Shown piece after piece: positions 1 to 64,000 of a stretch of DNA of 64,000 bases. This DNA is from Bradyrhizobium diazoefficiens (lineage in GTDB: Bacteria > Pseudomonadota > Alphaproteobacteria > Rhizobiales > Xanthobacteraceae). Numbering within the stretch: the stretch's first letter is position 1; each line of letters begins with the position of its first letter. The DNA lies in assembly GCF_016616425.1 (NCBI RefSeq), contig NZ_CP067101.1, positions 62,001-126,000 on the forward strand, read 5' to 3'. The position numbers and the translations under genes are program-made. Below the pieces are notes generated by a model that was not told where the DNA came from, made no database searches, and saw only the letters and a list, made by a program, of their open reading frames with translations.

Positions 1-705
1 TTCGAAGGCGATTTCGGCACCTCGCTGTCCTACTCCTCCAACAAGTTCGTCTGGTACGGCACCTCGAAGCGCTTCGACACGCTGTCACAGACCTTCGTGA
101 AGACCGACCGCGGCGCCTTCAACGCCCATCACTACCGCTACTCGCCGATCATGAGCACCTTCCTGGTCGAATGCGACCACGCGACGTGGCAGGCCTATGG
201 CTTCGCCTACAAGGATCTCGAGCAGTCCAAGGGCGTCTGCGAGGAGGTGTTCGCGGACACGCTCGGCGGTCACTGCCTGGTCTCCAACAAATCGGTCTGG
301 CGCAATTTCCCCTGGGTCTGGAACGAGCACTGGTCGTTCAAGAACATGGTGCTGCTTGGGGACGCCCTGCACTCGACACATTTCTCGATCGGCTCGGGCA
401 CGCGGCTCGCGATCGAAGACGCCATTGCGCTGGTCAAGGCGCTGGAATCGGACGCGCATCTTGCGACTGCCCTGCACCGCTACCAGGCTGCACGAAAGCC
501 GGTGGTGCAGAAGCTCGTCAATGCCGCGCGCACCTCGGCGTTCTGGTACGAGCATTTCGCTCAGCACATGAAGCTCGACCTGATGGACTTCGCCTACAGC
601 TACATCACCCGCTCCGGCCGCATCGACGATTCCCGGCTGCGCGCGATGTCGCCGGGCTTCATGGCCCGCTACGAGGCGGCCAGGAACGGCGGAGATGCGG
701 CATGA
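1..705 (+). CDS. FAD-dependent aryl-CoA monooxygenase, 3' part (salicylyl-CoA 5-hydroxylase / anthraniloyl-CoA monooxygenase type)
   Basis: The reading frame is open from base 1, so the 5' end lies outside the window; 234 C-terminal residues are visible. The flavin-binding GD motif appears as GDALHSTHFSIGSGTRLAIE (nucleotides about 360-420). The HFSIGSGT wording is typical of the anthraniloyl-CoA/salicylyl-CoA hydroxylase branch rather than of classic salicylate or 3-hydroxybenzoate hydroxylases. The protein ends soon after the FAD fold, so it lacks the C-terminal OYE-like reductase half of bifunctional anthraniloyl-CoA enzymes. Its stop overlaps the ATG of the CoA ligase (ATGA at 702-705), implying translational coupling. 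With gentisate dioxygenase nearby, 5-hydroxylation of salicylyl-CoA is the best guess; the exact substrate is inferred. Confidence 0.8.
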   Translation, partial: FEGDFGTSLSYSSNKFVWYGTSKRFDTLSQTFVKTDRGAFNAHHYRYSPIMSTFLVECDHATWQAYGFAYKDLEQSKGVCEEVFADTLGGHCLVSNKSVWRNFPWVWNEHWSFKNMVLLGDALHSTHFSIGSGTRLAIEDAIALVKALESDAHLATALHRYQAARKPVVQKLVNAARTSAFWYEHFAQHMKLDLMDFAYSYITRSGRIDDSRLRAMSPGFMARYEAARNGGDAA

Positions 706-2315
706 GCAACGAGATCCGCGACCAAGTGCCCGCCGATAGCGAGGGGGCGCGCGAGATCGGCTTTGTGGTTCCGCAAGCTTACAACGCCAGCCGGGTGCTG
801 TTCGACAATCTCGGCAAAGGCCGCGGCGGCAAGCTCGCGCTCATCGGGCCGGCAGGCTCGCGGACCTATGCCGAACTCTGCGAGGAGGCCTGCCGCTGGG
901 GCAACGGGTTTGCCTCGCTCGGCCTGAGGCGCGGCGACCGCGTGCTGCTGTTCCTCGACGATACCCCGGCCTACCCGGCGGCGTTCTTCGGCGCGGTGCG
1001 CGCCGGCTTCGTGCCGCTTCTGATCAACACGCTGACACCTCCGGACCTGCTGCAATTCTATCTCGCCGATTCCGGGGCCGCCGTTGCGGTGGCGGATGCC
1101 GAGTTCTGTGCCCGCTTCAACGCAGAGGCCTGCAAGGATACGAGCCTGCGTACGCTGATCGTCGTCAATGGCGCGGTGGGCGATCACGCCGCACCGAAGG
1201 CGGTCGCGGCGGAAAGCTGGCTCGAGCAATTTCCGGCCGAACTGCCCGAAGCGGACACGCATCGCAACGAGATGGCGTTCTGGATGTACTCCTCCGGCTC
1301 GACCGGCCGGCCAAAGGGCATCGTTCATCTCCAGCACGACATGGCCTATAGCGAGGCTGCCTTTGCGCGGAACGTGTTGCAGCTGACGCCTGACGACGTC
1401 TGCTTCTCGGTGCCGAAAATCTTCTTCGCCTACGGCTTCGGCAATTCCGTCACTTTCCCGTTCTCGGCGGGCGCCGCAACGCTGCTGCTGCCGGGCCAGC
1501 CTAAGCCCGCCGCCATCTTCGCGGCCATCGAGCAGTATAAGCCAACGGTCTTCTTCGGCTTGCCGACGCTCTACACCTCGCTGACCAAGGCCGAAGGCGC
1601 GCAACGGACGAACTTCTCGTCCTTGCGCATGTCGCTTTCCGCGGCCGAGGTGCTCTCGGCCGAAGTCTTCAACGGCTGGAAGACGCTCACCGGCCTCGAG
1701 ATCGTCGAAGGCCTCGGCTCGACCGAGGTGCTGCACATCTATCTCTCCAATAGGCCAGAGCGGAAGAAGCTCGGCGCCGCCGGCCTGCGCGTGCCCGGCT
1801 ACGAGGTCGCGCTTCGCGACAAGGACGGCCGCGACGTCGGCGACGACGAGGAAGGCATCTTGTGGGTGCGCGGCGATTCCAACACCCCGCTGTACTGGAA
1901 CCGGCCGGACAAATCCGCCGAGACCATTCGCGAGGGCGGCTGGATTTACACCGGCGACCGCTTCGTGCGCGATGCCGACGGCTTCCACTTCTTCCGCGGC
2001 CGCGCCGACGACCTCATCAAGATTTCCGGCCAGTGGGTCTATCCGCTCGAAGTCGAGCTGTGTCTCGCCGACCATCCCGATATCCGCGAATGCGCGGTGT
2101 TCGCGGCCGAGCTGCCGGACCGGCGGATGACGTTGAAGGCGGTGGTGGTGATGAACAGCCGCACCGTCGACCAAGGCGACGCGACGCGGCGGTTACAGGA
2201 CTATGTGAAGGGCAAGCTGCTGCCCTACAAATATCCACGCGAGGTGATCTTCATCGACGAGCTGCCGAAGACGGGCACGGGCAAGATCGATCGGCAGGCA
2301 TTGTTGAGGATGTGA
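702..2315 (+). CDS. Benzoate-CoA ligase family protein (probable salicylate/aryl-CoA ligase)
   Basis: A 537-residue adenylate-forming enzyme that would activate an aromatic acid with ATP and CoA. The P-loop-like motif YSSGSTGRPKGIVH lies near residue 195. The ADP-binding region YTGDRFVRD and the C-terminal catalytic lysine motif PKTGTGKIDRQ (near residue 530) are present, and the length is normal for the family. The ATG at 702 overlaps the monooxygenase stop, with GGAG at 690-693 as ribosome site. Pairing with a CoA-ester hydroxylase and a gentisate dioxygenase resembles the SdgA-D salicylate pathway of Streptomyces sp. WA46 in logic. Benzoate, 2-aminobenzoate or hydroxybenzoate substrates cannot be told apart from sequence alone. 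Confidence 0.85.
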   Translation: MSNEIRDQVPADSEGAREIGFVVPQAYNASRVLFDNLGKGRGGKLALIGPAGSRTYAELCEEACRWGNGFASLGLRRGDRVLLFLDDTPAYPAAFFGAVRAGFVPLLINTLTPPDLLQFYLADSGAAVAVADAEFCARFNAEACKDTSLRTLIVVNGAVGDHAAPKAVAAESWLEQFPAELPEADTHRNEMAFWMYSSGSTGRPKGIVHLQHDMAYSEAAFARNVLQLTPDDVCFSVPKIFFAYGFGNSVTFPFSAGAATLLLPGQPKPAAIFAAIEQYKPTVFFGLPTLYTSLTKAEGAQRTNFSSLRMSLSAAEVLSAEVFNGWKTLTGLEIVEGLGSTEVLHIYLSNRPERKKLGAAGLRVPGYEVALRDKDGRDVGDDEEGILWVRGDSNTPLYWNRPDKSAETIREGGWIYTGDRFVRDADGFHFFRGRADDLIKISGQWVYPLEVELCLADHPDIRECAVFAAELPDRRMTLKAVVVMNSRTVDQGDATRRLQDYVKGKLLPYKYPREVIFIDELPKTGTGKIDRQALLRM

Positions 2316-2344
2316 GGGCTATGGCAGCGCCAATCTCTTTCAAT

Positions 2345-2391
2345 GTCGTCCCGGACAAGCGCGCCTTAAGCGCGCGCTGATCCGTGACGAC
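2345..2391. repeat. Palindromic intergenic repeat, family C (short form)
   Basis: The outer arms GTCGTCCCGGACAAGCGCGC and a matching GCGCGCTGATCCGTGACGAC face each other across a three-base spacer, forming a hairpin between the convergent ligase and marR genes. Larger copies with the same arms lie at 24042-24239 and 31009-31156. Here only the outer arms are kept. Confidence 0.7.
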
Positions 2392-2443
2392 GGCGGAGAT
2401 TGAGGCGCAGCCCGAATACCACAACCTCTCACTCAATCGCACC

Positions 2444-2956
2444 TTACCCCGCCTTCCCCAGATGCTCAAGCGCGTCCTCGGCCCGCAGCGGCACGCGCGA
2501 GGCCTCGTTGTTGAGATCGACGAGCTGAGCCAGCAACCCCATCAGCGTCTTGCGGTCGGCCGGCTTCAGCGGCTCAAGCATGCGCGCCTGAGCGCGTTCG
2601 ACGGCGGGGATGATCTCGCGCAGGGTTGCGGCGCCTGATTTGGTCAAATAGAGCAGCTTGATCCGCCTGTCCTCGGGTGCCGGCTTGCGCTCGATATAGT
2701 CCTTGGCCTGCAGCCGTTCGATCACGCTGCCGAGCGTGGAGCGGTCGAAGGCGATCACGGCCGATAACCGAGTCGCGTCGATGCCGGGATGGGTATGGAT
2801 CGCGATCAGCGCCGCATATTGCACCGGGGTCAGGTCGAACGCCTTGCACTCCTCCATGAAGATCGACACCGCAATCTGCTGCATGCGCCGGAACAGATAG
2901 CCCGGCGCGGCATAGACTGCGTCGATCGTAATCGGAGCGGACGGCTTACTCGGCAT
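2444..2956 (-). CDS. MarR family transcriptional regulator
   Basis: A 170-residue winged-helix regulator. The wing region DRSTLGSVIERLQAKDYIERKPAPEDRRIKLLYLT is characteristic of MarR proteins. The ATG at 2956 (MPSKPS) is chosen over an upstream arginine-rich extension that looks like read-through. It overlaps the end of the isomerase gene by 11 bases, so the two are probably one transcript. MarR regulators of aromatic-acid clusters usually repress and respond to an aromatic acid or its CoA ester. A palindrome at 3746-3755, overlapping the promoter of the dioxygenase gene, is a candidate operator. Confidence 0.85.
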   Translation of the reverse strand: MPSKPSAPITIDAVYAAPGYLFRRMQQIAVSIFMEECKAFDLTPVQYAALIAIHTHPGIDATRLSAVIAFDRSTLGSVIERLQAKDYIERKPAPEDRRIKLLYLTKSGAATLREIIPAVERAQARMLEPLKPADRKTLMGLLAQLVDLNNEASRVPLRAEDALEHLGKAG

Positions 2957-3578
2957 CGGGCTGTTTCTCCGGTGCGGCGTCAGCAAAGGCCGGCAGCGCC
3001 TTGGCGGCGGCCTCTGCCGCGAGCAGGCGCGGATAGGCCGACACATCCACGCCGAAACGGCGCGCGTTGGCGAGCTGCGGCACGAGGCAGAGATCGGCGA
3101 GCGTCGGCGCCGCGCCGAAGCAGAACGGGCCAGGCTCGTCCCTGATCAAGGTCTCGCAGGCCGACAGCCCCTCGCGATTGACCCACGCCGCCCAGTCCTG
3201 GACTTTCTCTTCGGGCAGGCCGAGCTCGCGCAGCCGCGCCAGCACCTTCAAATTCTGCACCGGATGGGTGTCGCAGGCGATCGCCAGCGCAAATGCCCGC
3301 ACCTTGGCGCGCCGCAGCGGATCCTTCGGCAGCAGCGGCGGATCGGGGTGGATTTCGTCGAGCCATTCGATGATGGCAACCGATTGGGTCAGCACCGCAC
3401 CCGCATCGTTTTCCAGTGCGGGCACCAGCCCTTGCGGGTTGATGGCGAGATAGGCGGGCGCGCATTGCTCTCCCTTGCGCAAATGATGCGGCAAGTGCTC
3501 GGCCCCCAGGCACTTCAGGTTCAGCGCAATCCGCACTCGATAGGCGGCGCTGGAGCGGAAATAACCGTGCAGCTTCAT
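2946..3578 (-). CDS. maiA: Maleylpyruvate/maleylacetoacetate isomerase, zeta-class GST
   Basis: A 210-residue zeta-class glutathione transferase. The signature SSAAYRVRIALNLK (residues 9-22) and NPQGLVPAL (about residue 55) identify the MaiA/NagL family, which isomerises a cis ring-cleavage product using glutathione. In this cluster the likely substrate is maleylpyruvate from gentisate cleavage rather than maleylacetoacetate, because gentisate dioxygenase is divergent next door and no homogentisate gene is seen. The ATG at 3578 (MKLHGYF) is preceded by GGGAGG-like sequence. A fumarylpyruvate hydrolase, needed to finish the route, is not in the window and may lie to the left. Confidence 0.85.
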   Translation of the reverse strand: MKLHGYFRSSAAYRVRIALNLKCLGAEHLPHHLRKGEQCAPAYLAINPQGLVPALENDAGAVLTQSVAIIEWLDEIHPDPPLLPKDPLRRAKVRAFALAIACDTHPVQNLKVLARLRELGLPEEKVQDWAAWVNREGLSACETLIRDEPGPFCFGAAPTLADLCLVPQLANARRFGVDVSAYPRLLAAEAAAKALPAFADAAPEKQPDAE

Positions 3579-3603
3579 CGAGACCTCCCTGTAATTTTCC
3601 CGC

Positions 3604-3703
3604 GTCATTCCGGGGCGATGCGCCAGCATCGAACCCGGAATCTCGAGGTTCCCTGGTGCGCAACTGCGCACCAGAGTTCACGCTTCGCGTGCCCCGGAAC
3701 GAC
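3604..3703. repeat. Palindromic intergenic repeat, family A
   Basis: It begins GTCATTCCGGGGCG and ends CCCCGGAACGAC, with internal inverted arms TGGTGCGCA/TGCGCACCA, so it folds as a long hairpin. It lies between the isomerase start and the dioxygenase promoter. A second member lies at 54902-55010. Confidence 0.7.
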
Positions 3704-3726
3704 ATTGTCGTATTCCATTCGTCACG

Positions 3727-3754
3727 TTGACGCTACCTAGATCGTCAGTATACT
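3727..3754 (+). promoter_or_regulatory. Sigma70-type promoter of gentisate dioxygenase
   Basis: TTGACG at 3727-3732 and TATACT at 3749-3754 are separated by 16 bases, close to the housekeeping consensus, and lie 31 bases before the ATG at 3785. Confidence 0.65.
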
Positions 3755-3755
3755 G
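3746..3755. promoter_or_regulatory. Candidate MarR operator CAGTATACTG
   Basis: A perfect 10-bp palindrome that fully covers the -10 element of the dioxygenase promoter. A bound dimer there would block RNA polymerase. The assignment to the nearby MarR protein is inferred from position. Confidence 0.5.
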
Positions 3756-3784
3756 TCAATCAACAAACGAACGGGAGCGCCGCC

Positions 3785-4825
3785 ATGGAAGCCGTGACCA
3801 AGACGCCGGAACGCGAGGCCTTCTACAAGAGGATCGACGGCGAGAATCTCACCGCGCTGTGGACGGTAATGAGCGATTTGATCACGCCGGAGCCGAAAAG
3901 CGCCTGCCGGCCACACCTCTGGAAATTCGAAATCATCCGCGATTACATGATCGAAGCCGGCAAGCTCATCACCGCCAAGGAGGCCGAGCGGCGCGTGCTG
4001 GTGCTGGAGAATCCCGGCCTGCGCGGGCAATCCAAGGTCACGACCTCGCTCTATGCCGGCGTGCAGATGGTGGTGCCCGGCGACGTCGCGCCCGCGCATC
4101 GTCACAGCCAGTCGGCGCTGCGCTTCGTGCTCGAAGGCAAGGGTGCGCACACCGCCGTCGACGGCGAGCGCACCGCGATGGAGCAAGGGGACTTCATCAT
4201 CACGCCGTCGATGACCTGGCACGATCACTCCAACGAGACCAGCGAGCCGATGTTCTGGCTCGACGGCCTCGACATCCCGCTGGTGCAGTTCTTCGATTGC
4301 TCCTTCGCGGAAGGCTCCAAGGAAGACCAGCAGAAGATCACGAAGCCCGCCGGCGACAGCTTTGCCCGTTACGGCCACAACCTCTTACCCGTCGATGTGA
4401 AGCGGAGTTCGAAGACGTCACCGATTTTCAGCTATCCCTACGCCTACACCCGCGAGGCGCTCGAGAGGGCCCGCGCGAGCCAGGAGTGGGATGCCTGCCA
4501 CGGGCTCAAGCTGAAGTTCAGCAACCCCGAGACCGGCGATTTCGCGATGCCGACCATCGGCACCTTCATCCAGCTGCTGCCGAAGGGTTTCAAGACCGCG
4601 CGCTATCGCGCGACCGACGCGACGGTGTTCTGTCCGATCGAAGGCAAAGGCCGCAGCCGCATCGGCGACACCGTTTTCGAATGGGGCCCGCGCGATTTGT
4701 TCGTGGTGCCGAGCTGGCAGTGGGTGACGCACGTGGCCGACGATGACGCCGTGCTGTTCAGCTTCTCGGACCGCCCGGTGCAGCAGAAGCTGGATTTGTT
4801 TCGCGAGGATCGCGGGAATGCGTGA
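3785..4825 (+). CDS. Gentisate 1,2-dioxygenase
   Basis: A 346-residue bicupin enzyme that opens the gentisate ring to maleylpyruvate using Fe(II) and O2. The first cupin carries the metal-binding HRH (His105, His107) in GDVAPAHRHSQSALRFVLEG, with a further His near residue 146 (MTWHDHSN). The second cupin near the C-terminus (VPSWQWVTHV) is the usual non-metal half. Length and overall wording match gentisate dioxygenases. GGGAG precedes the ATG. The gene is divergent from the isomerase and regulator, sharing a control region with a clear promoter and palindrome. Confidence 0.93.
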   Translation: MEAVTKTPEREAFYKRIDGENLTALWTVMSDLITPEPKSACRPHLWKFEIIRDYMIEAGKLITAKEAERRVLVLENPGLRGQSKVTTSLYAGVQMVVPGDVAPAHRHSQSALRFVLEGKGAHTAVDGERTAMEQGDFIITPSMTWHDHSNETSEPMFWLDGLDIPLVQFFDCSFAEGSKEDQQKITKPAGDSFARYGHNLLPVDVKRSSKTSPIFSYPYAYTREALERARASQEWDACHGLKLKFSNPETGDFAMPTIGTFIQLLPKGFKTARYRATDATVFCPIEGKGRSRIGDTVFEWGPRDLFVVPSWQWVTHVADDDAVLFSFSDRPVQQKLDLFREDRGNA

Positions 4826-4842
4826 GGCGATGCTCGCCACGT

Positions 4843-4930
4843 CGTCATTGCGAGGAGCCCTTGCGACGAAGCAATCCAGTCTGCCGCCGCGGAAAGATTC
4901 TGGATTGCTTCGCTTCGCTCGCAATTGACG
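4843..4930. repeat. Palindromic intergenic repeat, family B
   Basis: CGTCATTGCGAGGAGC...GAAGCAATCCAG faces CTGGATTGCTTCGCTTCGCTCGCAATTGACG, forming a long imperfect hairpin between the dioxygenase and permease genes. Related copies lie at 26580-26669, 35067-35153 and 36556-36635. Confidence 0.75.
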
Positions 4931-4939
4931 GAGAATGCC

Positions 4940-5764
4940 TCACCGCCAGTGCAGCAGCCTTGTCTCCAGCCAGCCGATCACCTTGCCCACCGCAAGCCCG
5001 AACACCGACAGGATCACCACGCCCGCGAGCAGCTGATCCGTCTGCATCAGATTGCCGGCCTGAAGCACGAAGGCGCCGATGCCGTATTGGGCGCCGATCA
5101 TCTCGGCGCTGACGACGAGGAGCAGCGCGACGGACGCGGTGATGCGGAAGCCGGCGAGGATCGCAGGCAGCGCGCCCGGCCAGATGACCTTGCGCACGAT
5201 GGTGGCAAAGGGAACGTTGAAGCTCTGCGCCATGCGGATGAGGTTGCGCGGCACCGCATCGACGCCGCTATAGACCGAGATCGCGGTCGAGAAGAACACG
5301 CCGAGCGCGATGGTCGCGATCTTCGGTTCTTCGCCGATGCCGAGCCACAGGATCAACAGCGGCAGCAGCGCGATCTTCGGAATCGGGAACAGCGCCGAGA
5401 TGAAGGTGATGCCGACGCTGCGCGCCAGCCGGGACAGACCGATCGCAAAGCCGACCACCACGCCGGCGGCCGTGCCGAGCAGCCAGCCGACGCCGATGCG
5501 CAGCAGCGAAGCGGACACGTGCTGCCACAGCGCGCCGGACACCGCGAGCTGGTAGATCGCCCGCGCGATTGCCGATGGCGCCGGCAGGAACAGCGGATTG
5601 ACGAGGCCGGCGCTTCCAGCCGCCTGCCACATCGCGATGACGAGGGCGAGCGCGATCCAGCCGCCGAAACGGCTGCTGGCGGGCACGAAGCCTGCCCCAC
5701 GAAAGCGGACGCGACGCGTCGCTTCGCTCTTCACCGCCGTATCCGTCGCCGCGCGATCAAGCAT
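4940..5764 (-). CDS. ABC transporter permease (nitrate/sulfonate/bicarbonate type)
   Basis: A 274-residue integral membrane protein with about six hydrophobic segments. The EAA-like cytoplasmic loop reads SFNVPFATIVRKVIWPGALPAILAGFRI. It is the membrane channel of the importer encoded with the ATPase and binding protein just upstream (operon order 7722 to 4940). The ATG at 5764 overlaps the ATPase stop by 8 bases (ATGCTTGA). A start at 5785 (MPSARSS) is possible, with a longer overlap. The substrate is not evident. Confidence 0.85.
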   Translation of the reverse strand: MLDRAATDTAVKSEATRRVRFRGAGFVPASSRFGGWIALALVIAMWQAAGSAGLVNPLFLPAPSAIARAIYQLAVSGALWQHVSASLLRIGVGWLLGTAAGVVVGFAIGLSRLARSVGITFISALFPIPKIALLPLLILWLGIGEEPKIATIALGVFFSTAISVYSGVDAVPRNLIRMAQSFNVPFATIVRKVIWPGALPAILAGFRITASVALLLVVSAEMIGAQYGIGAFVLQAGNLMQTDQLLAGVVILSVFGLAVGKVIGWLETRLLHWR

Positions 5765-6530
5765 GCTGGACCTCGCGCTCGGCATCGATGGCTTCGTTGC
5801 GGATCAGCGACCAGATCTGGTTCTGCAGTGCCAGCAGCTTCTCGCGCGCCGCCGTCTCACCGCGTTCGGTGCGCGTCATCGGCACGCTGACGACTTCGCG
5901 GATACGCCCCGGCCGCCGCGACAGCACCACGATGCGGTCGGCGAGCCGTGCCGCCTCTTCGAGATTATGGGTGACATAGGCCGCCCCCATGCCGCCATCG
6001 GCGAGCAGGCGGACGAAATCCTCCATCAGCAATTCGCGGGTCTGCGAATCCAGCGCCGACAGCGGCTCGTCCATCAGCAGGATCGCGGGCTTGACCGCGA
6101 GCGCGCGCGAAATGCCGACGCGCTGGCGCATGCCGCCGGAGAGCTGCTTGGGATGGGTTTTGCGGAAATCGGTGAGCCCCGTGCGGCGCAGGGCGTCGTC
6201 AACCAGCGCGCGGCGCTGCGCAGCCGAGAGCTGGGTGTGCAGCAGCGGGAATTCGACGTTCTCCTCGACCGTGGCCCAGGGCAGCAGCGCGAAATCCTGG
6301 AACACGAAAGTCAGCGGATTGAGACTGTCCGCCGGCGGCGCGCCGCGCAGTTCGGCCGCACCCGAGGTCGGCTGCAGCAGCCCGCCGAGGATCGACAGCA
6401 GCGTGCTCTTCCCGCAACCCGACGGCCCGACGATCGCCACCACCTCGCCGGCGCCGACGGTGAACGAGACGTCGTCGAGCACGGCGAGATCGCCGAAGCG
6501 ATGGGTGATGCGATTGGCGATCAGGTCCAA
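5757..6530 (-). CDS. ABC transporter ATP-binding protein (SsuB/TauB/NrtD-like)
   Basis: A 257-residue ATPase with all core motifs: Walker A GPSGCGKST (residues 35-43), Q-loop FVFQDFALLPW (about 75-85), signature LSGGMRQR (130-137), Walker B LLMDEPLSALD (151-161) and the H-loop His at about 188. It matches the subfamily that energises nitrate, sulfonate, taurine or pyrimidine-precursor uptake. It is translationally coupled to the permease. Confidence 0.9.
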   Translation of the reverse strand: MDLIANRITHRFGDLAVLDDVSFTVGAGEVVAIVGPSGCGKSTLLSILGGLLQPTSGAAELRGAPPADSLNPLTFVFQDFALLPWATVEENVEFPLLHTQLSAAQRRALVDDALRRTGLTDFRKTHPKQLSGGMRQRVGISRALAVKPAILLMDEPLSALDSQTRELLMEDFVRLLADGGMGAAYVTHNLEEAARLADRIVVLSRRPGRIREVVSVPMTRTERGETAAREKLLALQNQIWSLIRNEAIDAEREVQHA

Positions 6531-6552
6531 GGCGCACCTTCAACTCTCGACC

Positions 6553-6695
6553 CGTCATCCTGAGGTGCGAGCATCGCGATGCAAAGGCATCGCGAAGAGA
6601 GCCTCGAAGGATGAGCGGCCCCGCTACATCCGGGCCGTACACCCTTCGAGGCCCACGTTGCGGCATGCCGCAAGGTGGGCGCCTCGGGGTGACGG
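6553..6695. repeat. Palindromic intergenic repeat, family D
   Basis: It starts CCGTCATCCTGAGGTGCGAG and ends CGCCTCGGGGTGACGGG, with internal arms CCTCGAAGGATGAGCGGC and ACCCTTCGAGG. It occupies almost all of the gap between the binding-protein gene and the ATPase gene, inside an otherwise compact operon. A second copy is at 33325-33452. Confidence 0.7.
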
Positions 6696-6717
6696 GGATG
6701 GTTGGGAAGACGCAACA

Positions 6718-7722
6718 TCAATCCGCCTTCACAAATTCCTTGGCGATGATCGCATTCGCGTCAAAGCCCTTGTCGGCAAAGCCCTGCTCCTGGAGCCATT
6801 TGATCTGGTTGTCGACGTTCTTCACGTCCAGCTTGCCGTCGGGATCGATATAGGCGCAGTTGCCGACCACCTTCTCGACCGGCAGGTTGGTGTACTTGCC
6901 AATGATCTCCAAAAGCGGCTTCGTCTTGTCGTTGATCGGCGCAACGCCGTTCTTCATCGCGGTCAGGATGACGTCGTGATATTCGCGGTCGGCCTTGGCC
7001 AAAGCGCCGAGCAGCTTGGTCACCAGCGCCTTGTTGGTCAGCGTCTTGGGCGAGGCGAACACCGCACCCAATTGCCAGGGCGTCTCGTCGCCGACCCAGC
7101 CCAGGAGCTTCGCGCCGCCCTCGTCCATCAGCTTTCGTGCGGTGGAGACGGGAAGCAGCGCCGCATCGACGGTCTCGCCCTTCAGTGCAGCCGCGGCATT
7201 CGACAGCGATTGCAGCGGCACGATCTTCACGTCCGCGAGCTTGAAGCCGTATTTGTCGGCGAGCAGGCCGAGCGAATAATGAAAGGATGATCCGACCTGC
7301 GTCATCGCCACGCGCTTGCCGGCGAGGTCCTTCGGAGTCTTCAATCCGGCCGCGTAGGCCTTGTTGCTGGCGAAATAGCCGATCAGGGGATAACCTGCCT
7401 TCTCGCGGCTCATGCCGCCGATCACCTTCAGTGTGCCCTTGCCGGCGAGATTGTAGAGACCGGCGGTGAACGCGGTGATGCCGAAATCGACGTCACCCGA
7501 CGTGGTGGCGACCGCGATCGGCTGTGCCGCGTCGAAGAATTTCAGCTCGACCTCCAGGCCGGCGTCCCGGAAATAGCCCTTGTCCTGAGCGATGAAGACG
7601 GGCGCGGAGGAGGACAGGCGGAGCACGCCGATCCTGGCCTTCAACGCATCTTCGGCCTGCGCCGTGCCTATCGCCGCGATCGCCACAAGGCCTGCAAGCG
7701 CAAGCCGCACCATCCCGATCAT
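6718..7722 (-). CDS. ABC transporter substrate-binding protein (NMT1/SsuA-like)
   Basis: A 334-residue periplasmic binding protein with a signal peptide (MIGMVRLALAGLVAIAAIGT, cleavage after AQA). The fold features match NMT1/SsuA/TauA proteins: IGVLRLSSSAPVFIAQDKGYF near the start and FGITAFTAGLYNLAGKG in the middle. The ATG at 7722 is preceded by AGGAGAGG; an ATG further upstream would bury the signal peptide. It is first in the operon with the ATPase and permease, but a family D repeat separates it from them. The ligand is unknown; the FAD oxidoreductase upstream on the same strand may act on the imported compound. Confidence 0.85.
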   Translation of the reverse strand: MIGMVRLALAGLVAIAAIGTAQAEDALKARIGVLRLSSSAPVFIAQDKGYFRDAGLEVELKFFDAAQPIAVATTSGDVDFGITAFTAGLYNLAGKGTLKVIGGMSREKAGYPLIGYFASNKAYAAGLKTPKDLAGKRVAMTQVGSSFHYSLGLLADKYGFKLADVKIVPLQSLSNAAAALKGETVDAALLPVSTARKLMDEGGAKLLGWVGDETPWQLGAVFASPKTLTNKALVTKLLGALAKADREYHDVILTAMKNGVAPINDKTKPLLEIIGKYTNLPVEKVVGNCAYIDPDGKLDVKNVDNQIKWLQEQGFADKGFDANAIIAKEFVKAD

Positions 7723-7769
7723 CCCGTTTCCTCTCCTGTCGTTATCTTGGTCGTTTTGTTGGCGGTCCG

Positions 7770-9134
7770 TCACAAGCCCTCGGGCACCGGCTGGTCCCGC
7801 CCGATGAAGGCGCCGTGTTGTTTCAACGTTTCTTGCAATTTTTCAACCGGGATGTCACGCGGGATCCGGTTTCCGGCAAGCGCCAGCGCCGCGGCGGAAC
7901 CGGCGGCCTCGCCCATCGCGAAACAGGCACCGGAGACCCGCGCCGCCGACTGGCCCTCATGGGTCATCGAGGCGCAGCGGCCGGCAACCAGGAGGTTGTC
8001 GACGCCTTCAGGCACCAGCATCCGATAGGGCAGCTCGTTATAGCCACGCGATTCCGGAATCGGCGGGAAGGTGAAGACGACGTCGCCGGGAACGTGGGCC
8101 TCGATCGGCCAGCCGTTGACGCCGATCGAATCCTCGAACGAGGCGCAGCCGAGCACGTCCTCGCCGCTGAGCTGGTAGCCACCCCTGATGCGGCGGGTCT
8201 CGCGGATGCCGAGCTGGGGCGGCAGATCGACGATGTAGGATTTTTCAAAGCCCGGCACGGTGCGCAGGAATTCGAAAGCCGCGAGCGCCTGCTTGCGGCC
8301 CTCGATCTCGCCGCGGGTGAGATCGTCGGGCTCGACGCCGTTGATGGCGTGGCCGTCCTCGCGGGCCACCTGCGTAAAGTTCACCCGCCATTCGATGCCG
8401 GATTTCTGCGGCCGCACGATCGCGCTCTTGCGCGGGAATCTGTGCGTGCCGGCGGCAAGCGCCTGTTCCATCAACTGCGGAATGGTGCGCCAGGCATCGC
8501 CGGCCTTGTCGGGATCGATGCCGTTGAGGCGCAGCATCATCGAGGGGTACATCGGATGGCCGTGTTCGTCGCCGATTTCGAACGGGCTGCCGGCCCAGAC
8601 TGCGAGATCGCCGTCGCCGGAGCAATCGATGAAGATTTCTGATCGTACCGCCTGCCGGCCGGCCTTGGTCTCGACCAGCAGCGCGTCGATGCGGCGGTCG
8701 TCGCCCATCACCACGCCGGCGCCGAGGGCGTGGAAGAGGATGTGCACCTTGTGGCTGGCGAGAAGCTCGTCGGCCGCGATCTTGTAGGCCGCGGTGTCAT
8801 AGGCCTGGGCGAAGACCTTGCCGAGGATCAGATGGGGCGTATTGAGGCCGTTCAACGCGTCGATCCGCGCCAGCAGCTCGGACGCCATGCCCTGCACCAA
8901 CCGATGCGCCTCCCCGTAGACGTTGCCATGCAGGCCGCAGAAATTGGTGACGCCGGCAGCGGTGCCCATGCCGCCGAGGAAGCCGTAGCGCTCGATCAGA
9001 AGCGTCTTTCGTCCCGCGCGCGCCGCTGAAGCCGCCGCCATGATGCCGGCGGGGCCGCCTCCAAGCACGACGACTTCATATTCGCCGTAGAGCGGCACCT
9101 TCCGTGCCGGTTCTTCGATCGTGATGGCCGGCAT
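7770..9134 (-). CDS. FAD-dependent oxidoreductase (FAD_oxidored family)
   Basis: A 454-residue flavoprotein with an N-terminal dinucleotide fold, VVVLGGGPAGIMAAASAARAG (about residues 21-41) followed by the ribose-binding E of LLIERYG. The C-terminal GRCASMTHEGQSAARV closes the FAD site. The FLGGMGTAAGVTNFCG stretch is typical of the FAD_oxidored (PF12831) group, whose substrates are mostly unknown. It ends 47 bases before the start of the ABC binding-protein gene, so uptake and oxidation of the same compound is plausible. It is divergent from a LysR gene at 9248, the probable regulator. Confidence 0.8.
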   Translation of the reverse strand: MPAITIEEPARKVPLYGEYEVVVLGGGPAGIMAAASAARAGRKTLLIERYGFLGGMGTAAGVTNFCGLHGNVYGEAHRLVQGMASELLARIDALNGLNTPHLILGKVFAQAYDTAAYKIAADELLASHKVHILFHALGAGVVMGDDRRIDALLVETKAGRQAVRSEIFIDCSGDGDLAVWAGSPFEIGDEHGHPMYPSMMLRLNGIDPDKAGDAWRTIPQLMEQALAAGTHRFPRKSAIVRPQKSGIEWRVNFTQVAREDGHAINGVEPDDLTRGEIEGRKQALAAFEFLRTVPGFEKSYIVDLPPQLGIRETRRIRGGYQLSGEDVLGCASFEDSIGVNGWPIEAHVPGDVVFTFPPIPESRGYNELPYRMLVPEGVDNLLVAGRCASMTHEGQSAARVSGACFAMGEAAGSAAALALAGNRIPRDIPVEKLQETLKQHGAFIGRDQPVPEGL

Positions 9135-9247
9135 GGCGCGCGTCCCTTCCCGAATTCCTTTGCTTGGGCACGACTATGAATTAACGCGCAGCAGGCTACA
9201 ATCCATCAAAACGAGCGATCATCTTTCTCGAATCGCGAAAGGTTGAA

Positions 9248-10132
9248 ATGGACATCTTGGTAAACCTGCAGGCCTTCCTCGCCACCGCCGATGCGGCCGG
9301 CTTCTCGGCCGCTGCGCGCCAGCTCGATGTCTCGACCTCGGTGATCGCCAAGCGCGTTACCCAACTGGAGGCGCGGATCGGGACGCCGCTGTTCCACCGC
9401 TCGACCCGGCAGCTGCGGCTGACCGAGGCCGGCCAGCGCTACGTGCATCGCGCGCGCAGCGTGGTGACCGATGCCGCCGACCTGCTCTCGCGGATGGGCG
9501 AGAAGGGCCATGATCTCGTCGATCATCTCCGCATCAAGGCACCGACCTCGCTGACGGTGGCACGGCTGGCCGATGCGTTCAGTGCGTTCCAGACCCAGAA
9601 CCCGAAGCTCAAGCTCGATATCGTGCTGATCGACCGGCCGGTCGACCCCGTGACCGAAGGCTTCGACATCGCCATTGGCGCCTTCCCGCATTCGTTCGGC
9701 GGCGTGGTGGATGAGCCGCTATGCGCGCTCAAGCGACTGCTCTGCGCCTCACCGGCCTACTTGAAGACGCATGGCGTACCAAAGCATCCGCGCGATCTGG
9801 TCGAGCACCGCTGCCTCAGCTTTCTGCCGACCGGCCCGGAATGGGTCTTTGACGGACCGCGCGGCCGCATCAGCATTCAGGTCAGTCCGTTGCTGTCCTC
9901 CAACGAGGGCTATGTATTGGCGCGCAGCGCCATCGCGGGCAACGGCATCGCGCTGATGTCACATTATCTCGTCGCAGATGCCTTGCGCGACGGAAGCTTG
10001 CAGCCGGTGCTGCGCGATTTTCCGATTCCCGAGCTGTGGGTGAAGGCCGCGATTCCCGAACGGCGGCGCAACGCCGCCGCGGTGCAGGCGCTGCTCACCC
10101 TGCTCAAGACGTCACTCGCACCGTCGCTGTAG
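9248..10132 (+). CDS. LysR family transcriptional regulator
   Basis: A 294-residue regulator with an N-terminal helix-turn-helix (ARQLDVSTSVIAKRVTQLEARIGTPLFHRSTRQLRLTEAG) and a C-terminal effector-binding domain. It is transcribed away from the FAD oxidoreductase/ABC transporter genes. The 113-base gap between them is the likely control region for both directions, as is usual for LysR loci. Confidence 0.9.
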   Translation: MDILVNLQAFLATADAAGFSAAARQLDVSTSVIAKRVTQLEARIGTPLFHRSTRQLRLTEAGQRYVHRARSVVTDAADLLSRMGEKGHDLVDHLRIKAPTSLTVARLADAFSAFQTQNPKLKLDIVLIDRPVDPVTEGFDIAIGAFPHSFGGVVDEPLCALKRLLCASPAYLKTHGVPKHPRDLVEHRCLSFLPTGPEWVFDGPRGRISIQVSPLLSSNEGYVLARSAIAGNGIALMSHYLVADALRDGSLQPVLRDFPIPELWVKAAIPERRRNAAAVQALLTLLKTSLAPSL

Positions 10133-10198
10133 ACCGTGTCGTGCAGATGTCGCAAGATCGCGGTTGCTCTCGATCGGCGGACCTGAGAGAAGGCTGCC

Positions 10199-10471
10199 AT
10201 GGACTCGATAGTCGTGAAATTCGCCCTGCCCGCCTTCGTCGCCCTCGCGCTCTCGGCAACTCCCGCCGCAGCCATCGAGCAGAACTGCCGCTTCATCCAG
10301 GCCAAGCCCGGTCGCGAAGCCTGCTACAACCGGCAAGAAGAAGAACTCGCCGCGAAGCGCAAGCCCGTTGCACCTGCCAACAAGGGTCAGACGCTCGAAA
10401 CGCTGCGGCAGATGCGGCAGGACGACGACGCCGTTTATCGCAGCATCAACAACATCTGCCGCGGCTGTTGA
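10199..10471 (+). CDS. Small exported protein of unknown function
   Basis: A 90-residue protein with a clear signal peptide (VVKFALPAFVALALSATPAAA), leaving a mature chain of about 65 residues with three cysteines (QNCRF, EACYN, NNICRGC) and charged, helical-looking sequence. GAAGG lies just upstream of the ATG at 10199. I do not recognise a family. Confidence 0.6.
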   Translation: MDSIVVKFALPAFVALALSATPAAAIEQNCRFIQAKPGREACYNRQEEELAAKRKPVAPANKGQTLETLRQMRQDDDAVYRSINNICRGC

Positions 10472-10474
10472 CGT

Positions 10475-11278
10475 TCAGGCCTTCCCGCCTCCCCAGTTCG
10501 CCGCCCGCTTCTCCGCAAACGACGCCAGCCCTTCCGCCGCCTCCGCGCTCTGCCGCTTCAGCGAATGCAGGTGGACGAGCCGCGTGTAGGCGGCATCGTC
10601 CACGGCCATCCCGCCGAACGAGCTCTCCAGCGCGAGCCGCTTGGTCTCGGCCATCGCCTCCGGCCCGTTGGCGAGGAGTTGCTCGACCACCTTCGCGCCG
10701 GCGGATTCGAGATCAGCGAGCGGCACGAAATCGTGGACGAGACCGATGCGGCGGGCCTCCTCGGCGCCGAAACGTTCGCCGGTGAGCGCGTAGCGGCGGA
10801 CCTGCCGGACACCAATGGCGTCGCAGAGCTGCGGGATGATGATCGCGGCGGTCAGGCCCCAGCGCACCTCCGTGATGGAGAACAGGGCGTTGTCGGCGGC
10901 AATCACGACGTCACAGGCGGCGATGACGCCGGTGCCGCCACCAAAGCAGCCGCCCTGCACCAGCGCGACCGTCGGGATCGGCAAGGTGTTGAGACGCTGC
11001 ACGGCCTCGAAGGTCGCGCGCGAGGCCGCCTCGTTCGCTTCGGTCGATTGCGGCCGCACGCCGTTGATCCATCTGAGATCGGCCCCGGCCTGAAAGTGCT
11101 TGCCGTTACCCTTGAGCACGACGACGCGAAGGCCAGGCTTCTTGCCGAGATCGTCCATGGCCGAGAGCACGCCCGCGATCAGGGCGCCGTCATAGGCGTT
11201 GTTGACCTCCGGCCGGTTCAACGTGACAGTCGCAACCCCACGCTCGTCAAGGGTCCACAGGACGGGGCTGGCAGTCAT
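10475..11278 (-). CDS. Enoyl-CoA hydratase/isomerase family protein
   Basis: A 267-residue crotonase-fold protein. The acyl-CoA oxyanion-hole segments are visible as GKHFQAGADLRWING (about residues 60-74) and VQGGCFGGGTGVIAACDVVIA (about 103-123). The glutamate pair of classic hydratases cannot be assigned with certainty. The ATG at 11278 (MTASPV) follows GGAGGATCGCCG. It is divergent from the ketopantoate reductase-like gene. The crotonase superfamily is functionally broad, so the substrate is open. Confidence 0.85.
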   Translation of the reverse strand: MTASPVLWTLDERGVATVTLNRPEVNNAYDGALIAGVLSAMDDLGKKPGLRVVVLKGNGKHFQAGADLRWINGVRPQSTEANEAASRATFEAVQRLNTLPIPTVALVQGGCFGGGTGVIAACDVVIAADNALFSITEVRWGLTAAIIIPQLCDAIGVRQVRRYALTGERFGAEEARRIGLVHDFVPLADLESAGAKVVEQLLANGPEAMAETKRLALESSFGGMAVDDAAYTRLVHLHSLKRQSAEAAEGLASFAEKRAANWGGGKA

Positions 11279-11433
11279 CGGCGATCCTCCGGTCGTTTGC
11301 TTGACGCGCACTATGGCCGAGGCAACGCATTCCGATCCATATCTTTCCGGCGTGGGGCGGTCGCGCCCATCGCATGGCGGCTTGTGTCATGCTGCCGGCG
11401 GGCGGCACCAAGGGATTCAGGACGGGACATTAT

Positions 11434-12408
11434 ATGCGCATCTGCATTTTCGGCGCGGGCGCCGTCGGCAGCCATCTGGCGGTACGGTTGGCGCGGGCCG
11501 GCCATGAGGTCTCATGCGTGATGCGGGGGGCACATCTGGAGGCGGTACGCGCCCATGGGCTCAAGCTGCGCGTGGGCGATTCCGAGGTCAGCGCCAAGGT
11601 GGATGCATCAGGCGATCCGGCCCAGTTCGGGCCGCAGGACGTCGTGATCTCGACCTTGAAGGCGACCGCGCTGCCGGGGCTGGTTGCCAACATCAAGCCA
11701 CTGCTCCAGGACGACACCGCGATCGTGTTCGCGCAGAACGGCATTCCCTGGTGGTACGGCATCGGCCTGCCGCCGCGGCACCCTATCCCGCCGGACATTT
11801 CCTTCCTCGACCCCGGCGGACGCCTGCGCGCCTGCATCCCGAAGGAGCGGATCATCGGCGGCGTGGTCTTCTCCTCCAACGAGGTGATCGCGCCCGGCGT
11901 GGTGCACAACCTCACCCCCGACCGCAACCGCCTCTTGATCGGCGAATGCGACGACCGCAATTGCGAGCGGATCACGAAGCTTCGCGGCGTCTTCAACGAC
12001 GCGCGGCTGGAATCGCCGCCGGTCGCCGAGATCCGCGAAGCGATCTGGTCAAAGCTGCTGACCAACATGTCGCTATCGGTATTGTGCCTGCTCACCGGCC
12101 AGACCGCACGCGGCGTGCGCGACGACCCCGCCTTCGCCGATGTCATTCCGCGCATGTTGAACGAGGCCAACGATATCGCCCAGCACTTCATCCCGGAGGT
12201 CAAGCGCGTCACGCGTAGCGGCCCCGCCCCCAACCACAAGCCTTCGCTGCTGCAGGACTACGAGCTTGGCCGCGCCATGGAGATCGACGTGCTGGTCAGG
12301 GCGCCCGCCGCCTTCGCGCGCACCGCCGGCCTGTCGACGCCGACGCTGGACCTGATCGCCGCGCTGGCGATCCAGAAGGCGCGCGACAAGGGGCTTTATG
12401 CGGCGTGA
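11434..12408 (+). CDS. Ketopantoate reductase family protein (copy 1)
   Basis: A 324-residue NADP-dependent reductase. It opens with the Rossmann signature MRICIFGAGAVGSHLAVRLARAG and continues with the ApbA/PanE C-terminal helical domain (EIREAIWSKLLTNMSLSVLCLLTGQTA, containing the catalytic-type Lys). The start at 11434 places the Rossmann strand at the very N-terminus; the upstream extension is rejected. Many PanE-like paralogues in rhizobia do not make pantoate, so the substrate is uncertain. A second family member is at 24488-25486. Confidence 0.85.
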   Translation: MRICIFGAGAVGSHLAVRLARAGHEVSCVMRGAHLEAVRAHGLKLRVGDSEVSAKVDASGDPAQFGPQDVVISTLKATALPGLVANIKPLLQDDTAIVFAQNGIPWWYGIGLPPRHPIPPDISFLDPGGRLRACIPKERIIGGVVFSSNEVIAPGVVHNLTPDRNRLLIGECDDRNCERITKLRGVFNDARLESPPVAEIREAIWSKLLTNMSLSVLCLLTGQTARGVRDDPAFADVIPRMLNEANDIAQHFIPEVKRVTRSGPAPNHKPSLLQDYELGRAMEIDVLVRAPAAFARTAGLSTPTLDLIAALAIQKARDKGLYAA

Positions 12409-12411
12409 GCC

Positions 12412-13095
12412 TCAGGCAAGACCGTCGATCCAGGCCGCGAGCGTGTCGAGCACTTCTGTCAGCGCCTCGTCGTTGGTCCGGCCGGACTTTTTCAGTACCG
12501 CGAAGGAATGATCGCCGCCTGCGACCTCGTGCAGACTCGCCTTCGCGCCGAGCGCTTCAACGATGGGCTTGAGGTGGCCGAGGTCGGCGAGCTTGTCGCG
12601 CGTGCCTTGCAGGAACAGCATGGGGATTGCGACGTCGGCGAGATGCCTGGCGCGCTCGCTTGAGGGCTTACCGTCGGCATGCAAGGGAAAGCCGAGGAAG
12701 GCGAGCCCCTTCACATCAGGCAGCGGCGCCTTGGATTGCGCCTGCGAGGTCATGCGCCCGCCGAACGATTTTCCACCCGCGACGAGCTTCAATCCGGGAC
12801 ACAGCCGCGCGGCCTCCTCGACCGCTGCGCGGATGGCGGCGTGCGCAATGGCCGGCTGGTCGGGGCGCCCCTGCTTGTTCTCCATGTAAGGGAAATTGAA
12901 GCGAAACGTCGCAACGCCGCGACCGCTGAGGCCTTCTGCGACCTTGCCCATGAACGCATGCCGCATGTCGGCGCCCGCGCCATGCGCCAGCACATAGCAA
13001 GCGCGCGCATTGGCCGGCTGCGTCAGGATCGCCGAGACCGTGCCGATGCGCTCGATGTCGAGCTTGAGCTCTTTTGTTTTGACAGCCACAATCAA
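12412..13095 (-). CDS. Alpha/beta-family hydrolase (KANL3/Tex30-like)
   Basis: A 227-residue small hydrolase. The nucleophile elbow is GGKSFGG (about residue 110), an acidic residue follows in LQGTRDKLAD, and the catalytic His lies in GGDHSF near the C-terminus. VLAHGAGADMRHAFM near residue 35 is the oxyanion-loop region of this family. The start is TTG at 13095 or GTG at 13089; no ATG precedes the conserved core. It converges with the ketopantoate reductase gene with only three bases between stops. Confidence 0.75.
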   Translation of the reverse strand: MIVAVKTKELKLDIERIGTVSAILTQPANARACYVLAHGAGADMRHAFMGKVAEGLSGRGVATFRFNFPYMENKQGRPDQPAIAHAAIRAAVEEAARLCPGLKLVAGGKSFGGRMTSQAQSKAPLPDVKGLAFLGFPLHADGKPSSERARHLADVAIPMLFLQGTRDKLADLGHLKPIVEALGAKASLHEVAGGDHSFAVLKKSGRTNDEALTEVLDTLAAWIDGLA

Positions 13096-13215
13096 CCATC
13101 CCGACAGAAACTGTTACGGCCGCCTTGGTAGCGTCGCCGGCGCAGCCTGAGAACACAATAATTGCAGCAACCGCCCGGCCTACCAAGCCGGTAAGCCGCA
13201 TCAACCGAGGTGACC

Positions 13216-14361
13216 ATGTCCTACCGCTCCTCCTGGATGACCGAAGAGCTCGACGTCTTTCGCGACCAGTTCCGGAAATATCTTGCCAGGGATCTGGCGC
13301 CGCATGCCGAAAAATGGCGCGAGCAGAAGATGGTCGACCGCTTTGCCTGGCGCGGGCTCGGCGAGATGGGGGCGCTGCTGGCCAGCGTGCCGGAGGAATA
13401 TGGCGGCCTGGGTGCGACCTTCGCCTATGACGCCGCCGTGCTGGACGACCTCGAAAGCACGGTGCCGGAGCTGACGACCGGCGTGTCCGTGCACAGCGCC
13501 ATCGTCGCGCACTACATCCTCAACTACGGTTCGGAGGAGCAGAAGAAGCGCTGGCTACCGAAGATGGCCTCGGGGGAGATGGTCGGCGCCGTCGCCATGA
13601 CCGAGCCCGGCACCGGCTCGGACCTGCAAGCCGTGAAGACCACCGCGAAGAAGCAGGGCAATTCCTACGTCATCAACGGCCAGAAGACGTTCATCACCAA
13701 CGGTCAGGCCGCCGATCTCGTCGTCGTGGTCGCGCGCACCGGCGAGGCGGGCGCCAAGGGCATTTCGCTGATCGTGGTCGAGACCGCGGGCGCGGATGGT
13801 TACAAGCGCGGACGCAACCTCGACAAGATCGGCCTGCATGCCTCCGACACGTCGGAACTGTTCTTCGACAATGTCACGGTGCCGCCGGAAAACCTGCTCG
13901 GCAAGGAGGAGGGCCAGGGCTTCGTCCAATTGATGCAGCAATTGCCACAGGAGCGGCTTGCGCTCGCGGTTGGCGCCGTCGCCGCGATGGAGCGCGCGAT
14001 AAAACTCACCACCGACTACACCAGGGAGCGGAAGGCGTTCGGCAAGCCCCTGATGGACTTCCAGAACACCGCCTTCAAGCTCGCCGAGCGCAAGACCGAA
14101 GCAATGATCGCGCGCGTGTTCGTGGACTGGTGCATCGAGCGCCTGGTCGCTGGCGACCTCGACACCGTCACGGCGTCGATGGCGAAATACTGGTGCTCGG
14201 AGAAGCAGGTCGAGACCGCCGACGAATGCCTCCAGCTGTTCGGCGGCTACGGCTACATGCAGGAATACCCGATCTCGCGCATCTTCATCGATTCCCGCAT
14301 CCAGAAGATCTATGGCGGCACCAACGAGATCATGAAGCTGCTGATCGCCAGGTCGCTGTAG
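13216..14361 (+). CDS. Acyl-CoA dehydrogenase, long-chain type
   Basis: A 381-residue flavoprotein that would oxidise acyl-CoA to trans-2-enoyl-CoA. The FAD-binding AMTEPGTGSDLQ and the C-terminal LQLFGGYGYMQEYPISRI and IYGGTNEIMK are standard. The Glu of medium/short-chain enzymes (YEGT) is Gly here (YGGT), as in long-chain and isovaleryl-type enzymes whose base sits elsewhere. The ATG at 13216 has GAGG six bases upstream; a GTG at 13210 is the alternative. It stands alone on its strand. Confidence 0.9.
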   Translation: MSYRSSWMTEELDVFRDQFRKYLARDLAPHAEKWREQKMVDRFAWRGLGEMGALLASVPEEYGGLGATFAYDAAVLDDLESTVPELTTGVSVHSAIVAHYILNYGSEEQKKRWLPKMASGEMVGAVAMTEPGTGSDLQAVKTTAKKQGNSYVINGQKTFITNGQAADLVVVVARTGEAGAKGISLIVVETAGADGYKRGRNLDKIGLHASDTSELFFDNVTVPPENLLGKEEGQGFVQLMQQLPQERLALAVGAVAAMERAIKLTTDYTRERKAFGKPLMDFQNTAFKLAERKTEAMIARVFVDWCIERLVAGDLDTVTASMAKYWCSEKQVETADECLQLFGGYGYMQEYPISRIFIDSRIQKIYGGTNEIMKLLIARSL

Positions 14362-14561
14362 CTCCATTCATTTCGTACACCAGCCGACTTTCAGCATCGC
14401 TCGCACCGCCGGCTTCGGCGGCACGGGCCCTTGCTCGGCCGCCAAACGAATTCAGCTCGGCGGACACAACTCCGCTTGTCACGCGCGGCTCCCAGCCATA
14501 CGCTGCCCGTCATCGGCAGCCGCCATCTGGTTGCGTTTGCATCAGGTCAGGAGAATTGCAA

Positions 14562-16172
14562 ATGGTTCACGTCTCGCGACGGAAACTGCTTCAGCTTGCG
14601 GCTGTGGCCCCATCGGCACTTCCCGTCGCCTGGGCGTCGGCCGCATCGGCCGCGAGCGGAAAGAAGATCCTCACCGCGGTGATGCAATCGGACCTTCGCG
14701 TCACCGATCCGGGCTTCACGACGGCCATCATCACCCGCGACCACGGCTACATGGTCTACGATACGCTGCTCGGCATTGATTCCAGCTTCAAGGTGCGGCC
14801 GCAGATGGCCGACTGGACCGTATCCGCAGACAAGCTGATCTACACCTTCACCTTGCGCGACGGCCTGAAGTGGCATGACGGCGCGCCGGTGACGGCCGAG
14901 GACTGCGTCGCCTCGCTGAAGCGCTGGGGCACCAGCGTCGACGGCATGGCGCGCAAGCTGATGGACTTCACGGCAGGCATCGACGCCGCGGACGCCAAAA
15001 CGATCGTCCTCAAGCTGAAGGAGCCCTATGGCCTTGTGCTTGAGACGATCGCCAAGCCATCGTCGATCTGCGCCTTCATGATGCCCAGGCGGCTCGCGGA
15101 GACCCCGATCACCAAGCAGATTCCGGAGCAGATCGGCTCCGGCCCGTTCAAGTTCGTGGCTGCCGAATTCCAGCCCGGCGTAAAAGCCGTTTACGAGAAG
15201 AACACCGGCTATGTGCCGCGCAAGGAGCCGGCCGAGTGGACCTCGGGCGGCAAGGTGGTCAAGGTCGACCGTGTCGAGTGGCTGACGATGCCGGACGCGC
15301 AGACGGCGCTCAACGCGCTGCAATCCGGAGATGTCGATTTCGTCGAAACGCCGCCGTTCGACCTGCTGCCCGTGCTCGAGTCCAATCCGGACATCAAGAT
15401 GGCAATCCTGAACAAGTTCGGCTTTCAGTCGTTCGGCCGGATGAACTTCCTGCATCCGCCGTTCGACAATGTGAAGATCCGCCGAGCCGCCCTGCTCGCG
15501 ATGAACCAGAAGGATGTGCTCGACGCACAGATCGGCAATCCCAAATACTACAAGCTCTGCGGCGCCTACTTCATCTGCGATACGCCGCTGGCCAGCGACG
15601 CCGGCGGTGAGACCCTGATCAAGGGCAACGGTATGGCGGAAGCCAGGAAGGCCCTGGCCGAGGCCGGCTATGACGGCACGCCTGTGGTGATCCTGGCACC
15701 GACCGACCAGATCCTGCTGAAGGCGCAGCCGGTCATCGCCGCGCAATTGTTGCGCGAGGCCGGTTTCAAGGTCGATCTTCAGGCGATGGACTGGCAGACC
15801 GTGGTGACCCGGCGCGCCAGCCAGAAGTCCCCGAAGGAGGGCGGCTGGAACATGTTCTTCACCTACCAGGGCGCCGCCGATTCGATGAACCCGCTCGTCA
15901 ATGGCGCGATGGTCGGCAAGGGCAAGGAGGGCGGCTGGTTCGGCTGGTCCGAAGACCCCAAGCTCGAGCAGTTGCGCGACGCCTTTGCCCGCGCCACCTC
16001 CCCGGAGCAGCAGAAGAAGATTGCCCTCGACATCCAGAAGGAAGCCTATGATCAGGTGATCTACGTCCCGCTCGGTCAGTTCCAGGCGCCGAGCGCATGG
16101 CGCAAATCGCTGACCGGCGTGATCGACGGCCCGGCAACGCCGATGTTCTGGAATGTCGACAAGAACGAATAG
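14562..16172 (+). CDS. ABC transporter substrate-binding protein (peptide/nickel family, SBP_bac_5)
   Basis: A 536-residue periplasmic binding protein with a twin-arginine-like N-terminus (SRRKLLQLAAVAPSALPVAW). The family 5 signature covers WTVSADKLIYTFTLRDGLKWHDGAPVTAEDCVASLKRW. The ATG at 14562 has AGGAG upstream. No permease or ATPase follows, so it is either an orphan or works with a transporter encoded elsewhere. It converges on an amidohydrolase gene. Confidence 0.88.
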   Translation: MVHVSRRKLLQLAAVAPSALPVAWASAASAASGKKILTAVMQSDLRVTDPGFTTAIITRDHGYMVYDTLLGIDSSFKVRPQMADWTVSADKLIYTFTLRDGLKWHDGAPVTAEDCVASLKRWGTSVDGMARKLMDFTAGIDAADAKTIVLKLKEPYGLVLETIAKPSSICAFMMPRRLAETPITKQIPEQIGSGPFKFVAAEFQPGVKAVYEKNTGYVPRKEPAEWTSGGKVVKVDRVEWLTMPDAQTALNALQSGDVDFVETPPFDLLPVLESNPDIKMAILNKFGFQSFGRMNFLHPPFDNVKIRRAALLAMNQKDVLDAQIGNPKYYKLCGAYFICDTPLASDAGGETLIKGNGMAEARKALAEAGYDGTPVVILAPTDQILLKAQPVIAAQLLREAGFKVDLQAMDWQTVVTRRASQKSPKEGGWNMFFTYQGAADSMNPLVNGAMVGKGKEGGWFGWSEDPKLEQLRDAFARATSPEQQKKIALDIQKEAYDQVIYVPLGQFQAPSAWRKSLTGVIDGPATPMFWNVDKNE

Positions 16173-16211
16173 GCTCAAGGCCTCGCACCACAAGCGGCGG
16201 GAGGCGAAGCT

Positions 16212-17354
16212 CTATTTCGGATGCCACCAGCGGCCGCCGATGACGACGCCCTCCGAGGCGATCTTGCGATCGCCGATCAGGTGCTCGCCGACGACGTCCT
16301 CATAGTCGAACTGACCTTGCCTGACCGAGATCAGCGTGGCATCGCCGACGCTGCCCGGCTTGAGACTGCCGAGCTCGGGGCGCCGCAGGGCCATTGCCGC
16401 ATTCACGGTCGAAGCCGCAATCACATCCGGCAGCTCCATGCCCATGCACAGGAATTTCGACATGGTCGTGACCTGATCGAAGGCGGGGCCGTCGATGCAG
16501 AGCTGATGGATGTCCGAGGAGATGGTGTCCGGATAGAAGCCGTTGGCGAGCATGGCGCGCGCAGTCTTGAACGCGAACGAGCCCTTGCCATGGCCGATGT
16601 CGAACAGCACGCCGCGCTCGCGTGCGTCCAGCACCGCCTTCTTCACCGTGCCTTGCGCGGTCGCCGGCGTGTTGGGGAAGGGGCGGAACGCATGGGTGAG
16701 CACGTCGCCGGGACGCAGACGGGCCAGCACCTCCTCATAGCTCGGCGGCGGATGGTCGATATGCGCCATCAGGGGCATGCCGACCTCGTCGGCAACCTCC
16801 AGCGCGATGTCGAGCGGCACCGCCCCGGACGTGCCCGAGGAGTGCAGGCCGACGCGCACCTTGATGCCGACGATGAGGTCGCGGTTGGCATCGGCCACCT
16901 TCGCCGCCTCGATCGGGTTCATCAGCCGCAACTCCTCGCTCTCCCCGACCATGATCCGGTGCGAGAAACCGAAGATGCCGGCATGCGAGACGTGCAGGTA
17001 GGCGAGGATGCGGACCTGGCTCGGCTCGATCACATGCTTGCGGAATCCGGCGAAATTGCCGGGCCCGGCGCTTCCGGTGTCGACCGCCGTGGTGACGCCG
17101 GAGAGACGGCAGAACTCCTCGGCGTCGATGCCGAGCGACGTGCCGCCCCAATAGACATGGGTATGCAAATCGATCAGCCCTGGCGTCACGATGAGCTGCG
17201 AGACATCGCGCACCTCGGTGCCCGGATCCGCCTTGAGGGCGCTGCCGACCGCCGCCACCTTGCCGCCGGCGAAGGCGATATCGGTCACGGCATCCAGCTT
17301 CTGCGAGGGGTCGATTACCCGGCCTCCGCGCAGGATCAGGTCGAAAGGCATCAT
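16212..17354 (-). CDS. Amidohydrolase/deacetylase family metallohydrolase
   Basis: A 380-residue TIM-barrel hydrolase. The metal ligands are visible: DLHTHVYW (HxH on strand 1), a lysine in VGIKVRVGL (strand 4, candidate carbamylated bridge), HIDHP, THAF and the Asp of SSDIH. It resembles the dihydroorotase-like D-aminoacylase/deacetylase group. The start is ATG 17354 or ATG 17351 behind GGAG. A LysR gene lies upstream on the same strand and the peptide-type binding protein converges from the other side, so uptake and hydrolysis of an amide or lactone may be linked. Confidence 0.85.
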   Translation of the reverse strand: MMPFDLILRGGRVIDPSQKLDAVTDIAFAGGKVAAVGSALKADPGTEVRDVSQLIVTPGLIDLHTHVYWGGTSLGIDAEEFCRLSGVTTAVDTGSAGPGNFAGFRKHVIEPSQVRILAYLHVSHAGIFGFSHRIMVGESEELRLMNPIEAAKVADANRDLIVGIKVRVGLHSSGTSGAVPLDIALEVADEVGMPLMAHIDHPPPSYEEVLARLRPGDVLTHAFRPFPNTPATAQGTVKKAVLDARERGVLFDIGHGKGSFAFKTARAMLANGFYPDTISSDIHQLCIDGPAFDQVTTMSKFLCMGMELPDVIAASTVNAAMALRRPELGSLKPGSVGDATLISVRQGQFDYEDVVGEHLIGDRKIASEGVVIGGRWWHPK

Positions 17355-17594
17355 GGTCTCCGGATGTGGCGGCCAAATCAAATGCAGGCTGGGTCAGCCG
17401 GCCAGCAGAAAGGTATCCCCATGCACATCGATAAGCACGAGATGAATCATGTCAATGTCCGAGCCCGGCTCAATCCCATGATCCGATCGACCGGCAAGCC
17501 GTCTGCGATCTGGCTTTCCAACGATCTCCTCGCCCAAAGGGATTACGGACATGAGCTACGCCAGCATCGATCAATATACTGGCGCATAGTCGCG

Positions 17595-18560
17595 TTACAG
17601 GTTCGACGCAGACAGCGGAGGTGCCGCCGCCGACGCAAGCTGGCGACTGCTGCCCGATTGGACCAGATGCTCAACGAGCATCTGTGTCACGACCGAGAGC
17701 CCAGCAGGATTGCGGGTCACTATCTTCAGTTCGCGATAGGCCCAGTCATCTCTGAGTGGGATCGCCTTGATGCCCATGCCAGAGGCCAACACTTCAAACG
17801 CCCGATCCGGAATCAATCCGACACCAAGGCCACACTGCACCATCCGGCAAATGGCATCAAAGCTCGGCACGTTGATCCGCAGATTGACCGCTTTTCCAGC
17901 CTCGGCGGCTGCCGCGCGCGAACGCGTATAGATCGCGCTGTCGGCGTGGAAGCCGATATGGTCAAAATCCAGGCTTTCCACGAAATCGATTGAGGCACGA
18001 TCGGCCAACGGATGATCTTGCGGCACTACCAGTGTAAGCCGGTCACTACGATAGGGATGGATAAAAAGATCGCGGCTGTCGGTCGTGGACACGCAGATGC
18101 CCAATTCCGCATACCCCTCCTCGACACCCTTGACGACACCCGCACTCAGTCTTTCCTCGAGATGGATTTTGACCAGATTGTGGGTCGAGAAGAACGCGGG
18201 CAGGTCGTCGGGAAGGAATTCGACGATGGCCGACACGTTCGCGAGCATCCGGATGTGGCCCCTGATGCCGATGCGGTATTCGTCGAGTTCCGCTCCCATC
18301 TTCTCGACGCTCGTCAGCATCGACCGGGCGTGGTGCAGCAGGGATTCTCCGGCGGGAGCCAGCATCATGCCCTTCGAGTGCCGGATAAAGAGCTCGGTAC
18401 CAAGCGCCTGTTCAAGCTCCCCCAGCCGCTTGCTCACCGCGCTCAGCGCGATGTTCTCTCGCGACGCCGCGCGCGTCAGCGTCCCCTCCTCGCACACGGC
18501 GACGAAGAGCTGGAGCGACGTTAAATCGATACGCCGGATGAGATTGTAGATTTGTCGCAT
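17595..18560 (-). CDS. LysR family transcriptional regulator
   Basis: A 321-residue regulator with a DNA-binding domain LTSLQLFVAVCEEGTLTRAASRENIALSAVSKRLGELEQALG and an effector domain. The ATG at 18560 (MRQIYN) is chosen; the upstream in-frame segment is proline/arginine-rich and unlike a LysR start. Codon use looks a little less G+C-rich than in its neighbours. It lies between the amidohydrolase and a divergent EamA transporter, either of which may be its target. Confidence 0.88.
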   Translation of the reverse strand: MRQIYNLIRRIDLTSLQLFVAVCEEGTLTRAASRENIALSAVSKRLGELEQALGTELFIRHSKGMMLAPAGESLLHHARSMLTSVEKMGAELDEYRIGIRGHIRMLANVSAIVEFLPDDLPAFFSTHNLVKIHLEERLSAGVVKGVEEGYAELGICVSTTDSRDLFIHPYRSDRLTLVVPQDHPLADRASIDFVESLDFDHIGFHADSAIYTRSRAAAAEAGKAVNLRINVPSFDAICRMVQCGLGVGLIPDRAFEVLASGMGIKAIPLRDDWAYRELKIVTRNPAGLSVVTQMLVEHLVQSGSSRQLASAAAPPLSASNL

Positions 18561-18843
18561 CGGTCTTTCAATCCGTGTGGGCACCGGGCAGCCTCCTGCT
18601 CCCATCCTGCACGGCCAGTACGTGCCACTACCTTAGGTAAGCTGATCAGCTGCATCCCGGTCAAGGTCGAAAAGGGGCCGTGAGTCATTGTAAAGCCGCG
18701 AGTGATCTTCAATACGCCAGCTCTCGCCATAGCTCGCCAGCAAGGGCCTTCGTCGAATGCGAATGGTGCCTTTCCTAAAAGAAATTGGCGCTCTCCGGCC
18801 GGGCTCATCATCCTGTCACCACGCAGAATCGATGAGACGGACT

Positions 18844-19854
18844 ATGACCGAAATCTCCGAAAGAGATGAGTTCGCAACTAGGCGGCCGCTCGGACCAGCG
18901 CCAGCAGCGCCTGACCCGAGCGCGCCAGAGACGGGCCTGTCCGGGACCTACAATATTGTCGGCGTATTGCTGGCGACGATCGGGGCGGTGGCGTTTTCCA
19001 TTCGCCCGATATTCGTCAAGCTCGCCTATGAGGACATGCACGATCCCGTGACGCTGCTGGCGCTTAGAATGATCTTCTCACTGCCGTTCTTCGTCATTGC
19101 ACTTGCCATCTATCGCGGGCCTTCCGGCGGTCAGAAGCTTCCACCGATCACCGCGCGCGACGCCCTGGCGCTCGCTGCCTTGGGCTTCGTCGGCTACTAT
19201 TTGTCGAGCTTCCTCGACATGACCGGCCTGCAATATGTCGCCGCTGGCGTCGGCCGCTTGATCCTGTTCATGTACCCGACCATCGTGGTGGTAATCTCAG
19301 CCGTCGTCCTCAGGAAGCCGATCACTTGGCGCGAGTTGATCGCGTTGGCCATCACCTATGCCGGTGTCGTGCTGGTCCTTTCGGGACAGTTCGACAAGGT
19401 GAGCGCAAATTTCTGGCTCGGCGCGCTGCTCGTCATGCTGAGCGCGGTGACCTTCTCGGTGTATCTCGTGGGAAGCGGCGAGGTCGTTCTGAGGCTGGGT
19501 TCGATACGCTTCACGGCCTATGCCACGGCCTCAGCCAGCATATTTTGCATCGTTCAGTTCATGGCGCTCCGCCCGCTGAGCGCGCTGGTGCTGCCCGTCA
19601 GGGTGTATGTGCTCGCCCTCTGCATGGCGCTGTTCAGCACCGTGATGCCGGTCTTCATGATGGCCGAAGCACTGCGCCGGATCGGCGCAAGCCGCGTCGC
19701 GATGATCAGCGCCCTCGGTCCCGTCGCCACCATCGTGTCAGGATATCTCGGGCTGGACGAGAGGATGTCGCTGGTGCAGTCAGTCGGCGGCGTATTGGTC
19801 GTGGTCGGCGTGCTCATCGTTGCGGCCCAGGCCCGCGCCATGGACAGGAAATAG
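18844..19854 (+). CDS. DMT superfamily (EamA) transporter
   Basis: A 336-residue membrane protein with about ten hydrophobic helices in two EamA halves. The first starts at NIVGVLLATIGAVAFSIRPIFVKL and the second at WLGALLVMLSAVTFSVYLV. An unusual N-terminal soluble lead of about 35 residues is rich in Pro and Ala. The family mostly exports amino acids or metabolites. The ATG at 18844 is preferred over 18832 or 18757. It is divergent from a LysR gene. Confidence 0.85.
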   Translation: MTEISERDEFATRRPLGPAPAAPDPSAPETGLSGTYNIVGVLLATIGAVAFSIRPIFVKLAYEDMHDPVTLLALRMIFSLPFFVIALAIYRGPSGGQKLPPITARDALALAALGFVGYYLSSFLDMTGLQYVAAGVGRLILFMYPTIVVVISAVVLRKPITWRELIALAITYAGVVLVLSGQFDKVSANFWLGALLVMLSAVTFSVYLVGSGEVVLRLGSIRFTAYATASASIFCIVQFMALRPLSALVLPVRVYVLALCMALFSTVMPVFMMAEALRRIGASRVAMISALGPVATIVSGYLGLDERMSLVQSVGGVLVVVGVLIVAAQARAMDRK

Positions 19855-19877
19855 CATCGCGCAAAAAGGCGACAAAA

Positions 19878-19954
19878 TGGCGATCCCGGGAAGACTCGAA
19901 CTTCCGACCTACGGTTTAGGAAACCGTCGCTCTATCCGGCTGAGCTACGGGACC
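19878..19954 (-). tRNA. tRNA-Arg (anticodon CCU)
   Basis: The reverse complement folds as a complete cloverleaf. The acceptor stem GGTCCCG pairs with CGGGATC (one G-U pair), followed by discriminator G and an encoded CCA. The anticodon arm is ACGGT-TTCCTAA-ACCGT, giving anticodon CCT for AGG codons. The T-arm contains GTTCGAGTC. Length is 77 nucleotides. No integrase is next to it. Confidence 0.95.
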
Positions 19955-20096
19955 GAGGAACCCGCAAGTCGCGGGTTCGGGCCCCTCATAGCAGAGCAGG
20001 ATGCGGTTCGCCAGCCGCAAGGCGGCCCAGATCATCGTCAAGCTGGGCAGGACGGCCGTACAATGCGCCCAGGCCCCTCTCGGCGGAGCAGCTCAC

Positions 20097-20459
20097 ATGA
20101 TCGACAGCATCAGCGCCATCACGCTCGGCACCCATGACATGGCGCGCGCCGTGCACTTCTACCGCTCGCTCGGGTTCGAGCTCTTGCATGGTGGCGACAC
20201 CGCTGCATTCACGAGCTTTCGTGCCGGCAACGGCTATCTCAACCTGACGGCGCAGCCGGACGATAAACGCTGGTCCTGGTGGGGCCGGGTCATCTTCCAT
20301 GTCGCCGATGTCGACGCGACCTATCAGCAGGCGTGCGCGGCCGGGTGGCAGCCCTCGACCACGCCGCGCGATGCTGAATGGGGCGAGCGCTACTTTCATC
20401 TCAGCGACCCCGATGGTCATGAGCTCAGTTTTGCGCGGCCGCGCGGTCCTGTGCCCTGA
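20097..20459 (+). CDS. VOC family protein (glyoxalase-like)
   Basis: A 120-residue single-unit vicinal-oxygen-chelate protein. SAITLGTHDMARAVHFYRSLGFE begins the first beta-alpha-beta unit, and YFHLSDPDGHELSFA closes the second with the typical metal-ligand position. The start at 20097 (MIDSIS) matches the family's N-terminus. It could be a glyoxalase, a resistance protein or a ring-cleavage relative; nothing decides which. Confidence 0.85.
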   Translation: MIDSISAITLGTHDMARAVHFYRSLGFELLHGGDTAAFTSFRAGNGYLNLTAQPDDKRWSWWGRVIFHVADVDATYQQACAAGWQPSTTPRDAEWGERYFHLSDPDGHELSFARPRGPVP

Positions 20460-20599
20460 TATTGTTTTCCTTCACCACCTTGTCCCCAATAGGCGATCTG
20501 CTTGTTCGAAGAAGGTCTTAAAGGCAGCGCCGTCCAGCATCGTCACGTGCTGCGTCTCCTCCCTTTGATTCCTGCGCTTTGCTTTTGCTCTCCGGCGGT

Positions 20600-20971
20600 T
20601 CAGCTCGTCCCGAAGCCCGATCCCGCCTTTTTGTATTCCGGCCGCGGCGGACTGAAGATGTCCAGCACCCGGGCGCCGTCGGGGCCGGCGCGCATGGTGT
20701 GCGGCACGTTGGCCGGAGTGCGCCAGAAATCGCCCTTCTTCACGGCAATCTCTTCGTCGCCCTGAACGCGGATGGCGGAGCCGTCGAGCAGCACGCCCCA
20801 TTGCTCCTCGGGATGGTGGTGCAGCGTGCCCCGCGCGTGCGGTGCCAGCGTCACCACCGACAGCATGGCCTGCTCACCGGAGTAGATGCGCGTGGTTACC
20901 CCCGCGGCGAGCTCGCGGAACAGCCCGTCGCCGGTGTCGTCGATATGATGGAATTCGTCCTTCTGGCTCAC
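20600..20971 (-). CDS. Cupin domain protein
   Basis: A 123-residue single cupin. Motif 1 is HARGTLHHHPEEQWGVLLDG with two or three metal-binding His, and motif 2 is GDFWRTPANVPHTM. The start is GTG at 20971 behind GGGAGG; an apparent longer frame runs into the rraA-like gene. It is the last gene of a three-gene operon with the RraA-like protein and the acyl-CoA ligase, suggesting a small-molecule role. Confidence 0.8.
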   Translation of the reverse strand: MSQKDEFHHIDDTGDGLFRELAAGVTTRIYSGEQAMLSVVTLAPHARGTLHHHPEEQWGVLLDGSAIRVQGDEEIAVKKGDFWRTPANVPHTMRAGPDGARVLDIFSPPRPEYKKAGSGFGTS

Positions 20972-20997
20972 GCCATCCTCCCTTCGTTCGTCTCTGA

Positions 20998-21636
20998 TCA
21001 GGATTTGCCGTAAGCCCCCTGGTAACGTCCCTCGCGGATCGCCTTCAGCGTCTCCTCCTCGCGCGCGACCTGGGCGCGCACCGCTTCGAGCAGCGCCGCG
21101 GCACCGGCGGCGGGAAACGACACCACGCCATCCTCGTCGCCGACCACGATGTCCCCGGGTGCAATCACGCTGCCGCCGATCGACACAGGCACGTTGATCT
21201 CGCCGGGGCCGTTCTTGTAGGGGCCGCGGTGGATCACCGCGCGGGCGTAGCAGGGAAAGTCGTCTGCCGCGAAAGCCGCGACGTCGCGGATCGCGCCGTC
21301 GATGACGTAACCTTCCGCTTTGCGCCACTGCGCGATGTTCTTCATGATCTCGCCGACCAGCGCGCGGGTCTCATCGCCGCCGCCGTCGACCACGATGACG
21401 TCGCCGGGGCCGACCAGTTCGAGTGCACGGTGGATGGCGAGATTGTCGCCGGGCCGGGTGCGCACGGTGAAGGCCGTGCCCACCAGCTTGCCGCGGCGAT
21501 GCCAGGGTTTGAGCCCCACCGCGCCGGGCAGCCGGGCGAGATTGTCTGAAATGACCGAGGTCGGCGCACCGCGAAAGCCTTCGATGATGTCGGCCGGCGG
21601 CTTCGGCACGCTGCTCGCTGCGATGGTGATCGTCAT
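20998..21636 (-). CDS. RraA family protein (4-hydroxy-4-methyl-2-oxoglutarate aldolase type)
   Basis: A 212-residue protein. The RraA/HMG-CHA aldolase active-site pattern is present: the glycine-rich region PGDVIVVDGGGDETRALVGEI and DGAIRD with the conserved Arg-Asp. Members are either class II pyruvate aldolases or ribonuclease E inhibitors. The RNase inhibitor role is unlikely here because the gene sits between a cupin and an acyl-CoA ligase, a catabolic arrangement. GGAAGGAC precedes the ATG at 21636. Confidence 0.8.
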   Translation of the reverse strand: MTITIAASSVPKPPADIIEGFRGAPTSVISDNLARLPGAVGLKPWHRRGKLVGTAFTVRTRPGDNLAIHRALELVGPGDVIVVDGGGDETRALVGEIMKNIAQWRKAEGYVIDGAIRDVAAFAADDFPCYARAVIHRGPYKNGPGEINVPVSIGGSVIAPGDIVVGDEDGVVSFPAAGAAALLEAVRAQVAREEETLKAIREGRYQGAYGKS

Positions 21637-21657
21637 GTCAGTCCTTCCGTGTTTGTC

Positions 21658-23175
21658 TTACCCGGCGTGCGCCCGCGCCATCGCCGGCCAGATCCGGAAG
21701 GCGCGGCCCTCCTTCATCCACGCTGCGCGCTCGTTGCGCAACAGCGTGCGGCGGACCTTACCGGAATCATCGCGCGGCGGCGCGCCGACGAATTCGAAAC
21801 TCTCGGGGTGCTTGTAGCGGCTGAGCCGGTCCTTCAGGAACTCCGCCATGCCGTCCGCAATGGCCTGGCCGTCGGCATCGCTCTCCGGCTCGATGATGGC
21901 ATGCACCCGCTGGCCCAATTCCGGATCAGGCAATCCGACTGCCACGCAGGACCGCACGCCGGGGCAGGCAGACACCGCGGCCTCGACCTCGGCCGGATAG
22001 ATGTTGGCGCCGCCGCGCAGCACCATGTCGGCGAGGCGGTCGCCGAGATAGAGATAGCCATCGGCATCCAGCCTGCCGATATCGCCGAGCGACTCCCAGC
22101 CATCGCTGCGGCGCTTCGGCTCGGCGCCGAGATAGTGATAGGTCGCGTCCTTGCCCTCATTGTTGAGGAAATAGATCTCGCCGGTCTCACCCGGCGCGAC
22201 GTCGTTGCCGTCCTCGCCGATGATGCGAAGCTTCGCCATGTCGCCGATCTTGCCGACCGAACCCTTGTGTGTCAGCCATTCGGTGCCGGAGATGATGCAG
22301 GCACCCTGCCGCTCGGTGCTGCCATAGAGCTCCCAGATCCGCTCGGGCCCGAGCCAGGCGATCCAGTTCTCCTTCAGCCACGGCGGCATCGGCGCGGCCA
22401 TGTGGAAGACGGTCTGCAGGCTCGACAGATCATAGGCGTTGCGCACGTTCTCCGGCAGGGCCCATATCCGGTGCATCATGGTCGGCACGAAATTGACCCA
22501 TTGCACGCGCTCGCGCTCGATCTGCCGCAATGTCTCCTCGGCATCGAACTTGACGAGACCGGTGAGCTGACCGCCGGTGAACAGCGCGTAATGCGACAAG
22601 ATGAACGGTGCATTGTGATAAAGCGGCCCCGGATTGAGCAGCGAGACGCCGAAGGGAATGTTGAGCGGCGGCGTAGCCGCCGTATCGGTCACCGCCGGAT
22701 GATGGTCGAGGATCACCTTGGGACGACCGGTCGAGCCGCCCGAGGTCATGGCCTTCCAGTAGCGTGCCACCGGCGGAGCAAGCGGCTCGTCCGAAAATCC
22801 TTCCGGCACGAAATCCGCCGGCAGACGATTCGGCGCGTTCCAGTCGATCTCGCCGCCGACCACCAGCGCCGGCTTCAGAATGTCGAGCACGGCGGCGGCT
22901 TCGCCGCGCGGCAGCCGCCATGACAGCGAGGTCGGCGTCGCGCCACACTTCCACACCGCAAACGAGGTCTCGAAGAACGCGTTGCCGTTGGGCAATCCGA
23001 TCGCAACGAAATCGCCGGGCTTGACGCCTTTCGCCGCGAACGCCCGCGCGCGCCGGTTGGCGCCGCGCTCGAGCTCGTCCCATGTCAGCGTGTCCTGCCC
23101 GTGGCGGACGGCAATCATGCCTTGCGGTTTGCGCTCAGCGTACCAGCGCGGCACGTCGGACAGGGGCAGCAACAT
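21658..23175 (-). CDS. Class I adenylate-forming acyl/aryl-CoA ligase
   Basis: A 505-residue AMP-forming ligase. TSGGSTGRPKVILDHHP (about residue 155) is the P-loop motif. LYGSTERQGACIISG, DGYLYLGDRLADM and the C-terminal DSGKVRRTLLR with the catalytic Lys complete the set. The ATG at 23175 (MLLPLSDVP) is chosen; upstream sequence is arginine-rich noise. It is the first gene of the operon with rraA-like and cupin genes (21-base gap). It resembles 4-coumarate/bile-acid-CoA-ligase-like proteins but the substrate is unknown. Confidence 0.85.
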   Translation of the reverse strand: MLLPLSDVPRWYAERKPQGMIAVRHGQDTLTWDELERGANRRARAFAAKGVKPGDFVAIGLPNGNAFFETSFAVWKCGATPTSLSWRLPRGEAAAVLDILKPALVVGGEIDWNAPNRLPADFVPEGFSDEPLAPPVARYWKAMTSGGSTGRPKVILDHHPAVTDTAATPPLNIPFGVSLLNPGPLYHNAPFILSHYALFTGGQLTGLVKFDAEETLRQIERERVQWVNFVPTMMHRIWALPENVRNAYDLSSLQTVFHMAAPMPPWLKENWIAWLGPERIWELYGSTERQGACIISGTEWLTHKGSVGKIGDMAKLRIIGEDGNDVAPGETGEIYFLNNEGKDATYHYLGAEPKRRSDGWESLGDIGRLDADGYLYLGDRLADMVLRGGANIYPAEVEAAVSACPGVRSCVAVGLPDPELGQRVHAIIEPESDADGQAIADGMAEFLKDRLSRYKHPESFEFVGAPPRDDSGKVRRTLLRNERAAWMKEGRAFRIWPAMARAHAG

Positions 23176-23404
23176 CAGGCGTTTCCATTTCGCTTCTTGG
23201 CGCCGCCTCGGGTGAGGCGCTCGCGGGGCGAAGTGTAGCAGCCGGCCGGCGCGACGCTGTAACTCCTGCGCCACGTCAAGCACAAAATGTCAGCACCCCA
23301 GCCATGAAATTCCCGGGTTCCATGGGTGACAAGCCGGCGATAAAGGGGCAAAAATCCGGCTCGACTCAGTTCCGGTTGAATTTTGCAAGGAATGCTCTCG
23401 TAGA

Positions 23405-24025
23405 ATGTCATCCGTGATTGCATTGCGTCGCGCGGCGCTGTTTCTCACTGCCGCAGCAGGATCTTTCCTGCTGACGCACGCGCATGTCCAGGCGCAATGG
23501 TGGAAGCGCGCGCCGGTCGACTTCGAGGAATGTGCCGACGCCGCCGAGAAGGCCGCGACCAAGGCCGAGAAAACATCCGCACTTGGCGATTGCAACGCCA
23601 AGTTTGCCGGCCGCCGCAAGCCGGGCGGCGGCTATTCCTATTACGACTTCCTCCAGGATCGCACCTTCGACATCGCCGGACCCAATCCGACGCCGGAGGA
23701 GCAGAAGAAGATCGACGAGGCGTACACGGCCTATCTCGCCAACCAGCGCCGCAGCAACGAAGCGGCTGAGGCCGCCATGCGTCTACAGCGCGAGCGGCAG
23801 GAGCAACAGGCGCGACGGCTCCAGCAGGTCGCGTTGCGAGCCGAGATCGAGCGCGTGCCGGTGCCGGTCGAGCGGCCGAAGGTGCAGCAGAACGTCGGTC
23901 AGCGAAGGGGCGCGCCCTGCACCAAGGGCTCGTTCTCCTGCGAATGGCCGCGCCTGTCAGAAAGCTTGAACGATCTGAAGAAGCTGTTCAGTCCGGCACC
24001 CAGCAAGCCGGCGAAGAAGGGTTGA
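23405..24025 (+). CDS. Exported protein of unknown function
   Basis: A 206-residue protein with a signal peptide ending ...HVQAQ. The mature part has four cysteines (EECADAAE, GDCNAKF, GAPCTKG, FSCEW), then a charged helical stretch rich in Gln/Arg/Ala (about residues 115-150) that may form a coiled coil. A small aromatic block (GGGYSYYDFLQDRTFDIAGPNPTP) lies near residue 75. I do not recognise a family. Confidence 0.7.
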   Translation: MSSVIALRRAALFLTAAAGSFLLTHAHVQAQWWKRAPVDFEECADAAEKAATKAEKTSALGDCNAKFAGRRKPGGGYSYYDFLQDRTFDIAGPNPTPEEQKKIDEAYTAYLANQRRSNEAAEAAMRLQRERQEQQARRLQQVALRAEIERVPVPVERPKVQQNVGQRRGAPCTKGSFSCEWPRLSESLNDLKKLFSPAPSKPAKKG

Positions 24026-24041
24026 ACAGCGGCCACATACT

Positions 24042-24239
24042 CCGCTGTCGTCCCGGACAAGCGTAGCTCTCGACAACGCGAAGCGTTGTTGAGAGCGGAG
24101 TGCCGACCCGGGACCCATAACCCCAGGGAGCAGTTATTGCGCGCAGCAGGTCACCCCGAGTCACCGTAACCACATCTTCCTGGGGCTATGGGTCCCGGAT
24201 CGGCGCGCGCTTTGGCGCGCTTGTCCGGGACGACAGCGG
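24042..24239. repeat. Palindromic intergenic repeat, family C (full-length nested form)
   Basis: The outer arms CCGCTGTCGTCCCGGACAAG and CTTGTCCGGGACGACAGCGG match perfectly over 20 bases. A second inner pair, GGGACCCATAACCCCAGG and CCTGGGGCTATGGGTCCC, encloses a central spacer of about 50 bases. The whole 198-base element is a nested palindrome between convergent genes. Other members are at 2345-2391 and 31009-31156. Confidence 0.85.
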
Positions 24240-24250
24240 GGCATGTCGCG

Positions 24251-24463
24251 TCACTTCGTGTGCTTCTTCTTGCGCTTCGATTTGTCCGCGGGCACATCCG
24301 CCGGCGCCGTTGTCATCGGCGAACTACCCAACTGAGATCGGCTCTCCTGCAATCGCCGGTCATAACCCGGAGAGGTCACGACTGTCGGCGGCCTTGCGTA
24401 AGCGAGCGCTGTTGCGCCGCAGAGGGCGGTCAGCGCGAGTCCTATCATCAGACAACGCCTCAT
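24251..24463 (-). CDS. Small exported basic protein
   Basis: A 70-residue protein with a signal peptide (MRRCLMIGLALTALCGATAL, cut after AYA). The short mature chain ends in a lysine/arginine cluster (KSKRKKKHTK). AAGGAG lies seven bases before the ATG at 24463, which is why it is called a gene despite its size. Function unknown. Confidence 0.55.
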   Translation of the reverse strand: MRRCLMIGLALTALCGATALAYARPPTVVTSPGYDRRLQESRSQLGSSPMTTAPADVPADKSKRKKKHTK

Positions 24464-24487
24464 CGCGTTTCTCCTTTGCACTCGGCC

Positions 24488-25486
24488 CTACCCACGAATC
24501 TGTTGCGGCGTCAGCCGGGGCGGGCCGTTGTCCGCGGCTTCAGCCTGCTTGATCAGCGCAACAATGCGGCGCATCAGCGGCACGTCGAGATGGTTCTGCT
24601 CGGCGAGCGCGATGACCGCGCCCTGGAGATGGTCGATCTCCGTCTTGCGGCCTTGTTTCAGATCCTGCCACATCGAGGAGCGCGCCTCCGGATCGATCTT
24701 CATGGTTCGTCCCAGGATCGCGTTGAAGATCATATCGGGCAGTCGCAGCAAGGCCGGTGTCCAGTTCATCGGGATCGGCGTCGCCGAGACCGGCGTGATG
24801 CCGGCGGCCTTCAGCGCGGCCAGGCCTTCCTCCATTTGGTCGGCGAACAGTTTTCGCCAGTCGCGGTTCGCCAATTGTGCCGCGAGCGGCATGTCGGACA
24901 GCGCGCTGAGCGCATTGTTCAGATTGATCATCAGCTTGCCCCATTGCACGCCGGCGATGTCGCGGCTCGCGCGCATGGCGAGGCCGGGCACCGAGAGCGC
25001 CGCGGCCGTGTTCTCGGCGTCCTCGCCGATATGGATGTCGCCGGAGGTCGAGCGGTGGAAACGGCCCTCGCCCATTGCGATCACGTTGAACGGCACCATC
25101 CCGGCGAGCACGCGGCGGCCGCCGAGCCGCTCGCGCAGCACGGCGACATTGCCGACACCGTTCTGAAGCGAGACGATGGCGGCATCCTGCGGCGCGTGCT
25201 GCGCGATCTGGTCCGCGACATCGGCAGTGTCTGCGCTCTTCACCGTGACCAGCACGATGCCGGCACTGTGGAAGATCGCGGGATCCTCCGAGAGCGCGAG
25301 CTGGCCCGCACTGAGCTTCCTCTCGGAGCCGTCGAAATCGGTCAGCCGCAGACCGAACCGCTCGATCTCGGTCCTCACCCGCGGTCGCACCAGCAGCGCG
25401 ACGCGGCGTCCGCCGGCCGCCAGCATGCCGCCGACGAAACAGCCGATGGCACCCGCGCCGGCCACCACGATCGGTCGATCCGTCAT
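24488..25486 (-). CDS. Ketopantoate reductase family protein (copy 2)
   Basis: A 332-residue NADP-binding reductase opening with PIVVAGAGAIGCFVGGMLAAGG. The conserved KSADTADVA, QNGVGN and the helical C-terminal domain with WGKLMINLNNALSAL (catalytic-type Lys) match ApbA/PanE. The ATG at 25486 is chosen; 51 upstream in-frame residues are discarded as unlike the family. Whether this or the copy at 11434 supplies pantoate is unknown, and other paralogues may exist outside the window. Confidence 0.88.
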   Translation of the reverse strand: MTDRPIVVAGAGAIGCFVGGMLAAGGRRVALLVRPRVRTEIERFGLRLTDFDGSERKLSAGQLALSEDPAIFHSAGIVLVTVKSADTADVADQIAQHAPQDAAIVSLQNGVGNVAVLRERLGGRRVLAGMVPFNVIAMGEGRFHRSTSGDIHIGEDAENTAAALSVPGLAMRASRDIAGVQWGKLMINLNNALSALSDMPLAAQLANRDWRKLFADQMEEGLAALKAAGITPVSATPIPMNWTPALLRLPDMIFNAILGRTMKIDPEARSSMWQDLKQGRKTEIDHLQGAVIALAEQNHLDVPLMRRIVALIKQAEAADNGPPRLTPQQIRG

Positions 25487-25650
25487 CGCCTCGCCTTGCT
25501 CCTCGAACGACCCGCCTTCGATAGCAGAGGCGCGGCCGGCAACCAATCGCGGCGCATCCGCCTTGTAACCGTCATGAGCGCCCCATATGTTTTCGCCCCG
25601 GGGGCAGTCAGCGGCAGCGCTCGCCGAACGAGACGCCAAAGGAGAGCAGC

Positions 25651-26226
25651 ATGGGTCTACTCGACGTCCTCAACGGCATGCAGAACGGCCCGCGCGGCCC
25701 CTCTACGCCGAACTCGGAGAAATCCTCCGGCGGCATGTCGCCGATGACCATGGCGCTGCTCGGCCTGCTCGCCTGGAAAGCGTTCAAGCACATGACCGCA
25801 AACCAGTCCGGCACGGCACCGCAACCGTCGCCAACGCCGGCGCCTCCGCCGGTGAACACAGCGGACAATGGCGGTCTTGGCGGCCTTGGAGGCCTGCTCA
25901 AAGGCGGGCTCGGCGGCCTGCTCGCGGGCGGCGCGGCCGGCACCGTGCTCAGCGGCGGGCTCGGCGATCTCCTCAACCAGCTTCAGCAGGCCGGCCACGG
26001 CGACGCCGCGAATTCCTGGGTCAGCAAGGGAGAGAACAAGCCGATCGCACCGGGCGATCTCGCCAGCGCACTCGGTGCCGATCAGATCGACAGCCTGTCC
26101 GCGCAGAGCGGCCTGTCGCGCGAGGAGTTGCTGTCCGGCCTCAGTCAGTATCTGCCCCAGGTAGTCGACCATTTGACGCCGGACGGACGGCTGCCGACCG
26201 AACACGAGATCTCGAGCAGACTCTAG
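25651..26226 (+). CDS. YidB family protein (DUF937)
   Basis: A 191-residue protein. A low-complexity linker rich in Pro/Thr and then Gly/Leu (residues 50-110, GGLGGLGGLLKGGLGGLLAGG) leads into the DUF937/YidB domain, whose hallmark region here is ALGADQIDSLSAQSGLSREELLSGLSQYLPQVVDHLTPDGRLP. AGGAGAG-like sequence precedes the ATG. YidB proteins have no settled function. The next gene downstream is a damaged GlsB-type stress membrane protein. Confidence 0.85.
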   Translation: MGLLDVLNGMQNGPRGPSTPNSEKSSGGMSPMTMALLGLLAWKAFKHMTANQSGTAPQPSPTPAPPPVNTADNGGLGGLGGLLKGGLGGLLAGGAAGTVLSGGLGDLLNQLQQAGHGDAANSWVSKGENKPIAPGDLASALGADQIDSLSAQSGLSREELLSGLSQYLPQVVDHLTPDGRLPTEHEISSRL

Positions 26227-26268
26227 TTGGACCTTGATCGACGCGCTTTCGGGAAGGGGAGCAGACTC

Positions 26269-26542
26269 ATGAGCATGGGCGGCCTGTTGTGGATCATCGT
26301 CGTCGGCTTCGTTGCCGGCCTCATTGCGCGCTGGCTGGCGCCGGGACCGAACAACCCAAGCGGCTTCATCTTCACCACCATCCTCGGCATCGCCGGCGCG
26401 TTTTCTGGCGACCTTCGTCGGCCAGGCCATCGGCCATTACAGCCCCGGCCAGGGCGCCGGCTTCATCATGGCCACGGTCGGTGCGGTGGTGGTGCTGTTC
26501 ATCTGGCACCGGCTGGTGGCCAGCGGCATGATCAAGGGGTAG
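26269..26542 (+). pseudogene. GlsB/YeaQ/YmgE family membrane protein, frameshifted by one base
   Basis: The first 45 residues (MSMGGLLWIIVVGFVAGLIA... to GIAGAF) are a normal N-terminal half. The second half (LATFVGQAIGHYSPGQGAGF... to MIKG) continues in the next reading frame. The change falls in the run of four T at 26401-26404: with three T the codons would read GCG TTT CTG GCG and join the halves into one protein of about 90 residues, the usual family size. As written, translation continues out of frame to 26550 with arginine/histidine-rich nonsense. A true mutation, a phase-variable tract or a sequencing error would look the same. GGGGAG precedes the ATG. Confidence 0.75.
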
Positions 26543-26579
26543 CGGCATAGGGGGTAGGCACGCTGCCGCCTCTCGCCCG

Positions 26580-26669
26580 GTCATTGCGGGGAGCTCTTGC
26601 GACGAAGCAATCCAGGATGTCTCCGCGGAGAGATTCCTGGATTGCTTAGCTACGCTCGACAGCAATGAC
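26580..26669. repeat. Palindromic intergenic repeat, family B
   Basis: GTCATTGCGGGGAGC...GAAGCAATCCAGGA faces TCCTGGATTGCTTAGC...AGCAATGAC. It sits between the frameshifted glsB-like gene and the SDR stop. Confidence 0.75.
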
Positions 26670-26673
26670 GAAC

Positions 26674-27459
26674 TCACGCGATCAAATGCATCCCCGCATC
26701 CATGCGCACGACCTCGCCGGTCATGTTGCTGGAGGCCGGCATCGCCAGGAAGCAGACGAGCTGTGCGATATCTTCCGCGGTCGACGCGACCTTGAGCGGC
26801 ACCTTCGCCACCACGCTGTCGCGCACCTGCTTGGCCCCTGCCTCGCCGCGGCCCTTGGTGAACCAGGGCGTGTCGATATAGCCGGGACACACCGTGTTGA
26901 CACGGATCAGCGGCGCCAGCGCGCGCGACAGCGATAGCGTCATGGTGTTGAGCGCGCCCTTGCTGGCGGCGTAGGCGATCGACGAGCCGACGCCGCTGAT
27001 GCCGGCGACCGAGGACACGTTGACCACGGCGGAGGGGCGCCCCGAGCCCTTTGCGCCGGCCTCGAGCAGGCTGCGCGCGGCCCGCACCATCTGGAACGGC
27101 CCGATGGTATTGACGCCGTACACGCGCTGGAAATCTTCAGCCGACAATCCGTCGAGATCGGCGTGAGCCACGTGCTTGGTAGTGCCGGCATTGTTGACGA
27201 GGATGTCGAGCCGGCCCCACCCGCCGGCGGCCGCGACGATCTTGCGGCAATCGTCATCCTTGGAAACGTCGCCCTGCGCCACCAGCACTTCCGCAGCGCC
27301 GGCCTTGCGGCAGAGCTCCGCGGTGGCCTCGGCCTCCTTCTGGCTCGAAGAGTAGTTGATGACGAGCCGCGCCCCGCTCCGTGCAAGAATTTCCGCCGTC
27401 GCCGCGCCAAGGCCGGAGGCAGACCCCGTCACGATTGCGCACAGACTGTCCTTTGCCAT
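26674..27459 (-). CDS. SDR family oxidoreductase
   Basis: A 261-residue short-chain dehydrogenase/reductase. The cofactor motif TGSASGLGAAT (TGxxxGxG, about residues 10-20), NNAG, the catalytic Ser in NVSSVAG and YAASK are all present. The ATG at 27459 (MAKDSL) is preferred over MHQRQG at 27489. Substrate unknown; 3-oxoacyl reductases and sugar or alcohol dehydrogenases share this form. Confidence 0.9.
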   Translation of the reverse strand: MAKDSLCAIVTGSASGLGAATAEILARSGARLVINYSSSQKEAEATAELCRKAGAAEVLVAQGDVSKDDDCRKIVAAAGGWGRLDILVNNAGTTKHVAHADLDGLSAEDFQRVYGVNTIGPFQMVRAARSLLEAGAKGSGRPSAVVNVSSVAGISGVGSSIAYAASKGALNTMTLSLSRALAPLIRVNTVCPGYIDTPWFTKGRGEAGAKQVRDSVVAKVPLKVASTAEDIAQLVCFLAMPASSNMTGEVVRMDAGMHLIA

Positions 27460-27720
27460 CCTGGTTTCCTTCCCCTGTCTCTGATGCAAGCCTTGAGGTG
27501 CCGGCCTTGTTTAGCGAGTTTGCCGTGCGCTGCAAATCGAGCAAACTCCGTTAAACGGAATTAGCCTCTATTGGTCCTGGCGCCCATGCCCGCGCCGCAG
27601 GTTGACCTGCGATCAACGCTTGCCAGGGCCATGGCTTTTTCGGATCATCAGGCGCAAGAAGACCCTGCGCGGTTCGCTCAACCAGGCGGGACGCGCCAAC
27701 GGCAAAACACGGGGAACGCT

Positions 27721-28785
27721 GTGGCGGAGAGTGACAATATCGTCGTCGAGACCGCGGAGAAGATCTTCGCCGATCTCGGCGATCCGCAAACCATCAACAA
27801 CGACAAGAAGAATTCGTGGCAGGCGCCGTTGTGGCAGGCGCTGAGCGAGGCCGGCCTGCCATTGTCCTGGGTGCCCGATGATCTCGGCGGCTCGGGCGCG
27901 AGCCTTGCCGACGGCTTTGCATTGCTGAACGCCGCCGGCCGCTTCGCCGTTGCGGTTCCCCTCGCCGAGACCATGCTGGCGGGCTGGCTGCTGGCCCAGG
28001 CGAAGGTCACTTCGCCCGAGGGCGAGATGACGGTGCTGCCGGCGAGCCCGAAGGATCGCATCACCCTCGATGCCGACGGTTCACTCTCCGGCCGCGCCCG
28101 CGGCGTGCCTTTTGCCAAGACGACGAGACATTTTGCGGTGCTGGCGCACGGCAAGGACGGCGTCTCGATCGCACTGGTCGATGCGGCCAAGGCGCGGATC
28201 GAATCCGGCCTTAATGTCGGCTACGACCACAGCGACACCGTGACGCTCGACAAGGTCCAGCCCGTCACGCTCAGGGCCGCGCCGAAGGGCTTTGACCAGA
28301 CCATGATGATGCTGATGGGCGGCGTCGCGCGCAGCCTGCAGATCGCAGGCGCGCTGGAATCGATGCTCGACATCTCCGTGCGCTATTCCAACGAGCGCGT
28401 CGCCTTCGAGAAGAAGATCTCGAAATTCCAGGCGGTGCAGCACAATCTGGCGCGCCTCGCCGGCGAATCCGCCGCGGCCCTTGCGGCGGCGACATCGGCG
28501 GCCGACGCTATCGCGAATGCGACGAGTTTCGACGACGAGGTCTATCTCGAAGCCGCTTCGGCAAAGATCCGTTGCGCTGAGGCTGCCGAAAAAGGCGGCG
28601 CCATCGCACATCAGGTGCACGGCGCCATCGGCTTCACCATGGAGCACATCCTGCACCGCTATTCGCTGCGGGCGCTGGCCTGGCGCGACGATTTCGGTTC
28701 GGAGAGCCACTGGGCCGTCGAGCTTGGCAAGCTGGTCGCAAGCCGCGGCGCCGACGAATTGTGGCCGCTCGTGGCGTCGCGCTGA
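27721..28785 (+). CDS. Acyl-CoA dehydrogenase family protein (small-subunit type)
   Basis: A 354-residue protein with the acyl-CoA dehydrogenase fold, but the FAD/substrate motifs are degenerate: the TEPxxGSD block is missing and the middle domain is shortened. The C-terminal helical domain is clear (VHGAIGFTMEHILHRYSLRALAWRDDFGSE). Such proteins usually pair with a canonical partner in a heteromeric complex, and the next gene, 18 bases on, is one. The start is GTG at 27721 behind GGGGAA; an earlier in-frame ATG would add 50 unrelated residues. Confidence 0.82.
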   Translation: MAESDNIVVETAEKIFADLGDPQTINNDKKNSWQAPLWQALSEAGLPLSWVPDDLGGSGASLADGFALLNAAGRFAVAVPLAETMLAGWLLAQAKVTSPEGEMTVLPASPKDRITLDADGSLSGRARGVPFAKTTRHFAVLAHGKDGVSIALVDAAKARIESGLNVGYDHSDTVTLDKVQPVTLRAAPKGFDQTMMMLMGGVARSLQIAGALESMLDISVRYSNERVAFEKKISKFQAVQHNLARLAGESAAALAAATSAADAIANATSFDDEVYLEAASAKIRCAEAAEKGGAIAHQVHGAIGFTMEHILHRYSLRALAWRDDFGSESHWAVELGKLVASRGADELWPLVASR

Positions 28786-28803
28786 TCAGGGGACGAGACA
28801 ACA

Positions 28804-29964
28804 ATGACCGCAGCCCTCCGTTTCGATCCGATCCGTCTGCCCGAAAAGTGCGAGCAACTGCGCAAGGAAGTGCGCGCCTTCCTCGCCGAGGAAATTGCCG
28901 CCGGAACGTTCGATCCGCACAAGCCGAACCGCGAAGACACTGACGTGCCGGAATTTTCCCGCAAAGTCGGCGCCAAGGGCTGGCTTGGCATGACCTGGCC
29001 GAAAAAATATGGCGGCCAGGAGCGCTCCTTCCTCGAACGTTACGTGGTGACCGAGGAGATGCGCGTCGCCAACGCGCCGACGCGGCGCTTCTTCGTCGCC
29101 GACCGCCAGAGCGGGCCGGTGCTGCTGAAATACGCGCCTGAGCACATCAAGATGGACATCCTGCCGCGGATCTGCCGCGGCGAGATCTGCTTTGCGATCG
29201 GCATGAGCGAGCCGAACTCCGGCTCCGACCTGTTCGCCGCGAAGACGCGCGCGACCAAGACCGACGGCGGCTATCTGATCAACGGCACCAAGATCTGGAC
29301 CTCGTCGGCGCACATCGCCGATTACATGATCGCGATCTTCCGGACCTCGCCGCCGACCAAGGAAAACCGCCGCCACGGCCTGACCCAGTTCCTGGTCAAG
29401 ATGAAGCAGCCGGGCATTAAGGTGAACCCGATTGGGCAGATCACCGGCCAGTACGAGTTCAATGAGGTCGTGTTCACCGATCACTTCATCCCGGACGATC
29501 ACGTGCTCGGCGAGGTCGACGGCGCCTGGAAGCAGGCGACATCAGAGCTCGCCTATGAGCGTTCGGGGCCCGAGCGTTTCCTCGAGACCTATTACGTGCT
29601 GACCGAGCTCGTCCGCGCGGTCGGCCCCAATCCGGATACGCGGAGCGCCGAAGGCATCGGCCGCCTGGTCGCACAGCTTCATACCATGCGGCGCATGTCG
29701 GTCTCGGTGGCGGGCATGCTGCAGGCTGGCAAGGAGCCGGTGGTCGAGGCGTCCATCGTCAAGGATATCGGCACCGTCTGGGAGCAGCAGCTGCCGCACC
29801 GTGTCCGCGACCTCGCCGCTTTCGTCGAGGAGACTGCGACCAACCGCGAGACCTTGGAGCGGCAGCTCGACTTCGCCATCAAGACCGCACCGAAACTCAC
29901 GATCCAGGGCGGCACCACCGAGGTGCTGCGCGGCATCATCGCCCGCGGACTTGGTTTGCGTTAG
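28804..29964 (+). CDS. Acyl-CoA dehydrogenase (canonical partner)
   Basis: A 386-residue flavoprotein. GMSEPNSGSDLFAAKTRAT supplies the FAD/substrate loop, INGTKIWTSSAHIADYMI the beta domain, and the C-terminus ends TIQGGTTEVLRGIIARGLGLR. It closely follows the degenerate acyl-CoA dehydrogenase gene, resembling the alpha/beta pairs (for example FadE28/FadE29-like) that oxidise steroid or aromatic side-chain CoA esters. The chain-length preference cannot be read from sequence. Confidence 0.9.
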   Translation: MTAALRFDPIRLPEKCEQLRKEVRAFLAEEIAAGTFDPHKPNREDTDVPEFSRKVGAKGWLGMTWPKKYGGQERSFLERYVVTEEMRVANAPTRRFFVADRQSGPVLLKYAPEHIKMDILPRICRGEICFAIGMSEPNSGSDLFAAKTRATKTDGGYLINGTKIWTSSAHIADYMIAIFRTSPPTKENRRHGLTQFLVKMKQPGIKVNPIGQITGQYEFNEVVFTDHFIPDDHVLGEVDGAWKQATSELAYERSGPERFLETYYVLTELVRAVGPNPDTRSAEGIGRLVAQLHTMRRMSVSVAGMLQAGKEPVVEASIVKDIGTVWEQQLPHRVRDLAAFVEETATNRETLERQLDFAIKTAPKLTIQGGTTEVLRGIIARGLGLR

Positions 29965-29999
29965 ATGGGTTCGAGACCTCGGCCGCGCGCTCCGTCCAC

Positions 30000-30117
30000 C
30001 TTCCCCGTCGGGAGAGGTCGGCGCGTAGCGCCGGGTGAGGGGTTATGGTCCCACGATAGAGCCGATCCCCTCGCCCGATTTGCTGGCGCAAATCGATCTC
30101 TCCCTGTGGGAGAGGTG
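30000..30117. repeat. Palindromic intergenic repeat, family E
   Basis: CTTCCCCGTCGGGAGAGG...GGTGAGGGG faces CCCCTCGCCCGATTTG...CTCTCCCTGTGGGAGAGG. It lies between the acyl-CoA dehydrogenase and enoyl-CoA hydratase genes. Other members are at 56102-56256 and 63156-63298. Confidence 0.7.
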
Positions 30118-30149
30118 GTTCTTCGCTACTGAGATACTGGAGACTAAAA

Positions 30150-30968
30150 ATGACCACATATAAAGATATCGGGGTCGAGAAGATCGGGCATGTCGGCACC
30201 ATCGAAATCCGCCGCCCGCCGCTCAACTTCTTCGACATTTCGCTGATCAACCAGATCGCGGACGCGCTGGACGAGTTCGATCGCGACATCGAGATCCGCG
30301 CTTCCGTTCTCTCGGCGCAGGGCAAGGCGTTCTGCGCCGGCGCCAATTTCCAGGATCCGGCGCGGCAGGCGCAGGAGGCGCGCGAGGCCGAGAAGACGGC
30401 AAAGGGCGATCCGGCGGACGGCCTCGGGCCGATCAACCACCTCTACATCCAGGCCGTGCGCATCTTCCGCGCCAAGAAGCCGATCGTCGCGGCCGTGCAG
30501 GGCGCCGCCATCGGCGGCGGCCTGGGGCTTGCGGTGTCCGCTGACTTCCGCGTCACCTGCCCCGAAGCGCGCTTCTCCGCGAACTTCACGAAACTCGGCT
30601 TCCATCCCGGCTTCGGCCTCACCGTGACGCTGCCCGAGCTGATCGGCAAGAACAACGCCGAGCTGATGTTCTACACCAGCCGCCGCGTCACCGGCGAAGA
30701 GGCGGTGAAGTGGGGCCTCGCCAACGAGCTGGTGCCGCAGGACCAGGTGAAGGCGGCCGCGATGAAGCTCGCCGGCGAGATCGCCGAGTGCTCACCGCTC
30801 GGTCTCGTCTCCACCCGTGCCACGATGCGCGCCGGACTCGCCGATCGCGTCATGGCCGCCACCAATCACGAGCTCGCCGAGCAGACCAGGCTGCGCGCGA
30901 CGGAGGACTTCAAGGAAGGCGTGAAGGCAACGGAAGAGCGGCGCGCGGCGAATTTCAGGGGAAGGTAG
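30150..30968 (+). CDS. Enoyl-CoA hydratase/isomerase family protein
   Basis: A 272-residue crotonase. The oxyanion-hole segments are GKAFCAGANFQDPARQ (about residues 58-73) and VQGAAIGGGLGLAVSADFRV (about 117-136). It is downstream of the acyl-CoA dehydrogenase pair, so it may hydrate the enoyl-CoA they make, although a family E repeat separates them. The ATG at 30150 follows GGAGAC. Confidence 0.9.
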   Translation: MTTYKDIGVEKIGHVGTIEIRRPPLNFFDISLINQIADALDEFDRDIEIRASVLSAQGKAFCAGANFQDPARQAQEAREAEKTAKGDPADGLGPINHLYIQAVRIFRAKKPIVAAVQGAAIGGGLGLAVSADFRVTCPEARFSANFTKLGFHPGFGLTVTLPELIGKNNAELMFYTSRRVTGEEAVKWGLANELVPQDQVKAAAMKLAGEIAECSPLGLVSTRATMRAGLADRVMAATNHELAEQTRLRATEDFKEGVKATEERRAANFRGR

Positions 30969-31008
30969 CCTCAGCATTATATGCCGGGCAGTTGGGGCAA
31001 TTGCTCCC

Positions 31009-31156
31009 GTCGTCCCCGCGAACGCGGGGACCCATAACCCCAGCGAGAAGTTGTCGCGCGAGCTGATAGCGCCGACTCTTCGCCAAACTGCTCCCTGTGG
31101 TTATGGGTCCCGGATCTGCGCGCGCCTAAGGGCGCGCTTGTCCGGGACGACAGCGG
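31009..31156. repeat. Palindromic intergenic repeat, family C
   Basis: Inner arms GGGACCCATAACCCCAG and TGTGGTTATGGGTCCC flank a spacer of about 50 bases. The right outer arm CGCGCTTGTCCGGGACGAC matches the other copies, while the left outer arm is replaced by GTCGTCCCCGCGAACGCGGG. It lies between convergent genes. Confidence 0.75.
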
Positions 31157-31169
31157 TGCTTGTGGCGTG

Positions 31170-33284
31170 CTACTTTCTCACTATTACCAGCGCGTCCACG
31201 ATCGTCACGCCCTGCCTCTCGGCGTGCACCAGCACCGGGTTGAGCTCGATCTCTGCGATCTCTGACGCATGCCGCGCGGCCAGCATGGAAATGTCGGCAA
31301 TCAACTGCGACAACGCCGGGACATCTGCTTTCACCGCTCCGCGAAACCCGTTCAGCAAGGGTGACGCCTGCAAGCCCGCCAGCATCGCGGCCGCCTCCTC
31401 AGCGCCGACCGGCGCGGGGCGGTAGACGACGTCGCGGAACAGTTCGGTGGTGATGCCGCCGAGACCGACCATTACCATGGGACCGAACGTCCCATCCAGC
31501 ATCGTGCCGACGATGATCTCGACACCCCGTTTCGCCATCGGACCGATCAGCACGCCCTGAATCGCCGCCTCAGGCCTGTGCTTGCGCGCATTGTCGAGCA
31601 AGGCCTCGAATGCCAGAAACACCTCGCCCTTGGTCGTGATGTTGACGCGCACGCCGCCGACTTCGCTCTTGTGAGCGATGTCGGGCGACTGGATCTTCAT
31701 CGCCAGGGGCAGGCCGACGCGCGCGACCGCCCCGTCGAGCTCGCTCTTGTCCCGCACCAGCACCTCATCCGGCAGCGTAATGCCGGCGGCGCGGAGCAAC
31801 GCCTTGCTGTCGACCTCGGACAGAACCGGAGACTTCAAATGCGCAGAGAGATCGCGCGGCGGCAGCCGCGCTTCGTCCGCAGGCGGTGGCAGCTTGAAAC
31901 GGGCGTAGTCGACGAGCTGCCGCATCGCGACGCCGACATGGGTGAGGCCCGAGAGCACCACCGCGCCGGATTTGGCGAGTTCACGGCGCGCAAAGTCGGA
32001 CGGCACCGTATAGGAATAGAACACCACCGGCTTGTGCTGCGCTGACAGCACCGGCGTCAATTCCTCCTCCTTGAATGGCTTGCGCACTTCGCTCGAGAGC
32101 GACAGCACGACCAGGATTGCATCGACCTCGTCGGAAGCGGTAAGCACGTCGACGCTCTTTTGCAGGCCGCCAGAGGTGACGCCCTGCGCGGTAACGTCGA
32201 TCGGGTTGCGCGCCGTGCCATAGGACGGCATCAACCGCTTGATCCCCGTCTGGATGGGCTCGGAAAGCTCCGGCACCTGCAAGCCTCGCAGCGCCACGGC
32301 ATCGGCGCCCCAGATGCCGGCGCCACCGGACACGGTGACGACGGCAACGCGGTCGCCCTTCGGCAGTGGATTGCTGGCAAGCACCGCAGCAATGGTCAGC
32401 GCCTCATCGAGATCGTTGGAGACGATGAAGCCGTATTTCGCGAATACCGCGTCATAGGCCGCCGACCAGCCGGCCATGCTCGCGGTGTGCGAGGCGGCCG
32501 CGCGCTGGCCTGCGCCGGAGCGGCCGACTTTTGTCACGATGACCGGCTTCTTCACCTCCGCCGCGCGCTCGGCAGCAGCAAGAAATTTGTCGACGTCGCG
32601 GATGCCTTCGATGAACAGCAGGATCACGTCGGTCGAGGGGTCCTGTACCATGTAATCCAGGAACTCGCCGGCGCCGAGATCGGATTCATTGCCGGCGCTG
32701 ACGACATAGCTGACGGCGACGCCGAGTGCCCGCGCGCGATGATAATAGGCAAAGCCGATGCCGCCGCTCTGCGCGACGATGCCGATCCGCCGCGCCGTCG
32801 CGACGAGCGGCACCGCACCTGGCTTGACGTCGACGGCCGGACTGAACGTCGCCGCCACGCGCTGCACCTGGCTGAAGAAGCCCTCGGCGTTCGGACCGGA
32901 GATCCGCATGCCGGTGCGCCTTGCCAGCGCCGCGATTGCATCCTGCATCGCCGCGCTGTCGCCGCCCTCCTCGGCAAAGCCGGAGGAGATGATCACGGCG
33001 TTCTTGACGCCGGCGGCGGCACACTGCTCGAGCGCGGGCAGAACTGCGCGAGCCGGGATGACGATGACGGCAAGGTCGATGGGCGCACCGATCTCGGCAA
33101 TCGATCTGTAGCAGGCGATCCCGTCGATCTCGGCGTAATTCGGGTTCACCGGATAGATCTTGCCGGGATACTCGTTCTTGCGCAGCATCGACAAGAGCCG
33201 TCCCGGAATCTTCTCATGATCGCGCGAGGCGCCGACCAGCGCGATGCTGGCGGGAGCGAAGAAGCTGTCGAGCGGATGCGGCAT
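31170..33284 (-). CDS. ADP-forming acyl-CoA ligase (acetate--CoA ligase family)
   Basis: A 704-residue single-chain enzyme that would make acyl-CoA with ATP, releasing ADP and phosphate. The N-terminal CoA-binding domain (SIALVGASRDHEKIPGRLL, residues 13-31) is followed by succinyl-CoA-ligase-like domains with the phospho-His region AAASHTASMAG (about residue 260). A C-terminal ATP-grasp part (LPLAMKIQSPDIAHKSEVGGV, about 525-545, and VMVGLGGITTELFRD) completes the chain. Genes at 33477-35020 upstream on the same strand (VOC, enoyl-CoA hydratase) suggest one acyl-CoA pathway. Confidence 0.88.
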   Translation of the reverse strand: MPHPLDSFFAPASIALVGASRDHEKIPGRLLSMLRKNEYPGKIYPVNPNYAEIDGIACYRSIAEIGAPIDLAVIVIPARAVLPALEQCAAAGVKNAVIISSGFAEEGGDSAAMQDAIAALARRTGMRISGPNAEGFFSQVQRVAATFSPAVDVKPGAVPLVATARRIGIVAQSGGIGFAYYHRARALGVAVSYVVSAGNESDLGAGEFLDYMVQDPSTDVILLFIEGIRDVDKFLAAAERAAEVKKPVIVTKVGRSGAGQRAAASHTASMAGWSAAYDAVFAKYGFIVSNDLDEALTIAAVLASNPLPKGDRVAVVTVSGGAGIWGADAVALRGLQVPELSEPIQTGIKRLMPSYGTARNPIDVTAQGVTSGGLQKSVDVLTASDEVDAILVVLSLSSEVRKPFKEEELTPVLSAQHKPVVFYSYTVPSDFARRELAKSGAVVLSGLTHVGVAMRQLVDYARFKLPPPADEARLPPRDLSAHLKSPVLSEVDSKALLRAAGITLPDEVLVRDKSELDGAVARVGLPLAMKIQSPDIAHKSEVGGVRVNITTKGEVFLAFEALLDNARKHRPEAAIQGVLIGPMAKRGVEIIVGTMLDGTFGPMVMVGLGGITTELFRDVVYRPAPVGAEEAAAMLAGLQASPLLNGFRGAVKADVPALSQLIADISMLAARHASEIAEIELNPVLVHAERQGVTIVDALVIVRK

Positions 33285-33324
33285 GGCAAGAATCCTATTG
33301 TTGGCTGCACCCGTCTCGTTTCAC

Positions 33325-33452
33325 CGTCATCCTGAGGCGCCGGAGCGCAGCGGAGGCCTCGAAGGATGAACGGCCACCGGCCGGGCCGCTCATCCTTCGA
33401 GGCTCCCCACGCGGCGCGTTGCACCGCGTGCCTCGCACCTCAGGATGACGGG
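33325..33452. repeat. Palindromic intergenic repeat, family D
   Basis: CGTCATCCTGAGGCGCCGGA...CCTCGAAGGATGA faces TCATCCTTCGAGG...CACCTCAGGATGACGG. This copy is more symmetric than the one at 6553-6695 and lies between the acyl-CoA ligase and VOC genes. Confidence 0.75.
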
Positions 33453-33476
33453 TTGAGCGCTACGAGCGCAAGAGCT

Positions 33477-34226
33477 TCAGGCAGCGAGCCGGAACGTCAC
33501 CCCGCCCAGCAGAAACTCGTTCCCCGCGACCGCGTGACCCTTCGCCTTGGCGGCATGCAGCACGCTCGCCGCATCCGCCACCCGAAACTCCAGCGCGCTC
33601 ATGATCTCGCTGGTGCCCTTTACGAAGCGAAACGTTGCATTCGGCAGCTTCAGTTCGGCGTCTTTGGGCGCAACCCCGATGATCTTGCCCCAATGCGCCG
33701 CCAGCCCTTGCGGATCCGGGCTCTGCATCTCCACCGCCGTCAGCGCCTGCGTCACGTCCTTGCGAATGAACTTCTGCCAATCCGGCCCCGCCGGCGGATA
33801 CGGTCCCAGGATGTCGTCGCTGCCTTCGGTGTGATTGAACTCGATGAAGGCGGCGCGACAGTCGCGGGGGTGGAGCTGGACGCCGTGATAGGGCGCGTGG
33901 TCGATGACGTTTACGGTGCGGACGCCAAGCGCGTTGGCGTTATGGCCGCGCTCGTCGGGATCGTTACAGCAGAAGATGGCCATATAGCCGCCGCGGCCGC
34001 CGGTCTTCTCGATGAAGCGGCCGGCCGTGGTGCCGCCCTTGAAGGGTGCAACCACCTCCAGCAGGATCGTGTCGACCGGAAGCAGCGCGTTCTCCAGGCC
34101 GTATTTCGCGACATTGCCGTCGCGGTAGCACACGGCGAGGCCCATGATATCCGCGATGTCGGAGACCACGGGCGCGAGCTGCGGCGCGACCAGGCAGATC
34201 TGTCGCAATCGCATATAGGGCGCCAT
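33477..34226 (-). CDS. VOC family protein
   Basis: A 249-residue protein with a VOC-type N-terminal half (LRQICLVAPQLAPVVSDIADIMGLAVCYRD) and a second half ending in LEFRVADAASVLHAAKAKGHAVAGNEFLLGG, the size of a two-module chelatase-fold protein. The ATG at 34226 lies two bases after the stop of the enoyl-CoA hydratase gene, so the two are translationally coupled. In acyl-CoA operons VOC proteins are often epimerases or ring-cleavage enzymes, but the exact role is unknown. Confidence 0.8.
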   Translation of the reverse strand: MAPYMRLRQICLVAPQLAPVVSDIADIMGLAVCYRDGNVAKYGLENALLPVDTILLEVVAPFKGGTTAGRFIEKTGGRGGYMAIFCCNDPDERGHNANALGVRTVNVIDHAPYHGVQLHPRDCRAAFIEFNHTEGSDDILGPYPPAGPDWQKFIRKDVTQALTAVEMQSPDPQGLAAHWGKIIGVAPKDAELKLPNATFRFVKGTSEIMSALEFRVADAASVLHAAKAKGHAVAGNEFLLGGVTFRLAA

Positions 34227-34228
34227 GA

Positions 34229-35020
34229 TCAGGCGCCCTTGAAGGTCGGCTTGCGCTTCTCCACAAAGGCCTTTGCGGCCTCCTTGTGGTCCTCCGTGTC
34301 GCCGCAGCGGGTGTGATGGATCGCCTCGCCGTCGAAGCAATCCTCCAGCGCCAGATGCTCGGCATTGTTGATGTTGCGCTTGATGAAGCCAAGCGCGATC
34401 GACGGTCCTTGCGCCAGCGACAGCGCGAGTTCGTGGGCGGCCGCGTCGATCTCGGCGTCGGGCACGACCTTGGTCACCATGCCGATCGCATGCGCTTCCT
34501 TTGCGGTGAGCACCGGCGACATCAAATAGAGCTCGCGCGCCCGCGCACTGCCCAGCAGCTGGGTGAGGAAGTAAGTGCCGCCGTAATCGCCGGAAAAGCC
34601 GACCTTGGCGAAAGCCGTCGTGATCTTGCAGGATTCGGAGGCGATGCGCAGGTCGCAGGACAGCGCCATCGACAGGCCGGCGCCGGCCGCGGCGCCGTCG
34701 AGCTGCGCCACCACGGGCTTCGGCATCTGGTGCAGGATGCGCGAGACCTCCATGCCGCGGCGGAGGTTCGCCATCTTCACCTCGAACGGCAGCGGCGCGC
34801 GGCCTGCCGCCATCGACTTGACGTCGCCGCCGACACAGAAGCTGCCGCCAGCCCCCTTGAACAGCACCGCCCGCACCTCGGGATCGTCAGCCGCGCGCCG
34901 CGCCGCTTCGACCAATCCTGCGACCATCTCGGGATTGAGCGCGTTCTTCCGCTCGGGGCGGTTCATGGTGATGGTGAGCAGCCCGCCTTCGAGCTTTTGC
35001 AGGACCATGTCGTTGCTCAT
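34229..35020 (-). CDS. Enoyl-CoA hydratase/isomerase family protein
   Basis: A 263-residue crotonase. GGSFCVGGDVKSMAAG and VAQLDGAAAGAGLSMALSCDLRIA provide the CoA-ester oxyanion hole. The VGGDV and AAAGAG wording is closer to the PaaG/isomerase-like branch than to housekeeping FadB. It is coupled to the VOC gene downstream and lies below a Liv-type binding-protein gene. Confidence 0.9.
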   Translation of the reverse strand: MSNDMVLQKLEGGLLTITMNRPERKNALNPEMVAGLVEAARRAADDPEVRAVLFKGAGGSFCVGGDVKSMAAGRAPLPFEVKMANLRRGMEVSRILHQMPKPVVAQLDGAAAGAGLSMALSCDLRIASESCKITTAFAKVGFSGDYGGTYFLTQLLGSARARELYLMSPVLTAKEAHAIGMVTKVVPDAEIDAAAHELALSLAQGPSIALGFIKRNINNAEHLALEDCFDGEAIHHTRCGDTEDHKEAAKAFVEKRKPTFKGA

Positions 35021-35066
35021 GGGTGGTCTCCCGTTTGTTGTTGTCTTGCTCGGTTATCGCCACACT

Positions 35067-35153
35067 CGTCATTGCGAGCGAAGCGAAGCAATCCATAAAT
35101 ACATCTGAGGAAGCAGTCTGGATTGCTTCGTCGCTTCGCTCCTCGCAAAGACG
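35067..35153. repeat. Palindromic intergenic repeat, family B
   Basis: CGTCATTGCGAGCGAAGCGAAGCAATCC faces CTGGATTGCTTCGTCGCTTCGCTCCTCGCAAAGACG, between the hydratase and binding-protein genes. Confidence 0.75.
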
Positions 35154-35173
35154 CCGTGACTTACGTCACGCCG

Positions 35174-36379
35174 TCATTTCTTCACCAGCGGGCAGCGCGA
35201 CTGCTCCAGCGATTGGAATGCTTCGCTGCCGGGCACGGTGGCGAGCAGCTTGTAGTCGTCCCAGCGGCCCTTCGACTCCGACGGCTTTTTCACTTCGAAC
35301 AGATACATGTCGTGAATCATGCGGCCGTCCTCGCGAATCTTGCCGTTCTTCGCAAAGAAGTCGTTGATCGGCGTTTCCTTCATCACCTTCATCACCGCCG
35401 CGGCATCGGTCGTGCCGGCCGCCTTCACCGCTTTCAGGTAATGCGTGACGGAGGAGTAGACGCCGGCCTGCGCCGAGGTCGGCGGCCGCTTCACGCGTTC
35501 TTGAAAGCGCCTGGAGAAGGCGCGCGTCTCGTCGTTCATGTCCCAGTAGAACGCCTCGGCCAGCAACAGCCCCTGCGCGGTCTCCAGGCCGATCGAATCG
35601 ATGTCGGTGACGAAGGCGAGCAGCGGCGAGACCTTCTGACCGCCCTTCATGATACCGAACTCCGCTGCCTGCTTGATGGCGTTGACGGTGTCGCCGCCGG
35701 CATTGGCGAGACCAATCACCTTGGCCTTGGAGGCCTGGGCCTGCAGCAGGAACGACGAGAAGTCCGAGGTGTTGAGCGGATGGCGCACGCTGCCGAGCAC
35801 CTTGCCGCCGGTCTTGGTCACGACATTGCTGGTGTCCTTCTCCAGGTCCTGGCCGAAGGCGTAATCGGCCGTGAGGAAGAACCAGGTGTCGAGGCCCGAT
35901 TTGACAGCGGCGAGACCGGTGACGTTGGCCTGCGCGAATGTGTCGAAAACGTAGTGGACGGTGTAGGGACCGCAGGCCTCGTTGGAAAGGCGGATCGACC
36001 CGGGGCCGTTGAAGATCACGATCTTGTTGCGTGCTTTGGCGATCTCGCCGGCGGCTAGCGCGGTCGCCGAGGCCGCGACGTCATAGATCATCTCGACGCC
36101 CTGATTGTCGAGCATGTCGCGGGCGATGTTGGCGGAGAGATCGGCCTTGTTTTGATGGTCGGCCGCCAGCACCTGGATCTTGCGCCCCAGCACCTCGCCG
36201 CCAAAATCCTCCACGGCCATCTTGGCCGCGGTCTCGCTGCCGGGACCGGTGATGTCGGCATATAGGCTCGACATGTCGAGGATGCCGCCGATCTTGAGCG
36301 GCGGCTTGTCCTCCGCCTGCACGGCGCTCGCACTGAGGGCAAACGCGGCGACAAATATGCTCGACAAAATAGTCTTCAT
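35174..36379 (-). CDS. ABC transporter substrate-binding protein (branched-chain amino acid/aromatic, LivJ-like)
   Basis: A 401-residue periplasmic binding protein with signal peptide MKTILSSIFVAAFALSASAV (cut after QAE). The Peripla_BP_6 pattern is present: LKIGGILDMSSLYADITGPGSETAAKMAVEDFGG and VEMIYDVAASATALAAGEIA. In Bradyrhizobium and relatives many such proteins bind aromatic acids. No permease or ATPase gene lies nearby, so it either uses a shared transporter or its partners are elsewhere. Confidence 0.88.
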   Translation of the reverse strand: MKTILSSIFVAAFALSASAVQAEDKPPLKIGGILDMSSLYADITGPGSETAAKMAVEDFGGEVLGRKIQVLAADHQNKADLSANIARDMLDNQGVEMIYDVAASATALAAGEIAKARNKIVIFNGPGSIRLSNEACGPYTVHYVFDTFAQANVTGLAAVKSGLDTWFFLTADYAFGQDLEKDTSNVVTKTGGKVLGSVRHPLNTSDFSSFLLQAQASKAKVIGLANAGGDTVNAIKQAAEFGIMKGGQKVSPLLAFVTDIDSIGLETAQGLLLAEAFYWDMNDETRAFSRRFQERVKRPPTSAQAGVYSSVTHYLKAVKAAGTTDAAAVMKVMKETPINDFFAKNGKIREDGRMIHDMYLFEVKKPSESKGRWDDYKLLATVPGSEAFQSLEQSRCPLVKK

Positions 36380-36555
36380 GGAAAACGACCTCCCTTATCG
36401 CGCCGTACTCTGATGGCGGCTTGGTTATTGCTCTTGCATGCAATCATGCCGCATGCGCGAGAGCGCAGCAAGCGCACGTGCGTTACGATGATGCGATTGG
36501 CAGGCAGGTTTTCCGCAAAGCGGAATGGTAGAGGACGGAAAAGGTCGTTCCAAGT

Positions 36556-36635
36556 CGTCGTTGCGAGCGAAGCGAAGCAATTCAGGCTGTCTCCGCGGAA
36601 AGATTCTGGATTGCTTCGCAGCGCTCGCAATGACG
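36556..36635. repeat. Palindromic intergenic repeat, family B (in a 346-base gap)
   Basis: CGTCGTTGCGAGCGAAGCGAAGCAATTCAGG faces CTGGATTGCTTCGCAGCGCTCGCAATGACG. The gap 36380-36725 holds this repeat plus the divergent promoter regions of the binding-protein and SNase-like genes; nothing else stands out. The long frame of the next gene runs through the repeat, which argues that its true start is downstream. Confidence 0.75.
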
Positions 36636-36725
36636 GAGTATGAGGCGACAGCGGAGTGTCACACCCCTTCGTTGCCGACGGCGTTTGAGTTAAGACTAGA
36701 GCGCAACGCAACCTCTCCGGACACC

Positions 36726-37499
36726 GTGACGCGATTCCTCACCTTCATTGTCCCAGCGATACTCCTTGCATCGCAAGTCGCCGCGTCCGCCACTCCGTGC
36801 CAGTTCGAGTCGCAAGGCGAGGGCCGCGTCGCGGCCATCGTCGACGCGCGCAGCGTCCGTCTCGATGACGGCCGCGAAATCCGTCTTGCCGGAATCGAAC
36901 CGACGACGACCACGAAGCCGGCGCTGACCTCGCTGCTCGCCGGCCGCGAGGTGACACTCCGCGGCAGCGACGACACGCCCGACCGCTACGGCCGCCAGGG
37001 CGCGCTGGTCTTCATCGGCGAAAGCGACAGCTCGGTGCAGGCCATGCTGCTCGCCCAGGGCGACGCCATGGTCTCCGCCGAGATCACGGACAAGGACTGC
37101 GCGGCCGCCCTGATGGCGTCGGAAGCCGCGGCGCGGCGCCAAAAAAAGGGCAGCTGGGCTGACCCGTTGGCCATAAAAAACGCGGAAAGTCCGGACGATA
37201 TTTTGACGGGGATCGGGCGCTTTATGGTGGTCGAGGGCAAAGTGCTGTCGGTCCGGCAAGCTGGGGCAATGACCTACCTCAACTTCGGACGACGCTGGAC
37301 ACGCGGCTTTGCGGCGACTATCTCGAAGCGCGCCCTACCGGCGTTCGAGAACGCCGGCATCATCCTTAAGTCTTTGGAAAGTAAACGTATTCGAGTCCGG
37401 GGCTGGGTCGAGGGGAATACGGGGCCGCGGATCGATGTCCGCCTCGTGGGACAGATCGAGTTGCTGGGCGCCAACGAGCCGACAGGGGTACGGCCCTAA
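36726..37499 (+). CDS. Exported thermonuclease-like (SNase fold) protein
   Basis: A 257-residue protein with a signal peptide after a GTG start at 36726 (VTRFLTFIVPAILLASQVAA). It has a staphylococcal-nuclease-type barrel: GRVAAIVDARSVRLDDGREIRLAGIEP and DRYGRQGALVF. The Arg of RLAGI and of YGRxxA are kept, but the usual DGDT and IDAPE loops are not, so nuclease activity is doubtful. A longer upstream frame passes through a family B repeat and is rejected. Confidence 0.72.
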   Translation: MTRFLTFIVPAILLASQVAASATPCQFESQGEGRVAAIVDARSVRLDDGREIRLAGIEPTTTTKPALTSLLAGREVTLRGSDDTPDRYGRQGALVFIGESDSSVQAMLLAQGDAMVSAEITDKDCAAALMASEAAARRQKKGSWADPLAIKNAESPDDILTGIGRFMVVEGKVLSVRQAGAMTYLNFGRRWTRGFAATISKRALPAFENAGIILKSLESKRIRVRGWVEGNTGPRIDVRLVGQIELLGANEPTGVRP

Positions 37500-37533
37500 A
37501 AGGGCCAGGCACGGGTTAAGCGACGTGAATGGG

Positions 37534-39024
37534 GTGCTAGAACAGCACGTACGGAATGAACGCCGCCGCCTGCGGGCTGCGCCGGCCGCGCTTTGCCTCA
37601 TCCTGGGTGCAGCCCTTGCCGGCTGCGGCGATATGGGCCGGTTCCAGACCGCGGCAGTGCCTCCGACCGTCGCGGCGCCGAAGCCGAAGCCGGCGGTCGC
37701 GCAAACGCCCGCCACCGAGAAGGAGCACGAGCGCATCCTGGCGAGCTATGGCGGCACTTATGACGACCCCAGGCTCGAATCGCTCGTCAGCAAGACCGTC
37801 GACCGGCTCGTCGCTGCCTCCGACCGTCCCGACCAGGGTTACAAGGTCACCATCCTCAATTCTGGCGCGGTGAACGCCTTCGCGCTGCCGAACGGCCAGC
37901 TCTATGTCACGCGCGGACTTCTTGCGCTTGCGAGCGACACCTCGGAATTGGCCTCCGTGCTCAGTCACGAGATGGCGCATGTGCTGTCCAAGCACGCCGC
38001 GATGCGCGAGGACCAGGCGCGCCAGGCTGCGATCGTCACCCGCGTCGTCACCGACATGGGCAACGATCCCGATCTCACCGCGCTGGCGCTGGCCAAGACC
38101 AAGCTCACCATGGCGAGCTTTTCGCGCAAGCAGGAGTTCGAGGCCGACGGCATCGGGGTGGGTATTTCCGCCAAGGCGCATTTCGACCCTTACGGTGCTG
38201 CACGGTTCCTCTCGGCGATGGAGCGCAATGCCGAGCTGAAGGTCGGCAAGAGCTCGCTCGATCCGCGCGCACAGGATTTCACCTCGTCGCATCCGGCGAC
38301 CCCGGAGCGCGTGCAAAACGCACAAACCATTGCACGGCAATACACTGCGCCGGAAGGCGCCGAGCGCGACCGCGAGACCTATCTCGCGGCGATCGACAAC
38401 CTCGTCTACGGCGAAGACCCCAGCGAAGGTTTTGTCCGCGGCCGCCGTTTCCTGCATCCAAAGCTCGGCTTCACCTTCCAGGCGCCGGATAATTTCACGC
38501 TCGACAACACCGCCCAGGCCGTGATCGGCGTGCGCGAGGGCGGCGCACAGGCGATGCGTTTCGACGTGGTGCGCGTGCCGGCCGAGCAATCGCTCGGCGA
38601 CTACCTGAATTCCGGCTGGATGGAGGGCGTCGAGAAGGCGTCCACCGAAAACCTCACCATCAACGGCTTCCCGGCTGCATCCGTCACCGCCAAGGGCGAC
38701 CAGTGGCAGTTCAAGGTCTATGCGCTGCGCTTCGGCAGCGACGTCTATCGCTTCATCTTCGCGACACGGCAGAAGTCGACCGAGAGCGAGCGCAACGCAC
38801 GCGAGACCGTCAATTCATTCCGCCGCCTGACGCTCGACGAGATCCAGGCCGCGCGCCCGCTCCGCATCAAGGTCATCACCGTGCAGCCCGGCGACACCGT
38901 GGAGTCGCTCTCGCATCGCATGGCCGGCGTCGATCATCCCGCCGAACGTTTCCGTGTGCTCAACGGGCTCGACCGCAGCGCACAGGTGAAGGTGCGTGAT
39001 CGCGTGAAGATCGTGGCGGATTGA
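37534..39024 (+). CDS. M48 family metalloprotease with LysM domain, lipoprotein
   Basis: About 496 residues. An N-terminal lipobox (ALCLILGAALAGC) predicts an outer- or inner-membrane lipoprotein facing the periplasm. The zinc motif is HEMAH in SVLSHEMAHVLSKHA, with the third ligand Glu in QEFEADGIGV. The C-terminus is a LysM-like unit (ITVQPGDTVESLSHRMAGVDHPAERFRVLNGL). The layout resembles BepA/YfgC-type periplasmic quality-control proteases. No ATG precedes the signal; GTG at 37534 is chosen, with GTG at 37525 possible. Confidence 0.85.
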   Translation: MLEQHVRNERRRLRAAPAALCLILGAALAGCGDMGRFQTAAVPPTVAAPKPKPAVAQTPATEKEHERILASYGGTYDDPRLESLVSKTVDRLVAASDRPDQGYKVTILNSGAVNAFALPNGQLYVTRGLLALASDTSELASVLSHEMAHVLSKHAAMREDQARQAAIVTRVVTDMGNDPDLTALALAKTKLTMASFSRKQEFEADGIGVGISAKAHFDPYGAARFLSAMERNAELKVGKSSLDPRAQDFTSSHPATPERVQNAQTIARQYTAPEGAERDRETYLAAIDNLVYGEDPSEGFVRGRRFLHPKLGFTFQAPDNFTLDNTAQAVIGVREGGAQAMRFDVVRVPAEQSLGDYLNSGWMEGVEKASTENLTINGFPAASVTAKGDQWQFKVYALRFGSDVYRFIFATRQKSTESERNARETVNSFRRLTLDEIQAARPLRIKVITVQPGDTVESLSHRMAGVDHPAERFRVLNGLDRSAQVKVRDRVKIVAD

Positions 39025-39073
39025 GCCGGCGCTTAGCGCGAACCCGGGATCTGGAGCTGCAAATTCGCAGCCG

Positions 39074-39159
39074 TAGGGTGGGCAAAGCGAAAGCGTGCCA
39101 CCATTCCCGATCGAGATCGTTGATGGTGGGCACGGCGCTCTGCGCCTTTGCCCACCCCA
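39074..39159. repeat. Palindromic intergenic repeat, family F
   Basis: GTAGGGTGGGCAAAGCGAAAGCG...CCACCAT faces ATGGTGGGCACGGCGCTC...GCGCCTTTGCCCACCC, a nested palindrome between convergent genes. It is the only copy of this family recognised in the window. Confidence 0.65.
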
Positions 39160-39177
39160 CATGCTACCGCTTGTGCC

Positions 39178-40506
39178 CTACCGCCCCGCGTCCATGTCGC
39201 CCTTCTCACGCTGGCCGCTGAGCCAGAGCGCGAGCAGGGTCCAGAACGCGCCGGACAACAGATATGCACCCGAAGCGATGACACCGAGATTGGTCGCGAG
39301 CAGCAGTGCGACCAGCGGAGCGAAGCCGGCGCCGAACAGCCAGGCCATGTCCGAGGTCAGCGCCGAGGCGGTGTAGCGGTACGCCTGCTTGAAGTTCGAG
39401 GCGATCGCACCGGAGGACTGTCCGAAGGACAGGCCGAGCAGGATGAAGCCGATCACCATGTAGATGGTCTCGCCGAACGCGCCGGCGTCGAGCAGCTGCG
39501 GGGCAAAGCCGCTATAGATCGCGATCGCGATCGCCGATCCCATCAGCAGCGACTTGCGGCCGACGCGGTCGGCGATAATGCCTGAGACCACGATCGCGCC
39601 GACGCCGAACACGGCGGCGACGATTTCGATGATCAGGAAGCGCACCGGGCTCTCGCGGGTGAACAGGAACACCCAGGACAGCGGAAACACCGTGACCATA
39701 TGGAACAGTGCAAAGCTCGCGAGCGGTGCGAACGCCCCTAACATGATGTTCTGGCCTTCGCTCGCGACGGTCTCGGAGATGCGGGCGGGCTGCAGATCGC
39801 GGGTCTCGAACAACGAGGCATATTCCTCCGTCGTCACCATGCGCAGGCGCGCGAACAGCGCCACGACGTTGATGGCAAACGCGACGAAGAACGGATAGCG
39901 CCAGCCCCAGTCGAAGAAATCGTCGGCCGAGAGGTTACCGGCGAAATAGGCGAACAGTGCGCTCGCCACGATCAGCCCGAGCGGGGCCCCGAGCTGCGGC
40001 ACCATCGCGTACCAGCCGCGCTTGGAGGGCGGCGCGTTCAGCGCCAGCAGCGAAGCCATGCCGTCCCAGGCGCCGCCCCAGGCCAGACCCTGCACGATGC
40101 GCGCCAGCGCCAGCAGCCAGATCGCCGCGACGCCGATCTCGTGATAGCCGGGCAGGAACGCCAGCGCGACCGTGGCGGTGCCGAGCAAAAACAGCGCCGA
40201 GATCAGCTTGGCCGTCTTGCCGTAGGCGCGGTCGATCGTCATGAAAATGACGGTGCCGACCGGCCGGGCCATGAAGGCCAGCGCGAAGATCATGAAGGAA
40301 TAGAGGGTGCCGGTCAGCTCGTTTGCGAACGGGAACACCAGGCGGGGGAACACGATCACCGAGGCGATCGCGAAGACGAAGAAGTCGAAGAATTCCGAGG
40401 TGCGGCCGATGATGACGCCGATGGCGATCTCGCCGGGACTGGCCTGGTCGTGGCCATGCTCGCCGGAGTGGAGGTCTGCCATTGCGGGGGTCTGTGCCGT
40501 CGCCAT
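39178..40506 (-). CDS. MFS transporter (metabolite:H+ symporter family)
   Basis: A 442-residue, 12-helix transporter. RTSEFFDFFVFAIASVIVFPRL opens the first helix as in MHS family members. The loop 2-3 region (FMARPVGTVIFMTIDRAYGKTAKL) and the loop 8-9 repeat (GIIADRVGRKSLLMG) carry the family's charged motif. The ATG at 40506 (MATAQTP) is chosen. Substrate unknown (organic acids are usual). It is divergent from cyoA across a gap with a strong inverted repeat. Confidence 0.85.
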   Translation of the reverse strand: MATAQTPAMADLHSGEHGHDQASPGEIAIGVIIGRTSEFFDFFVFAIASVIVFPRLVFPFANELTGTLYSFMIFALAFMARPVGTVIFMTIDRAYGKTAKLISALFLLGTATVALAFLPGYHEIGVAAIWLLALARIVQGLAWGGAWDGMASLLALNAPPSKRGWYAMVPQLGAPLGLIVASALFAYFAGNLSADDFFDWGWRYPFFVAFAINVVALFARLRMVTTEEYASLFETRDLQPARISETVASEGQNIMLGAFAPLASFALFHMVTVFPLSWVFLFTRESPVRFLIIEIVAAVFGVGAIVVSGIIADRVGRKSLLMGSAIAIAIYSGFAPQLLDAGAFGETIYMVIGFILLGLSFGQSSGAIASNFKQAYRYTASALTSDMAWLFGAGFAPLVALLLATNLGVIASGAYLLSGAFWTLLALWLSGQREKGDMDAGR

Positions 40507-40599
40507 TCGTGCGCCCTTAACGTCCTGAAAACCAAAGCCGACCGCCCGGCAGAAGGCCAGGCTATCCGGCCCTGTCTGACCCAACATTCCGCACTGCAA

Positions 40600-40620
40600 C
40601 ATTGGACAAATTGTCCAATG
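40600..40620. promoter_or_regulatory. 21-bp inverted repeat, candidate operator upstream of cyoA
   Basis: The arms CATTGGACAA and TTGTCCAATG are perfect complements about a single central A. It lies 68 bases before the cyoA start and 94 bases upstream of the divergent MFS start. The form suits a dimeric repressor (GntR, LacI or similar); it does not match the FNR/FixK box. The cognate protein is unknown. Confidence 0.6.
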
Positions 40621-40687
40621 TCCGGATTGCTGCGTCGCAGCTACCCCTTGGCCCCGCAAAAGAAACTCATTCTCAAAGGCTCGGCCC

Positions 40688-41848
40688 GTGTCTCGTCTCA
40701 AGATCCTGGCGCTACTACCTCTGGCTGCTGCACTTAGCGGCTGCGACTACGTCGTGCTGGCGCCAGCCGGCGACATCGCTGCCCAGCAGCGCGACCTCGT
40801 CATCATCTCCACCGTCCTGATGCTCCTGATCGTCGTGCCCGTGATGGCGCTGACGGCGCTGTTCGCCTGGCGCTACCGCCAGTCCAACACGGACGCCCGC
40901 TACGAGCCGGATTGGGATCACTCGACCAAGCTCGAGCTGGTGATCTGGTCGGCGCCGCTTCTGATCATCGTCTGCCTGGGCGCGCTGACCTGGATGGGCA
41001 CGCATCTGCTCGACCCCTATCGCACGCTCGGCCGCATTCATGCGGAGCGCCCGGTGGACCAGTCCAAGGCTCCGCTCGAGGTCGACGTGGTCGCGCTCGA
41101 TTGGAAGTGGCTCTTCATCTATCCGGACTACGGCATCGCCACCGTCAACGAGCTCGCAGCTCCGGTCGATCGTCCGATCAGCTTCCGCATCACGGCATCG
41201 TCGGTGATGAACTCGTTCTACATCCCCGCGCTCGCCGGCCAGATCTATGCGATGCCGGGCATGGAAACCAAGCTCCATGCCGTCGTCAACCACGCCGGCA
41301 GCTACAAAGGCTTTTCGGCGAACTACAGCGGCGCCGGCTTCTCCGGCATGCACTTCAACTTCCAGGGCCTCGACGACAAAGGTTTTAACGCCTGGGTCGC
41401 CAGCGCCAAGTCAGCCGGCGGCTCGCTCGGCCGCGCCGAGTATCTCGAGCTCGAGAAGCCCAGCCAGAACGAGCCGGTACGGCGCTGGGGCACCACCGAT
41501 TCCGATCTCTACCGTCTGATCCTCAACATGTGCGTCGAGACCGGCAAGATGTGCCAGAGCGAGATGATGGCGATCGACGCCAAGGGTGGTCTCGGCCATG
41601 AGGGCCTGAACAACACCCTGCCGCTGGCCTACGACAAGTACGCCCGACGCGGCACCGCGCTTGGGCCGCAGCCGAGCTTCGTCGCCGGCACCTGCACGCC
41701 GGATGCGCCACAGGGGCAGACCACCGCGTCGATCAAGGCTCCCGCCGACACCGCGCCGCTGCTCGGTGCCGGCCTGAAGCGGCCGTCTTTCACGCCGCTC
41801 ACATCCTCGTCCTTCTTCCTCGGACAGCGTCCGAAATCAGACTCCTAA
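40688..41848 (+). CDS. cyoA: Cytochrome bo ubiquinol oxidase subunit II
   Basis: A 386-residue subunit with a lipobox (LAAALSGC) and two transmembrane helices, followed by a cupredoxin domain. The CuA ligand pair of cytochrome c oxidases (CxxxCGxxH) is absent; the equivalent region reads [13 protein letters not shown]. That marks a quinol-oxidising enzyme. It is the first gene of cyoABCD, 11 bases ahead of cyoB. The C-terminal extension (residues 320-386) is Pro/Ala/Thr-rich and longer than in E. coli CyoA. Confidence 0.95.
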
Positions 41849-41859
41849 AGAGAGTTCGC

Positions 41860-43857
41860 ATGTCTCCTGATCTTCTCAAGCTCATCTTCGGTCGGCTCGG
41901 CTTCGAATCGCTGCCGCTGCACGAGCCGATCGTCGTCGGCACCTTTGCGGTGGTTGCGCTCGGCGGCGTCGCACTGCTCGGCGGCCTCACCTATTTCCGC
42001 CTCTGGGGCTATCTCTGGCGCGAATGGTTCACCACGGTGGACCACAAGCGCATCGGCATCATGTACATGATCCTCGGCATCGTGATGCTGCTGCGCGGCT
42101 TTGCCGACGCGCTGATGATGCGCGGCCAGCAGATGCTCGCCTTTGGCGGCTCCGAAGGCTATCTCAACGCCCATCACTACGACCAGGTCTTCACCGCTCA
42201 CGGCGTGATCATGATCTTCTTCGTGGCGATGCCGCTGGTCACCGGCCTGATGAACTACGTCGTGCCGCTGCAGATCGGCGCGCGCGACGTGTCGTTCCCG
42301 TTCCTGAACAATTTCAGCTTCTGGATGACGGTCGGCGGCGCGGTGCTGGTGATGGCCTCGCTGTTCATCGGCGAATTCGCCCGCACCGGCTGGCTGGCTT
42401 ATCCGCCGCTGTCGAACATCGGCTACAGCCCTGACGTCGGTGTCGACTATTACATCTGGGCGCTGCAGGTCGCCGGCGTCGGAACGACATTATCCGGCAT
42501 CAACCTGATCTGCACCATCGTCAAGCTGCGCTGCCCCGGCATGACCATGATGAAGATGCCGGTCTTCACCTGGACCTCGCTCTGCACCAACGTCCTGATC
42601 GTCGCCTCCTTCCCGGTTCTGACCGTCGTGCTCGCGCTGCTCTCGCTCGACCGCTACGTCGGCACCAACTTCTTCACGAATGATTTCGGCGGCAGCCCGA
42701 TGATGTACGTGAACCTGATCTGGATCTGGGGCCACCCCGAGGTCTACATCCTGGTTCTGCCCGCCTTCGGCATCTTCTCCGAGGTAACCTCGACCTTCTC
42801 CGGCAAGCGGCTGTTCGGCTACACCTCGATGGTCTACGCCACGGTGGTCATCACCATCCTGTCGTACCTGGTCTGGCTGCACCACTTCTTCACGATGGGC
42901 TCGGGCGCCAGCGTCAACTCGTTCTTCGGCATCACTACGATGATCATCTCGATCCCGACGGGGGCGAAGATGTTCAACTGGCTGTTCACGATGTATCGCG
43001 GCCGGATCCGCTACGAGCTGCCGATGATGTGGACGATCGCCTTCATGCTGACCTTCGTGCTCGGCGGCATGACAGGCGTGCTGCTCGCGGTGCCGCCGGC
43101 CGATTTCGTGCTGCACAACAGCCTGTTCCTCATCGCGCACTTCCACAACGTGATCATCGGCGGCGTGGTGTTCGGTGCCTTTGCCGGCATCAACTATTGG
43201 TTCCCGAAGGCGTTCGGCTTCAAGCTCGATCCGTTCTGGGGCAAGCTGTCGTTCTGGTTCTGGGTCACCGGCTTCTACCTCGCCTTCATGCCGCTCTATG
43301 TGCTCGGCCTGATGGGCGTGACCCGCCGCCTGCGCGTGTTCGACGATCCGTCCTTGCAGATCTGGTTCGTCATCGCCGCGATCGGCGCCGGCCTCGTGCT
43401 CCTCGGCATCGTGTGCATGCTGATGCAATTCGCGGTCAGCTTCCTCAAGCGCGAGCAGCTAAAGGACGTCACCGGCGATCCCTGGAATGCGCGCACGCTG
43501 GAATGGGCGACCTCCTCGCCTCCGCCGGACTACAACTTCGCCTTCACCCCCGTCGTTCACGACAATGACGCGTGGTGGGACATGAAGAAGCGCGGCTATC
43601 AGCGTCCGCTCACCGGCTTCAGGCCGATCCACATGCCCAGCAGCACCGGCACCGGCATCATCCTTGCCGGCCTCGCCACCGCGATGGGATTCGGTCTGAT
43701 CTGGTACATCTGGTGGCTGGCCGCCGTGAGCTTCATCGCGATGCTCGCCGTCGGTATCGGTCACACTTTCAATTATCACCGCGACTTCGACATTCCGGCT
43801 GAAGACGTCATCCGGACCGAGGACGCGCGCACCAAACTGCTCGCCGGAGCCAAGTAA
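41860..43857 (+). CDS. cyoB: Cytochrome bo ubiquinol oxidase subunit I
   Basis: A 665-residue catalytic subunit that reduces O2 at the heme o-CuB centre and pumps protons. The metal ligands are visible: [18 protein letters not shown] (CuB His cross-linked to Tyr), [13 protein letters not shown] (CuB His pair) and [10 protein letters not shown] (heme ligands). The length matches CyoB (about 660). It abuts cyoC with no gap. Confidence 0.97.
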
Positions 43858-44487
43858 ATGACTGTCGCTGTCAATCCCTTGCAGACCGGCGAGCCGGTCT
43901 TCTACCTCGCCGACGAGCATCCGCACCCGGAAGGCTGGAGCACTTCGCTCGGCTTCTGGATCTACCTGATGAGCGACTGTCTCATCTTCGCGATCCTGTT
44001 CGCCACCTTCGGCGTGCTCGGCGGCAATTACGCCGCCGGCCCCGCGCCGAAGGACCTGTTCGACCTGAACCTGGTCGCGGTGAACACCTCGATGCTGCTG
44101 CTGTCGTCGATCACGTATGGCTTCGCCATGCTGACGATGCAGCAGAACAAGGTCGCGCAGACGCAAGTCTGGCTGGCGATCACCGGCCTGTTCGGCGCCG
44201 CCTTCATCGGCATCGAGCTCACCGAGTTCGCCCACATGATCCACGAGGGCGCCACACCCCAGCGCAGCGCCTTCCTGTCCGCCTTCTTCACCCTGGTCGG
44301 CACCCATGGTCTGCACGTCAGCTGCGGCCTGATCTGGCTGGTGACGCTGATGGTACAGGTCGCAAAGTTCGGCCTGATCGAAGCCAACCGCCGCCGCCTG
44401 ATGTGCCTGTCGATGTTCTGGCACTTCCTCGACGTGGTCTGGATCGGCGTCTTCACCTTCGTCTACCTCCTGGGAGTTCTGCGATGA
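43858..44487 (+). CDS. cyoC: Cytochrome bo ubiquinol oxidase subunit III
   Basis: A 209-residue membrane protein with five predicted helices. It starts immediately after the cyoB stop and overlaps cyoD by ATGA at 44484-44487. [22 protein letters not shown] and [18 protein letters not shown] match CyoC, including the conserved Glu in ELTEFAHM. Confidence 0.95.
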
Positions 44488-44864
44488 ACACCGATACCCA
44501 CGCCGCCCATGCGGGCGATCATCACCACGAAGGCGGCCACGCCCACGGCTCGTTCTCCACCTATATGCTCGGCTTCGTGCTCTCGGTCGTGCTGACCGCG
44601 ATCCCGTTCTGGCTGGTGATGAGCGGCGCGCTTCCGAGCAAGCAGATCTCCGCGCTCGTCATCATGGCCTTCGCGGTGGTGCAGATCGTCGTGCACATGA
44701 TCTACTTCCTGCACATGAACACCACGTCCGAGAACGGCTGGAGCATGATGGCGCTGATCTTCACCATCGTCATGGTGGTGATCGCGCTGTCGGGTTCGCT
44801 GTGGGTGATGAACCACCTCAACAGCAACATGATGCCGATCCACCAGATGAGCGGAATGAATTGA
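44484..44864 (+). CDS. cyoD: Cytochrome bo ubiquinol oxidase subunit IV
   Basis: A 126-residue protein with three helices. The N-terminus is unusually His-rich ([17 protein letters not shown]), which may bind metal. [20 protein letters not shown] is the conserved CyoD segment. Its stop overlaps the TTG start of the SURF1 gene. Confidence 0.93.
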
Positions 44865-45724
44865 GCGAGAACCGGACCGTGACGAACAAGGCGAGCGGGG
44901 TGCGCAGCAAGGCTGTGCGGTCCCCTTCCCTGTGGCTCACGGTCCTCTCGCTGACGGCCTTTGCGCTTCTGATCGCCCTCGGCGTCTGGCAGATCGAGCG
45001 CCGCGCCTGGAAGCTGGCGCTGATCGACCGCGTCGAGCAGCGCGTTCATGCCCCGGCCCAGCCGATCCCCTCGCCCGCGTCATGGCCCGCGGTCAGCGCC
45101 GCTGACGACGAATACAGGCACGTCAGTGTCACCGGCCGCTTCCTGCATGACCGCGAGACGCTGGTCCAGGCCGTCACCGAGGAAGGCCCGGGCTATTGGG
45201 TGCTGACGCCGCTTCTACGCGACGACGGCACGCAGGTCCTGATCAACCGCGGTTTCGTGCCGCCCGAGCGGCGGGATGCATCGGCGCGCCGGGACGGCAA
45301 TCCGGACGGCCAGGTCGAGATCACCGGCCTGCTCCGCATGACCGAGCCGAGGGGCGGCTTCCTCCGGAACAATGTGCCCCGGCACAACCGCTGGTATTCG
45401 CGTGATGTCGCCGCCATTGCGGCGGCACGCGGTCTCCATGACGTCGCGCCTTTCTTCGTCGATGCCGACGCCGGATCACAATCTGCCGGCGGTCCGATCG
45501 GCGGATTGACCGTGGTGCGCTTTCCCAATAACCACCTGATCTATGCGCTGACGTGGTTTACCTTGGCCTTCATGCTGGCCGGTAGACTTTTGGTCACATT
45601 CCGCGACGGGCTGTTCCGCCGCAAGAAGCGCTGGGACGGCTTCGTCCACGAACCGGCCGGCGGCCTCGATGCCGCCGCGCGCAGGACGGGATCAGATGCT
45701 GAAACGATCGTCGAGCCGACCTGA
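44861..45724 (+). CDS. SURF1 family protein
   Basis: About 287 residues with an N-terminal and a C-terminal transmembrane helix around a periplasmic domain, as in SURF1/Shy1 oxidase-assembly factors. Conserved pieces are LGVWQIERRAWK, GPGYWVLTPL, VLINRGFVP and NNHLIYALTWFTLA. It starts with TTG at 44861 overlapping the cyoD stop, or GTG at 44879. Its place directly after cyoD implies a role in maturing this quinol oxidase, probably heme insertion. Confidence 0.88.
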   Translation: MSENRTVTNKASGVRSKAVRSPSLWLTVLSLTAFALLIALGVWQIERRAWKLALIDRVEQRVHAPAQPIPSPASWPAVSAADDEYRHVSVTGRFLHDRETLVQAVTEEGPGYWVLTPLLRDDGTQVLINRGFVPPERRDASARRDGNPDGQVEITGLLRMTEPRGGFLRNNVPRHNRWYSRDVAAIAAARGLHDVAPFFVDADAGSQSAGGPIGGLTVVRFPNNHLIYALTWFTLAFMLAGRLLVTFRDGLFRRKKRWDGFVHEPAGGLDAAARRTGSDAETIVEPT

Positions 45725-47099
45725 CGACGGGAAGACGCTTTCCCGAGCACTTGCTCATGACGGACCGGCCGTCACGCTGCAATCGCAGGCGGACGCGCGC
45801 AGTGAGTTGATCGGTGCGGCGCCGACCGACGACGGGACCAATCGCAAGAACATGGTGCTGCTGATCCAGCTGCGCTGGACCGCGGTGGTCGGCCAGATCG
45901 TGACCATCGGTGCCGTGCATTTTGGGCTCGGTATTCCCCTGCCGCTGGAGCGGATGGGCGCGGTGATCGGGGCGCTTGTGCTGCTCAACGTCTCCAGCCT
46001 CGTCTGGGTGCGCCATCGCGCCGCGATCGCCAACAACGAGCTGCTGGTCGCCTTGATGCTGGACGTGGCCGCGCTGACCGCACAGCTCTATCTCTCTGGC
46101 GGCGCCACCAATCCCTTCACCTCGCTGTTCCTGCTCCAGGTGACGCTCGGCGCGGTGCTGCTCGATGCCCGCTCGACCTGGTCGCTGGTGGCACTGACCT
46201 GCGCGAGCTTTGTGTGGCTGACGCTGGCCTACCGGCCGCTCGAGCTGCCGCCGAACCCGCTCAGCGAGACGTATACGCTCAACGTCGCCGGCATGCTGCT
46301 GGGCTTCGTCCTCAACGCCGTGCTGCTCGTCGTGTTCGTCACCCGCATCAACCGGAATTTGCGCGAGCGCGACGCGCATCTGGCGGCGTTGCGTCAGCAT
46401 GCCGCCGAGCAGGATCACATCGTCCGCATGGGGCTGCTCGCCTCCGGTGCGGCGCATGAGCTCGGCACGCCGCTCGCCTCGCTCTCGGTGATCCTCAGCG
46501 ATTGGCGCCGCATGCCCGATCTCGCCGCCGACCAGGAGCTCGCCGAGGACCTTTCGGAGATGGAAACCTCGCTGCAACGCTGCAAGTCGATCGTGACAGG
46601 CATCCTGGTTTCGGCAGGCGAAGCGCGCGGCGAAGGCTCATCGCCGACGACGGTGACGGCTTTCGTGACCGCCCTGGTCGACGAGTGGCGCGATGCGCGC
46701 TCGGCGCGGACGCTCTATTTCGTCAATACGTTCGGCGCGGACGTTGCGATCGTCTCCGACGTCGCGTTGAAGCAGGTCATCTTCAATGTGCTCGACAATG
46801 CCTATGAGGTCTCGCGCGACTGGGTCGAGCTCGTGGCCGAACGCGAAGGCGACAATCTCGTGCTGTCGATCAGCGACCGCGGCCCTGGCTTCGCCCCCGA
46901 GATGCTGGCGCAGCTCGGAAAGCCCTATCACTCGAGCAAGGGCCGCGCCGGCGGCGGGCTCGGCCTGTTTCTGGTGGTGAACGTCGTGCGCAAGCTGGGC
47001 GGCACCGTCACGGCCGAGAATCACCGGAAGCGCGGCGCCACCGTCCGCCTGACGCTGCCGCTCGCAACGCTCGCGATCGGAGGGAATTTTGACGCCTGA
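45696..47099 (+). CDS. RegB/PrrB/ActS-type redox sensor histidine kinase
   Basis: A 467-residue membrane kinase with about six helices (residues 55-215). The quinone-sensing heptapeptide of RegB (GGxxNPF) is present as GGATNPF at 135-141. The H-box is GAAHELGTPLASLSV with phospho-acceptor His254. The redox-active Cys of RegB has a match in LQRCKSIV (Cys296). The ATPase domain has NVLDNAYE, DRGPGF and GGGLGLFLV. It overlaps the SURF1 gene by 29 bases and the response regulator by 11, so all are one transcript with cyo. Confidence 0.9.
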   Translation: MLKRSSSRPDDGKTLSRALAHDGPAVTLQSQADARSELIGAAPTDDGTNRKNMVLLIQLRWTAVVGQIVTIGAVHFGLGIPLPLERMGAVIGALVLLNVSSLVWVRHRAAIANNELLVALMLDVAALTAQLYLSGGATNPFTSLFLLQVTLGAVLLDARSTWSLVALTCASFVWLTLAYRPLELPPNPLSETYTLNVAGMLLGFVLNAVLLVVFVTRINRNLRERDAHLAALRQHAAEQDHIVRMGLLASGAAHELGTPLASLSVILSDWRRMPDLAADQELAEDLSEMETSLQRCKSIVTGILVSAGEARGEGSSPTTVTAFVTALVDEWRDARSARTLYFVNTFGADVAIVSDVALKQVIFNVLDNAYEVSRDWVELVAEREGDNLVLSISDRGPGFAPEMLAQLGKPYHSSKGRAGGGLGLFLVVNVVRKLGGTVTAENHRKRGATVRLTLPLATLAIGGNFDA

Positions 47100-47622
47100 C
47101 CGTTCGCTCATCGTCGTCGAGGACGATGCCGGCTTCGCGCGCACGCTGAAGCGTTCGTTCGAGCGCCGCGGCTATGACGTCGTGCTGGCCGCCTCGATCG
47201 AGGAGGTGCGGAACGTGCTGGAGGAACGCTCCTTCGGCCATGCCGTCGTCGACCTCAAGCTCGGCGGCGCCTCGGGCCTCGCCTGCGTCGAGCTGCTGCA
47301 CGCACACGACCCGGACATGCTGATCGTGGTGCTGACGGGCTTTGCCAGCATCTCGACCGCCGTGGAGGCGATCAAGCTCGGGGCCTGCCACTATCTCGCA
47401 AAACCGTCGAATACCGACGACATCGAAGCCGCCTTCACCAAGGCCGCGGGGAACACCGAGGTCGCGCTGGATGCGCGGCCGACCTCGATCAAGACGCTGG
47501 AATGGGAGCGCATCCACCAGACCCTGATCGAGACCGATTTCAACATCTCGGAAGCGGCGCGGCGGCTCGGGATGCATCGACGCACCCTGGCAAGGAAGCT
47601 GGAGAAGCGGCCGGTGAAGTAG
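47089..47622 (+). CDS. RegA/PrrA/ActR-type response regulator
   Basis: A 177-residue two-domain regulator. The receiver domain has the acidic pair EDD (11-13), phospho-acceptor Asp55 in VVDLKLGG and the Lys of AKPSNTDD. The C-terminal FIS-type helix-turn-helix reads NISEAARRLGMHRRTLARKL, close to the near-invariant RegA sequence. The start is TTG at 47089 behind GGAGGGAA. It is paired with the kinase at 45696. Confidence 0.92.
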   Translation: MTPDRSLIVVEDDAGFARTLKRSFERRGYDVVLAASIEEVRNVLEERSFGHAVVDLKLGGASGLACVELLHAHDPDMLIVVLTGFASISTAVEAIKLGACHYLAKPSNTDDIEAAFTKAAGNTEVALDARPTSIKTLEWERIHQTLIETDFNISEAARRLGMHRRTLARKLEKRPVK

Positions 47623-47663
47623 GAGGAGCGGACCGAATTCCCTCCTCCTTCTCTCGTGACGCT

Positions 47664-48371
47664 TTATTTGCCGAACCGCGCAACGACCTCGGCTAGCGCC
47701 GTATGACCTGCGCAGAATCCTGCGCCCGGATGGGAGTCCCCGTTCTCCAAAGCAGTGGCGTAGACGACGGCAGGATCAGCTTCGAGGCGTTCTCGCAAGG
47801 CCGCCAGCTTTGGCCAGCGGCTCCGCTCCGCCACGGCGTGGAAGTCGAGCCAGCGCGCCACGCCTGCCAGCAGCGCGTCGGCGAGGGTCGGCCTGTCGCC
47901 GAGCAGGAAGCTCGTCCCTTCGATCATTTGTTCGAACTTGTCGTGGCGGTCGATCACCTTCCGTCTGCCAAAGTCCTGTAAGGCCGATTTCATTGCCGGC
48001 TGCATCGTTTCCCCTTCCATTGCGGCCCAGATCGGCGCGAAGGCGCCGGTAAAGCCGGTATTTACGAAGGCCATGAGCTGGTGCATTCGATCGGCTTGAG
48101 GGGATAGTGGATCGAAGCTGATGCGTCGTTCGATGTCCCTGGCTTCGAGCCAGGCTGCAATCGCCATTGTTTCGGTCAGCACATCGCCCCGCCGCGTGAG
48201 GAACGCAGGCGTCTCATGCCGCGCATTGATACGGGCGTATGACGGGCTCCGCATCTCACCCAGCATATCGACCCGACAGAGCCGATACGGCTTGCCCAGC
48301 CATTCGAGAGCCGCCACGAGCCCCATGGAGCTTCCCATCGGGAAGCCATAGATTAGAATTGGGTCCATCAT
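47664..48371 (-). CDS. Glutathione S-transferase family protein
   Basis: A 235-residue protein with a thioredoxin-fold start (DPILIYGFPMGSSMGLVAALEWLG), ETPAFLTRRGDVLTETMAIAAWLE for the glutathione-binding cis-Pro and Glu-Thr, and a helical C-terminal domain (SFLLGDRPTLADALLAGVARW). GGAG lies before the ATG pair at 48371/48368. It is divergent from an HxlR regulator, a common arrangement in which HxlR controls the enzyme gene. Confidence 0.88.
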   Translation of the reverse strand: MMDPILIYGFPMGSSMGLVAALEWLGKPYRLCRVDMLGEMRSPSYARINARHETPAFLTRRGDVLTETMAIAAWLEARDIERRISFDPLSPQADRMHQLMAFVNTGFTGAFAPIWAAMEGETMQPAMKSALQDFGRRKVIDRHDKFEQMIEGTSFLLGDRPTLADALLAGVARWLDFHAVAERSRWPKLAALRERLEADPAVVYATALENGDSHPGAGFCAGHTALAEVVARFGK

Positions 48372-48440
48372 CTATTCTCCGTGATTTCTGACGATCACGC
48401 TGCGCAGCGGTGCTGGACCTTCAGTCACTCGCTGCGTCAA

Positions 48441-48465
48441 GTAAATTACGAACTTTTTTGTAACC
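48441..48465. promoter_or_regulatory. Candidate HxlR operator
   Basis: The perfect short palindrome GTAAATTAC (48441-48449) is followed by GTAAC about 16 bases on, an inverted/direct half-site layout like known HxlR targets. It lies 28 bases before the hxlR-like ATG, in the shared gap with the GST gene. Confidence 0.4.
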
Positions 48466-48476
48466 GGGAGTCGCCG

Positions 48477-48848
48477 ATGAAAGATCTCGTGTCGAGATGT
48501 CCCATCGAGGAGGTGATGCAGATTCTGAGCGGTCGCTGGCCGACGCTTCTGATCTACTACCTGAAGCAGGGCACCAAGCGCTTCAGCGACCTGCGCCGGG
48601 ACAACCCGACCATCTCGCACAGGATGCTCGCCCTCGAGCTTCGCAAGCTGGAGGACGCGGGTATCGTAACTCGCACTGAATTTGACGGATATCCGCTGCG
48701 GGTCGAGTACGATCTGACCTCCGCCGGTCACGCGCTCGTTCCGCTGATCGACGCCTTGGGCGACTGGTGGTCGACGGTCGCACCATTGGCCGGCGGAGGG
48801 GGCCGCGAGGCCGGGTTCGGCTCGTCGCGAAGCACGCCCCGGATTTGA
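48477..48848 (+). CDS. HxlR family transcriptional regulator
   Basis: A 123-residue winged-helix regulator. RCPIEEVMQILSGRWPTLLIYYL with the conserved N-terminal Cys, RFSDLRRDNPTISHRMLALELRKLEDAG and the wing YPLRVEYDLTSAGHAL are textbook HxlR. The ATG at 48477 follows GGGAG. It probably controls itself and the divergent GST gene in response to electrophiles or quinones. Confidence 0.9.
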   Translation: MKDLVSRCPIEEVMQILSGRWPTLLIYYLKQGTKRFSDLRRDNPTISHRMLALELRKLEDAGIVTRTEFDGYPLRVEYDLTSAGHALVPLIDALGDWWSTVAPLAGGGGREAGFGSSRSTPRI

Positions 48849-48899
48849 TCCTGGGCAGGACCAACATCGCCCAACGACGGTAGCCGCGCGCCCCAAACA

Positions 48900-48927
48900 A
48901 AAAGCCCGGCCGAGCGGCCGGGCTTTT
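48900..48927. terminator. Bidirectional intrinsic terminator
   Basis: A perfect 12-bp stem AAAAGCCCGGCC/GGCCGGGCTTTT with a GAGC loop. It has a T run on both strands and lies between the convergent hxlR-like and carD genes. Confidence 0.9.
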
Positions 48928-48955
48928 GATCTGTTACGATCGACGCGAGAGCTGC

Positions 48956-49984
48956 TTACGCGGCCTCGTCGGCGACGGTGGTGTCGTCGCCATCGGCATC
49001 GTCGGCATCGCCCTCGGCATCCGTCTCGCCCTCGGCGGCTTCCGCCTTGGCGTTGCGGCGCGGGCTCTTGGCGAGCTGGGCCTCGATTTCCTTGACCGCT
49101 TCGGTCTCGGTCGAGTGCTGCACCACCGCGATCTCACGCGACAGACGATCGAGCGCCGCTTCATAGAGCTGGCGTTCCGAGTAGGACTGCTCCGGCTGCG
49201 ATTCCGAGCGATAGAGGTCGCGCACGACTTCCGCGATCGCGACGATGTCGCCCGAATTGATCTTCGCTTCGTATTCCTGGGCGCGGCGCGACCACATGGT
49301 GCGCTTGACGCGGGCACGGCCCTTGAGCGTCTCCAGCGCCTTCTTCACCAGCGCGGGCTCGGACAGCTTGCGCATGCCGACATTGGCGACCTTGGCGGTC
49401 GGCACGCGCAGCGTCATCTTGTCCTTGATGAAGTTGATGACGAACAGCTCGAGCTTGGCACCGGCGATCTCCTGCTCCTCGATGGCCAGGATCTGGCCGA
49501 CGCCGTGAGCAGGATAGACGACGAATTCGTTGGCCTTGAAGCCCTGGCGTTGGGTCACGACCTTCTTTTCCTCGACCTTCGGCGCGGGTGCAGCGGCCTT
49601 CACGGCCGGCTTGGCAGCGACGGGAGCCTTGGCAGGAGCAGCAGCAGCCTTCGGCGGGACTGGCTTGGCAGCAGGAGCCTTCGCAGCGTGAGCCTTGGTG
49701 CCGACAGGCTTGGCGACGGTGGGCTTGGCGGCAGCAGGCTTGGCAACGGTCGCTTTCGCGGCCGGTTTGGCAGTCTTGTTAGGCATTGCGCTTCTTTTGT
49801 TCTTCGAGGACTTTGCAGCCGGTGCCTTCTTCGCGGTCCGACCCTTGGATGCGCTACGGCTGGCCGCGGCGACTTTTTTGGCCTCCTTATGGGAAGCACT
49901 CGCTGAAGTACTCTTTTTACGCGTTTTCTGTGACACAGCCTGCGCGCGGAAACTGCCACGCCCCTGTTCGACATTTGATTTCAC
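48956..49984 (-). CDS. carD: CarD family transcriptional regulator with long basic tail
   Basis: A 342-residue protein from a GTG at 49984. The CarD/CdnL RNA-polymerase-binding domain starts at about residue 148 (FKANEFVVYPAHGVGQILAIEEQE) and continues through the DNA-contacting helical part (LKGRARVKRTMWSRRAQEYEAKI). The first 140 residues are Lys/Ala/Pro-rich, like a histone H1 tail, and the last 40 are acidic. An internal ATG at 49786 (MPNKTAK) is the shorter option (276 residues). The Lys-rich bias reaches back to the GTG and a good promoter lies just upstream, so the long form is preferred. Confidence 0.85.
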   Translation of the reverse strand: MKSNVEQGRGSFRAQAVSQKTRKKSTSASASHKEAKKVAAASRSASKGRTAKKAPAAKSSKNKRSAMPNKTAKPAAKATVAKPAAAKPTVAKPVGTKAHAAKAPAAKPVPPKAAAAPAKAPVAAKPAVKAAAPAPKVEEKKVVTQRQGFKANEFVVYPAHGVGQILAIEEQEIAGAKLELFVINFIKDKMTLRVPTAKVANVGMRKLSEPALVKKALETLKGRARVKRTMWSRRAQEYEAKINSGDIVAIAEVVRDLYRSESQPEQSYSERQLYEAALDRLSREIAVVQHSTETEAVKEIEAQLAKSPRRNAKAEAAEGETDAEGDADDADGDDTTVADEAA

Positions 49985-50034
49985 GGGAACCCAGAGGGGC
50001 CAACGGGGCTGACGGGGTTCGGCTCAATGTGCCC

Positions 50035-50062
50035 AATATAGCACATTTCCCGCAAAAATCAA
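50035..50062 (-). promoter_or_regulatory. Sigma70-type promoter of carD
   Basis: On the minus strand TTGATT (50062-50057) and TATATT (50040-50035) are 16 bases apart, placing transcription start about 45 bases before the GTG at 49984. Confidence 0.6.
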
Positions 50063-50130
50063 TGATTTAGGGGTCTTCAGGGCTGGATTTCGGCGCCGAC
50101 GCCGCTATTAGGGTTAAGTTCGGGCCCGAA

Positions 50131-50469
50131 TTAGTCGCCGGAGCCGGGGTTCGGAGAAAAATATTTCTCGAACTTGCCTTCCATGCCGTCGAATTCCTTG
50201 GCGTCAGCGGGTGATTCTTTCTTCTGGGTGATGTTCGGCCAGCTCTTGGCGTAGTCGGCGTTGATCGAAAGCCACTTTTCCAAGCCCGGTTCCGTGTCCG
50301 GCTTGATGGCATCGGCGGGGCATTCCGGCTCGCACACGCCGCAATCGATGCACTCGTCCGGGTGGATGACGAGCATGTTGTCACCCTCGTAGAAACAGTC
50401 GACCGGACAGACTTCGACGCAGTCGGTGTACTTGCACTTGATGCAGTTTTCAGTGACGACGTAAGTCAT
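50131..50469 (-). CDS. fdxA: 7Fe ferredoxin
   Basis: A 112-residue electron carrier with the [3Fe-4S][4Fe-4S] cysteine pattern. The first motif is [14 protein letters not shown] (Cys9, 12, 17, 21) and the second is [14 protein letters not shown] (Cys40, 43, 46, 50). The C-terminal tail (to PNPGSGD) matches alphaproteobacterial FdxA. It lies between the S4-domain gene and carD. Confidence 0.95.
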
Positions 50470-50600
50470 CCAACGCTCCGAAAAGCTCTTTTAAAAGTCG
50501 CGGCTTGCGTAGCGCGGATGGCCCGGCGCCGCAAGCTCGGGAAAGCCCGATCATGACGGCTTTGCGCGTTTGATCGACCAAGAAATGAACACGGGCGCAA

Positions 50601-50870
50601 TTAATTGCGCATCCCGAGCTCCTCGTAGAGCACCCGTGCCGAGGCCGCATCGCCGCGGCGTTCATTGAAGGCGGTGACTTTCAGAACACGCACCGTGCGA
50701 TCGAGCGCGATGGTGAGGACATCGCCGATCTTGACCGCATGGCCCGGCGAGGTCTCGCGTGCGCCGTTGACGCGGACGTGGCCTGTTACGACGAGCTCGG
50801 CCGCGGAGGTGCGCGCCTTCACCACCCGCGCGTGCCACAGCCATTTGTCGAGGCGCTGCCGCTCGGTCGT
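50601..50870 (-). CDS. S4-domain RNA-binding protein (Hsp15-like) with ACG in place of a start codon
   Basis: The S4 core needs the segment RQRLDKWLWHARVVKARTSAAELV, which is in frame from 50861 down. The only standard start after the upstream stop at 50898-50900 is the GTG pair at 50823-50828, which would cut away RQRLDKWLWHAR. Where a start is expected (50868-50870) the sequence is ACG, with AAAAGGA eight bases upstream, so ATG would be one base away. From there the product is 89 residues. Relatives recycle stalled 50S subunits. It follows the helicase gene by 65 bases. Confidence 0.75.
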   Translation of the reverse strand, partial: TTERQRLDKWLWHARVVKARTSAAELVVTGHVRVNGARETSPGHAVKIGDVLTIALDRTVRVLKVTAFNERRGDAASARVLYEELGMRN

Positions 50871-50935
50871 GGCTCTATTCCTTTTGACGCGTTCTCTTCA
50901 CGCGACCGCTCCGCACTTCGCTTGACAACGCTGCG

Positions 50936-53900
50936 TTATTCCTTGCGCCCCGAGAGCTGCTCCTTCAACGCGGCGAGCTTGGCGAAGGGCGAGTTCGGAT
51001 CGACGGGCCGATCGCGCTCACGTGGGTTGGCGCTCGAGGCGTAGGGGCGCAGCGAGGGACCGCCCTGGCGGTCGCGGCCCTTGTCGCGGTCGCGGCCACG
51101 GTTATCCCGACCCTTGTCGCGATCGCCGCCGAACTTGCCCTTGTCGCGATCACGGCCCTTGTTGTCACGATCCTTGCCCTCGAAGCGGCGGCTTTTATCG
51201 TCGCCACCCTCGCGCGGCTTGCGGAAGTCCCTGCCGCCATCTCTGCGATGACCGCCGCCATGACGATGGCGCTCGCCCGGCTTCGCGCCTTCGGCAGCTT
51301 CGCCGGGCGCAGCCGCGCTGCCGGCTTCAGCGGCCGCCTGCGGACGCGGCTGATGGTGCTGACGCTGATGGCGATGGCGCTCGTGGCGCGGCTTGCGGTC
51401 CTCGTGACGGCCGCCGGGACGCCAGACCTCGACGAGCTCGGGCTCGGCGGGCGCCGCTGCTGCCTCGGGCGCGGCGGCAGCGGGCGATGCAGCGGCTTCC
51501 GTTGCCACGGTCTCGGCGGCAGCGGCTTCGAGGCCGGCAGCCTCCGGGGATGCGGCGGGCTCTTCCGCCGGCGGCGCGATGCCGGGGGCGTCTTCGGGCG
51601 TGACGGGAGCCTCGGGGGAGGTTTCCAGCGCAGGCTCGGCCTCGTGAGGCTGCTCGTCCTGCAGCTCCATGCCGGGCGCATCTTCGACGGTGACGGGCTC
51701 GGCGACAGCTTCGGTGGATGCAGTCGCCTCCGCCGGCAGGCCGGCAACGGCCTCCGCCGCGGTCTCGGTCGAGGCCTCCGCGCTGCCTTCAGTGGGCGGC
51801 GTCTCTGCCGCGACCGTCTCGGCCACGACAGGCTTTTGCGGCAGCGGCGGACGCTTCTCCATGCGATAGCCGAGGGCACGTAGTACCGACGCAAAATCCT
51901 CGCCCGCAGAGCCGGTGAGCGAGGTCATCGCCTGCGTGACGACGAAGCTGCGGCCGTCGAAGGCGCCGGCCGGCTTTTCGCCGGAGGAGTTCTCGCGCCA
52001 GGCCAGCGCCGGGCGGATCAGATCGGCGAGCCGCTCCAGGATGTCGACGCGCACGGCGCGCTCGCCGGCCTGCTTGTAGCCGAGCACGCGATAGGCATCG
52101 CGCGGCAGAGCCTTGTCGACCGGGAACGAGGTGCGGCCGGAGCTCGCCAGATGCTGCGCGCCCGACAACGAGGACAGATCGACATTGTCCTGCTTCAGCG
52201 CCCACAGCAGCGCTGCGAGCGCGCGCGCGGCGGGCTTGAGCAGGCCGGGGAAATAGAGGTGATAGGCGCCGAAACGGACGCCGTATTTGCGCAAGGTCGC
52301 GCGCGAGGGCTGGTCGAGATCCTTCAGCTCGCTTGCGATCTTCGGACGCTCCAGCACGCCGAGCGCCTCGACCAGCTGATAGGCGATGCCACGGGCGATG
52401 CCGGTGACGTCCTCGGCTCTGGACAGCTCGAACATCGGCCCGAGCAGCTTCTCGATATGCGTCTTGAGCCAGAGCTCGAGCCGGGCCTGCACCTTCTCGC
52501 GGGGACCGCCGGTCAGGCGCTCGTCGGAGATGATGCGGATGCGCGGATGCAGCGCGTCCTCTGCGGCAGACAGCCGCGCCACAGCATCGCCGGTCCAGCG
52601 GATGATGCCTTCCGAGGTCAGCACAAACTGATCGTCCGGCGCGTTGCCGAGCCGTTCGGCGCGCATGTTGATCTCGCCGGCGAGCACCGCTTGCGCTGCA
52701 GCCTGCAAGGCTTTCGCATCGGAGCCGGCTTCCGCCGCATCCGGTGCAAAGGTGAAGCCGTCGAGGCGGCCGATGACATGGCCTTCGACGATGACTTCGC
52801 CGGTCTTGCCGATTTCAGTATTCAAGCTCGTGTTCTCCCGCAGGCGGCGCATCAATACACTGGTCCGGCGATCAACGAAACGCTCAGTCAAGCGTTCATG
52901 GAGCGCATCCGATAATTTATTTTCGACCTCCCGCGCGATCCCCTGCCAGCGTTCGGGGTCTTTCAGCCAGTCCGGGCGGTTGGCGACGAAGGTCCAGGTG
53001 CGGATCTGCGCGATCCGGGCCGACAGCGTGTCGATGTCGCCGTCGATGCGGTCGGCCTGGGTGATCTGGGCCTCGAACCAGGAATCGGGAATGCAGCCCT
53101 TCTGCATCAGGAAGCCGTACAGCGTCGTCACCAGCTCGGCATGGGCGGCCGGCGACAGTTTTCGGTAATCAGGGACCTGGCAGGCGTCCCACAGCCGTTC
53201 CACCGCCGCCTTGCCATGCGCGATATCGCGCACCTCGACGTCGCGGGCGGCGTGATCGAGCACGCGCATGTCCTCGGCGATCGGGGCGCGCGTCAGCGCC
53301 TCGTGGCCGGGGGCGAGGTTCAGGGAGACCTGCAGCGCGCCGAGCGAGGCGAAATCCAGCTTCGAGTTGCGCCATTGCAGCATCTTCACGGGATCGAAAG
53401 TGTGGTTCTGCAGCGCGTTGACGAGCTCGGGCTCGAACGGCACGCAGCGGCCCGTGGTGCCGAAGGTGCCGTTGCGGGTGGCGCGGCCGGCGCGGCCGGC
53501 GATCTGCGCGAATTCGGACGGCGTCAGCCGGCGGAACTGGTAGCCGTCGAACTTGCGGTCGGAGGCAAAGGCGACGTGGTCGACGTCGAGATTGAGGCCC
53601 ATGCCGACGGCGTCGGTGGCGACGAGATAATCGACGTCGCCGTTCTGGAACATCTCGACCTGCGCGTTCCGCGTGCGCGGCGAGAGCGAGCCCAGCACCA
53701 CGGCGGCGCCGCCATGCTGGCGGCGGATCAGCTCGGCGATGGCGTAGACCTCATCGGCCGAGAACGCGACGATGGCGGTGCGGCGCGGCTGGCGCGTGAT
53801 CTTGCGGTCGCCGGCAAATTCGAGCTGCGACAGGCGCGGCCGCGTGATCATGGAGACGCCGGGCAGCAGCCGCTCGATGATCGGGCGCATCGTGGCCGCG

Positions 53901-54322
53901 CCGAGCAGCAGCGTCTCGTCGCGGCCGCGGCGGTTGAGCAGCCGATCGGTGAAGACGTGGCCGCGTTCGAGATCGGATGCGATCTGGACCTCGTCGACGG
54001 CGAGGAAGGAGAGGTCGAGGTCGCGCGGCATCGCCTCGACGGTCGACACCCAATAGCGCGGACTTCTCGGCTTGATCTTCTCCTCGCCGGTGACCAGCGC
54101 GACCGCCTCGCTGCCGACCCTTGCTGCGATCTTGTTGTAGACCTCGCGCGCGAGCAGGCGCAGCGGCAGGCCGATCATGCCCGAGGGATGCGCGAGCATC
54201 CGCTCGATGGCGAGATGGGTCTTGCCGGTGTTGGTCGGCCCGAGCACCGCAGTGACGCCAGCGCCAGGCACTCGATCGGAAAGCGCGCGCTCGGAAGCGA
54301 AGGGGGAGGAAGAAAAGGCCAT
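50936..54322 (-). CDS. SUV3-like superfamily 2 helicase with long low-complexity tail
   Basis: A 1128-residue protein. Helicase motifs are Walker A GPTNTGKTH (28-36), DEVQ (110-113), SPRTRNAQVEMFQNGDVDYLVATDAVGMGLNL (motifs IV-V) and QIAGRAGRATR (273-283). The following 500 residues include SUV3-type C-terminal regions. The last 300 are Ala/Glu/Pro-rich, then His/Arg-rich, then Arg-Asp-Lys-Gly repeats, typical of RNA-binding tails. It heads the minus-strand run helicase, S4 protein, fdxA, carD. A role in RNA turnover or ribosome biogenesis is likely. Confidence 0.88.
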   Translation of the reverse strand: MAFSSSPFASERALSDRVPGAGVTAVLGPTNTGKTHLAIERMLAHPSGMIGLPLRLLAREVYNKIAARVGSEAVALVTGEEKIKPRSPRYWVSTVEAMPRDLDLSFLAVDEVQIASDLERGHVFTDRLLNRRGRDETLLLGAATMRPIIERLLPGVSMITRPRLSQLEFAGDRKITRQPRRTAIVAFSADEVYAIAELIRRQHGGAAVVLGSLSPRTRNAQVEMFQNGDVDYLVATDAVGMGLNLDVDHVAFASDRKFDGYQFRRLTPSEFAQIAGRAGRATRNGTFGTTGRCVPFEPELVNALQNHTFDPVKMLQWRNSKLDFASLGALQVSLNLAPGHEALTRAPIAEDMRVLDHAARDVEVRDIAHGKAAVERLWDACQVPDYRKLSPAAHAELVTTLYGFLMQKGCIPDSWFEAQITQADRIDGDIDTLSARIAQIRTWTFVANRPDWLKDPERWQGIAREVENKLSDALHERLTERFVDRRTSVLMRRLRENTSLNTEIGKTGEVIVEGHVIGRLDGFTFAPDAAEAGSDAKALQAAAQAVLAGEINMRAERLGNAPDDQFVLTSEGIIRWTGDAVARLSAAEDALHPRIRIISDERLTGGPREKVQARLELWLKTHIEKLLGPMFELSRAEDVTGIARGIAYQLVEALGVLERPKIASELKDLDQPSRATLRKYGVRFGAYHLYFPGLLKPAARALAALLWALKQDNVDLSSLSGAQHLASSGRTSFPVDKALPRDAYRVLGYKQAGERAVRVDILERLADLIRPALAWRENSSGEKPAGAFDGRSFVVTQAMTSLTGSAGEDFASVLRALGYRMEKRPPLPQKPVVAETVAAETPPTEGSAEASTETAAEAVAGLPAEATASTEAVAEPVTVEDAPGMELQDEQPHEAEPALETSPEAPVTPEDAPGIAPPAEEPAASPEAAGLEAAAAETVATEAAASPAAAAPEAAAAPAEPELVEVWRPGGRHEDRKPRHERHRHQRQHHQPRPQAAAEAGSAAAPGEAAEGAKPGERHRHGGGHRRDGGRDFRKPREGGDDKSRRFEGKDRDNKGRDRDKGKFGGDRDKGRDNRGRDRDKGRDRQGGPSLRPYASSANPRERDRPVDPNSPFAKLAALKEQLSGRKE
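51060..51190. repeat. Degenerate tandem repeat coding RDRDKG-type units
   Basis: On the plus strand CCCTTGTCGCGATC-like units recur about every 25-30 bases. They encode (minus strand) repeats such as RDRDKG, GDRDKGRD and RDRDKGRD at the helicase C-terminus. Such tracts often vary in copy number between strains. Confidence 0.6.
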
Positions 54323-54404
54323 GTCCAGGGATTAGGTAGTGGCGATTGGGGCGAATGTCAGTGCTGCTTTGGGGCGATGAGGTGCATGGCGCCAGACATC
54401 CGCA

Positions 54405-54520
54405 CCGCTGTCATCGCCGGGCTCAATGATCGGGCGATCCAGTATTCCAGAGACAGCAGTGATTAAATCGAGGGGCCGCGGCGTACTGGATGCCCCGGCC
54501 AAGCCGGGGCATGACAGCGG
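54405..54520. repeat. Palindromic intergenic repeat, family G
   Basis: The outer arms CCGCTGTCAT and ATGACAGCGG pair perfectly. Inside, GATCCAGTA and TACTGGATGC form a second pair, and GCCCCGGCC/AAGCCGGGGC a third local hairpin on the right. Confidence 0.7.
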
Positions 54521-54747
54521 AAAGTGTGGCAGCACTCGCCAAATCTCGCGCAACTGTCTCACTTTGCGACGCTTTTCCTGTCCGCCTTAAGCTTCGGAAC
54601 GACTCTAGAACGAATCGCGGCCGAATCGCTGACTCCCGATTGAGTCCCGTTCCGTTCACGCAACATGTCGCGGGAGTCTTGTTGGCCACGACTAGATGGA
54701 GTTTTGGGCTGCCGCACAAGCGGCGTTGCGCGGGCGGAATTCCTTAA

Positions 54748-54821
54748 GTTGGGGACGACGCGGAGTCGAATCAGAATCGGGGAGGAGTCAAATGGATTCC
54801 CGACACCAGCCTCCCCCAACT
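54748..54821. other. Possible structured intergenic element
   Basis: GTTGGGG (54748-54754) can pair with CCCCAAC (54814-54820), and inside it TCGGG (54777-54781) with CCCGA (54799-54803). It could be a small RNA, a relic or chance. It lacks tRNA T-arm sequence and no promoter is evident. Confidence 0.2.
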
Positions 54822-54901
54822 CATTTTCGCGAAAACAACCCATGCACAGTAGGTAAGTGATTGAATGAACTAAACTTATCTTCCGCCAAATCGTCCCCCC
54901 C

Positions 54902-55010
54902 GGTCATTCCGGGGCGCGCCCCTTGGCGCGAGCCCGGAATCCATCAGGCCGCAGAGACTGTCTCACGATGGATTCCGGGCCCGCGCCTACCGCGCGTCCC
55001 GGAATGACGG
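54902..55010. repeat. Palindromic intergenic repeat, family A
   Basis: GGTCATTCCGGGGCGCGCC...GAGCCCGGAATCCAT faces ATGGATTCCGGGCCCGCGCC...CGTCCCGGAATGACGG, longer and more symmetric than the copy at 3604-3703. Confidence 0.8.
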
Positions 55011-55050
55011 CGGAGAGAGCGGAGAGAAAAGAGACATGGCCTGCGCAAGC

Positions 55051-55926
55051 CTACTGCGTCTTCGCCACCCTTGGCGGCTGGGCTGTGGTGATGAAGCTGG
55101 TGGCTTCCAGCATGGCCGGCCCGAGCGGCGTCGGCACTTTCAGCCAGAACGGGACCAGGATGCGCGTGCCGGCGATGGGGGCGAGGGCGATCTCGATGTT
55201 ACGCTGGGCGGCGAGATATTTGATCACGGGGCGGTCGGGGATGTAGCCGGACACCGGCACGAAATAGAGCGCGCAGACCACGACCGGACCACGATAGCCC
55301 TTCTCCGCCTTCACGGTCTCCATGCGCTTGAAATCGAGCTTGAGGTCGTAGCGCATGCGGCCGTCGAACACCGGGGCCGAGCTGTGGCAGGCCTCCGGCG
55401 AGACGGGATCGCCAGTGCCGGGCACGCGCAGCAGCGAGGCCGTCATCGGATCCCAGACGCCGCGGCGATGCGCGTCGGTGACGACGATGCGGTCCGGATC
55501 GACCGGCGGCTCCGGCGCGATGCTGAATTCCTTCACATTACCCTTGTCGAGGATGATGTGGATCTGCTCGGTCTTCTTCGAGGTGGTGGTGGACGCCTGG
55601 TAGGCGGTCGCAACCAGCGCGCCGTTGACGACGCGGCCTTGCGAGGCGCCGGTGCCCGACCCGCCCGCGAACGTCTTCAGAAGGCCCGTGGTGCCGCCGG
55701 AGGCCGCCGCCGCGAACACGTCCTCACCGATCTCGATGTTCCAGGCACCCTTGCCGACGGGAATGCCGGCCAGCGAAGCCTCGTACTGCGCCTCGAGCTT
55801 GCCCTGCGCCGCGACAGGCTCGGCGCCCCACGCCATGACAAGCCCGCAAAGGGGTGCGAAGGCCAGTCGGCCGGCGGACCGCAACCGGGGCGTCAAGCGG
55901 AGCGATGGGAGCACGAAACAATCCAA
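55051..55926 (-). CDS. DUF3108 domain-containing exported protein
   Basis: About 291 residues with a signal-like N-terminus (LAFAPLCGLVMAWGAEPVAAQ) and a beta-rich DUF3108 domain. YEASLAGIPVGKGAWNIEI near residue 50 and DPMTASLLRVPG in the middle are the recognisable parts. No ATG precedes the signal; TTG at 55926 or GTG at 55914 are the candidate starts. Function unknown; outer-membrane or periplasmic roles are usual guesses. It is divergent from rpmB. Confidence 0.78.
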   Translation of the reverse strand: MDCFVLPSLRLTPRLRSAGRLAFAPLCGLVMAWGAEPVAAQGKLEAQYEASLAGIPVGKGAWNIEIGEDVFAAAASGGTTGLLKTFAGGSGTGASQGRVVNGALVATAYQASTTTSKKTEQIHIILDKGNVKEFSIAPEPPVDPDRIVVTDAHRRGVWDPMTASLLRVPGTGDPVSPEACHSSAPVFDGRMRYDLKLDFKRMETVKAEKGYRGPVVVCALYFVPVSGYIPDRPVIKYLAAQRNIEIALAPIAGTRILVPFWLKVPTPLGPAMLEATSFITTAQPPRVAKTQ

Positions 55927-56101
55927 TCAGGGCGCGATGCGCCGTTACTTAAGTCAAAAACCGCGGCAAACAATGCGTCCGGGCGTATCGAACGGCGGAA
56001 CTCCACTGCACTCTTCGGCGGCGAATACGCCCTTTATGTGATGGTAAGGCGCGACAAACATTGCCGTTTTGGTGATGGGGAGGTGTGGCCGCGGGCTCCG
56101 A

Positions 56102-56256
56102 ACCTCTCCCGCTTGCGGGAGAGGTCGCGCAAAGCGCGGGAGAGGGCTTTCTCCTCTGGAGGACACCATCCGATCTGGAGGACACCATCCGAGACAACGT
56201 CTGTCCCCCAGAAGAAAGAGCCCTCTCCCCAACCCTCCCCCGCGCGCGGGGGAGGG
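56102..56256. repeat. Palindromic intergenic repeat, family E, with internal tandem duplication
   Basis: CCTCTCCCGCTTGCGGGAGAGG and GCGCGGGAGAGGGCTTTCTC on the left face GAAAGAGCCCTCTCCC and CCCCCGCGCGCGGGGGAGGG on the right. In the centre the 19 bases TCTGGAGGACACCATCCGA occur twice in tandem without change (56155-56173 and 56174-56192). Confidence 0.8.
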
Positions 56257-56299
56257 AGCGCACCACCCGGGCGGCGGCCCTAAAAGACCGCCCAAAACC

Positions 56300-56328
56300 T
56301 TGACGCGGGGCCCCTTCCCCCCTATACG
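56300..56328 (+). promoter_or_regulatory. Sigma70-type promoter of rpmB
   Basis: TTGACG (56300-56305) and TATACG (56323-56328) are 17 bases apart, leaving a 5' leader of about 85 bases before the ATG at 56422. Confidence 0.65.
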
Positions 56329-56421
56329 TCCGCCCGCTCCCTGCAAGGACGAAAGAATTTGCCCCCGTGGCGCCCCGAATGGCGGCCGCAAATCGTTGGG
56401 GGATAGAAGAGGATTTCTACC

Positions 56422-56730
56422 ATGTCTCGCCGCTGCGAACTGACGGCCAAGGGCCCCCTCGTCGGCCACAAGGTCAGCCACTCCAACATCAAGACCAAGC
56501 GCCGCTTCCTGCCGAACCTCGTCAACGTGACGTTCATCAGCGAAGCCCTCGAGCGCAACGTGCGCCTGCGCGTCTCGACCAATGCGGTCAAGAGCGTCGA
56601 CCACAATGGCGGCCTCGATGCCTTCCTGCTCAAGGCCAGCGCCGACGTCCTCTCCCCGCGCGCCCTCGAGCTGAAGCGCGCCATCCAGAAGAAGGTCGGC
56701 GACACCCAGCCGGCGAAGAAGGCGAGCTGA
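56422..56730 (+). CDS. rpmB: 50S ribosomal protein L28
   Basis: A 102-residue ribosomal protein of the alphaproteobacterial long form. [38 protein letters not shown] covers the conserved N-terminal half, with the typical [11 protein letters not shown]. It is preceded by a strong promoter and followed by an intrinsic terminator, so it is a single-gene transcript. Confidence 0.97.
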
Positions 56731-56804
56731 GAGATTTACCGTTAGGGCGGGGGCTAAGTTGCGTCGCGTGGCGTAGGCTTAGCCAGTAGCGTTCTGCGTT
56801 TGCG

Positions 56805-56837
56805 GCCGGATCGGAAGATCCGGCTGTTTTTGTTTTG
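56805..56837 (+). terminator. Intrinsic terminator of rpmB
   Basis: An 8-bp stem GCCGGATC/GATCCGGC with a GGAA loop is followed by TGTTTTTGTTTTG. It ends 18 bases before the 3' end of the converging SIR2 gene. Confidence 0.85.
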
Positions 56838-56855
56838 TGAGTGGCCGATTCTTAT

Positions 56856-59800
56856 TCACCGGGAGTCCCAGATGCGCTTGAGCTCGATCCACTTGCTATT
56901 CGCCTTAAGCGCTGGATCCGCTTTCTCAATTCGCGATAGTGCGTCTCCCATACCATAGGGCCACTTGCGCGCATCGTCCGGCAAAGCCGCACTTAGCAAT
57001 CTTAACACCTCGCCTGGATAACGATCGAAAAGACCCACCTCTGATGAATTCAGAATGGGCAGATGCATGTGGTTCTCTTCAACAGCGGTGATGAGCGGAA
57101 CGATTCTGTCGACGAATTGAGGAAATTTCTCATTCTGAGCGAATGCCAAGTTACAAAGGCGAGATGATACACGAGCCGTTCTCGCTGCAAGTTGCCTCGG
57201 CCACACAGTATCTAACAAGACGAGGGCGTCGTCAGCCCAGGTGCCGTCCTCGGTCGACCATCTCTCCAAGCACCAAATTATCTGTGATCTCAAATCATCG
57301 TCGGTTGCAAGAAGAACCGAGCGTAGCTCGCTATCCGTAACGCGCCTTTCGCCGTTATCGAGCTTGCTCTTCCATCCGGCCAACAACATTGCCGCCAGTT
57401 GCTCCGCATGTTCTCGACGATCAGTCGAACCTTTTTTAGCGAGACTAAGTAGCGCCGGCTTAAGAGCCAAATAGAGGTTCTGCTGGGGCATCTTGCCACC
57501 CCAAAAGAATCCTGCCCAGAACGCGCTCGCCTCATCACCGCCGGCCCGGAGAGCATTCAACAAGTTAGATTCCGTCCATGAGGGATCGGCATGAAAAAAC
57601 CAGATTAGATGATGACTCAAGAGGGTTATCGAGTGGAGATACGGATCACCCTTCAATTTCAGTAGCTCACTCGCACGATCGACCCACCACGCTGGCAATT
57701 TTCCGGACAGTTTCTTCGCATCAAGTTCGGGGTCATTCAAAATTGCCTGGCTGAGACTTCCGGCAGGGGAATTGAGAGCTTCAGTCGCCCAATCTCTCGC
57801 TCGATCACTCGATCGAACCAATCCAGACCGCCCTGCTTCCTCGCTCGTTCTCAATGCATCCAACACTCTGTACCACAACGTCTCAAATACTGATTTATTG
57901 TTCATGAGCAAACCTTTGCTCACGGTTTGCATCCAGCTACTAACTGGACGGACAATCTTCACTAACTCTATTTGAGGGAGCTTTGATAAACGCCTTGCAA
58001 TCAATGTGATCAGCCTAAGCCCGTCTTGAGAACGCCGCTCAGCACTCAGAAATGATCGCCACGCCCAAGGATAATATCGCGCTTGTCTTTCGGCGATGGT
58101 TATTGCGCTAAGAGCACGAACGGGCTTTGCCGCAACCAATCCAGCGAATGGATCTCTTTGAACGAAGAACTCCGCCCGACGTCCAGCCAATTCCGCAGCT
58201 TTCTCCAATACCATCGCAAGGGGAACACCCTCCTGCAACTCATTGCTGCTAATATCAGTGCGAACCCAGCCAGTCTGGATACCCGCAGGTCGAATTCCAG
58301 TTCTGACATATTCGTCAGTCCATTGCGGGGCGAGGGATCTCAGCTTTATCAGCTCAGCATCCAAATCGGCGTCAAACTTACATCCGTTTGCTTGCAACCA
58401 AGATATACGCGTGAGGATAAGTGAGGATCGATTCTCAATAAATTCATTCTTGCTCTCGTCCTTCCAACGCGGCCTTCCTTTGAGCAATCGGCGCACGAGT
58501 GTTCGTCGGCGCAATGGAGCTAAACCGTCCCATCGACGCGAGAGGCTTAGCATTAAGTCCGCTTGATGACCGCTGTCCCAGAAGTCCGTGCTGCTCAGGC
58601 GAACAAAGAAACTAGCGGCTTCAGCTGAAGAGAAAATCCGATTATCTCCGTGTGCCCATATCAAAAGCCTAACAAATATCGGACCGTCAGATCTCCAACT
58701 CCCTGCTTCAAGACGGGCTGCCTTAGCGTCACTTTTCGCAAGGCGACAGAAGAGGCTCGTTACCAGATGGACCAGTGCTGAAATACCTTGCCGCGAGGGA
58801 ATCTCTCCGTCTCTAGGAACTCCGATCGAGTCGAAGTTATAGAGACCATACCCTCCTATCTCCTCTTCAAGAGCTGCACCGAGCTCAAGCTTCTTACATA
58901 AGCCTCTCAATACATGTCGAACTTTGTCGTCCGGAATAATGACTGGCTCGGTGCTATGAGGATATTCAACATCCAGGTGAATAAGCTCATCGATAGTGAC
59001 CTCATCGGAATCATTTGGGGGACGCGGGCTACCGGAAAATGCTTGGCTTACGCTGATGTAAGGAGTGTGGAGATCAACAAACCGCCTGGTTATGCTTTCT
59101 GTCCAACCCTCTCGCTTCGCGGTGCCTAGCAACGAAAACCACTCTTGATAGAAATCACTTCCGAGATTCTGCCAAAATTCGAAAAGGTAGCGCCAAGCTG
59201 AGCTGACAGTATGCTGCCTCTCATCAAAAGACTGAGTATGCCTGATTTGCTGCTGCAACGAAGGATGAATGCCTGCTTGCTTTGCGGCCCACCACACCGA
59301 CACGGGCTGGTCGGAAACCCGGGCAACCCAATTGCCCAGCCAAGAAAGGCGCGCTGTTAACTGGGGAGAATTGACGGCGTAATATCCCCTAAACCCAGCA
59401 AAGACATCTTCGCGCGCGTCCTCCTGATCTCTTCGTGTAAGAGCGAAACAACTCCAAGCATCCTGGGGTATATCTCTCTTGGCGAAAGTTTCCTCTGGAC
59501 TGATCCTCGCTGGAACTGCATCGGCATCGAGCCCGTAGGCGTCGAAAGGATCGAAATAATCCCCTCGCTCTAAGATGTTACCTGTACGCCCTGGGCTCGC
59601 GTATCTGATTAGAGGGTCGAAGCAACAAAGCCACGTCGCCGACGGTGGAGGATCTGCAGTCCCGAAGCGCTTTGCGCCTTCGAGAGTAGAAACGATGTGC
59701 GCGATTTGCCCTCTCTCATGAGGCAGAAGTTTCTCTGGTCCTCCACGAGCCTGAGCAATCGTCTGCTTGTACCATCCGTCTGGATCTCTTGCTCTCCCAG

Positions 59801-60665
59801 CCCATGCCGCGAGCGTGCTCCACAATGCTGCGTGATCACTCGACTCGGGATAGGATACAACTCGAACCCCTTTCTGCGTCCAGCGCGCTTGCCCTTCTTC
59901 CAATGAGCCTGCATGAAACGCGTAAGCTTCTGTTGAGTTTCCCGTTCTCCGACTTAGCCCTTCTAGCAAGTATTGCATGGGCGGATCGTCGGCCGCGTAT
60001 CCAATGAAGACAACGACGTATTTATCCAGAACGGCTCTGATAAAATCAGTTGCCCAACGCTCCGACAAGTATGCGCGTCCAAATTCGGCGCTTGAGATTA
60101 TCAGCCCATCGCCAGCAGCGTCGACGTAATCATCTGTTACGTAGCCATGAAGATGGACTATTCCTTCGAACTCATCACTGCGCAGTGGATCAGGGAGTCG
60201 CGGAGGCTTCCATCTGGGCAAGAGGGGATCACAAGCTTCGAACAAAAGGTCAAAGTTCGTTGTTACGAGGCGAATTTGACCACTTGGCCCCCGCGCTAGG
60301 TCAAGCAGGCAGCGGTGCGCAGAGAGGTCAACGTCCGCGGCTGGTCGAAGAGAGGCTGCGATGGCGTTATAGATGTCGTTGGTTGAGAACTCGCGTTCCA
60401 TCAAACTGAAGACTCGGTCTGCCGAAACCAGACTACCGAGCCCCTTAATGACAGGCAGGGTTGGAAAGGCAGCTATTAATTCCCGTATCGTGCTATCGGG
60501 AGAAATCGCTAACTTGTCTGCCACAGCATGTGTCAGGCCAAGAAAGTCGGCTAGATTTGCTCGAGCCCTTGAAACGCCAGCCCCGCAAAAGAAGACAACT
60601 CGACCTTGATCGCGTGCAGTGAGCAAGTCATCAGGAATTGAAGGACCGTCGGGCAGAAAGCGCAA
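56856..60665 (-). CDS. Large SIR2-domain protein, candidate antiphage NADase (DSR-like)
   Basis: A 1269-residue protein. Residues 20-300 form a SIR2 domain: VVFFCGAGVSRAR (NAD-binding GAGxS, 28-32), TTNFDLL (Asn137), HLHGYV (catalytic-type His173) and VVFIGYAADDPPMQYLL (222-234). The zinc-binding cysteines of deacetylases are absent, as in NAD-hydrolysing defence sirtuins. The remaining 950 residues are mostly helical with no recognised domain. The layout matches DSR1/DSR2, where SIR2 plus a long C-terminal sensor drains NAD+ on infection. The start is a TTG at 60665; no ATG is available. G+C is clearly below that of the flanks (27/60 in 60001-60060 against 40/60 in 61381-61440), suggesting transfer. 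Confidence 0.82.
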   Translation of the reverse strand: MRFLPDGPSIPDDLLTARDQGRVVFFCGAGVSRARANLADFLGLTHAVADKLAISPDSTIRELIAAFPTLPVIKGLGSLVSADRVFSLMEREFSTNDIYNAIAASLRPAADVDLSAHRCLLDLARGPSGQIRLVTTNFDLLFEACDPLLPRWKPPRLPDPLRSDEFEGIVHLHGYVTDDYVDAAGDGLIISSAEFGRAYLSERWATDFIRAVLDKYVVVFIGYAADDPPMQYLLEGLSRRTGNSTEAYAFHAGSLEEGQARWTQKGVRVVSYPESSDHAALWSTLAAWAGRARDPDGWYKQTIAQARGGPEKLLPHERGQIAHIVSTLEGAKRFGTADPPPSATWLCCFDPLIRYASPGRTGNILERGDYFDPFDAYGLDADAVPARISPEETFAKRDIPQDAWSCFALTRRDQEDAREDVFAGFRGYYAVNSPQLTARLSWLGNWVARVSDQPVSVWWAAKQAGIHPSLQQQIRHTQSFDERQHTVSSAWRYLFEFWQNLGSDFYQEWFSLLGTAKREGWTESITRRFVDLHTPYISVSQAFSGSPRPPNDSDEVTIDELIHLDVEYPHSTEPVIIPDDKVRHVLRGLCKKLELGAALEEEIGGYGLYNFDSIGVPRDGEIPSRQGISALVHLVTSLFCRLAKSDAKAARLEAGSWRSDGPIFVRLLIWAHGDNRIFSSAEAASFFVRLSSTDFWDSGHQADLMLSLSRRWDGLAPLRRRTLVRRLLKGRPRWKDESKNEFIENRSSLILTRISWLQANGCKFDADLDAELIKLRSLAPQWTDEYVRTGIRPAGIQTGWVRTDISSNELQEGVPLAMVLEKAAELAGRRAEFFVQRDPFAGLVAAKPVRALSAITIAERQARYYPWAWRSFLSAERRSQDGLRLITLIARRLSKLPQIELVKIVRPVSSWMQTVSKGLLMNNKSVFETLWYRVLDALRTSEEAGRSGLVRSSDRARDWATEALNSPAGSLSQAILNDPELDAKKLSGKLPAWWVDRASELLKLKGDPYLHSITLLSHHLIWFFHADPSWTESNLLNALRAGGDEASAFWAGFFWGGKMPQQNLYLALKPALLSLAKKGSTDRREHAEQLAAMLLAGWKSKLDNGERRVTDSELRSVLLATDDDLRSQIIWCLERWSTEDGTWADDALVLLDTVWPRQLAARTARVSSRLCNLAFAQNEKFPQFVDRIVPLITAVEENHMHLPILNSSEVGLFDRYPGEVLRLLSAALPDDARKWPYGMGDALSRIEKADPALKANSKWIELKRIWDSR

Positions 60666-60784
60666 ATCTTTGCTCGCATTGGTTGAATCTGGTCAAAATA
60701 AGCGATTCGCTTGGCACGTCTATTCTCCATCAGTCGGAGCATGCGATTTTCCTGAGATGCAGCTCACCTGTCCCCAAATTCCGA

Positions 60785-60790
60785 TATACT
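60785..60790 (+). promoter_or_regulatory. Possible -10 element of the DUF2235 gene
   Basis: TATACT lies 32 bases before the ATG at 60822. No good -35 hexamer is seen at the proper distance, so this is tentative. Confidence 0.3.
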
Positions 60791-60821
60791 CGCCCCGGTA
60801 GCATCCCCGAGGCGCATCCCC

Positions 60822-62156
60822 ATGGACCCCGCGCACACCACCGTGCCCTCCCCGAAAAACCTCGTCATCTGCTGTGACGGCACCGGCAACGAGATCAGCG
60901 AGAACATCTCCAATGTCCTGAAGCTCTATCGCTGCCTGCGCAAGACCGAGCGGACGCAGCCGCGGCAGATGGTGTTCTACGATCCCGGGGTCGGCACGGT
61001 GACGGAGCCGACGACGTGGCACCGGCTCAAGGCTAACGTCAATCTCGTGCTGGGGCTCGCCACCGGCTACGGGTTAGACGCCAACGTGCTCTCGGCCTAT
61101 TGCTTCCTGGTTCAGCATTACGCGCCCGGCGACAGGATCTACCTGTTCGGTTTTTCGCGCGGCGCTTACACCGTCCGCGTGCTGGCGGGGCTGATCCACA
61201 AGATCGGCCTGATCTCGCCGGAGCAGGCCAACCTCGCAGGCTCGGGCCTCGTCGCCTACAAGCAATATTCCGGCAGCGGGCGCGGCAATGACGTCGAGGA
61301 TCTCAGCGACGTCTCCTTCGACGAGAGCGGGCCGCTGCCGAAGGACGAATTCGACCTCGCCGCCCAGTTCGCGCGCATCACCTCGACGCGCTGGCCGACC
61401 ATCCATTTCATCGGCGTCTGGGACACGGTGGCGAGCGTGATCGTGCCGCGGCGCGACAATTTGTTCTTCCTGTTCAGCCTGGAGGAGCTCGCCTTCACGC
61501 GGCGCAACCCCAGCGTCAGGACGTTCCGGCAGGCGATCGCGATCGACGAGCGGCGCCGCATGTTCCGCCTGAACAAGTACGAGGAGCCGCAGGAGTTCTG
61601 GAGCAATCGCTACGTGCCCGACGAGAAGAAGCTGCCGCAGGACATTTTGCAGGTGTGGTTCGCCGGCGTGCACGGCGACGTCGGCGGCGGCTATCCGGAG
61701 GCGGAAAGCGGGGATTCGAAATATCCGCTGATCTGGATGATCGCGGAGGCGGAGAAAGCGGGGCTGAACTTCAATCCGGCGACCGTGAAGCAGCTCGCCT
61801 TCGGCGTCCAGCGCAAGAACTCGCCGTTCAAATACGTCGAGCCGGCCTACATGGGCAAGACGGGCGTGCTGCACGATTCGATGACGGCGGGCTGGCGCCT
61901 GCTGGAATTCTTTCCGAAGCGCGCGACGTACAAGGAGTGGCCGGAGCGGAAGGTGTTTTTCGGCTTCTACATCCCCGATGGCGAGCCGCGCATCATTCCC
62001 GAAGGCGCGCATGTGCATGAGAGCGTGCTGAAGCGGATGGGGAGCGAGCCGGATTACCGGCCGGTGAACATGCCGAAGGACTATTTGACGGTGCCGATGC
62101 CGGTGCCGCCGGGGATGGAGCTGGCGGACTCGCTACCACCCTCCCCTGGAGGGTAA
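60822..62156 (+). CDS. DUF2235 (Tle1-like) alpha/beta hydrolase
   Basis: A 444-residue hydrolase. The nucleophile is in GFSRGAYTVRVL (Ser112), an Asp follows in FIGVWDTVAS (Asp201), and the His is in WFAGVHGDVGGGYPE (His284). These match the DUF2235/T6SS phospholipase (Tle1) family, including the N-terminal NLVICCDGTGN. No type VI secretion, VgrG or immunity gene is adjacent, so a housekeeping lipase role is as likely as an effector role. Base composition is like the rest of the chromosome, unlike the divergent SIR2 gene 156 bases away. Confidence 0.85.
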   Translation: MDPAHTTVPSPKNLVICCDGTGNEISENISNVLKLYRCLRKTERTQPRQMVFYDPGVGTVTEPTTWHRLKANVNLVLGLATGYGLDANVLSAYCFLVQHYAPGDRIYLFGFSRGAYTVRVLAGLIHKIGLISPEQANLAGSGLVAYKQYSGSGRGNDVEDLSDVSFDESGPLPKDEFDLAAQFARITSTRWPTIHFIGVWDTVASVIVPRRDNLFFLFSLEELAFTRRNPSVRTFRQAIAIDERRRMFRLNKYEEPQEFWSNRYVPDEKKLPQDILQVWFAGVHGDVGGGYPEAESGDSKYPLIWMIAEAEKAGLNFNPATVKQLAFGVQRKNSPFKYVEPAYMGKTGVLHDSMTAGWRLLEFFPKRATYKEWPERKVFFGFYIPDGEPRIIPEGAHVHESVLKRMGSEPDYRPVNMPKDYLTVPMPVPPGMELADSLPPSPGG

Positions 62157-62289
62157 GACCCCGCTACCTTCGCTTTCTGCCTTGGCCGACACTTTTCATT
62201 AAAATTCTCCGGTGCGCCTTAGCCGGATCGCATCATCTGCTGTCCATCATTGGAACGGACCACCCGCCGCGAGCGGAATTGGAGGAGAC

Positions 62290-62541
62290 GTGCCAGTACA
62301 TCCGCGCAAATATGCCCGCGTGAAACCGGCGGGCCTGGTGTCCCGCCAGGCCAAGATCATCACCGACCCGCGCGCGCCGGTGATTCCCTGCACCCTGATC
62401 GACTATTCGCCCGGCGGGGCCTGCGTCGATCTCGGCGGACAGGTGAGCATCCCCGATCGCTTCGAGCTGTTGCACGTCAACACCAAAAAGCGCTGCCGCA
62501 TCGCCTGGAAGCGCGGCACGCGGGTCGGCGTGGTGTTTTAG
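62290..62541 (+). CDS. PilZ domain protein
   Basis: An 83-residue stand-alone PilZ domain that may bind cyclic-di-GMP. The RxxxR part is RKYARV near the N-terminus and the (D/N)xSxxG part is DYSPGGACVDLG. The start is GTG at 62290 behind a strong GGAGGAG; an upstream in-frame start would add unrelated residues. Confidence 0.8.
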   Translation: MPVHPRKYARVKPAGLVSRQAKIITDPRAPVIPCTLIDYSPGGACVDLGGQVSIPDRFELLHVNTKKRCRIAWKRGTRVGVVF

Positions 62542-62559
62542 AAACGACGTCGCCACCAC

Positions 62560-62579
62560 CTTCTCCACAAGGGGAGAAG
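62560..62579. other. Short hairpin downstream of the PilZ gene
   Basis: CTTCTCC and GGAGAAG pair across a short loop. It may be a fragment of a family E repeat or a weak terminator; no T run follows. Confidence 0.3.
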
Positions 62580-62587
62580 CAAGAGCC

Positions 62588-62998
62588 CTACCTCTTCCGC
62601 ATCCTGGCCTTGGCGCCGGCGACGATCTGCATGGTGACGCCGGCGATCCAGGCGGACAAGGTGAGCCAGCTCAAGCCGATATGCGGCTCGAGCCGCAGCA
62701 CGATGACGGCGACGGAGACGAACGCCGTGACGGTGGCGAACAGGGTGCCGGCGGCGCTGAGGAATTCCGCGGCGTCGATCTGGCTGTGCGCGTCGTCGAA
62801 CGGCATCTGCGGCGTGTCGATGCCGAGATAGAAGCCGACGCCGCCGAGCAGCATCATCAGCAGCAGAAAGCCCTGCGTGGTGAGGTGCGAAATTGCCGAT
62901 CCCACATCGGCGCCGACGAACAGCCCGCACGCCGCGCCCGCCACCGCGAGGCCAACGCGCTCGAAGATGTGAGCAGCTTTGCGGACAGGATAACGCAT
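62588..62998 (-). CDS. Small membrane protein of unknown function
   Basis: A 136-residue protein with about four hydrophobic segments (VGLAVAGAACGLFVGADVGSA, GFLLLMMLLGGVGFYLGI, GTLFATVTAFVSVAVIVL, LTLSAWIAGVTMQIVAGA). A basic tail (KARMRKR) suggests a cytoplasmic C-terminus. The ATG at 62998 follows AGGGTCG. No family recognised. Confidence 0.68.
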   Translation of the reverse strand: MRYPVRKAAHIFERVGLAVAGAACGLFVGADVGSAISHLTTQGFLLLMMLLGGVGFYLGIDTPQMPFDDAHSQIDAAEFLSAAGTLFATVTAFVSVAVIVLRLEPHIGLSWLTLSAWIAGVTMQIVAGAKARMRKR

Positions 62999-63371
62999 GA
63001 CGACCCTCCGTTGGCTCGGCTGCGCGGAAGGTTAGGCCAGTTTTGCAGGGCGTGGAAGCTCAGAGGAGTTACGGAGGGATTGGGGCGCCCCCTCGCCCCG
63101 CGTGCGGCAGGACAATCGCACATTGGGTACACGACGTGGCGGCATCGGCACTGCGCTCCCTCTCCCGCTTGCGGGGGAGGGCGGGGGTGTCTCCGCGTTG
63201 GGATTGTCGTGGATTGCGGAGGATGTCCCTGCGTGGCGGGAGCCCTCACCCGCCGCGCTCTGCGAGCGCGTCGGCCTCTCCCGCAAGCGGGAGAGGCCGG
63301 GCAAGCCCGCAGACAATCCCCGTGAAATCCATATGCGATTCCGCTGCCGCGTGCGCGGCGAGGCGAAGGCT
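62999..63371. other. 373-base gap with a family E repeat
   Basis: Apart from the palindrome at 63156-63298 nothing is recognised. No frame here has both a ribosome site and a domain. Confidence 0.5.
63156..63298. repeat. Palindromic intergenic repeat, family E
   Basis: CTCCCTCTCCCGCTTGCGGG...GGCGGGGGTGTC faces GGGAGCCCTCACCCGCCGCG...GGCCTCTCCCGCAAGCGGGA. The same arm wording as at 56102-56256. Confidence 0.75.

Positions 63372-64000
<629 letters not shown>

Follow-up and report, generated by a model that had tools for sequence, protein, structure and literature searches.

A gene in the 64,000-nucleotide stretch of Bradyrhizobium diazoefficiens DNA analysed here (the window) probably encodes a single-gene, Dsr1-type anti-phage NADase whose group is sister to the curated Dsr1 proteins and which was acquired horizontally as a cassette in a slot between two core genes. 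In the mechanism that we propose from sequence comparisons, the long C-terminal region would bind a phage component made during infection, the SIR2_2 domain would then hydrolyse NAD+ via N137 and H173, and the loss of NAD+ would halt phage growth. The gene would have arrived as an exchangeable cassette in a slot that is flanked by the rpmB terminator on one side and a DUF2235 promoter region on the other and in which the genus appears to swap defence systems.

The gene and its SIR2 domain

56856..60665, minus strand: Dsr1-type SIR2 gene, 1269 aa, TTG start
59766..60665, minus strand: SIR2_2 domain, residues 1 to ~300 (Pfam residues 133-269, invariant residues, lowest dN)
60255-60257 and 60147-60149, minus strand: codons of the catalytic residues N137 and H173 within the SIR2_2 domain
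56859..59765, minus strand: C-terminal region (residues 301-1269), collinear with that of Dsr1 and presumed to be the sensor

The 1269-residue ORF is a real gene, because all eight segments compared with the relative in genome G027 have a dN/dS of 0.04-0.21, and purifying selection acts along its whole length. Its TTG start aligns with the start of most homologs, which is usually ATG, and the G027 relative, 82% identical to the window protein, also begins with TTG. Residues 1-300 have the lowest dN among the segments tested (0.040); the C-terminal segments change faster, with a dN peak at residues 621-750 in both pairs tested.

The window protein matches Pfam SIR2_2 at residues 133-269 (E 1.3e-13), and the outer limit of the domain at ~300 is set by analogy with DSR2. 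It contains the motifs GAGVS (28-32), TTNFD (135-139, with N137) and HLHG (171-174, with H173), and N137, D139 and H173 are invariant in 26/26 full-length sequences, which remained of 31 after removal of five broken or partial copies. A sequence-only reading of this locus had proposed a SIR2-type protein with NADase residues, and both the domain match and the invariant Asn and His bear this out. It was also correct that the zinc cysteines of deacetylases are missing: SIR2 protein deacetylases carry zinc-binding CxxC pairs, whereas no CxxC pair occurs anywhere in the window protein, and C27, C119 and C145 are the only cysteines within its first 300 residues. The Asn/His spacing, described in that reading as near that of DSR2, is close but unequal, at 36 residues here and 38 in DSR2 (N133/H171, from the accessible part of PMC10973363).

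A sister group of Dsr1

Profile–profile comparison with hhalign aligns residues 1-1263 with Dsr1 (probability 100, E 2e-89). Two separate stretches of the Dsr1 profile match the window protein (E 3.9e-62 and 7.5e-50), the second of them, profile positions 504-1261, matching the C-terminal region on its own. The C-terminus had previously been considered unrecognisable; it instead corresponds to the C-terminal region of Dsr1, which rules out a new domain. PADLOC also identifies Dsr1 (E 6.5e-85), as does the NCBIfam model NF041818 (E 1.7e-115), although the score of 387.1 bits lies below the curated equivalog cut-off of 1400 bits, and we therefore file the gene with a Dsr1-type sister group rather than as a Dsr1 equivalog. 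In a phylogenetic tree, midpoint-rooted for drawing only, an 18-row group that includes the window protein is split from eight canonical Dsr1-type rows with support of 100/100. Judged by sequence, the window gene is a divergent Dsr1-type variant, because it scores under the curated cut-off and its group separates with full support; the earlier suggestion of a diverged subtype was thus sound. The gain is a second, well-separated branch of Dsr1.

The window protein resembles Dsr1 in being the product of a single gene, in its N-terminal SIR2_2 domain with GAGxS, TTNxD and the same catalytic residues, including the His, in its homologous, collinear C-terminus and in its length (Dsr1 profiles of 1263 and 1275). 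It differs in being only 24-25% identical to the eight canonical rows, in its score and in its separate grouping. Since the Dsr1 cut-off is not reached, the trigger, and even the outcome, may differ from those of Dsr1. DSR1 halts phage without cell death according to the available portion of a review (PMC10952713), which cautions against presuming abortive infection. The C-terminal region is presumed to act as the sensor, with a phage component as its likely trigger. A PDB sequence search with canonical Dsr1 found no Dsr1 structure, and the literature that we found, consulted in part, names no trigger for Dsr1.

Dsr1, and not DSR2, is the closer model on sequence grounds. B. subtilis DSR2 likewise combines a SIR2 NADase domain with a long C-terminal sensor and has similarly placed Asn and His residues (PMC10973363, accessible part), but a profile of three PADLOC-Dsr2-type proteins aligns only with residues 21-230 of the window protein, and the PADLOC Dsr2 model has no match at E up to 1. 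The Dsr2-type protein tested matches B. subtilis DSR2 chains in the SIR2 domain only and is therefore a distant stand-in; relative to this profile, the window protein has no DSR2-homologous C-terminal region, and a DSR2-like C-terminal part is ruled out by sequence. The sequence-only reading had likened the C-terminus to the sensor of DSR1/DSR2 and had called for a profile comparison with both. The DSR1 half of this proposal stands and, judged by sequence, the DSR2 half falls. Similarly, the protein is longer than DSR2, as had been noted (1269 versus 1005 aa; PMC10973363, accessible part), but its length equals that of Dsr1 (profile 1263). The expectation of a single-gene system of the defence-associated sirtuin kind agrees with the one ORF that fills nearly the whole cassette. 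A PDB sequence search with the window protein returned chance hits only, and a search with the clade profile picked up, at E up to 1, four weak SIR2-domain chains, none of them from DSR2.

The rpmB–DUF2235 slot

56422..56730, plus strand: rpmB (50S ribosomal protein L28), left core flank, named from the annotation of plasmid match H37
56804..56835, plus strand: perfect stem-loop and T run, intrinsic terminator-like, 3' of rpmB, left cassette edge
56831..60771, no strand: low-GC cassette of ~3.9 kb with one gene, filling the rpmB–DUF2235 slot (G030 homology break, GC)
60772..60821, plus strand: conserved promoter-like block (TATACT), 5' of the DUF2235 gene, right cassette edge
60822..62156, plus strand: DUF2235 gene, right core flank, family name from plasmid annotation

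Homology to the near-empty slot of genome G030 stops at 56830 and restarts at 60772. GC content is 0.51-0.55 in 2-kb windows inside the cassette versus ~0.65 around it, and the window gene has a GC3 of 0.51 versus 0.85-0.94 in five neighbours; its composition is foreign. The stem-loop and T-run pattern occurs once in the window, where none is expected, and in 18/24 other slot loci blastn homology to the G030 slot stops at the same T-run base, with divergent sequence beyond. On the right, 19 loci match the G030 slot over a long stretch; homology restarts upstream of the DUF2235 gene in 7 of them, including the window, and in its first codons in 12. The TATACT block is a candidate promoter. Rfam identifies no RNA family at 55800-61000.

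The rpmB and terminator query matched 182/190 genus genomes. A long match to the DUF2235 gene bounds the slot in 38/40 surveyed genomes, the gene in G010 being only 32% identical, and the slot spans 0.4 to 10.8 kb in the 38 of the 40 genomes that allowed a measurement. The slot is not family-wide: the DUF2235 gene is found in 0/20 other-genus genomes over ~12 kb downstream of rpmB, these 20 having been drawn from 106 that match outside the genus, chiefly because their identity was high and their contigs few. In seventeen of them GC never drops below 0.55 within the first kilobase downstream of rpmB, and the three exceptions all belong to genus g50.

Defence genes in the slot

Across the genus, the slot carries Gabija, IetAS, Lamassu-type, reverse-transcriptase, restriction-modification and other cargo. 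In a survey of 20 slots from 35 same-genus genomes listed, two of which, the Dsr1 holders G014 and G027, were not counted in the 20, PADLOC matches at E 1e-10 or better were obtained for 23/30 slot ORFs, selected as low-GC or large among those listed, and in 14/18 scanned genomes. The remaining four slots have no match at this threshold and the slot is therefore not defence-exclusive; their cargo provides candidates for new systems. No PADLOC match was found for any of 82 flank ORFs, chosen by length (at least 150 aa, at most six per locus) from 17 of the 20 loci, largely orthologous to one another and some possibly antisense. In a second set, 43 slot ORFs counted by family and not per genome, Hachiman, DRT and IetA models were among the matches listed (25 of 240 families), and HamA, TIR and Cap4-nuclease domains were among the Pfam matches listed (25 of 37 families).

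The same core flanks thus enclose variable anti-phage cargo across genomes, the pattern of a core defence hotspot. This defence-rich slot is the context of the window gene, and it was absent from the earlier reading. The cDHS1 and cDHS2 hotspots of P. aeruginosa likewise place changing anti-phage genes of low GC between constant core genes and are not tied to one type of mobile element, according to the accessible part of PMC10250203, which leaves open whether core defence hotspots are common in other clades. They differ in genus and flanks, and the Bradyrhizobium slot is small and cut sharply at the terminator. For this genus, a practical rule for finding defence genes is to read the interval that runs from the rpmB terminator to the DUF2235 gene.

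Defence SIR2 proteins include signalling members such as ThsA (review, PMC10952713, seen in part), and a ThsA-like SIR2 gene is the slot cargo of G017. The window protein could accordingly produce a signal or modify a target, for example by protein ADP-ribosylation, rather than deplete NAD+ in bulk, and would still be a defence enzyme. We consider this improbable: the 3.9-kb cassette is almost filled by the ORF and leaves no room for a partner gene, and the closest relatives are Dsr1-type. A Dsr1-type NADase is the reading that we prefer.

Distribution of relatives

Seven near-full-length relatives (at least 31% identity), the window's own included, occur in 195 genus genomes, and two of the seven are broken. 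Five of the seven adjoin rpmB; they fall into two lineages that share ~30% identity and occur in two orientations. These five slot-located cases were retrieved by searching with the window protein itself; among 40 slots surveyed blind to content, none held a Dsr1-type gene, so Dsr1 is rare slot cargo. Relatives are also present on plasmids and in viral contigs: IMG/VR yielded 19 loci, three at 38-39% identity, and tblastn gave no match in phage records. We found no direct support for an NAD+ hydrolase that serves housekeeping or stress and plays no part in phage defence; the parts of the literature available to us do not mention the 18-row group and hence report no phage phenotype. This patchy distribution, the foreign composition, the defence-rich slot and the plasmid and viral-contig relatives all argue against this reading, which we regard as very unlikely.

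That the gene is a degenerate or non-functional passenger of a mobile element is just as implausible: relatives are broken in G144 (two stops), G093 (two frames) and Burkholderia L005 (early stop) and reduced to a ~90-residue remnant in G141, but the window copy is intact, keeps its catalytic residues and is constrained against G027, and no integrase or transposase family appears in the Pfam results of the 30 slot ORFs or among the 25 families listed, of 37, for the second set.

Proposed exchange through conserved flanks

We infer that cassettes are exchanged through the conserved flanks. The dS between the window (G000) and G027 copies is 1.06, versus 0.16-0.53 for five flanking genes, as if the two cassettes had another history, although differing base composition of the cassettes may inflate the former value. 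A broader proposal, to which we give slightly less than even weight, is that the gene represents a Dsr1-type family, so far uncharacterised, that has its own phage trigger, and that the slot is a genus-wide, insulated swap site. Defence cassettes that carry no mobility genes themselves would be exchanged there by flank recombination, and 5' fragments of the DUF2235 gene would be the footprints left behind. Beyond the slot, the spacing from the DUF2235 gene to OYE is also variable (1.2-4.2 kb), less so than the slot.

Family of the SIR2 protein

The SIR2 gene lies on the minus strand of the window:

56856..60665, minus strand: SIR2 gene, open reading frame of 1269 residues

Most homologs begin at the position of its TTG start, usually with ATG, and the closest relative (in G027, another genome of the genus) has TTG too. 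Pfam places a SIR2_2 domain in the protein (E 1.3e-13). The SIR2 motifs named in the sequence-only reading are all there, and its statement that zinc cysteines are lacking agrees with the count of CxxC pairs, which is zero over the whole protein. N137, D139 and H173 are invariant in 26/26 aligned full-length proteins, the alignment covering 26 of 31 proteins after five broken or partial copies were left out.

The same reading could not place the C-terminus, a view that the family comparisons overturn. PADLOC assigns the protein to Dsr1 (E 6.5e-85); NCBIfam does so as well (E 1.7e-115), yet with 387 bits, short of the curated cut-off at 1400. Two stretches of the Dsr1 profile match the gene, positions 2-354 and 504-1261, and a profile of 14 members of its clade aligns with a profile of eight canonical Dsr1 proteins over residues 1-1263 (probability 100, E 2e-89). 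In contrast, the alignment with three Dsr2-type proteins is limited to residues 21-230 (probability 92.7); these are distant stand-ins, because one of them matches the PDB chains of B. subtilis DSR2 in the SIR2 domain only. In a tree of the 26 proteins, the window gene falls in an 18-row group split 100/100 from an 8-row canonical group, which includes three proteins annotated dsr1 and is 24-25% identical to the window protein. The profile, profile-profile and tree results therefore make the C-terminus that of Dsr1. As judged by these comparisons, the protein is a Dsr1-type variant that has diverged and stands outside the curated Dsr1 equivalog: collinear with Dsr1, but below its cut-off and in a separate group. 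It is new as a variant of a kind already known. Sixty plasmid records also match it, the best at 40% identity; among the 30 listed, 24 carry no annotation beyond 'SIR2 family protein' and 4 are named dsr1.

Selection and proposed mechanism

Compared with the G027 copy (82% identity), residues 1-300 have a dN/dS of 0.04 and the rest of the protein 0.06-0.21, and the window gene is therefore under purifying selection. In two pairs, window/G027 and G014/G084, residues 1-300 show the lowest dN and residues 621-750 the highest. Leaving G027 aside, the ten nearest rows are 43-68% identical within the segments of residues 1-300 and 22-48% past 480. A conserved effector joined to a fast-changing putative sensor would give this pattern. 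The best-supported reading from sequence is that the protein is a Dsr1-type NADase, in which the SIR2 domain would act as the NADase effector, the long C-terminal region would act as the sensor, and one gene would make up the whole system. According to excerpts of PMC10973363, DSR2 is activated by a phage tail tube protein, and an N133A/H171A double mutant serves as the inactive control; DSR1, in the part seen of a review, inhibits phage without cell death (PMC10952713).

A one-gene cassette

The genome is a single contig of 7.14 Mb with roughly 65% GC, and the window gene sits in a patch of 51-55% GC; its GC3 is 0.51 versus 0.85-0.94 for five neighbours. Borders were set against G030, where rpmB and a DUF2235 gene are just 420 bp apart. 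Homology to G030 breaks off at 56830, within the T run that belongs to a perfect stem-loop downstream of rpmB; it restarts at 60772, in a TATACT-containing block before the DUF2235 start. The cassette between these borders therefore holds one gene. At 18 of 24 other loci with this slot (the stretch from the rpmB terminator to the DUF2235 gene), the left match stops on the identical T-run base. Between window and G027, dS is 1.06 for the Dsr1 gene versus 0.16-0.53 for five flanking genes, a contrast that suggests a history separate from the flanks, although differing base composition may inflate dS. Before rpmB, at about 56088-56279, lie two short dispersed repeats of ~75 bp each; both this genome and its relatives carry many copies of them, most at 80-98% identity.

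The slot as a defence hotspot

The slot between rpmB and DUF2235 serves as a defence hotspot in this genus and houses many different systems (window; loci L116-L135 and L155-L174). A first survey took 20 slots, regardless of content, from 35 other matching genus genomes. Where a DUF2235 gene lies downstream, the G030 slot spans 420 bp and the slots of 17 further genomes 3.3-10.8 kb; G020 and G016 have no full DUF2235 copy within the stretch read, and the copy of G010 is just 32% identical. The scan covered 30 selected ORFs from the slots of 18 genomes, with G010 left out and G030 having no slot ORF. PADLOC matched 23 of the 30, in 14 of the 18 genomes, at E 1e-10 or better.

Slot contents identified by PADLOC in the first survey
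G029, G023: Gabija
G016: GajA-like gene
G034, G031, G019: IetAS
G022, G007, truncated in G005: Lamassu-type genes
G002: RT-Toprim gene
G017: ThsA-like SIR2 gene
G018: restriction-modification
G011: Hachiman-like helicase
G009: AAA ATPase like NsnB/PDC-M55A

The slots of G026, G021, G008 and G020 gave no PADLOC match at this threshold. As a control, 0/82 ORFs beyond the DUF2235 gene matched any PADLOC model at E 1e-10 or better (17 of the 20 loci).

A second survey covered another 20 genus genomes, with slots of 0.8-10.4 kb and at least one low-GC ORF of at least 130 aa in 17/20. Here 43 low-GC ORFs match 240 PADLOC models, with HamB, Drt8-type RTs and IetA among the matches listed; HamA, TIR, Cap4 nuclease and methylases are among the Pfam matches listed. 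Pfam results for the scanned slot ORFs include no integrase or transposase family (second set: among 25 of 37 families listed).

Core defence hotspots have been described in P. aeruginosa, and the part seen of that report leaves their occurrence in other clades open (PMC10250203). The slot is the same kind of locus and adds a new example to that known type; in titles and abstract beginnings of the open-licence PMC papers listed by our searches, we found no mention of it or of a Bradyrhizobium defence hotspot.

Several slot ORFs stand apart. L125:13926-15197 (423 aa) and L116:11709-12767 (352 aa) match neither Pfam (E 0.001) nor PADLOC (E 1e-5) and are candidate unknown defence genes. L130:530-2746 (738 aa) has a weak NACHT match, L122:13322-14314 is an RmuC-family gene, and the long L172:9490-13509 (1339 aa) and L170:9381-12683 (1100 aa) were scanned in bulk only.

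Extra fragments of the DUF2235 5' end (within codons 1-81) accompany an intact copy at 14/40 surveyed loci and in G027.

Loci with DUF2235 5' fragments
L053 and first set: L117, L118, L119, L123, L127, L132, L134
Second set: L155, L157, L161, L163, L164, L170, L172

Where positions are given (L053 and the first set), they sit between rpmB and the intact copy; L134 has a fragment and no intact copy in reach. The fragments resemble marks left by repeated exchange or by duplication.

In other genera of the family, the DUF2235 gene is absent from ~12 kb downstream of rpmB (0/20 genomes), and GC falls under 0.55 directly after rpmB in 3/20, all of genus g50. As far as sampled, the slot in this form is therefore a feature at the level of the genus. 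Low GC extends over 5 kb in L193 (0.46-0.56) and 1-2 kb in L194 and L199, where the DUF2235 gene is absent; g50 perhaps has a similar slot.

Distribution of Dsr1-type genes

Some match to the window protein occurs in 26/195 genus genomes, and seven hold a relative that is near-full-length and at least 31% identical (G000, the window's own, G027, G100, G093, G014, G084 and G144). Five of these copies directly adjoin rpmB: those of G000 and G027 are convergent with it, and those of G014, G084 and G144, ~30% identical to the window protein, are co-directional. Given two orientations and this low identity, the Dsr1-type family has probably entered the slot more than once. The G093 copy lies some 80 kb from rpmB and the G100 copy on a separate contig; the G144 and G093 copies are broken. 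In four genus genomes with a canonical Dsr1 copy (G049, G088, G112, G135), that copy and rpmB are also on different contigs. None of the 40 slots of both surveys, the first of which excludes the Dsr1 carriers G014 and G027, holds a Dsr1-type gene, which is therefore rare cargo.

Elsewhere, a 46%-identity relative (L003) lies on a metagenome contig whose title names Klebsiella pneumoniae and which may be mis-binned. Viral contigs carry Dsr1-type genes at 19 loci (L136-L154), with 38-39% identity to the window protein at L136-L138; at L137 and L141 an upstream ORF resembles, by eye, a phage-type integrase.
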